DNA of 28,337 nucleotides. It comes from a virus. Under the pieces are notes generated by a model. That model saw only the letters and a list, made by a program, of their open reading frames with translations. It did not search any database and was not told the origin of the DNA. Shown here piece after piece: positions 1 through 28,337 of this stretch. The first letter of the stretch is position 1, and each line of letters opens with the position of its first letter. The stretch lies in the IMG/VR virus record IMGVR_UViG_3300025141_009759, positions 1 through 28,337 of that record; one strand, 5' to 3'. Position numbers and translations under genes: made by a program.

Positions 1-3000
1 TTCTAACTCTGATGTTCTGGGCCGGGTGACGATCTACAGTCGGCAGCCGAGGGTATGGGCTCTGTGGATTCAGCGCAAAATCAAATGACTGGTCTTGGAA
101 AAACGGATCATTGATTGTGCGGCCGGCGGTATTAATTACCTGATAGTTCTTCTCGTAGTTGCCGATGATCGTGGAGCCCGTGCGCATCTGAATGTTACGG
201 ATGTTGACGGGGCGCTTAGCTGTTTCCTCGCGGAAGCGTTGTGCTGTCGGCAGATCTGGAAGGTACCCGTGGGGCGCAGAGCCGAGAGGAGAATCAGCAA
301 ATGGAAAGTTCGGCGGGACAACACCCAGAGATCCCAATGCCGTAACAGAAGGGAGTACACCCAGTTCGAGCCTAAAACCTTCTGCTCTGGATTCTCTTGT
401 GTCTGTGCCGGTGTTCAGGGCTGTGTGTCGGTAGTAACGGCCACCAACATACTTTTCGGTAAATGGGCCCTGCATCGGGACAGCGTGGTCGTCGACGAAG
501 TCACTGTGAAGGTTTGTAACCATGGTGCCGGATTTGTACTGTGTTACAACTTGTGCGTTATATCCTGTTGTCACAGAGGAACTGTATAGGCTGAATGGCG
601 CTATTGTATTGCCGTCTGTTTTTCTACTTCCGTCAATGTTGATACTGGGATCCATCCCAAAGCCAAGCCTCTGCTTATATGTTGGATAGTAGACAGCCGG
701 ATTTTCCAATAGCTGTTCGACATCTGTATCGAAAGACAGCATGATATTGGTTGGAATGTTTGTATCGGGAACTGTCGGGCCACACGGAGCCGTCGCGGCG
801 AAGACATAGTTTGGTCTGTTGTTCGGGTGGCGAGCAACACCGACGACGGGCTTGTATCCCTCTGTAGAGAACTTTATGGGAGAATTAACCCTGCGGTCAA
901 AGGAGCTTCGGATAGCTTTGAGAAGATCAGTTCGGATAGAATCTTCCTGCTCTTCCATATAGCGGTGCCAGTATATGTTTTTGTTGGCGCCGTCGTTCGA
1001 TATTAGATATGGATCGACGAAAGAAGGAGATTCCGCGGTAATGTCTGCCGTCTCAAGGTTATTTCCGGTAGCATTGCGGCCGCCCACCTGATCATATATC
1101 GTGTCCTTGTCGTCGAGTGGATCGCTTCCCATTCGCCACCATGAAAGAAGGCTAGATGCGCAAGAAACTCCGCTCAAATAAACCCGTTTTCCGGAGCCAT
1201 AAATCTCAGTAACCTCAACTGACGAAAGTTCTTTGTCCCATACGGCCACATCGCACATGTAGCCCTCTATCCCGGCGGAGCCGACGACAGCGCCGATGCC
1301 CATACCGTAGGTGGTAATCGTACCGGGGGAGCCGGCCGTCGAGTCGCCTGCGGCCGGCAACGACGTATCAACATAAATTTTTGGAGGGATGGTCTCGCCG
1401 CCCCCAAATGTAACAACAAGATGTTGCCATGTGTCCAAAGATAATGCAGGACCAGTAGTAAGAGTATTGAAGTTGGTCCCGCAATCTGCTGCAATCCGGC
1501 CCGCGGTTGCATAATACCTGATCTTGCGACCGTTGGCCGTGGGAGCGCCGACTGCCCATAGGCTACGCCCATTAACAAAAGCAGTCTTGGGCCTAACCCA
1601 CATAGAAACACTAAAGGCTTTGGCGGCGCCGGCCGCTCCACCAATTAAACCCTCCCACACAGTATGTGTTGAAGACTGTAAGTATTCATCGACTCCGTCA
1701 AAAAGAATGGATTTAGCTATGCCGCCATCCTCAGTATCCTGAAGAGGAGCATGGAACATTTTCCAGGGCTGAACCTGTGAGGTGTTAGATGATCCAATCT
1801 GGCGTTTTGTGAATGCCGTATTGGAAATCATTCCAGTTCCCTGTGCGTACTCTTCGGGTGAACTCTGCGCTGACGAGTCTGCGGCCATATTGCCATCAAC
1901 AGAGCCTGTGATGTCTCCGCCGCCCTTGCGCTGGAGGAATGGGAATTTCTGCTGGTACTTTGGCCGCTCTAGAACGTGGCTTTCGATAACCGTTCTCACG
2001 TTCTCGCTGAAGTCTGCTGACGCGGGGACGAGTTGACCAAGCATCAAAGATAGTGAACTGTCAAACCACTTATAGAACTCATAAAACTTGTCAAAATCAA
2101 GTTGATCGTTCTCGACCTGCTCGAAGAACTTCTGTCGCATAAAGGAAAGCTGTTTATAATCAGGGCGGTAGCGCTCTACTTGATCGCCAATGAGGTTGTT
2201 AAAGTCCTTCATATTGGCGAAGTAGTTGATCATCTCTTCTGATATGACCTGATACATACTCTTTTCAAAAGCGAAGTAGTAATTGGTTGGTCGTGATTCA
2301 GTTGTGAAGACGTCCTGCTCTTGTGCGTTCAATACGCGGATCATATCTTGAGACTGTACGTTCTCGGGAAGGTTCAGTTTTGATGAAACAACATAGTCTT
2401 TGTCGATTGCTGTTGTCGAGGAGGCTGCGAAGAAGCGACCTTGGGCCGTATGCTGCCTACTAAGGATCCCGCTTAGTTCCCCAAACGTTTCAGTGTTGGC
2501 CGAGCCGGAGCTGATATCATCAACTGTAAGAAAACCTGTTGCTGCCGATCCTGTATTGTTGAGGAACTCCCAGTTAAATACAAGCGTGTCGATCTTCTTG
2601 GCATTGCCGAAGGATGCTGATGTGTTAAACTCAAATGCGTACAGGTGCGACTGCAACGCGCCGTGATTCTCGGTATCAAGGATGTGTCCGGTCAATGCTT
2701 CGTCACTAAGATAGTCCAGCCAGTAGCGGCATGCGTTAACTTTAACATCTGATCTTTGGAGGACTGCGCCAGTGAAGTTTTCTCTGTGAGCACCGATATA
2801 TACTCTCTTGGCGCTTGTCATAAAGGCATCCGGTGGCGCAGTGATTGAACCCGAGAGGGTAAACTGTTCCATAATCTCGCCGGCTTGCGCCTGAACACCG
2901 TGCAGTTCGACAATGTAGTTTGAGCTTGCTCCGTCCACAAGACCCTTAAGGGGGAACTCGGAAGGCCTGATACGTACCGACAAGTTCCATCTGGTGTTAT

Positions 3001-5320
3001 TGTATACGTTTTCGTACAGAGCTGTCTCTAGACGGGGAACGTAGCCTCCGGAGGATCCAGTTAGCAAGAATCTAACATTGTCGGAGTACTTTTCATCGCG
3101 GATGGCATACACCTGGAAGTTTCCATCTTCAGTGGTCCAAGTTGTGTCTGTACTGAGGGCCGCTTCAGCTCCGTGGACACCGAACAGAGAGGCTGAGATC
3201 ATACTGGTATTGAAGTATGCGTGTGCGGCCTGCTCTGGCTTGAGGGGGAATAATATCTCTGCTTCTAGGGTTGTCGCGTAGCCTCCCGTGAGTGCTGCAC
3301 TGGATGTAATATAGCTAACCGAGTTTGGATTAGAGACATCAGCGTAGTTGAATACTGTGGCCACCATGTTATCGGCAGTATTAAAGTTGATGAATCTGTC
3401 AGTTACGATTACGTTGCGTCTATTGTTCCTCAGTTCATACTCAACATTGTTGGCATACATATTGGTTTTGATTAGTTCGTCGTCAACACCAAAGCAACGA
3501 ATTAAGTTTCTAAATGCCTTTTCAGTACCCTTTGATTTATAAATGAAAGAGATATTATTGTAAATGTTTTGATATATCGTGTTCTTTATATCGTGGAGCG
3601 ACTTATCATAGAGACGCTTTTCGCTCCGGTCAGCGAGTTTCTCTAAAAGGTCAGCATCCAAGAAAAGATTGGGAGCTACCATGCCAGTGGAGGACAGCAG
3701 CTTCTCAGCAAATGGTAGGGGCTTCGCGAAACTCCCACTCATATAACGAATATCTTTGAGGGTATTAATGTTCTCAACTTGTAATTGTAATGTGTCAAAG
3801 TAGCTTGACAAAATCTGTGTCAACTGTCTGACGTCACCTGAACCTTCGGTATCTTCTTCTGTGATCCACGCGGGGATTGAATTGTAGACTGCCGCATTGT
3901 TGCTGGCATCGTGCGCCGAGCCAGATAGTTCCAATGAGGCAGCGAGCGCGACCACTTCAGGATGGAAAGAGTAAATAATCGGATCCTTGAACTCTGCTGT
4001 TGCTGCCGTGGATAAAACGATTGCTGAACCGGTGTTTCTAGACTTCGATGTATATCCTGTCCAGGTTCCATTGGAGTAGCGGCCCGAGTAATCTAGTACT
4101 GTGCTGTCTGTAGACTCAACGCCTGTGATTCCTTCGTTGAACTTGAAGTACACACCAAGGTTAACGTTCGCCATCTCCTGGGTTTCGATATATGGTAACG
4201 GATCTGTATTGACACCGCCGCCGACTTGTGTAAACCAGTATCTGCCGATATCCTTAGAAGTGCGCTGTGTCTTCCAGTACCGGAACTCATCGACCGAACC
4301 AGATAACTTGCCATAGTAGGCGCCAGCAGTAGAGCCGGAGGGCGCAGTAATGAGTGCCCCCAAGTATGCCTGCAGGCCTGTGGCGTCAATGTCATTAACT
4401 CCTGCTGTCCCAAGGGTCGTTTCATTGTTTAAATTTCCATCAACGTAAAAACGCGTCAAAACGCCAGCAGAGGCAGAAGCAAAAGTGAACGCGTAGTGGT
4501 GCCAGCTGTTATCTGTTACTTCGGCATAAGTTAGAGTTGATGCTGCGGGGTCTTGCCTGAAGAATCCGACTGAATCGTCGGAGCCAGATTGAAGGGTGAC
4601 CCGGAAGGGACTGCTGGGCGAAGCGGTGGAATCCAACTCAACCGTTAGGCGCCCATAGTCTGCCGAGGATGTCAGTTCGCCGTTCCACAAATCAAAGATG
4701 ACTTCGCGGGTGGAGCTGACGCCAGGAAAGTCGTCGTCTTTCTTGAGCCAAAATTCTACTGATGCACCGCGGGAAGCAATATCCATTTGGAGGTTTGACG
4801 CGCGATTCATCGACGGCTCGTAGTAGTTTGAGCCAGTGAATTGACCGGCCAAGGTTCCAGCGTTGGTGTCTGAAGGGTTGGGGCCACCTATAAAGAAAAT
4901 ATATTCATAGTCTGATGCATCAGCTGGTATTGCATATCCATCAGTGAGCGCTCCCGTCGCCCCCCAACCATCAGCCGAGAGGATCACATATCCATTTGTA
5001 CGTGGATACTTCTCTTGCAATATGTAAAGGTCGAGGTAAGTGGAATCATTTTGCCACTCTAGACGCTCCTTGAGCGATCCATCATACGGATATGTACCAT
5101 AAATTCTCTTTAGGGAGGAGTCGTAATACTCTTCAGCAGACCCGTAGCGAGCGAAGTTTTCTGGCTTCGAAAAGTCAGTATAAGGTATAAACCTCTCTTC
5201 TTCGATAATATCTTGTTCATGATATCCCGAGGACTCTATCTCTCCCGAAATATCATTAGATGTCTTGCTTGCCAGGGATTGTATACTCTCGGCAACTTCG
5301 AAGTATTTCTTGATGCTCAT
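1..5320 (-). CDS. Giant baseplate/tail protein with two LamG-like domains (3' end outside window)
   Basis: The frame is open from an ATG at 5320 to the left edge, giving at least 1773 residues without a stop; the C-terminus is missing. Residues about 155-355 and 1205-1375 are two LamG/concanavalin-like beta-sandwich domains. Each has the hallmark core pattern of that fold: VEFWLKK then WHHYAFTF in the first, and FSVSMWVRP then WQHLVVTFGG in the second. Such domains often bind glycans. Between them, residues 595-611 (KSKGTEKAFRNLIRCFG) follow a long helical stretch. They resemble the 'RGT..A(I/L)R' signature of P2 gpI-type tail proteins. The gene lies two genes after the gp6-like wedge gene, and in T4 gp7, a gpI-related wedge protein, follows gp6. 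I infer a wedge or peripheral baseplate protein carrying surface-binding domains. The start overlaps nothing: 7 bases separate it from the upstream stop. The LamG assignment is fairly sure; the gp7 analogy is inference. Confidence 0.85.
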   Translation of the reverse strand, partial: MSIKKYFEVAESIQSLASKTSNDISGEIESSGYHEQDIIEEERFIPYTDFSKPENFARYGSAEEYYDSSLKRIYGTYPYDGSLKERLEWQNDSTYLDLYILQEKYPRTNGYVILSADGWGATGALTDGYAIPADASDYEYIFFIGGPNPSDTNAGTLAGQFTGSNYYEPSMNRASNLQMDIASRGASVEFWLKKDDDFPGVSSTREVIFDLWNGELTSSADYGRLTVELDSTASPSSPFRVTLQSGSDDSVGFFRQDPAASTLTYAEVTDNSWHHYAFTFASASAGVLTRFYVDGNLNNETTLGTAGVNDIDATGLQAYLGALITAPSGSTAGAYYGKLSGSVDEFRYWKTQRTSKDIGRYWFTQVGGGVNTDPLPYIETQEMANVNLGVYFKFNEGITGVESTDSTVLDYSGRYSNGTWTGYTSKSRNTGSAIVLSTAATAEFKDPIIYSFHPEVVALAASLELSGSAHDASNNAAVYNSIPAWITEEDTEGSGDVRQLTQILSSYFDTLQLQVENINTLKDIRYMSGSFAKPLPFAEKLLSSTGMVAPNLFLDADLLEKLADRSEKRLYDKSLHDIKNTIYQNIYNNISFIYKSKGTEKAFRNLIRCFGVDDELIKTNMYANNVEYELRNNRRNVIVTDRFINFNTADNMVATVFNYADVSNPNSVSYITSSAALTGGYATTLEAEILFPLKPEQAAHAYFNTSMISASLFGVHGAEAALSTDTTWTTEDGNFQVYAIRDEKYSDNVRFLLTGSSGGYVPRLETALYENVYNNTRWNLSVRIRPSEFPLKGLVDGASSNYIVELHGVQAQAGEIMEQFTLSGSITAPPDAFMTSAKRVYIGAHRENFTGAVLQRSDVKVNACRYWLDYLSDEALTGHILDTENHGALQSHLYAFEFNTSASFGNAKKIDTLVFNWEFLNNTGSAATGFLTVDDISSGSANTETFGELSGILSRQHTAQGRFFAASSTTAIDKDYVVSSKLNLPENVQSQDMIRVLNAQEQDVFTTESRPTNYYFAFEKSMYQVISEEMINYFANMKDFNNLIGDQVERYRPDYKQLSFMRQKFFEQVENDQLDFDKFYEFYKWFDSSLSLMLGQLVPASADFSENVRTVIESHVLERPKYQQKFPFLQRKGGGDITGSVDGNMAADSSAQSSPEEYAQGTGMISNTAFTKRQIGSSNTSQVQPWKMFHAPLQDTEDGGIAKSILFDGVDEYLQSSTHTVWEGLIGGAAGAAKAFSVSMWVRPKTAFVNGRSLWAVGAPTANGRKIRYYATAGRIAADCGTNFNTLTTGPALSLDTWQHLVVTFGGGETIPPKIYVDTSLPAAGDSTAGSPGTITTYGMGIGAVVGSAGIEGYMCDVAVWDKELSSVEVTEIYGSGKRVYLSGVSCASSLLSWWRMGSDPLDDKDTIYDQVGGRNATGNNLETADITAESPSFVDPYLISNDGANKNIYWHRYMEEQEDSIRTDLLKAIRSSFDRRVNSPIKFSTEGYKPVVGVARHPNNRPNYVFAATAPCGPTVPDTNIPTNIMLSFDTDVEQLLENPAVYYPTYKQRLGFGMDPSINIDGSRKTDGNTIAPFSLYSSSVTTGYNAQVVTQYKSGTMVTNLHSDFVDDHAVPMQGPFTEKYVGGRYYRHTALNTGTDTRESRAEGFRLELGVLPSVTALGSLGVVPPNFPFADSPLGSAPHGYLPDLPTAQRFREETAKRPVNIRNIQMRTGSTIIGNYEKNYQVINTAGRTINDPFFQDQSFDFALNPQSPYPRLPTVDRHPAQNIRVR

Positions 5321-5327
5321 GTTCTAA

Positions 5328-6860
5328 TTATTCTTCAACTCTAAATTTGAACGCTTGTGGTTGTTCCTGCCAGTCTCCTATACTGTCGTTATAATAGGAC
5401 AATCTTATCTCGTACATATAATCTGACTCGAGCAGAGAGATATCGAGGTCAAAATAGTTTCCTTCCTTGTCGTATGACATCATGGTACACAAATCAGAAC
5501 CCGTACCATATGAAATGGCAGGATAATTGTCGGTGGTACGGTAGATTGCATATGAGGCGCTCTCGATAACATCAGTAGGATTGTTTGCCGTCGCAACGTT
5601 ATAGACTGTTGGGCTCCAATTTCTGTCGCGGACGAAGAAACGGAACCTTGCCTTGTCTTGTGTTGAGTATTTCTTTTTAAGATTTTTGCAGCTCGTAATA
5701 CGGTTGAACGTTGGGGCGCTGTCGTATGTCGGAAGCAATTCAGGGTAGAAGGAGCCTGTAAAGAACTCAACGGCGCCGGAGTGCCACACATCGTGGATCT
5801 CTAGGAGCGGTGTAGAGGCTGCTGTGAGCGCGAGACTGACCGAATACAGCCCTGCGCTCGTATAACTTGCTGTAGCGTTTGTATCGCCAGCAGAGACGAC
5901 TCCTGCGCCCACTGGGAGACTTAACTTTGAGCCCGTGGGGGTGCCGAACGAGCTGGAGTAAAACGAGACCCTTAGATCGCGAGTTCCGACGGCAGGAATA
6001 TTAACGAGGCGGCCGCGAACATAGTTGTAGAGACACAATTTATTGAGGTTATCGGCTGCAGGAGCAAGAGAGCTGGAGAAATAGAAGTTCTCTCTGTCAT
6101 CTTTTGTCGATGAGTCCCAACGTGCTTCTATCACAGGGCGTTTGTAAAAGAATTCTGTCGACCGGGCGAAGAACTTCTTTGTGTAATAAGATTGTTTAGC
6201 TCCATCGAGGTTCTGGATTGTGCCATTGGCTCCAGCGACTAGGGCATATGCTTCCTGACTAGCTGTAAGCCTAATGCCAAAACCATTACTCTTTATTACA
6301 CCGTCGCCGGCTGGCGTATCGAGGTACTTAATCCACTCTTCTACAATGTGGGAAACGTCGTGCTCTAGATCTTCGTAGCCTAGGGGGAAGGAAATGTTGT
6401 AATTTGACCCCGTATGATAATCTCCGCCGTCGCTTGTCCAGGCGGCGCCGCTGCTTCTTTCTCCCCAGTTTGCTTGGCCTAGGTCTTTATATTCGTCCAT
6501 ATCCAGGCCTGCGCCTTCGTTCCAAGAGCTAGATACCGGGGCAACAACCAAGTTAAAGTCTTGCGGCAATGTCCAGGGTGTTTCTGCGTTGAACATTTTA
6601 AGGTAGAATGAGACACTTCCGGAAGCAGGTATCTTGTTAGCTGTGCGGTTGGCTGCAATTGTCGCGACTGGAAACTGAATTAGAATGCGTGAGAGTTCTT
6701 GTGACTGCCCAATGGATCCCGACTCTTGCCCATATATGGAAAACACCTCTAGAGAGTCGGCATAACCCATGTTGGAGCCGGTGCCTCTCGTAACAAGGTT
6801 TGCCTCGTAGGCGTTTGTGATTGTAGTATCAGCGCTGGCTGTGTATCTTATAATAGACAT
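5328..6860 (-). CDS. Virion structural protein with N-terminal DNRLRE-like domain
   Basis: This 510-residue protein sits between the gp6-like gene and the giant LamG protein, so it is probably part of the baseplate or tail periphery. Residues about 4-180 follow the DNRLRE (CBM96-like) beta-sandwich pattern: an opening ADTTITNAYEANL, then SRILIQFPV, then VAPVSSSWNEGAGLD, and finally a DVSHIVEEWIKYL helix. This fold is known from secreted and cell-wall proteins that bind polysaccharide. The rest is beta-rich and rich in Ser, Tyr and Thr, with no catalytic motif I recognise. The ATG shares one base with the gp6 stop (TAATG), which suggests translational coupling. A receptor-binding or wedge-accessory role is inference. 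T4 gp8 normally sits near here, but I see no gp8 similarity. Confidence 0.85.
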   Translation of the reverse strand: MSIIRYTASADTTITNAYEANLVTRGTGSNMGYADSLEVFSIYGQESGSIGQSQELSRILIQFPVATIAANRTANKIPASGSVSFYLKMFNAETPWTLPQDFNLVVAPVSSSWNEGAGLDMDEYKDLGQANWGERSSGAAWTSDGGDYHTGSNYNISFPLGYEDLEHDVSHIVEEWIKYLDTPAGDGVIKSNGFGIRLTASQEAYALVAGANGTIQNLDGAKQSYYTKKFFARSTEFFYKRPVIEARWDSSTKDDRENFYFSSSLAPAADNLNKLCLYNYVRGRLVNIPAVGTRDLRVSFYSSSFGTPTGSKLSLPVGAGVVSAGDTNATASYTSAGLYSVSLALTAASTPLLEIHDVWHSGAVEFFTGSFYPELLPTYDSAPTFNRITSCKNLKKKYSTQDKARFRFFVRDRNWSPTVYNVATANNPTDVIESASYAIYRTTDNYPAISYGTGSDLCTMMSYDKEGNYFDLDISLLESDYMYEIRLSYYNDSIGDWQEQPQAFKFRVEE

Positions 6861-8659
6861 TAGGTAACTGACCCCTTGATATCAACGTTTGGGAACTTAA
6901 GTTCAAAAATGACATTCCGTGGTGCGGGGATTCGGCGGCCGTCCGCGGAAAGGTTTGCGGAGAAATTGTAACTCATATCTGAGTATGAGCTGCCGGCTTT
7001 ATTGATAATCTCCAGATCAACGACGTCGACGATACCGGGCACCTTTTGCAGGACTTTATAAAAATCCGTGATCCCGATCGATTCGCCGATATCGTATTGA
7101 TTTTTATTCAGGTAGGTAGCTATCGCTGATTTCGCTTTATTAAGTACAGTAAACTTGTTCACATTTGTATCCGTAACCACCACATAGTTGATACCAAAGT
7201 TCACTATTGTGGCGTCCAGTATGTCAACAGTATCATTGATAATTTTATACTGTAATAGCCAAGTTTTTAAATTGTTTTTTAATACTTGGTTGGCCGCGGT
7301 CAATTTATTGCTTGTATTCTCAGAGACTACATAGATATTTATGTTTCTTCGGAGTTCATCAAAGTCGCGACTAACTGCCACTCTTTTGACAGCACCAAAT
7401 TTGCCGGGCATACCATAACATATCGCCTGATAGTCCTGTATGGTGACTGCACGATTCTGGGCAGCATAGAACCCAAAGACTCTCTGCTTCACCTCTTCTG
7501 AACTGGGGAGTGAAATATCACCTGTGAACTGCTCGTCGTTCGTGACCTCTAGGGAGCCCACCACAATGTTTCTTTGGACTTGGCTTAGGCCCCCTTGGGC
7601 TCTAAACTTAAATTTGGGTGAGTCAATATTAGTAATCGTGGCCACCGAAGCATTAACATCATTGACCTCGTTTGTTCGATACGCTATCCGAAGAGTTGTG
7701 TTTGATGGCGCGATGCCAAATTTATCGCTACTAATTAATTTCGTAGGATCGAACTCAGCATCTGTAACATATGTTCTACCGTTTAAGTCCAAGATCAAGT
7801 TTGTTGGATCCACAACAGCGTCCGAAAGTAGCTCAGAGTCTGAGCCATATCCAAACTGAAGGTATGTTGTAGTATCCGACGACTCAACTGTGAACCGGCG
7901 AGCGACAGGGACAGCCTTCATAATGCTACTGACTGTGCCAGCTGTCGAGGTGTCAGTGTTTCTAATCGCCTTATAAATCACATTTTGAGAAAGGTTGTCG
8001 ACTTGAACATACTCATGTCCCTCTAAATCAACCACGGAAATGACATCTGTTATGTTCTGTGTGCCAAGGTTAACCTTAAGGAATCTCTCGAAATCAAATA
8101 CTTCGACCTCTTTGAAGTTTGTGCGCCCTGAAACAGCACGACCTTGTGCCCTAATTACATAGTTAAGAACATCATTGGTGCTGTTGTCAATATCCTTGGG
8201 TACCACCTGATTTGTTAGGACTGCAAAATTAACGTCATCAAGCAAAGTATAAGAGCCACCGCCGAGAGAAGAGAATACAGAGCCCTGCGCAAGAGTGGGA
8301 GCATATGCCAGGTCTGGGCCCAAGCTGTTCGGGTTTGCGGGGACTTGAATATAGAAGGTAAGCATGCCATATGATGAAGGGTTTCTATTAAGCTTGAACC
8401 CCATCTGTCGAGCGAGGCGCAAAACGTTATCATACTCTACAGCTGTTTCTAAGAAACTCTCATTTGCTTGATAGTCGACATAAAAAGACAGGATATCACC
8501 AACATATGCCACAGTATCGAGCATTAGTGACCCAAAGGATGCTTTATTGAAGTCCTTGTAGGTATCTGGGTAATATCGCTTCGCGTAATTCTCTAAATCT
8601 TTACGAATAGAATCAAAATCGCGGCTCGTATAATCTATCGGTTGCAGTTTTTTTGGCAT
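6860..8659 (-). CDS. Baseplate wedge protein, gp6/Baseplate_J-like
   Basis: The protein has 599 residues, close to T4 gp6 (660). The N-terminus (PIDYTSRDFDSIRKDL, then FNKASFGSLMLDTVAYVGD and LSFYVDYQANESFLETA) is the typical opening of gp6-like and Baseplate_J family proteins. These form the dimer that links neighbouring wedges into the ring around the hub. The middle is beta-rich. The region around residues 410-450 (YAAQNRAVTIQDYQAICYG) matches the conserved 'r.VT..DYe..v' segment of the J/gp6 fold. It lies directly downstream of the gp25-like gene, as expected for partner wedge subunits. A purine-rich ribosome-binding site (AAGAGACC) precedes the ATG. Confidence 0.93.
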   Translation of the reverse strand: MPKKLQPIDYTSRDFDSIRKDLENYAKRYYPDTYKDFNKASFGSLMLDTVAYVGDILSFYVDYQANESFLETAVEYDNVLRLARQMGFKLNRNPSSYGMLTFYIQVPANPNSLGPDLAYAPTLAQGSVFSSLGGGSYTLLDDVNFAVLTNQVVPKDIDNSTNDVLNYVIRAQGRAVSGRTNFKEVEVFDFERFLKVNLGTQNITDVISVVDLEGHEYVQVDNLSQNVIYKAIRNTDTSTAGTVSSIMKAVPVARRFTVESSDTTTYLQFGYGSDSELLSDAVVDPTNLILDLNGRTYVTDAEFDPTKLISSDKFGIAPSNTTLRIAYRTNEVNDVNASVATITNIDSPKFKFRAQGGLSQVQRNIVVGSLEVTNDEQFTGDISLPSSEEVKQRVFGFYAAQNRAVTIQDYQAICYGMPGKFGAVKRVAVSRDFDELRRNINIYVVSENTSNKLTAANQVLKNNLKTWLLQYKIINDTVDILDATIVNFGINYVVVTDTNVNKFTVLNKAKSAIATYLNKNQYDIGESIGITDFYKVLQKVPGIVDVVDLEIINKAGSSYSDMSYNFSANLSADGRRIPAPRNVIFELKFPNVDIKGSVT

Positions 8660-8675
8660 GATAAGGTCTCTTTAA

Positions 8676-9065
8676 TTAGTTGTTTATGTTAATTTGTAGC
8701 GATGTACTCTGTTTAAGCGGTACAATGGTGAAAAATATACTTAGTCTGATGGAATTGGGAAACAAATCTGGATTATCTTCTCTGGCTGAAAAATCAACAT
8801 GATCAATCTGAATGTATGACATATATGTGTCTACCTGCTCTTGTAGGCGCGATCTTATACTGTCGTAGGTGTTGGTGGTATTGTTCTCAAATAGATACCT
8901 TGAGATCCCGACACCAAAGTTGGGATACATAATGCGCTCCCCGGGGTTTGTGAGCACCAACATTTTTAAATTTTGTTTTGCTAGATCATCAAACGTTGTG
9001 TTTAGGTCGTATGGGCCGAACACATTGCTGACAACTAGTGGTAATTTTACAGATAATCCTGACAT
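8676..9065 (-). CDS. Baseplate wedge protein, gp25-like (GPW/gp25 family)
   Basis: The 129-residue length is almost that of T4 gp25 (132). The family core is visible at residues 34-60: LKMLVLTNPGERIMYPNFG followed by VGISRYLFEN. This corresponds to the 'll.T..GeR...p.fG.gl..llFe' signature. The protein is a small wedge subunit that nucleates sheath assembly on the baseplate. It sits between the 1754-residue protein and gp6, and gp25-gp6 adjacency is common in contractile-tail systems. A good ribosome-binding site (AAAGGAAAAAC) precedes the ATG. Confidence 0.93.
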   Translation of the reverse strand: MSGLSVKLPLVVSNVFGPYDLNTTFDDLAKQNLKMLVLTNPGERIMYPNFGVGISRYLFENNTTNTYDSIRSRLQEQVDTYMSYIQIDHVDFSAREDNPDLFPNSIRLSIFFTIVPLKQSTSLQININN

Positions 9066-9086
9066 TTTTTGTTTTTCCTTTTAAGA

Positions 9087-12000
9087 TTAACCGGGGACAT
9101 ATGGTGGTCGCACGGGATCTAGTGATTCCTCGGATTCCTCCTCTTCAGGATCAATAATCTGATCCTCAGCACAGGCGCCCGTATTGACGTCTCCGGCTGT
9201 AGCCTGGTTTGGGCCAAACTCTACGCCGACATCTAGGTTGGGCTGCTGTGTATCAAAGTTAATTAGTGACAGCAGTAGATAAATTAACCCTAAAGGTGTT
9301 GGCGGAATCATTAGCATGCCCATACCGGTGCCCAAGAAATCAACGCCGTCTTCTGATATGCGAGGGAAGAAGTTTTCAGGCTTGGGGTCAGGGCCGTCGC
9401 CGCCGGGGTGAGGGAACCCTTGCTCGTTATCGACGAAGTCCGGCATAGGCGGGAATCCATCTGGATTCTCCATAAGATACTGTAATAAGCACAAGACTGC
9501 CGTAAACAGATCGGCTCCGGTTGCGCCCGGGGCAAATATCGGAACGGACGGCTCGTCGTCGACGCTGGGCAAATCTATAGTCCGGAGCGACGCCTGGATC
9601 ATATTAAACACATCTGCTGTGCCGTTTTTGATGAACTTTGAAATCACAACGTGTGGATCTATAAGTTGCATAAGACCCTTGATAATATCAATCGGTGTTT
9701 TAACAATCATTTTAAGAATGAAGTCGCGCGCTAGGTTCTCAGCGTCTGGCTCATTATTCGAGAGTGACACGGCGCGGGCCGCAGGTCGACCCAGTTGGGG
9801 TAATGAATTGTAACTATCGTGATTATCAATTGTAGTATTGAGAATATCGAGTACTCTGTTTTTTGTCGATCGCATTGCAGATCGAATATCACTAAAGTAA
9901 TTGTTGGTAAGATAAAAGTTGTGTATTATCGGAAGGATGCCAATAATCTCTGCGTCGAACACATTGGTGAAATAGTCCTGGTATATTTCATTATTTAGAA
10001 TATATTTTACTTCTGCCGGAGTTAGGTCCAGGCGAGTCTCTGCAGAACTTCGATTATTGGGCTCTAGATCTGATAAATTGAGTTCTATTTCAAAAAGTTT
10101 GAGTGCCAGGTTAGCTGGGGGCTGAGGCGTTGCCGGGAGATCGAAGCCGGCTAGACTGTCGATGTACATCCAGCATTCATATTGTATCTTGGTCGGGGCT
10201 GCGCTGGCCGGCGTTGCGCCGCCGTGCTCTGCATCGGGGGGCCCGTGTGTAGTGCCCTCACAGCCATGGCCTTGAGGGATGGTAGCACCAAAATCTAGTA
10301 GATGATCAATTCGACTTTGATCAAGGCATGGCAGCGCTTCCATTATTCCTCGCGGGATTGTTTTTACCATTACGATGCCCGACTTTTGTTTTAACTTGTT
10401 TGATAGAAGCTGGCCGGTTCCCATCGGTGGCACCAGATTTGCCGCGGCGGTGCCATTTACCACCGGCATAGAGTTCAAGAAGATTTCTTCCATAGGTTTC
10501 TGGTTAGATACTGGCAATGCGTTTTTCACCGCATTAGATGTAGCGCCCGGGAACTCTGCCGTCCCCATAGCACTCTGGATTCGATAGACTGCCAAATAAT
10601 CCAGGATGTCGTCAAAGGTTGCTGTAGGTGTTCCCTTTGCCAAGACGCGAGGCTTTCGCGTGGGCCGGCCCTTACCGGTCGTTATAAAAACAGTGCCGTT
10701 GGGGAATATCACGTTACCGTGCATATCTGTCACTCCACCTTCGGCAATAACATTTGGTCGTAACATCATTCGGTTAAAGATAACAATCAAGGAATCCTTA
10801 ACTTTATCAACAGCTTCCGCGTTGCCTGCAGCTGTCAGCTTATCGAAGTATGCCGTCATTGACGCATTAACTTGATCCCTCATATAAGAAAGAATAAACG
10901 GCTTCGCGAACAACTCATCCATTTGGACTGCAGAAAGTACGAAGATGTTTTTAATTACGAATTCGGCAACGTGAACCTGTACTAACAGAAGAAACATACC
11001 ATATTTGATAACTTCTCGCATGCGCTCACGAGGCGAGGAGGGATTATTGTTGCAAGCCTCTTCAACGTATTCCCTCTGCATCTGCTTAAAAATGCCCTCA
11101 ACATCCAAGAGGTCTGATATATCTTCACTAGAGCAGTTTATGTTATCATGAAAGAAATTCAGAGACTGGAGCGCTCCGGCATCAAATATGCCATTTTCAA
11201 TATAATAATCAAATACTTGATCTGCGAATAGTCCATATGCAAGAGGGAAATACCTCTGAACAGCAACGTCTTCTGATATGTTCCAATTCTGAGAATCTTC
11301 GGCGCTGGTGCGAACTGCGTCGACGAACTGGTCTAGATTATATGCTGCGCCGTCGTCTTGGGTGCCAATAGACATATCTGTTTTAAATTGTTCTTCGACG
11401 TTCGCCTCAAAGAGTGCATCAAGATTGAAGTAGGCGTGTGAGGATTCTGCAGGAGCACCATATGCCGGGTATTGCATTACGATTCTTTGTCTATTTTCAG
11501 CGTTAAACCGCGGGAAGGAGAACTGAATGCGACTGCTGGCGGGGTCTTCCGATGTGGCATATCTCTTGAAATGATTTTTAATCCTATATTGCTTTCGATT
11601 TGCGTCAATGCTTTTAAAGTCCGCCGTATCAATGTTGATATAATCCGCAAATTTCCTGTAGAATTCTTTATTGAATTTGTAGGTAGTGACGGCCGGGCCG
11701 GAGCCTTGGGATAGTTCGTCGGCCTTTTCAACCATATTATCAATAGCATCCCTAATTTCAGCATTATTGAAAATATTCAATAATATTTCTATAGCATCAG
11801 CAAAGTTTCTAAGATTAGAGTCCAAGAGGCCCGGTTGGTTGACCAGACAGGCTTCAATTGCGCCAGCAAGAGGGTGGTCCATTGGGTTCTCAAACTCCTC
11901 GGCGAGGTCCTTAAGAGAATTCATAATGGCATTAATCGCGCCGTTATCAGGTTCTGGTAGTTCTGGGTAGTCACTTTCTGGGTTAATAGTCTTAAAGGTA

Positions 12001-14351
12001 TCGTAGGCGCCCTTTTTACCATTGCCGCCCGGGCCGCCACTGGCGCGAGCGAGGCCCGGTTCTAGTAGAACGCTCTTAATAGAGTCAACTGAATATACAA
12101 ATTGCATCTCGACCAGTTCGACCATGGTGCTGAGCGTTTCAGGGATCAGCCTGGTCATCGTCGGGTCATTAATATAATTCTCCGCGTCGGGGCAATCAAA
12201 GTTGAACACAGGGGGAGCGTCGGTGAAACCATTTTCGATGATGTCGAGAAGATCCTCAATGTTTTGCATTTCCTCTGCGTCGAGGTTAGCAAGGTCGTCC
12301 TCAGTTAAACAAATATTGTTTTGATTCAACAAGGTCATGTCATTGATTATCTCGTTACACAAGTCTGTTACATCGACTATGCTCCCCAAGATGGTGAAGA
12401 ATTCTATTACAGCGGAGGCCTCTATAAGCTTCGTGGAGATGTTTGGGTCGGAATAGTTTAAATTGAACTCGATTATTCTGTCTATGAGTTCTTCTGGGGC
12501 GTTTTGTGTATCCATCAAAAGAATACATATATCGATTGAGCTGAGAATTGAAGATACAGATGTCAAATACAGATAAATGTCGGTTGGAGACATTCCTAAC
12601 ATATCCGTGAGGCGCCCAAGCGGGTTGTTTTCGTCATTGCCGTAACCAAAGGGGTCTCGGCCTGCGAGTGGGTCGAGGAGGTCGTCCTTAATCAGCCCTG
12701 CAATATCGGTATTCCCGTAATCGGTTGCTCGCGGGTTATTAAGGTTGCAAGCTTCTTTTAGTAGTTCTGCCAATCCCTGAATTAGAGACATAAGCGCTTG
12801 CTTGACGGAATCTAAAATAATATCCAGGACCTTCTTCCAGATATCTCCTTTAATCTTGAACAGTTCAAATTGTTTCGGGTCCAGTGACGGCCGTTCATTT
12901 AGTTCTTCTTCCATCACGTTGGCTGTGGCCATGGCAATTCTTGCTAACTCAAAGCTGAATCCGAACGTCAAGCAAATCATTGCCTCTCTGGCCAGGGCTT
13001 TAAGTCCAAGTTGCGCTAAGATTCGATCGACGGCAGAGCCTTTTTTCACAAGTGCCATCGGTCCTGTTTTCATAACATTTTCGATTACCTTGGCAATGTC
13101 TAGGCCCGTTTCAAGTACTTTCTTCTTCTCCTCTTGATATACTTTTTCAAATAGTTTAGGGTTCTTCGCCACCTCTTCTTTTAGAGTTATCAACTCTGTT
13201 GTCGATAATGCTTTGATTCCCTTTTCTAGGTCATCGGTATTGGAGAGGTCTATTAGTTCAAGTCGAATGGCTTCTTTTGTCAGAGCACTATGTTCGCCAT
13301 TATCCCTATCGTTCGGTGTCGGAAAGCTAAAAAAGTTACCAGAGCTTATATCTTGATCTATCTGTTCCGGTAATACGTTTGATAGGAAGTCAAACATCGG
13401 GTAGGGCTGGCCAGAATCTGTGTGCTCGGCGCCTTTTTCTAATATTTCTTTATATCGCTGCAAAATCTTCAGCGTTGCTTGATCACTAAACTTTTTCTTG
13501 TACTTGATAATTGAAAAGTACCCCACCTTCAAAAAGTCAGTGGACGCAGTCTCACCGCCGAGATACGTAATTCCGGCGATGGCAATCTTGGGCGGAAATA
13601 TTCCGAGAGGATCCAGAGCCGGAGCGGCAGGGTCTCGCTTTGTACGATTTGAAAAGTAGATGGTCAGCTTATCGCCCTCTTCGCCGCGATATGTAGCTCC
13701 ACCTGACGCCGCCTCAATAGTCTTTACGGTTTCAGCTATGGCAATAGAAATAATCTTGCCTACTGCGCTCTCAAGAAAACTGAAGTTTACTCCTCCAACG
13801 GGGACGGCGCCGTTATAGTTGTCTAACTGTTTGCCAAAGTTCTTCATCAAATCACTGAATGAATTGACATCCGTCAGCACCGTCGACATGTCTAGCTCGG
13901 TCTGACCAATGATTTCGTTTCCAATGTCGTTCTTCTCGTTGAAGAACTCTAGGTTCTCTTGGAAGTCTGGTAGCTCGCCTGCTGCAGCCATATCTTCCCG
14001 CATTTCATATAGGGAGCGTCCCATATCTAAGCGCGTGATTACTACTTTATACGCAGAAGGGGGCTTGGTGGCGAATCCGGGGTTCTCTATCGATAGGCCG
14101 GATTTCAGATCAGCGCGGAGTGCATCATAAACAGTGTTGTCGCCACTAAACGATTTGTCTTCCATATTCCGATAGAACTCTGGAAAGTAGTGGGCTATAT
14201 AGAGATCTAATGCTTCCCTGAAAACCTTTTCTTTGTTTGCTACATTCTTTTTCCTTACTTTAATCTTGAGTAGATTCTTACTTCGGACTTCGAATGGAAC
14301 ATTCAGTGTCTTCGCGGGGTATTCTTTGTAAAAGTTCAATTTTGACGACAT
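9087..14351 (-). CDS. Very large uncharacterised virion protein (1754 aa), probably baseplate
   Basis: I do not recognise a family. The protein is mostly helical by eye, rich in Asn, Asp, Glu and Ile, and ends in an acidic tail (DPEEEESEESLDP). Three hydrophobic stretches stand out: residues about 428-482 (REAMICLTFGFSFELARIA), about 1110-1140 (KYGMFLLLVQVHVAEFVI) and about 1687-1700 (PLGLIYLLLSLINF). A Gly/Pro/His/Ala-rich segment near residues 1365-1390 looks like a disordered linker. No enzyme motif was seen. Its place between the hub/spike genes and gp25 makes a baseplate hub or inner-wedge component the likeliest role. A tape-measure-type role is an alternative, since hydrophobic segments and great length fit, but tape-measure genes usually precede the hub gene. 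It starts 4 bases after the upstream stop. Confidence 0.85.
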   Translation of the reverse strand: MSSKLNFYKEYPAKTLNVPFEVRSKNLLKIKVRKKNVANKEKVFREALDLYIAHYFPEFYRNMEDKSFSGDNTVYDALRADLKSGLSIENPGFATKPPSAYKVVITRLDMGRSLYEMREDMAAAGELPDFQENLEFFNEKNDIGNEIIGQTELDMSTVLTDVNSFSDLMKNFGKQLDNYNGAVPVGGVNFSFLESAVGKIISIAIAETVKTIEAASGGATYRGEEGDKLTIYFSNRTKRDPAAPALDPLGIFPPKIAIAGITYLGGETASTDFLKVGYFSIIKYKKKFSDQATLKILQRYKEILEKGAEHTDSGQPYPMFDFLSNVLPEQIDQDISSGNFFSFPTPNDRDNGEHSALTKEAIRLELIDLSNTDDLEKGIKALSTTELITLKEEVAKNPKLFEKVYQEEKKKVLETGLDIAKVIENVMKTGPMALVKKGSAVDRILAQLGLKALAREAMICLTFGFSFELARIAMATANVMEEELNERPSLDPKQFELFKIKGDIWKKVLDIILDSVKQALMSLIQGLAELLKEACNLNNPRATDYGNTDIAGLIKDDLLDPLAGRDPFGYGNDENNPLGRLTDMLGMSPTDIYLYLTSVSSILSSIDICILLMDTQNAPEELIDRIIEFNLNYSDPNISTKLIEASAVIEFFTILGSIVDVTDLCNEIINDMTLLNQNNICLTEDDLANLDAEEMQNIEDLLDIIENGFTDAPPVFNFDCPDAENYINDPTMTRLIPETLSTMVELVEMQFVYSVDSIKSVLLEPGLARASGGPGGNGKKGAYDTFKTINPESDYPELPEPDNGAINAIMNSLKDLAEEFENPMDHPLAGAIEACLVNQPGLLDSNLRNFADAIEILLNIFNNAEIRDAIDNMVEKADELSQGSGPAVTTYKFNKEFYRKFADYINIDTADFKSIDANRKQYRIKNHFKRYATSEDPASSRIQFSFPRFNAENRQRIVMQYPAYGAPAESSHAYFNLDALFEANVEEQFKTDMSIGTQDDGAAYNLDQFVDAVRTSAEDSQNWNISEDVAVQRYFPLAYGLFADQVFDYYIENGIFDAGALQSLNFFHDNINCSSEDISDLLDVEGIFKQMQREYVEEACNNNPSSPRERMREVIKYGMFLLLVQVHVAEFVIKNIFVLSAVQMDELFAKPFILSYMRDQVNASMTAYFDKLTAAGNAEAVDKVKDSLIVIFNRMMLRPNVIAEGGVTDMHGNVIFPNGTVFITTGKGRPTRKPRVLAKGTPTATFDDILDYLAVYRIQSAMGTAEFPGATSNAVKNALPVSNQKPMEEIFLNSMPVVNGTAAANLVPPMGTGQLLSNKLKQKSGIVMVKTIPRGIMEALPCLDQSRIDHLLDFGATIPQGHGCEGTTHGPPDAEHGGATPASAAPTKIQYECWMYIDSLAGFDLPATPQPPANLALKLFEIELNLSDLEPNNRSSAETRLDLTPAEVKYILNNEIYQDYFTNVFDAEIIGILPIIHNFYLTNNYFSDIRSAMRSTKNRVLDILNTTIDNHDSYNSLPQLGRPAARAVSLSNNEPDAENLARDFILKMIVKTPIDIIKGLMQLIDPHVVISKFIKNGTADVFNMIQASLRTIDLPSVDDEPSVPIFAPGATGADLFTAVLCLLQYLMENPDGFPPMPDFVDNEQGFPHPGGDGPDPKPENFFPRISEDGVDFLGTGMGMLMIPPTPLGLIYLLLSLINFDTQQPNLDVGVEFGPNQATAGDVNTGACAEDQIIDPEEEESEESLDPVRPPYVPG

Positions 14352-14355
14352 GGTC

Positions 14356-15363
14356 TTAGTTCGTGTTATTATATCTGCTTAAGATATATTGACTTTGGCC
14401 GTCTTTGGCGGCCGCGGCGCCTCCGGGTGTCTCTAAATAGTTAGTCTGGACTGAATTTAGCTTCTGCATTGATATATTCAATTGCAACTGTACATTTGTG
14501 ATTTTATTGACCAGAGTCTCGATTCCTGTAGGTAGGAGCCCGGTAAGAGCCGGGGATGTCGGGGATCCAAAAAATGGTGAGTAGTGTGTATGCTTAAGCA
14601 ACGCTTGGGTTAGTTTTCTATCCTCTTCGATAAAGTTGTCAAAAAGATCGCGGATATCATGAATTGATTCTATGATGGCAGATAAGCACTCTTTCAGGTT
14701 CTCCCCTTTCACCATTGGCTGCAAGTTCTTGTCATCATTTAGGGCGATCAGATCAATTCCATAGTTCCCGACGAACGCATTGGTCAACTCTGCTCCCTGT
14801 GCATTTTGTGCATCTGTGCGAGTTACCAACTTTATATTCTCGCGAGCAATGACACGAATAGTGTCTGCTTTTACAGCAACCGTACTGCGGGGGCTAGAAA
14901 TAGAGGTATTCCCAACGGTTCCTTTGACTAGGCCAAAATAGCCATCTGGGTCTGATTTTTGTGATATATAAATTCTCGCTGCATCGGTTTTGAAGTTTGG
15001 GTCTGCATTGACAGTCTGGCCGCGCTTTGTGTTACTCGCGCCGCGTGAGCCCAAACGACCCACAACGAGATCAATAGCAGCACAGTGTGTGTTATTGCTG
15101 CCACCAAATCCAGAGAAGATATTGCTGGGTCTATCCAATCCTAATACGATAAATGAATTCCCCTTGCTATATATTTTTTCCGCTGTGGCATTGATATAGG
15201 TGGGGGTATCAAAATTCTGCTTGGGCCCATCAGCAAAACCTAGGAGGCGCGCCTGCTGGGCTGGGGATTTCTTGTCGAACGATTTTCTTTCTTGGTCCGA
15301 CATCAATTGCAAATCTACTGCTTTAGAAGCCTGTGTTGGTAGATCAATTTTTATTTTTGCCAT
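14356..15363 (-). CDS. Beta-rich baseplate spike- or hub-associated protein (putative)
   Basis: This 335-residue protein has three visible parts. A low-complexity N-terminus comes first (1-60). A beta-rich core (about 90-210) includes IDLVVGRLG, DAARIYISQKSDPDGYFGL and a STVAVKADTIRVIARENIKLVT-type run, shown here only in part. A helical C-terminus begins with KGENLKECLSAIIESIHDIRD (about 219-260) and ends in an Ala/Gly stretch and a Gln/Asn-rich tail. Alternating short beta strands of the 'IxIxAxxIRIxAxxxIKL' kind recall the beta-helical C-terminal parts of gp5/VgrG-type spikes. It follows the hub lysin gene directly. The spike or hub-cap role is inferred from context and pattern. The start has AAAAGGC upstream and a TATAAATT string just before the ATG. 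Confidence 0.8.
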   Translation of the reverse strand: MAKIKIDLPTQASKAVDLQLMSDQERKSFDKKSPAQQARLLGFADGPKQNFDTPTYINATAEKIYSKGNSFIVLGLDRPSNIFSGFGGSNNTHCAAIDLVVGRLGSRGASNTKRGQTVNADPNFKTDAARIYISQKSDPDGYFGLVKGTVGNTSISSPRSTVAVKADTIRVIARENIKLVTRTDAQNAQGAELTNAFVGNYGIDLIALNDDKNLQPMVKGENLKECLSAIIESIHDIRDLFDNFIEEDRKLTQALLKHTHYSPFFGSPTSPALTGLLPTGIETLVNKITNVQLQLNISMQKLNSVQTNYLETPGGAAAAKDGQSQYILSRYNNTN

Positions 15364-15378
15364 AATTTATAATGCCTT

Positions 15379-17910
15379 TTACGTTATAATTCCATCTAGA
15401 TTTGACTTATTCGGGTCGACACCTTGTTTGCTTGCCGCGGCAAGCGCTTTGTAACGGTCGGGGACTCTGGTTCGAAAATCAAAGTGTATTGGATCGAAGT
15501 TTGTACTGAAGAGGCCTCCCCAATACATACCGGCGGCCTTACCGATCTCAACAATCCCACTATTACGCCAGGAACTCTTAGAACTAGTGGACATCAATGT
15601 TGTCCCGTTTGACAACGTGGGATTAAAATCAATAGCCATTCCAAGATTATGATAACTCAACCCTTTGGCCGGGTTCGCAGGAGCTATTCCATTCTTTCCG
15701 CCATTAACCCATTTATCATAAAGTCTCTGTTGTTTGGCGACAGAACGATAACTAGAGTTTAATCGTATAGTGATTTGCTTTTGTTTCCAGGCTTCGCAAA
15801 TAAAACTTTTTACATGAGGAAGGAAATCCGGGTGGACTGCTGCGAGAACAGAAGCATGTTGTGATTTATTGGGGATGTCTTGCGCGTCGTCATAGCATTT
15901 TGCGTCGACTGTAAACGGCCTCGCTGTTGCGGCTGCGGCTGCAGCTTTCTTTTCATACTCGGCGCAGCCGTCCTTAATCTTCTTAATCATCGCTGCTAGG
16001 GGCGCTTTAAGATCTCCTGCCTTGGCAGCATTAAAGATAGTTTTGTATTCGGCCGGGGCATAGTGAACACCGTCGCTAGTATGAAGATTTTGGGTATATT
16101 GCATAGTATCTATATAGGTTACGCCCGGGAGCGTTGGAAGCACCTCTTTCTGTATATCTCTCATCTTATCTCGCGTTTCCTGAGCCTTCGGGCCGGGGGC
16201 GATTCCAACGGAGCCATATCCATTATTCTTCTTGAGATGGGGTGTGTCGGGAACCATTGGTTTGGTAATCCCAAACCAAATTATTTCTTCCACGCCGCCG
16301 TCCTTGAGTATTTGTATAAACTCTTCTGCTTTCTTTTTAAATTTTTCCGCGGACCAGCTGGTCATTCCTGCGTCGTTGCCTCCCAGTCCCACGATGGCAT
16401 ACTTCGGTTTAGCTTCTGATAATTTAGATTTTAACTTTTTCTTTAGTTTGAGTTTTAAAAATCCTTTCCCTGCGCCGGCGATTAGGCCGCGGCCGGACTC
16501 AGCCATATTGATAACTAAGGGAACTCCCTGGCTTTTAAGCTCCTCCCGGAGTAACCCCCCAAGGGAGTAACCGGCCGCGTGTTGGCTGTCGGCGAGATAT
16601 ATGACAGCACCTTCGCCTTCACATCCCCCCGCCATGGCTGGATCTGGACCGAAAGTGGGGGGCGTGTATTCTCCACAAACTATTGCGTTATATTCCCGGG
16701 CGATCGCTCCACCATAGTGATACTTTTGCGTTTTACCGTTATAGTATCTGGCAAATGTAACAAAATCTTTCTCTTTGGCCGCGGCCACCGCTTTTGGCCC
16801 GTTGTCTGTTTTAAGCCACATTTCAAGCAACTTAAAAGATGTCGCCTCGGGATCTGCTCCATATTGACTAAGTCCCTTCTCTGCGGAGCCGGCTATCTTT
16901 ATAAGTTTACCACCGAGGACCTGGAACCTTCCCCAACTTACTGACTTTACGGCCGCGGTCTTGTCTAAAGCATATGCGTGTTGGAATGCTGCTTCGTTTG
17001 TTTCCGACTTCACCCTACTATATGGCTGGCCACCAGGATCTTTAGTAAATGGTATCTGGTCTTTAAGGTCCGGACGGTGGTCACGAATAAAAAGATGTGG
17101 CTCAAACCGAATTGAGTCATTTCTTCCACCAGATTCGACGGTACCTACCGCCTGAAGTACTGCAACTTCTAAACCAAAATATTCTGCAATTCGCACCTCT
17201 TCTGGGTGGGGTTCCTGTTTGCATTTGGAGCGCGCCTTCTGGTTATACGCCTTTTCAAATTTATTCCCGCCGGCGGCGGTATGACGACCGCCGCCGCCTC
17301 CGGAGCGGCCGGAGCGATGGGAGCTCTCTAAGGAGGCGCCCTCAAATCCTTCAAATTCAAACTTATCCTTGGATACGCCTATTATGCGAGCAGTAGAAAA
17401 ATTATTTATATTATCAAATCGAACGGTCACGATGGATCCTATTTCGATTGTCGTCTCAGCATCCAGCATCCCTTTGTCAACATAAACATCGTAATAGGTC
17501 GTTAATATCGGATCCTCAAAACTTCGTGGGGCCGGGCGACACTCAATCTCTGGGATATATACTTTGTATGCGATGACTTTCTTATCGCCGAAGAAGCTAC
17601 TAATCCAGTCGCCAGTTTTCTCGACAATATTTTGCTTTGCATATCCAGCCAAGACATCTTCGGTCGACCTACTGGCGCCTACCTGCTTCTCTGTACTGGC
17701 TAGTACAGCACCTTTGAATGTTGAGACTGTTGCCAGGGCGGAACGCTTATACTCGGTCGATACTGTTGCTCTTAGAAAATCGAGCCCGGTTGATCGCTGA
17801 GGATCGACGGCCCCTCCCAATGAGGTATCTGAAACATCGTTCAGGAAACCGTACGACAGGCCCTTTAAAGTTAACTTGCCTTCAGCTTTGGCTTTCGGGT
17901 CGTCACTCAC
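15379..17910 (-). CDS. Baseplate hub tail lysin: OB domain + N-acetylmuramidase + SGNH hydrolase + M15 peptidase
   Basis: This 843-residue protein probably forms the tail hub that opens the cell wall at infection. Residues about 110-188 look like the N-terminal OB fold of gp5-type hubs. A Gly-rich linker (about 199-216) follows. Residues about 240-412 match the N-acetylmuramidase family: E259 in TVES, FEPH at 269-272, SVSWGRFQVLGG and FARYYNG. Residues about 433-645 are an SGNH/GDSL hydrolase, with S442 in ADSQ, G473, N512 in GGND, and D613/H616 in DGVH. An Ala linker (654-664) leads to an M15 D-Ala-D-Ala peptidase (about 680-815) with zinc ligands H754, D761 (SYHNLGMAID) and H809 and general base D806 (DPIHFD). 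The start is GTG, overlapping the upstream stop as GTGA. Domain calls are firm. The SGNH substrate, whether a wall or surface-glycan ester, is unknown. Confidence 0.93.
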   Translation of the reverse strand: MSDDPKAKAEGKLTLKGLSYGFLNDVSDTSLGGAVDPQRSTGLDFLRATVSTEYKRSALATVSTFKGAVLASTEKQVGASRSTEDVLAGYAKQNIVEKTGDWISSFFGDKKVIAYKVYIPEIECRPAPRSFEDPILTTYYDVYVDKGMLDAETTIEIGSIVTVRFDNINNFSTARIIGVSKDKFEFEGFEGASLESSHRSGRSGGGGGRHTAAGGNKFEKAYNQKARSKCKQEPHPEEVRIAEYFGLEVAVLQAVGTVESGGRNDSIRFEPHLFIRDHRPDLKDQIPFTKDPGGQPYSRVKSETNEAAFQHAYALDKTAAVKSVSWGRFQVLGGKLIKIAGSAEKGLSQYGADPEATSFKLLEMWLKTDNGPKAVAAAKEKDFVTFARYYNGKTQKYHYGGAIAREYNAIVCGEYTPPTFGPDPAMAGGCEGEGAVIYLADSQHAAGYSLGGLLREELKSQGVPLVINMAESGRGLIAGAGKGFLKLKLKKKLKSKLSEAKPKYAIVGLGGNDAGMTSWSAEKFKKKAEEFIQILKDGGVEEIIWFGITKPMVPDTPHLKKNNGYGSVGIAPGPKAQETRDKMRDIQKEVLPTLPGVTYIDTMQYTQNLHTSDGVHYAPAEYKTIFNAAKAGDLKAPLAAMIKKIKDGCAEYEKKAAAAAATARPFTVDAKCYDDAQDIPNKSQHASVLAAVHPDFLPHVKSFICEAWKQKQITIRLNSSYRSVAKQQRLYDKWVNGGKNGIAPANPAKGLSYHNLGMAIDFNPTLSNGTTLMSTSSKSSWRNSGIVEIGKAAGMYWGGLFSTNFDPIHFDFRTRVPDRYKALAAASKQGVDPNKSNLDGIIT
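17271..17296. repeat. 10-bp perfect GC-only inverted repeat inside the hub gene
   Basis: The arms 17271-17280 and 17287-17296 are perfectly complementary around a 6-base loop. In the mRNA this would be a strong hairpin. It encodes part of the Gly-rich linker between the OB and muramidase domains of the hub. No T-run follows on the minus strand, so it is not a standard terminator. Confidence 0.6.
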
Positions 17911-18212
17911 GGCTTCTCTTCCTCATTCAGCAAATCAAACAACTGTTCTTTGTCGTCCGCAGACAGGCCGAACTGCTGGGTTTTTTGTTTCTGAATGATG
18001 GCAGCTAGTTTAACCATTTGCTCGTTGGAGCGCTGTAGGTTTTCTACAAATTTAGCTGCAATAGGTCCCATCTCTCGACGGTCCGTAGGGGATGTAGCCA
18101 TATCTGTCATGACATCAACGAGCAAGGTCTTGGCCATTGCTCGGTCTTCCCGAATATTTCTAGTCGTCTCTTCGAGGTATTCTTCTAGACTTAGATCGCG
18201 CCGCTTTGCCAT
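17907..18212 (-). CDS. Small helical phage protein of unknown function (101 aa)
   Basis: The protein is short, charged and probably all-helical, with no signal peptide or membrane segment. It opens MAKRRDLSLEEYLEET, has a central FVENLQRSNEQMVKLAAII helix, and ends in ADDKEQLFDLLNEEE. The layout looks like conserved small proteins found in other marine T4-like phages, but I cannot name it. Its start lies 22 bases inside the 3' end of the sigma factor gene, and its TGA overlaps the GTG of the hub gene, so all three are probably translated together. An acidic tail with a hydrophobic LFDLL core next to a gp55-like factor raises the idea of a gp33-like late coactivator. That is speculation. Confidence 0.75.
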   Translation of the reverse strand: MAKRRDLSLEEYLEETTRNIREDRAMAKTLLVDVMTDMATSPTDRREMGPIAAKFVENLQRSNEQMVKLAAIIQKQKTQQFGLSADDKEQLFDLLNEEEKP

Positions 18213-18886
18213 TTGTTTTTAAACGTCCTATATCTTTTTCTTAGTTTATTAAGATTGTTCACGACTTGTTTTGTATTGAGTCCTGTGATCTCCCTAAGAT
18301 ATAAGTAAATAGCTTTTTTGTTGAAAATTTCAATTGTGTCAGCAGATTCCAATAGGATCCGGACTGCCATTAAAACTTTTTTCTCATTTTCTTTGAGCAT
18401 AAAAGAGTCCCAAGTGTCTATCTCATGATGCAACGACTTCCAAAATTCTATTTCAGAACGGACCTGGAGGTATGACCTTTCCTTCGACACCAAGTTTTCT
18501 TCTACCTCGTTGATAACGTCTTCCATGAAGACCTCAGTTCGGTTTCTTTTCTGTGTCTGTTTGACTTTGTGAATAAACCAGTTCTTGGTCACAACTGAAA
18601 AGTATGAGAATGCTTTCGAGCCCTTATTCGGGTCGTATTTATTTAATATGGTTGTGAGCCAAACCTTGCAATCCCCCTTGAGGTAGTCAATATTCGGCAG
18701 TGTCGTAAATCGATAAGTGTAAATAATTTTATCGACCATCTGATCAAATGCAGGCTGTATGTACTCTTCGTACAACATCCCTCGGAGTTGGCGGTCCTCC
18801 GTGTTTGCATACTTCACAATTGCGTCTTCATGGACCTTTGTGAAGTAATGATTCTTTTTTCTAGCTTTTCTCTTCTTCGGCGGCAT
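18191..18886 (-). CDS. Late-transcription sigma factor, gp55-like
   Basis: This 231-residue protein is related to the small sigma factors that direct host RNA polymerase to T4-type late promoters. After a basic start (PPKKRKARKK), residues about 35-110 resemble sigma region 2. They include LYEEYIQPAFDQMVDKII, then YDPNKGSKAFSYFSVVTKNW, where the 'aFsYF......' element corresponds to the core-binding and -10-recognising helices. The C-terminus (about 190-225) is a basic helical segment that could be a helix-turn-helix. T4 gp55 is 185 residues, so this version is somewhat longer. The ATG lies inside the end of the membrane-protein gene (26-base overlap) with GAGGAAG upstream. It presumably drives expression of the baseplate genes that follow. 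Confidence 0.85.
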   Translation of the reverse strand: MPPKKRKARKKNHYFTKVHEDAIVKYANTEDRQLRGMLYEEYIQPAFDQMVDKIIYTYRFTTLPNIDYLKGDCKVWLTTILNKYDPNKGSKAFSYFSVVTKNWFIHKVKQTQKRNRTEVFMEDVINEVEENLVSKERSYLQVRSEIEFWKSLHHEIDTWDSFMLKENEKKVLMAVRILLESADTIEIFNKKAIYLYLREITGLNTKQVVNNLNKLRKRYRTFKNKWQSGAI

Positions 18887-19178
18887 TAAGTTCTTCCTCT
18901 AATTCGGCATCGAGTCCATATTCAAATATGTCTCGGAAGTCTTCCATCTCCAGACCAACTTCTCTAATCCTCACCACAAGCTCCTGTATCATAGGTTCAC
19001 CATGATAGCTGTCCATACTATACATCGAGCTTGCAAAAACCTGAAATGCTTTTACAGTAAGAAACAAGTCTGCCATATTCTCAGAAATAAAGACAAATTT
19101 TCTCAACAATCTGGTTATGTACCAGATCAAAACTCCATTCAGAAGAATTGAGACGGCGAACAACAAATAAAGTTCCAT
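18861..19178 (-). CDS. Small single-pass membrane protein (105 aa)
   Basis: Residues about 3-25 (LYLLFAVSILLNGVLIWYI) form one clear membrane helix, followed by the basic residues RLLRK. The remaining 75 residues are soluble, helical and increasingly acidic, ending EELNAAEEEKS. That suggests a short N-out or signal-anchor protein with a cytoplasmic tail. It shares one base with the stop of the zinc-ribbon gene (TAATG) and has a GGAG ribosome-binding site 8 bases upstream. I do not recognise a function. Similar small membrane proteins occur in marine T4-like phages. A lysis accessory role is possible but nothing in the sequence demonstrates it. Confidence 0.75.
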   Translation of the reverse strand: MELYLLFAVSILLNGVLIWYITRLLRKFVFISENMADLFLTVKAFQVFASSMYSMDSYHGEPMIQELVVRIREVGLEMEDFRDIFEYGLDAELEEELNAAEEEKS

Positions 19179-19426
19179 TAGGTGTTCTCCTTAAGATCTG
19201 TTTTCTGTTTTTTAAGATCTTGCCGAGCGTCTTGAATGAACTCTTCTGTGATCTGTCCAGTCTTTTTGCGACTTGTTGTTTTTTTTGCGGTAGAGAATGT
19301 ACTGAGTAGCTTCGTCAGTGTATCGGCTGTTTCACATAGGTCGCAGTCTTTAAGCAGTTCGCTTGATAGGTGCTGTATCGTTTGTGTTTCGTCGCAGTTA
19401 TTACAACGATACCGATAACGCGGCAT
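19178..19426 (-). CDS. Zinc-ribbon protein, FmdB-like
   Basis: The N-terminus MPRYRYRCNNCDET, with a second CDLC pair, gives four cysteines (C8, C11, C28, C31) in a CxxC-x16-CxxC arrangement. This is the pattern of FmdB-type zinc ribbons, which also begin MPxYxYxC. The C-terminal half is basic and Lys/Thr/Gln-rich, with no fold I recognise. FmdB-like proteins are named as putative regulators, but their molecular role is poorly defined. The gene is 82 codons long with AGAGGAATAAGT before the ATG, and it starts 2 bases after the upstream stop. Confidence 0.75.
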   Translation of the reverse strand: MPRYRYRCNNCDETQTIQHLSSELLKDCDLCETADTLTKLLSTFSTAKKTTSRKKTGQITEEFIQDARQDLKKQKTDLKENT

Positions 19427-19428
19427 AC

Positions 19429-19638
19429 TTATTCCTCTGTACTGAGATTGTCGGGGTCGTCGCCTAAGACCTCAACTCCATCAAGAGATACCACCGGTGG
19501 GTTGGTGACCGAGAGATCTCCCTCAGTATCAGACACAAAGTCCATTCCTGTTAAGACAGGCACAATATCACTTTGTTCCATTAGTGACTTCTGGAGAGCC
19601 ATCATCAGGGCTCCGACTGCTTGGTTTGATAGTTTCAT
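19429..19638 (-). CDS. Conserved small phage protein of unknown function (69 aa)
   Basis: The protein starts MKLSNQAVGALMMALQKSLMEQ, an amphipathic helix, followed by SDIVPVLTGMDF and a short acidic end containing TNPPVV. This layout reminds me of a small conserved protein in marine T4-like phages, but no function is known to me. It has an excellent GGAGG ribosome-binding site 7 or 8 bases before the ATG, and it is separated from its upstream neighbour by one base. Confidence 0.7.
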   Translation of the reverse strand: MKLSNQAVGALMMALQKSLMEQSDIVPVLTGMDFVSDTEGDLSVTNPPVVSLDGVEVLGDDPDNLSTEE

Positions 19639-19639
19639 A

Positions 19640-19819
19640 TTATTTTCCCTCCAGGGCTCTTAATCTTTTATCGATGTCACTCAGATGAGATTCAAGCTCA
19701 CGTGCTTGATCCTGGAGGACCTTTCGCAAACTTTTATCTACGATATCCTCTACTTTCGCGACTGTTACGGGTGTCTTTTTAGTTGCTTTTCTTGACACAG
19801 TTGTGGTCTTTTTTGGCAT
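19640..19819 (-). CDS. Small basic protein with C-terminal coiled coil (59 aa)
   Basis: From the ATG at 19819 the protein is MPKKTTTVSRKATKKT, a basic Lys/Thr-rich head, followed by a heptad-like helix (VEDIVDKSLRKVLQD through DIDKRLRALEGK). A longer version could start at an ATG at 19861 and would add 14 residues (MFWLKYFKKGYKLT). I prefer the shorter form because AAAGGA lies upstream of it, about 12 bases away, and the longer start lacks a good ribosome-binding site. The basic head suggests binding to nucleic acid or an acidic partner, but the function is unknown. It is the first gene after the only real intergenic gap in the window. Confidence 0.6.
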   Translation of the reverse strand: MPKKTTTVSRKATKKTPVTVAKVEDIVDKSLRKVLQDQARELESHLSDIDKRLRALEGK

Positions 19820-19896
19820 TGTTAATTTATATCCTTTCTTGAAATATTTTAACCAGAACATTTATTTTCTTTTACGTTCTCTTATATTATACTTGT

Positions 19897-19904
19897 TATT
19901 TAAA
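19897..19904 (-). promoter_or_regulatory. Candidate late promoter (TTTAAATA)
   Basis: On the minus strand TTTAAATA differs by one base from the T4 late consensus TATAAATA. It overlaps the stop codon of the GMD gene and would start transcription in the 80-base gap ahead of the small-gene, sigma-factor and baseplate block. Location and the gp55-like gene support it, but the match is imperfect and the area is AT-rich. A TATAAATT string at 19824-19831 is an alternative but sits too close to the start codon at 19819. Confidence 0.25.
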
Positions 19905-20892
19905 ACTTTTTTACATAAATCTCTGATATCCAGCGATCTATCATCTCTTCTAACATAGACTCAAAGGTATACTCTGGTTCCCATCCAAGTACCTCTCGGG
20001 ATTTGGAAGAATCTCCTTTGAGATACTTTAACTCCTCAGGTCGCATATACTTGGGATTTTGCACTACATAATCTTCATAGTTCATCCCCAGCTTTGTAAA
20101 CACTATCTCACATAAGTGGCGGACAGTGTGAGTTTCGCCTGTAGCAACTATAAATTCTTCGGGTGTACCATGGTTAATTATCATATGCATAGCCCTTACG
20201 TAGTCCTTAGAATGTCCCCAATCTCTAGAGGAGTCCATATTACCCAACTCTAATTTGTCAGCGAGGCCCTTTTTGATCTGTACAGCTGTTTTCACGACCT
20301 TGTTTGTCACGAAGTTGGTGCCGCGTCGAGGGGATTCATGATTAAACAATATACCATTGCAAGCGTGTAATCCGTAGGCGTGACGATAGTGGCGTACGAG
20401 GTTGTATCCCATCACTTTAGCGCACCCGTAGGGGCTCACTGGGGTCATTGGAGTTGTTAGGCGTTGTATTCCGTCTTCATCAACGGAGTTTCCAAACATT
20501 TCAGACGAGCTAGCTTGATAGAATTTTGCAGTAGGGCAGATAGTCCTATAAATTTCTAGCATATTTAATACGCCCATCGCATTAGTTTGGATAGTAAACG
20601 ATGGCATATCGAAGCTCACTCGGACATGACTCATAGCGCCTAAATTATAAATCTCATCTGGCTGAACCTTTGTCATAATTCTCACAAGCGACGGATAGTC
20701 GAGAAGATCACCATAGTGGGTGTGCACATTGGGCAAATCTCCTAGCTTACCCAATCGGAAGTTCTGGTTTTCGGCCACCGAATGGCGGCGTACAATGCCA
20801 TGAACCTCATAGCCCTTAGAACTTAATAATTCTGTTAGGTAGCTGCCGTCCTGGCCTGATATGCCTGTTATCAATGCTTTTTTCATTTTCAT
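19900..20892 (-). CDS. gmd: GDP-mannose 4,6-dehydratase
   Basis: This enzyme converts GDP-D-mannose to GDP-4-keto-6-deoxy-D-mannose, the branch point to fucose, rhamnose, perosamine and related sugars. It is a 330-residue extended SDR protein. The NADP-binding GISGQDG lies at residues 10-16. The active site is S129-S130-E131 and Y155-xxx-K159 (PYGCAK). The GMD-specific elements NHESPRRG (184-191) and SSRDWGHSKDYV (221-232) are intact, so it should be active. Bacterial GMDs are about 325-375 residues. The ATG overlaps the sulfotransferase stop by one base (TAATG); a second ATG two codons later is equally possible. No GDP-fucose synthase or GDP-rhamnose reductase is visible nearby, so the product is probably used by the aminotransferase genes upstream or by host enzymes. 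Confidence 0.95.
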   Translation of the reverse strand: MKMKKALITGISGQDGSYLTELLSSKGYEVHGIVRRHSVAENQNFRLGKLGDLPNVHTHYGDLLDYPSLVRIMTKVQPDEIYNLGAMSHVRVSFDMPSFTIQTNAMGVLNMLEIYRTICPTAKFYQASSSEMFGNSVDEDGIQRLTTPMTPVSPYGCAKVMGYNLVRHYRHAYGLHACNGILFNHESPRRGTNFVTNKVVKTAVQIKKGLADKLELGNMDSSRDWGHSKDYVRAMHMIINHGTPEEFIVATGETHTVRHLCEIVFTKLGMNYEDYVVQNPKYMRPEELKYLKGDSSKSREVLGWEPEYTFESMLEEMIDRWISEIYVKKF

Positions 20893-21554
20893 TATTCCAA
20901 TTTTTCCCAGTATTCAATATAAGATTCTAATTTATTATCTAATATTTTTATTTGTTTTTCATTAAAAACTTTATCCCATTGTCTAAAGCCATTGTGCACG
21001 TGATCTCCATGTATATGGGTGTCCTTGTCATATTCAGAAAAATTTGAAAAGACACTTTGCTTCTTCCTTATTGCTTCTTTTGAAAAGTCTTTCTCGATTG
21101 AATCTCTTATTTCTTTACTTATTTTACCATCATATGTGTCTTCTAATCTATCAAATAAATAATCAAAATTGCAATGCCAATTTTCATACTTTAAAAATAG
21201 GCCTTCGGGATTTTCTTTTTCGGCGAGTCTAATGCCATTAAAAGACCCCATGATTTCATCACACGCAGCAACTAGGTCGCTGTTGTTAGAAAAAGTTCTT
21301 TTTTTATTAACTCTTATAAGAGAAACAGCAACATCTTTAGGGTCCCTCCAGGTGGTTATCAGCACTTTATTTCCCCCAGGGCGTAGTTTTTCATAGCTAT
21401 GAGTGCGGTCGACTGGATACCTGTACGAATGATTGGCAAAACACTTCTCATCGTTGAAGACTCTATTTAAAATCAATCTTAGCACAGTGCCTCCAGATCT
21501 CACCATACTTTTTTGAACTACTACAGTTTTAAACCATATATCCATCTTATTCAT
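20892..21554 (-). CDS. PAPS-dependent sulfotransferase-like protein
   Basis: This 220-residue protein has the two cofactor signatures of the sulfotransferase family. A 5'-phosphosulfate loop lies near residues 15-25 (KSMVRSGGTVL, corresponding to KSGTTWL). A 3'-phosphate motif lies at about 69-79 (WRDPKDVAVSL). The C-terminal stretch (GFRQWDKVFNEKQIKILDN) matches the typical 'G.W...ft.eq' ending. It would move sulfate from PAPS to a hydroxyl, probably on a sugar given its neighbours. Length is short but within range for bacterial and viral members. The gene is strikingly AT-rich compared with its surroundings. It overlaps the half-length DegT gene by 8 bases. An ATG three codons downstream (21545) has a better spaced GAGG. 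Acceptor unknown. Confidence 0.82.
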   Translation of the reverse strand: MNKMDIWFKTVVVQKSMVRSGGTVLRLILNRVFNDEKCFANHSYRYPVDRTHSYEKLRPGGNKVLITTWRDPKDVAVSLIRVNKKRTFSNNSDLVAACDEIMGSFNGIRLAEKENPEGLFLKYENWHCNFDYLFDRLEDTYDGKISKEIRDSIEKDFSKEAIRKKQSVFSNFSEYDKDTHIHGDHVHNGFRQWDKVFNEKQIKILDNKLESYIEYWEKLE

Positions 21555-22152
21555 TCCTCTTCTTGTTAAAAATAACCATTTGTGTTAGATCAGGCCAATC
21601 GGTGGCCACCCATTTCTTGGGAGGGGTGGCAATCGCAGCAGGTAATTTACTTAATCCTAGTTGTGCTGTTTCCGGGGTCATATAATAATGATAACCCATT
21701 GTGTCTATGTCCTGCTCTCTCCAAGGTATATTAGGTATTCTACCATCATATGACATCTTTTTTAACATTTTCGCATCTTTTGGGTTATCCGTCAGAATCA
21801 TTCCGCCTCGACCGAGGCTCAGGTGCTTTCTAAACTGAAAACTTAAGCACATGAGCGTGTCAGGGATATATGAGTTTTGTTCCCATAGGACCGCAGCATC
21901 GACTATGTTGGTTCCTCCTAGAAAATAATAATCCTCCCAATCTTCATCTCTCCATTGAAATTCAATGCCTAGTTTGGTGGCTAGAAATGGAACGGATATA
22001 TAGGTTCTTTTTGGCACGGTATAATGTGTAATACCTTGGTGGCGTAAGCACAACTCTAATCCATGAGTGCAGCAGTCTATTGCTACCGCATAGGGCGCCC
22101 CGAAATAGTCGGCGACCTTAGTCTCTAGTTCTTCAATTGCTTCAAACGACAT
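21547..22152 (-). CDS. Half-length DegT/DnrJ/EryC1-family protein
   Basis: Only 201 residues are present, against about 370 for normal sugar aminotransferases of this family. What remains corresponds to the PLP-binding large domain. It has YFGAPYAVAIDCCTHGLEL (the cofactor phosphate region), D85 in IVDAA, and the presumptive PLP lysine K109 in SFQFRKHLSLGRGG. It ends soon after MTPETAQLGLSKL and lacks the C-terminal small domain. There is no frameshift: the next gene begins in another frame and is unrelated. The conserved lysine and aspartate suggest a functional mini-aminotransferase or a partner subunit rather than decay. The ATG immediately follows the acyltransferase stop. Substrate unknown; a sugar 4- or 3-keto nucleotide is likely from context. 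Confidence 0.8.
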   Translation of the reverse strand: MSFEAIEELETKVADYFGAPYAVAIDCCTHGLELCLRHQGITHYTVPKRTYISVPFLATKLGIEFQWRDEDWEDYYFLGGTNIVDAAVLWEQNSYIPDTLMCLSFQFRKHLSLGRGGMILTDNPKDAKMLKKMSYDGRIPNIPWREQDIDTMGYHYYMTPETAQLGLSKLPAAIATPPKKWVATDWPDLTQMVIFNKKRNE

Positions 22153-22677
22153 TTATTCAGTCCTCGCGGTCAATAATTCATAGCGCCGATGGGCTTCAGT
22201 GGCATCGATGATCTTGACAAGTTTTGCTGGGTTTCCCTTATAGACCCCCCAGGGTACAGTATCACCCATTAATAAAGAGCCTGCGCCCAAAAGTACCCCT
22301 TCTCTCAAAATACTTCCAGGCAAGACAACAGCATTGGTCCCCACATTTGAGAATTTCTCTAGAACCACAGGCGCCATCACTTGCCTTCCCTTTAAGTCAT
22401 CCGGGATCATTGCACCAAATAGTCCGGAGCCATCGAAGCGATCAGAGCCACAAATGAGGCGGGCTCCAGCCATGATATTATTAACGCCGTGGATCTCCAG
22501 GGTTGTTGTCAGTCCTCCAATGCTGGTTACATATGGAGAAATATGAACATAGCTCCCTATTTGTAACCTGGTTGTACAATAAAATCCCTTATCTATCGCG
22601 TTATTGGATCCGATAGTATATGAATCGTCTTTAATATATACGTCTTCATGGATAAAATTATTATTTTCGAATATCAT
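22153..22677 (-). CDS. Left-handed beta-helix (hexapeptide repeat) acyltransferase
   Basis: This 174-residue protein shows the hexapeptide repeats of the LbH acyltransferase family: YTIGSNNAIDKGFYC, LQIGSYVHISPYV and later NVGTNAVVLPGSILREGVLLGAGSLL. It ends in the classic VPWGVYKGNPAKLVK C-terminal element. Such enzymes transfer acetyl or related groups from CoA to sugars or amino sugars. Members such as FdtC and WbpD act on 3-amino sugars made by DegT-type transaminases. The gene is coupled to the cupin gene by an ATGA overlap and abuts the half-length DegT gene. An acetyltransferase acting on the aminosugar made here is inferred; direct O-acetylation of a glycan is an alternative. Confidence 0.88.
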   Translation of the reverse strand: MIFENNNFIHEDVYIKDDSYTIGSNNAIDKGFYCTTRLQIGSYVHISPYVTSIGGLTTTLEIHGVNNIMAGARLICGSDRFDGSGLFGAMIPDDLKGRQVMAPVVLEKFSNVGTNAVVLPGSILREGVLLGAGSLLMGDTVPWGVYKGNPAKLVKIIDATEAHRRYELLTARTE

Positions 22678-23093
22678 ATAAAGATCTTATCTTTATCGAT
22701 TCCAAGGTAGGGGCCCGACTTATATTCATATACGGTGGTGTTGTCTTCTAGTATTTCATAGGTATGCCCTCCGCAGAGAGTCACCGACATGTCGCCAGAT
22801 TCCAGCTCCCACTCACCAAGTAGAGAGTCATCAACATCGTAAAAAAAGCATTTAACCCTTCCTGCTGTCACCACCCAGGACTCCTGAGCAATGGTTTTGC
22901 CAGGGATCTCTTTCCATACATGCTTGTGGGGTCTAAAAGTTCTGCCTTTGTTGAATCTCAGTGCGGAACACTGAAGGTAATGTTCTTCTGCTATGATATC
23001 TTCACGAGACTCCTCTCCCGTAGATTCGTCCGGGCGATAAATAATATGCAGCAGCTTCCCTGGCTCTACTTTAGAAAATATTTCTTCTTTCAT
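22674..23093 (-). CDS. Cupin-fold protein (possible sugar isomerase/epimerase)
   Basis: I place the start at the ATG at 23093 (139 residues), which overlaps the upstream stop as ATGA and has GGAAGG 4 bases upstream. A TTG four codons earlier is possible. Residues 50-78 fit cupin motif 1, G-x5-H-x-H ... E-x6-G, with H56, H58 and E71 as likely metal ligands. There is an unusually long gap between H58 and E71. A second motif follows (G100 to H110). Cupins in sugar clusters include FdtA-type 3,4-ketoisomerases and WbuC-like proteins of unclear role. Between an acyltransferase and a glycosyltransferase-like gene, an isomerase role in aminosugar synthesis is plausible but unproven. Confidence 0.8.
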   Translation of the reverse strand: MKEEIFSKVEPGKLLHIIYRPDESTGEESREDIIAEEHYLQCSALRFNKGRTFRPHKHVWKEIPGKTIAQESWVVTAGRVKCFFYDVDDSLLGEWELESGDMSVTLCGGHTYEILEDNTTVYEYKSGPYLGIDKDKIFI

Positions 23094-23827
23094 CCTGCCT
23101 TCCAATCTTTCAATGAGATGAAAATCTCGTATTCCTCGTCATTAAGTCTCTGAAATTTATTCCAGCCAAAGTTTCGTCCGCTCTTGCTTACTAGCATGTC
23201 ATTATGCTGCTTTGCGTTGATGCCGCCCTTCACTACCGAATTAATCCATGGAGCGATGGGTTTAGACTTGGGTACCAATAAGGTGTGTCCATCATTCTTA
23301 GCTCGGGGAATATTGTTAATCTCTAAAGCCCACATATTCGGTTGATCAAAATATTTGAGATAGTAATCCTTACGAATAAGACTCTGAGCTGCAGTATATC
23401 TATAATCCATATCTTGTGGAAAAATATTAAAATCGTCACTAAAGGGGCGCGATGACATATATTGATAGCGCGCCCCGAGAAATAATTCGACCTTAGATGC
23501 CTTGTTCTCCCGGAGAAGGGTGGCGCCTTTACTCAGTAGGTCTTGATCAACCGTATCTATTAGGAATGCGTCCTCTAACATCAACACGAAAATATCAGTA
23601 TCGAGGCTCTCAAGAATGGGGCGAAAGGGCTCTACGACTGACTTTGGAGGGAAATCCTCTTGTTTTCCGGCCGAGATAAACTTAAAGTTGTCGGGCAACT
23701 TTGTCTCTGGTGGTTTAAAGCCCAGAATATTAACTTTCTGATCCGGGGACCAATGTTTATTGAATAGATAAGCGAACTTGTCCAGTAACGAAACATATCT
23801 ATCGGATGTAAAAACTATAACTTCCAT
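23090..23827 (-). CDS. Putative glycosyltransferase (GT-A-like, uncharacterised)
   Basis: From the ATG at 23827 the protein has 245 residues. This start has GGAG 6 bases upstream, while the ATG at 23839 (four codons longer) has only a weak site. The N-terminus MEVIVFTSDRYVSLLDKFAYL looks like a Rossmann-type first strand. FVLMLEDAFLID (residues about 80-91) resembles the strand-plus-acidic motif (a DxD variant) that holds the metal and nucleotide sugar in GT-A enzymes. Later elements such as DYRYTAAQSLIRKDYYLK and MWALEINN are consistent with acceptor-side loops. I cannot assign a CAZy family. It overlaps the GT9-like gene at its 5' end and is coupled to the cupin gene at its 3' end. Confidence 0.72.
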   Translation of the reverse strand: MEVIVFTSDRYVSLLDKFAYLFNKHWSPDQKVNILGFKPPETKLPDNFKFISAGKQEDFPPKSVVEPFRPILESLDTDIFVLMLEDAFLIDTVDQDLLSKGATLLRENKASKVELFLGARYQYMSSRPFSDDFNIFPQDMDYRYTAAQSLIRKDYYLKYFDQPNMWALEINNIPRAKNDGHTLLVPKSKPIAPWINSVVKGGINAKQHNDMLVSKSGRNFGWNKFQRLNDEEYEIFISLKDWKAG

Positions 23828-24648
23828 TCTTTTCTCCATTTATTAAACTCTGCGAACACATTCTCGGGCGTAGGGTGCCAGGATTTTTCAGACAAAAACA
23901 GAACAGCTGTTGCATGGGGGTTCCATGTATTAATATACCTATCCCTGTTGCCTTCTTTCGACCACACCACATGGGGGGCTCCACATAAACTAGCTAGATG
24001 CATCGGTCCAGAGGAAGGTCCAAAAACACAGTCGCTATTGCGAATCACATCAAAAACAATCGCCAAATCCCCATCACGCAAATCTGTGGTGTCATCAATA
24101 TGCGCGGACTCAGCTGATGTTCCTATGCATGCTATGGTGGATCCATCATTTTGTAGTTTATCCCGAAGGTGTTTCCAGTTCGTCAGACTCCAATTATCTT
24201 CCTTGCGCAGATCTCGATCGCGAATGTGGAAAATATAGTCATAGGACTTATCTCCTATATCTCCAAATTTGAGATAGTGGGGTATTATATGTCTTTCCCC
24301 AAATACTTCGGACTGTGTGCAGGGTGTAAAAGGAGGCATCCCCAGGCGCCTGGGAGGGATAAGGGTGGTGCCTGGCTTGAAGAGTTGAGTATGAGATTGT
24401 AGCACCTCCTTCAAGACGCGGCTTGTATCTACTCCATGCATAAAGAAAGAATCCGCTAGCCCACTGAGTTCTGGCAGAGATATGAACTCATCAGCAAAGT
24501 CCGCATATAAAGCCTGCGAGGTAGAACGACATATAACAACAGTATTATCGTAATGCTGGGAAAGAGAGCGCATATGCGCCTGCCACGCAAATAGTTCCCA
24601 ACCAAATTCCCCAACCCAAGGTCCGACGATTAGCTGTTTTACACTCAT
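23815..24648 (-). CDS. Glycosyltransferase, GT9/heptosyltransferase-like
   Basis: This 277-residue protein starts QLIVGPWVGEFGWELFAWQ, the glycine-rich N-terminal element of GT-B glycosyltransferases. FGPSSGPMHLASLCGAPHVV (209-228) matches the donor-binding 'GpdSGpmHlA.algtP.v' block typical of heptosyltransferase-like GT9 enzymes. DYIFHIRDRDLRKEDNW (about 137-153) begins the second Rossmann half. Typical GT9 enzymes have about 320-350 residues, so this one is compact. It starts 3 bases after the DegT aminotransferase stop. The donor is unknown; the modified sugar made by neighbouring genes is a reasonable guess. Confidence 0.82.
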   Translation of the reverse strand: MSVKQLIVGPWVGEFGWELFAWQAHMRSLSQHYDNTVVICRSTSQALYADFADEFISLPELSGLADSFFMHGVDTSRVLKEVLQSHTQLFKPGTTLIPPRRLGMPPFTPCTQSEVFGERHIIPHYLKFGDIGDKSYDYIFHIRDRDLRKEDNWSLTNWKHLRDKLQNDGSTIACIGTSAESAHIDDTTDLRDGDLAIVFDVIRNSDCVFGPSSGPMHLASLCGAPHVVWSKEGNRDRYINTWNPHATAVLFLSEKSWHPTPENVFAEFNKWRKEWKL

Positions 24649-24651
24649 TGG

Positions 24652-25761
24652 TTACTGCTTCTGAGATATATATCTCTTTAGCTCGTCGCAAACCTTTACG
24701 ATTTGTTCTTGTGTAAGCTCTGCATACATCGGCAGACTCAGACAGTGGCTAGCATTATATTCGGCATTCGGAAACTGACCGGGGGAACCATACGAGTCCG
24801 CCAACACCTCTTGCAAATGGAGGGGGGTAGGGTAATGTAGTCCTGTGGCTACTCCGTTTTCTTTTAAAAATGTCTGGGCATCTTTGGGATCTGCGAGATG
24901 TACAACAAATAGGTGCCATACGGGATTCGCCCACTCTTCTACTACGGGCAGCGTCAGTCCGGGGACATCAGAAAGATGTTCTAAGTAGGTGGCAGCATTA
25001 TCGCAGCGCTGCTTGGTCCAGTCTGCGATATAATCTAGTTTAATGGCTAGGCCGGCAGCAAGGACCGATGAGAGACGCGAGTTATTGCCTAAAACGTTAT
25101 GTACATATTTTTCGCTAGAGCCATGGTTTCGGACTTGCTGTATAATATTAGCTAGTTCAGTGCTATTTGTCGTAACGGCGCCACCTTCGCCGGTTGCTCC
25201 CAAATTCTTTCCGGGATAGAATGAGAATGCTGCAGCATCTCCCAGTGATCCACAAGGAGAACCTTTATATGTTGCTAGATGAGCTTGTGCGCTGTCCTCT
25301 AGTACCCAGAGATTTCGTTCTTGAGCTATTTCCTTGAGCGCGTCCATATCACACGGCTGTCCATACAAATGTACCCCGATAATACCCGCTGTACGGTCAG
25401 TGATCGCTGCGCGGACACTTTCGGGATCTATGTTCCAGGTTCCCCACTTGCAATCAACTAGCACCGGGATAGCGCCCACTAACATGACCGCTTCAGCAGT
25501 GGCCACAAAAGTATTGGCAGGTAGAATTACCTCATCCCCGGGTTCGACGCCCAGCGCGCGGAGAGCAACTTCTAGTGCGTCAGTCCCACTTGACACGCCG
25601 ACGCACCCTTGGGCGTCGCAAAGCGTGGCAAAACCGGTTTCAAATTTCTCCAACCAGGGCCCGCCGACAAAACCAGTGCAGTCTATAATTTCTTCCCAGG
25701 CCTCAAGAAGCTGCTTTTTAATTTGTTGGTGTTGGGGCTTTAAATCTACAAAAGGTATCAT
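24652..25761 (-). CDS. DegT/DnrJ/EryC1/StrS sugar aminotransferase (FdtB/WbpE-like)
   Basis: This full-length (369 aa) PLP-dependent transaminase acts on nucleotide-linked keto sugars. The start IPFVDLKPQHQQI, the GVSSGTDALEVALRALGV phosphate-binding region (55-72), LEDSAQAHLA with D156, and SFYPGKNLGATGEGGAV with the PLP lysine K185 are all intact. So are HLYGQPCDMDAL and C-terminal LSLPMYAELTQEQI. The 'YPGKNLGATGEGGAV' form is common in the subgroup that makes 3-amino sugars (FdtB, QdtB, WbpE/WlbE), but 4-amination (perosamine-type) cannot be excluded from the sequence alone. Its ATG overlaps the formyltransferase stop by 4 bases, so amination and formylation are probably consecutive steps. 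Confidence 0.93.
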   Translation of the reverse strand: MIPFVDLKPQHQQIKKQLLEAWEEIIDCTGFVGGPWLEKFETGFATLCDAQGCVGVSSGTDALEVALRALGVEPGDEVILPANTFVATAEAVMLVGAIPVLVDCKWGTWNIDPESVRAAITDRTAGIIGVHLYGQPCDMDALKEIAQERNLWVLEDSAQAHLATYKGSPCGSLGDAAAFSFYPGKNLGATGEGGAVTTNSTELANIIQQVRNHGSSEKYVHNVLGNNSRLSSVLAAGLAIKLDYIADWTKQRCDNAATYLEHLSDVPGLTLPVVEEWANPVWHLFVVHLADPKDAQTFLKENGVATGLHYPTPLHLQEVLADSYGSPGQFPNAEYNASHCLSLPMYAELTQEQIVKVCDELKRYISQKQ

Positions 25762-26408
25762 TGGGTTTTTTCTCCTAAGCTTGTCTCTTTAGTAAAATAC
25801 CTTCTCTCGCCCAACAGGTGATTATCTTTTGAGCTATGATATATTACTTCTTTATCGTTTTGTGTGCGTGGCTTTATGCGGTCAAGAACTGGCATTGTTT
25901 GAGTAAACAATGTATACGCATATTCTAGTGCTTTATTGTATACATCTGCCACCTCTTCAAAATCTGGATATATAGAATATTTAACTTGTCCCATGATCGG
26001 GCCGTCGTCGATGCCGGGGTGGATTTGGTGTATTGTCACTCCATGCTCTGTTTGGTTATCTTTGAGGGCCCAGTTGATGGGAGAAACACCACGATATTTT
26101 GGAAGTGGAGAGTTGTGTAAATTGATAAGATTTTTACACCTTCTTATGAAGGGTTCCTTAATAATTTTATCATAGAAAACAGATATTACTAAATCCATCT
26201 TTTCGATGTCCGGGGAGTCCCGGTAGTGGCCACTCTCCACTATCTTGATCTTATGCATAGCAGCCCATTCCATAAGTGACTCTGTCCAAGTCGGCTCTGG
26301 TACCACTGGAACGATGTACTCTAGCGTATGCTGTTCGCTCTCATAGAACCATTGGGCTATTCTGACTGCCAGCAGGCCCTTTCCCATTAGCACAACTCTT
26401 TTTGTCAT
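25758..26408 (-). CDS. Sugar N-formyltransferase-like protein
   Basis: Numbered from the ATG at 26408 (216 aa), it contains the formyltransferase catalytic core. N96 and H98 lie in NLHNSPLPKYRG, and D134 lies in HPGIDDGPI. The intervening GVSPINWAL and HGVTIHQI segments fit methionyl-tRNA and sugar formyltransferase N-terminal domains. It lacks the tRNA-binding C-terminal domain of Fmt, so a sugar acceptor is far more likely. Such enzymes (e.g. VioF, QdtF, WlaRD) formylate the amino group of dTDP- or GDP-linked amino sugars using N10-formyl-tetrahydrofolate. A GTG one codon earlier (26411) is an alternative start. It is flanked by an oxidoreductase and an aminotransferase, forming a logical oxidation, amination, formylation set. 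Confidence 0.88.
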   Translation of the reverse strand: MTKRVVLMGKGLLAVRIAQWFYESEQHTLEYIVPVVPEPTWTESLMEWAAMHKIKIVESGHYRDSPDIEKMDLVISVFYDKIIKEPFIRRCKNLINLHNSPLPKYRGVSPINWALKDNQTEHGVTIHQIHPGIDDGPIMGQVKYSIYPDFEEVADVYNKALEYAYTLFTQTMPVLDRIKPRTQNDKEVIYHSSKDNHLLGERRYFTKETSLGEKTQ

Positions 26409-27418
26409 CACTGATTAGTGCTTACTTTCACTGTTTGCTCTGTTGCTAGGGATTCGTTGGCCAGCTCTAGAATTTGAACTATCTGTGCAGCCTTTGTGCC
26501 GGTGGCAACAGGTTCTGCGTTCTCTTGAATGCAGCGTGCAAAATCGGTGGCGACTTCGAGCAGCGGTTCAGTCGCATCCACCATAGGAGCGATGCTGCCC
26601 TCATCCGTGTACACAAACTCTTCATTCTTTAATTTCATATTTTTATGATAGATTTTAATTTTTTCAGTAGGCACCAAATCGTCCCAGAGGAGCATCCTAT
26701 CGGTCCCCACGATAGTCATTTGTCGAATTTTTTGAGGCGCCAACCAACTATTATGAATAGTAACGCGCGTGTCGTTTTTGAGGTTGACAGTAAGATGCGC
26801 ATCTGCAACATGGGACGACTGTGGGTGGCGAACTCCTGTAGCGTTAGCGGACACAGGGCTATAACCTTCGCCCAACACATATTCGCAAATTGAAAGATCG
26901 TGAGGGGCCAAATCCCACAACACATTGACATCTTTCTGAAACAATCCAAGGTTTGTTCTTATGGAGTTAATAGCTACAACGTCTCCCAATGTTCCACTTT
27001 CTATAACTTGACGAATACGCCTGACGGGGCCCGAATAACAGAAGGTATGATCACACATCAGTGTAAGATTGTTGTTGCTTGCCTCAGCTACCAACTGTGT
27101 TGCCTGCTCATAATTTAACGCAATTGGCTTTTCAACAAGGACGTGTTTTCCGCACCGCAATGCTGCCATGGCAATATCAAAGTGCGTGCGTACCGGAGTG
27201 GCAACAGCAATAGCATCTACATTTGCATTTTCTAGCATTGTGGTCACATCAGCATAAATTTCTATGTCTCCATAATCTTCTATGCGTGTTTTGGCTAGTT
27301 CTGTATTAGCATCACAAACTGCTGTTACAGTGGTCAACGTACAATTAACAAAGTTTCGGAGAAGATTTTTCCCCCAATAGCCCGTTCCTACAAGGCCTAT
27401 TTTAACGCGTTCTGTCAT
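26408..27418 (-). CDS. Gfo/Idh/MocA-family sugar oxidoreductase
   Basis: This NAD(P)-dependent enzyme has 336 residues, the usual family length. The Rossmann fingerprint GLVGTGYWG lies near residues 8-16. The family signature HVLVEKPIAL is at 92-101 (E96-K97-P98). LWDLAPHDLS (167-176) supplies the conserved Asp and His of the catalytic region. Relatives in surface-polysaccharide clusters (WbpB/WlbA) oxidise C3 of UDP-sugar uronates to 3-keto sugars, which a DegT-type enzyme then aminates. The order here (oxidoreductase, formyltransferase, DegT) fits such a route, but no uronate dehydrogenase is visible, so substrate identity is open. It is coupled to both neighbours: ATGA upstream, and a TGATG (or GTGA) junction downstream. 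Confidence 0.9.
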   Translation of the reverse strand: MTERVKIGLVGTGYWGKNLLRNFVNCTLTTVTAVCDANTELAKTRIEDYGDIEIYADVTTMLENANVDAIAVATPVRTHFDIAMAALRCGKHVLVEKPIALNYEQATQLVAEASNNNLTLMCDHTFCYSGPVRRIRQVIESGTLGDVVAINSIRTNLGLFQKDVNVLWDLAPHDLSICEYVLGEGYSPVSANATGVRHPQSSHVADAHLTVNLKNDTRVTIHNSWLAPQKIRQMTIVGTDRMLLWDDLVPTEKIKIYHKNMKLKNEEFVYTDEGSIAPMVDATEPLLEVATDFARCIQENAEPVATGTKAAQIVQILELANESLATEQTVKVSTNQ

Positions 27419-28299
27419 GAATTAGTTACCTTCTCGTGGTAGATATCGAGGACCTTCTGGGCCCAGGCGTCCTTTGACATGCCCTGAACCTTCTTATATC
27501 CCTGCAGCCTTATTTTATCTCTCTTTTCCGGATTTTTTAAGTAATAAGTTATCTTTTGATTAAGGTCATCTGCGTCGGTATAGATAACCAAATCCTCACC
27601 ATCGGTAAACAGCTCTTGACGCCCTTCCCAATCTGACGTAAGGAGAAAACCCCGAGCGCCGAGGACCTTATATACCCTATCAGAAGCACCGCCCATAGTG
27701 GCCAAATTAAGATTTATCTTCGTTCTGGACACAACCACCGCATGCTCGCCCGCATAGGCATTCGACACATGGGTAACCGGGTGGTCTATGGTGGCTAGCC
27801 ATTTTCTCCGCTCCGAATGTAATGACCCGATAAATGTGAGGCCCAGATCTTGATCTGCTTCGTGAGGCTTATGGAATAATGGGTCATAGCCTTCCAGTAT
27901 ATAATGCACCTCCGGATTGACTTCCTTAAAAACACTAATAGTGTTAGCAACACCAGTGCAAACATATGTACTATGACGGGCCTTATCTAAGATTCCGGTT
28001 GTCTGATTGAGGGTGCTCAGAGGGTCCATCCACCACAGGCAAGTCGTTGTTAGCTCTGAGCACTCCACAAAGACGCGAGTATCTAACTCCGCGCACTTAG
28101 AGAATACTACTAGATCGGGGCGTCTTTCTCGGCATGTATCAATGATTAGTTGATCCAGCGCTTCGGATCCTATTTCTTGTTGTTTTTGTCGGAAATTAAT
28201 CCCTATAACCTGTGCTCCTGTCTTAAGGAACCCACGCAATTGTGCGTTATTGGTTGACCGATTAGCGCTATCAAATACGCCAATGAATAAAATCTTCAT
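27415..28299 (-). CDS. Glycosyltransferase, CgeB-like/GT4-like
   Basis: This 294-residue protein starts MKILFIGVFDSANRSTNN. Residues about 180-275 (SRTKINLNLATMGG, SDRVYKVLGARGFLLTSDW, ELFTDGEDLVIYTDADDL, ITYYLKNPEKRDKI) match the C-terminal nucleotide-sugar-binding half of CgeB/Glyco_trans_1_2-type GT-B enzymes. That includes the '(R)vfE.lg.GgflLt' and 'v.y.d.dDL..ki.yyl' elements. The N-terminal half (WWMDPLSTL near 89-97) resembles DUF3880-type acceptor domains. It probably transfers a sugar to a protein or glycan acceptor. The ATG shares 4 bases (ATGA) with the end of the upstream frame. Confidence 0.85.
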   Translation of the reverse strand: MKILFIGVFDSANRSTNNAQLRGFLKTGAQVIGINFRQKQQEIGSEALDQLIIDTCRERRPDLVVFSKCAELDTRVFVECSELTTTCLWWMDPLSTLNQTTGILDKARHSTYVCTGVANTISVFKEVNPEVHYILEGYDPLFHKPHEADQDLGLTFIGSLHSERRKWLATIDHPVTHVSNAYAGEHAVVVSRTKINLNLATMGGASDRVYKVLGARGFLLTSDWEGRQELFTDGEDLVIYTDADDLNQKITYYLKNPEKRDKIRLQGYKKVQGMSKDAWAQKVLDIYHEKVTNS

Positions 28300-28337
28300 A
28301 ATTTAAATACCACATTTTCTTTTACCTCATGCAAAGG
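28296..28337 (-). CDS. C-terminal end of an unidentified gene (5' part outside window)
   Basis: The frame PLHEVKENVVFKL-stop is open from the right edge to a TGA that overlaps the ATG of the CgeB-like gene (ATGA). The same overlap style is used repeatedly in this cluster, so this is probably the end of another glycan gene. Thirteen codons are too few to name it. Confidence 0.45.
   Translation of the reverse strand, partial: PLHEVKENVVFKL

Follow-up and report, generated by a model that had tools for sequence, protein, structure and literature searches.

A candidate viral gene set for an activated 3-formamido sugar whose formyltransferase slot holds an acetyltransferase in related phages

The 3-N-formyltransferases WlaRD, HCAN_0200, FdtF, and QdtF are proteins of 274–417 aa with an extra C-terminal region that act on dTDP-sugars and have a ketoisomerase partner. 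GnnA and GnnB, a Gfo-family 3-dehydrogenase and a DegT-family enzyme, convert UDP-GlcNAc to UDP-GlcNAc3N for lipid A and have, to our knowledge, no dedicated N-acyl cap. The WbpB-WbpE-WbpD (WlbA-WlbC-WlbB) enzymes form the pathway to UDP-GlcNAc3NAcA (PMC10622841). On perosamine, an acetyltransferase can replace the formyltransferase that acts on the same amino sugar, altering antigenicity (PMC5981137). Furthermore, viral auxiliary genes resembling wbpD, wbpE, and gnnA have been reported from metagenomes as single annotations (PMC12783922, PMC13211439). Unlike the locus described here, those reports describe no formyl variant or slot exchange.

We analyzed a single virus record of 28,337 bases, an incomplete metagenome contig hereafter called the window. 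It carries contiguous genes for a Gfo/Idh/MocA oxidoreductase (Gfo), an N-formyltransferase (FT), and a DegT/DnrJ/EryC1/StrS aminotransferase (DegT) (Table 1). The preliminary description of this DNA had the three genes overlapping by 1–4 bases with intact active-site motifs, which is borne out by the ORF coordinates, Pfam scores, and motif residues. The overlaps within the trio are 4 bases each when the FT starts at GTG; if it starts at the ATG one codon later, the Gfo/FT overlap is 1 base. Upstream, the glycosyltransferase gene and Gfo share 4 bases as well. The Pfam matches score far over the cut-offs (GFO_IDH_MocA, 91.6; Formyl_trans_N, 80.8; DegT_DnrJ_EryC1, 381.7 bits), and the proteins retain the EKP and WDLAPHD motifs (Gfo), residues N97/H99/D135 (FT), and the PLP lysine K185 (DegT).

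Table 1. Positions of the trio, neighboring sugar genes, and the block that differs from the closest related contig (L004).
Feature	Position in window	Strand	Description and evidence
Glycosyltransferase (Glyco_trans_1_2, Pfam)	27415-28299	minus	294 aa; first in coupled gene run; 99% identical in L004
Gfo/Idh/MocA oxidoreductase (Gfo)	26408-27418	minus	336 aa; proposed nucleotide-sugar C3 dehydrogenase; Pfam, motifs, NF040723
N-formyltransferase (FT)	25758-26411	minus	217 aa; proposed sugar 3-N-formyltransferase; Pfam, PDB profile, AF2 model, Foldseek, triad
DegT/DnrJ/EryC1/StrS aminotransferase (DegT)	24652-25761	minus	369 aa; proposed C3 aminotransferase; Pfam, PDB search, tree
Island protein	23815-24648	minus	277 aa; directly downstream of trio; glycosyltransferase-like by inspection alone
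GDP-mannose 4,6-dehydratase (GMD)-like gene	19900-20892	minus	330 aa; same island; TIGR01472 gmd 367 bits, cut-off 415
Block differing from L004	25552-26902		Gfo C-terminal half, whole FT, and first ~70 DegT codons

Scanning viral contigs with an FT alignment identified 14 further viral loci with an FT, 12 of which have Gfo and DegT genes alongside; single-sequence FT or DegT queries found none or few relatives and performed less well than alignments. Eleven of the 12 have the order FT-Gfo-DegT, with ~0.9 kb between FT and Gfo in two of them (L119 and L125), and one (L118) has the Gfo-FT-DegT order of the window, which also occurs in two bacterial MAGs (L023 and L084). Because the same three families sit together in the 12 viral loci and both MAGs, the trio is confirmed as a real gene set beyond chance grouping. 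In L118, the trio is followed by a nucleotide-sugar 6-dehydrogenase gene (TIGR03026, over cut-off), which would fit a uronic-acid version of the product in that virus. We also identified in another of the viral loci (L116, 5400–7108) a second Gfo-formyltransferase pair directly upstream of the trio, as a possible source of a second formylated sugar in one virus; its members share 25 and 28% identity with their counterparts in the window.

The trio lies in a sugar island that extends down to the GMD-like gene and adjoins late genes for a late sigma factor-like protein, an endolysin-bearing protein, and baseplate proteins. Given the glycosyltransferase and further sugar-modifying genes of this island, the product of the trio probably goes onto a glycan, either of the phage or of the host, to which the island glycosyltransferases would transfer it. 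The 277-aa island protein has no Pfam or NCBIfam match and is conserved in four related viral contigs (L004, L005, L006, and L011). The island also has a 201-aa DegT relative (21547–22152) of about half the usual length that keeps the lysine in its PLP-lysine context (SFQFRKHLSLGRGG). Its identity is 96–100% to the copies in L004 and L005 and 65% to the one in L011 (dN/dS 0.13). It sits beside a GMD-like gene and a hexapeptide acyltransferase gene and is a possible minimal sugar aminotransferase. At the contig end, an open-ended minus-strand ORF (2–5320) of at least 1773 aa probably encodes a structural or fibre protein.

For a PDB search, we built an FT profile from the window sequence plus two homologues of bacterial origin that share 57 and 54% identity with it. 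Its full-length matches were FdtF and WlaRD (70 bits each), HCAN_0200 (66 bits), and QdtF (61 bits), with lower scores for Fmt (54 bits), PurN (48 bits), WbkC (43 bits), and VioF (30 bits). The 4-N enzyme ArnA reached 70 bits, level with the 3-N enzymes but over a shorter stretch. An AlphaFold (AF2) model of the FT (pLDDT 92.8, pTM 0.88) was compared by Foldseek, where HCAN_0200 and WlaRD were on top (E about 4e-18 to 9e-18) and WbkC first appeared at rank 41. Pfam, alignment, model, and fold search agree on a Formyl_trans_N fold with the N-H-D catalytic triad, which is shared with these 3-N-formyltransferases and invariant across 16 FT homologues. Thus, the FT does not cluster with non-sugar enzymes, an outcome that the preliminary description had named as contrary to its proposal; sugar formyltransferases are its closest known relatives in both searches. 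Unlike WlaRD, HCAN_0200, FdtF, and QdtF, the window protein has only 217 aa and is paired with a Gfo. Differences from the L116 homologue amount to 34, 22, and 58% at the three codon positions, a distribution typical of a constrained protein.

The best PDB relatives of the DegT are QdtB and 2oga (which we take to be DesV), then 7b0d, 7n63 (presumably HCAN_0198), 5u1z (presumably WlaRG), and WbpE. QdtB, DesV, HCAN_0198, WlaRG, and WbpE all transaminate at C3. We placed the window DegT in a maximum-likelihood tree whose C3 and C4 references came from the PDB alignments and E. coli K-12, and it fell on the C3-reference side, separated by a 100/99 split from the C4 enzymes perosamine synthetase, ArnB, and WecE. 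The DegT proteins of the 12 viral trio loci were likewise on the C3 side. The preliminary description named N-formylperosamine and 3-formamido sugars as examples from bacteria. Of these, the evidence favors a 3-formamido sugar, whereas the distance of the DegT from perosamine synthetase and the other C4 enzymes disfavors N-formylperosamine. Gfo enzymes are a diverse family. The nearest named NCBIfam model for the Gfo of the window and of all relatives tested is UDP-GlcNAc 3-dehydrogenase (NF040723), always under cut-off (168 bits in the window, far under the cut-off of 450).

These assignments are most economically, and most probably, read as three steps at carbon 3: oxidation, amination, and formylation. 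Acting on a nucleotide sugar, with UDP-GlcNAc or a near derivative as the likeliest, the Gfo would oxidize this carbon to a ketone that the DegT would convert to an amine, and the FT would put a formyl group from N10-formyl-tetrahydrofolate on the new amine. Such a virus-encoded route to a formamido sugar by oxidation, transamination, and N-formylation had been suggested at the outset and is supported by the closeness of the FT to sugar formyltransferases. Counting against this reading are the sub-cut-off Gfo score in a diverse family and the ArnA score; moreover, the known 3-N-formyltransferases act on dTDP-sugars, and dTDP-sugar enzymes rather than WbpE are the best DegT matches in the PDB. 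The predicted C3 dehydrogenase of the Gfo family, the C3 aminotransferase of the DegT family, and an N-acyltransferase for the new 3-amine are features of the Wbp pathway. However, the window has an unrelated formyltransferase in the place of WbpD/WlbB, its DegT sequence is distant from WbpE, and no UDP-GlcNAc 6-dehydrogenase (WbpA) was seen in its 28 kb; that enzyme may come from the host or lie off the contig. Because the slot holds an unrelated formyltransferase, we describe the window as working like the Wbp pathway and do not file it as a member. The likeness to GnnA-GnnB lies in the Gfo 3-dehydrogenase, as the closest named family, and the DegT; the difference is the FT coupled to them.

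Other functions for the trio have to be weighed against the route through carbon 3 of UDP-GlcNAc. DegT and FT could take the parts of QdtB and QdtF and work from a dTDP-3-keto sugar, with the Gfo as an oxidoreductase at another step, to yield a dTDP-3-formamido-3,6-dideoxyhexose of the Qui3NFo/Fuc3NFo type. This would agree with dTDP-3-amino-sugar enzymes being the closest relatives of both proteins, but neither a dTDP-glucose 4,6-dehydratase nor a QdtA/FdtA ketoisomerase was recognized in the window, itself an incomplete contig. Its sole cupin is a sub-cut-off WbuC match, its sole dehydratase is GMD-like, and the constant partner of the FT is a Gfo instead, all of which make the dTDP-sugar unlikely. 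The GMD-like gene, also found in the L116 island, could instead supply a 4-keto sugar for conversion by the DegT to GDP-perosamine and by the FT to GDP-N-formylperosamine, while the Gfo does something else. Known surface sugars do include N-formylperosamine (PMC5981137). Yet we rejected this 4-formamido product, to which we assign a small probability, as the DegT is not of the perosamine synthetase (C4) type in the tree. Furthermore, the perosamine formyltransferase WbkC falls well behind the 3-N enzymes in both rankings, the Gfo is left without a role, and in two loci (L118 and L117) the stretch read holds the trio but no GMD match. A function of the FT in nucleotide or tRNA metabolism, with its place between Gfo and DegT incidental, is suggested by weak matches to PurN-type genes of marine phages such as P-SSM7 and by fmt as its best, sub-cut-off NCBIfam match. 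We rejected it as extremely improbable because sugar formyltransferases outscore PurN and Fmt in the profile and Foldseek searches; the recurrent company of Gfo and DegT also speaks against it. If the sugar reading holds, it also cautions against labelling such phage formyltransferases PurN or Fmt.

The four related viral contigs have the gene order glycosyltransferase, Gfo, acyltransferase, DegT, and in all of them the FT slot is occupied by a hexapeptide (left-handed beta-helix type) acetyltransferase, as in the Wbp pathway. For the L004 protein, the best PDB matches are the WxcM-like 4mzu, 3mqg (presumably WlbB), and QdtC. The WxcM-like protein, WlbB, and QdtC are 3-amino-sugar N-acetyltransferases. 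Profile comparison found no relation between the FT and the L004 acetyltransferase. L004 is the closest relative of the window, with flanks 97–100% identical and one ~1.35-kb block of difference with sharp borders, which we placed using sliding identity and mismatch positions. The Gfo genes are 98.8% identical over nt 1–520 and 61% over the remainder, the middle genes are unrelated, and the DegT genes are 68% identical over the first 215 bases and 99.6% beyond. The block was probably imported by homologous recombination. The DegT start is 89% identical between L004 and L005 and 68–69% between the window and either, and the window is thus more likely the recipient. The block ends remain closest to L004/L005 (Gfo 62–64%, DegT 77% protein identity) while the FT is closest to L116 (60%), which points to a donor that probably carried a formyl allele and belonged to this operon lineage. 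Six island genes common to the window and L005, which include the unswapped DegT part and exclude the FT, have dN/dS values of 0.00–0.13 and are under purifying selection.

Both borders lie inside strongly conserved coding motifs, as homologous recombination would leave them, but such motifs are also places where assembly software could fuse two genomes. As the window and L004 are both metagenome contigs, their difference could have arisen by chimeric assembly of two phages occurring together. This is quite unlikely: neither border disrupts a reading frame or a 4-base overlap, the Gfo-FT-DegT order recurs in L118, L023, and L084, and the trio itself is independent of the borders. Returning to recombination, the phages of this group seem to exchange one chemical tag for another on a surface sugar, because close relatives hold an acetyl-adding gene in exactly the FT slot. 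Recombination in the conserved Gfo and DegT genes would exchange the acyl cassette with the acetyltransferase allele and alter the group on the same sugar. We consider it fairly probable that the trio is a viral pathway to an activated 3-formamido sugar whose acyl cassette is exchanged in this manner.

A second case of acetyl/formyl alternation is found in bacterial MAGs, where Gfo-acetyltransferase-DegT occurs in L022, L024–L030, and others. The flanking proteins of L022 and L023 are 76–82% identical and the middle gene is different. No bacterial donor of the FT was found, since genome scans at E <= 1e-30 recovered the family in two of 379 genomes of the L023 phylum (both already known) and in none of 398 genomes from the phylum to which the alphaproteobacterial MAG L038 belongs. 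Annotated phage records gave distant matches at most.

The protein families involved are all known; what appears to be new is their combination and its exchange. In the open-access literature, we did not find a Gfo, a C3 aminotransferase, and a formyltransferase combined and alternating with an acetyltransferase in near-identical phages. Nor did the literature searched, which left out most subscription journals, mention a phage formyl variant or contain a relevant paper on 2-acetamido-3-formamido sugars; this absence is weak evidence. The replacement known for perosamine was engineered in a bacterium and concerns C4, whereas the phage alternation is natural, viral, and probably at C3. It is possible, if somewhat short of probable, that phages vary a surface sugar by acetyl/formyl cassette exchange through homologous recombination in one operon and have a new dehydrogenase route to 3-formamido sugars. 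If true, a formyl variant carried and exchanged by viruses is added to the Wbp/Gnn amino-sugar pathway, and the cassette exchange is the equivalent, among phages, of a serotype switch. The acetyl and formyl alleles of near-identical phages would then be a natural matched pair for testing whether phage adsorption, exclusion of competing phages, or virion survival responds to a minor acyl difference in a glycan.

The island varies at other positions as well. A sulfotransferase-like gene (window 20892–21554) is present in L004 and missing between the same neighbors in L005, a further sign of island gene turnover. In L011, the same island has another formyltransferase, more distant at 31% identity, beside two epimerase/dehydratase genes and a short DegT (5772–8911). 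Upstream in the islands of L004 (700–2676) and L005 (2703–4679) are epimerase, cytidylyltransferase-like, and PfkB-kinase genes that look like a heptose-type sugar route.
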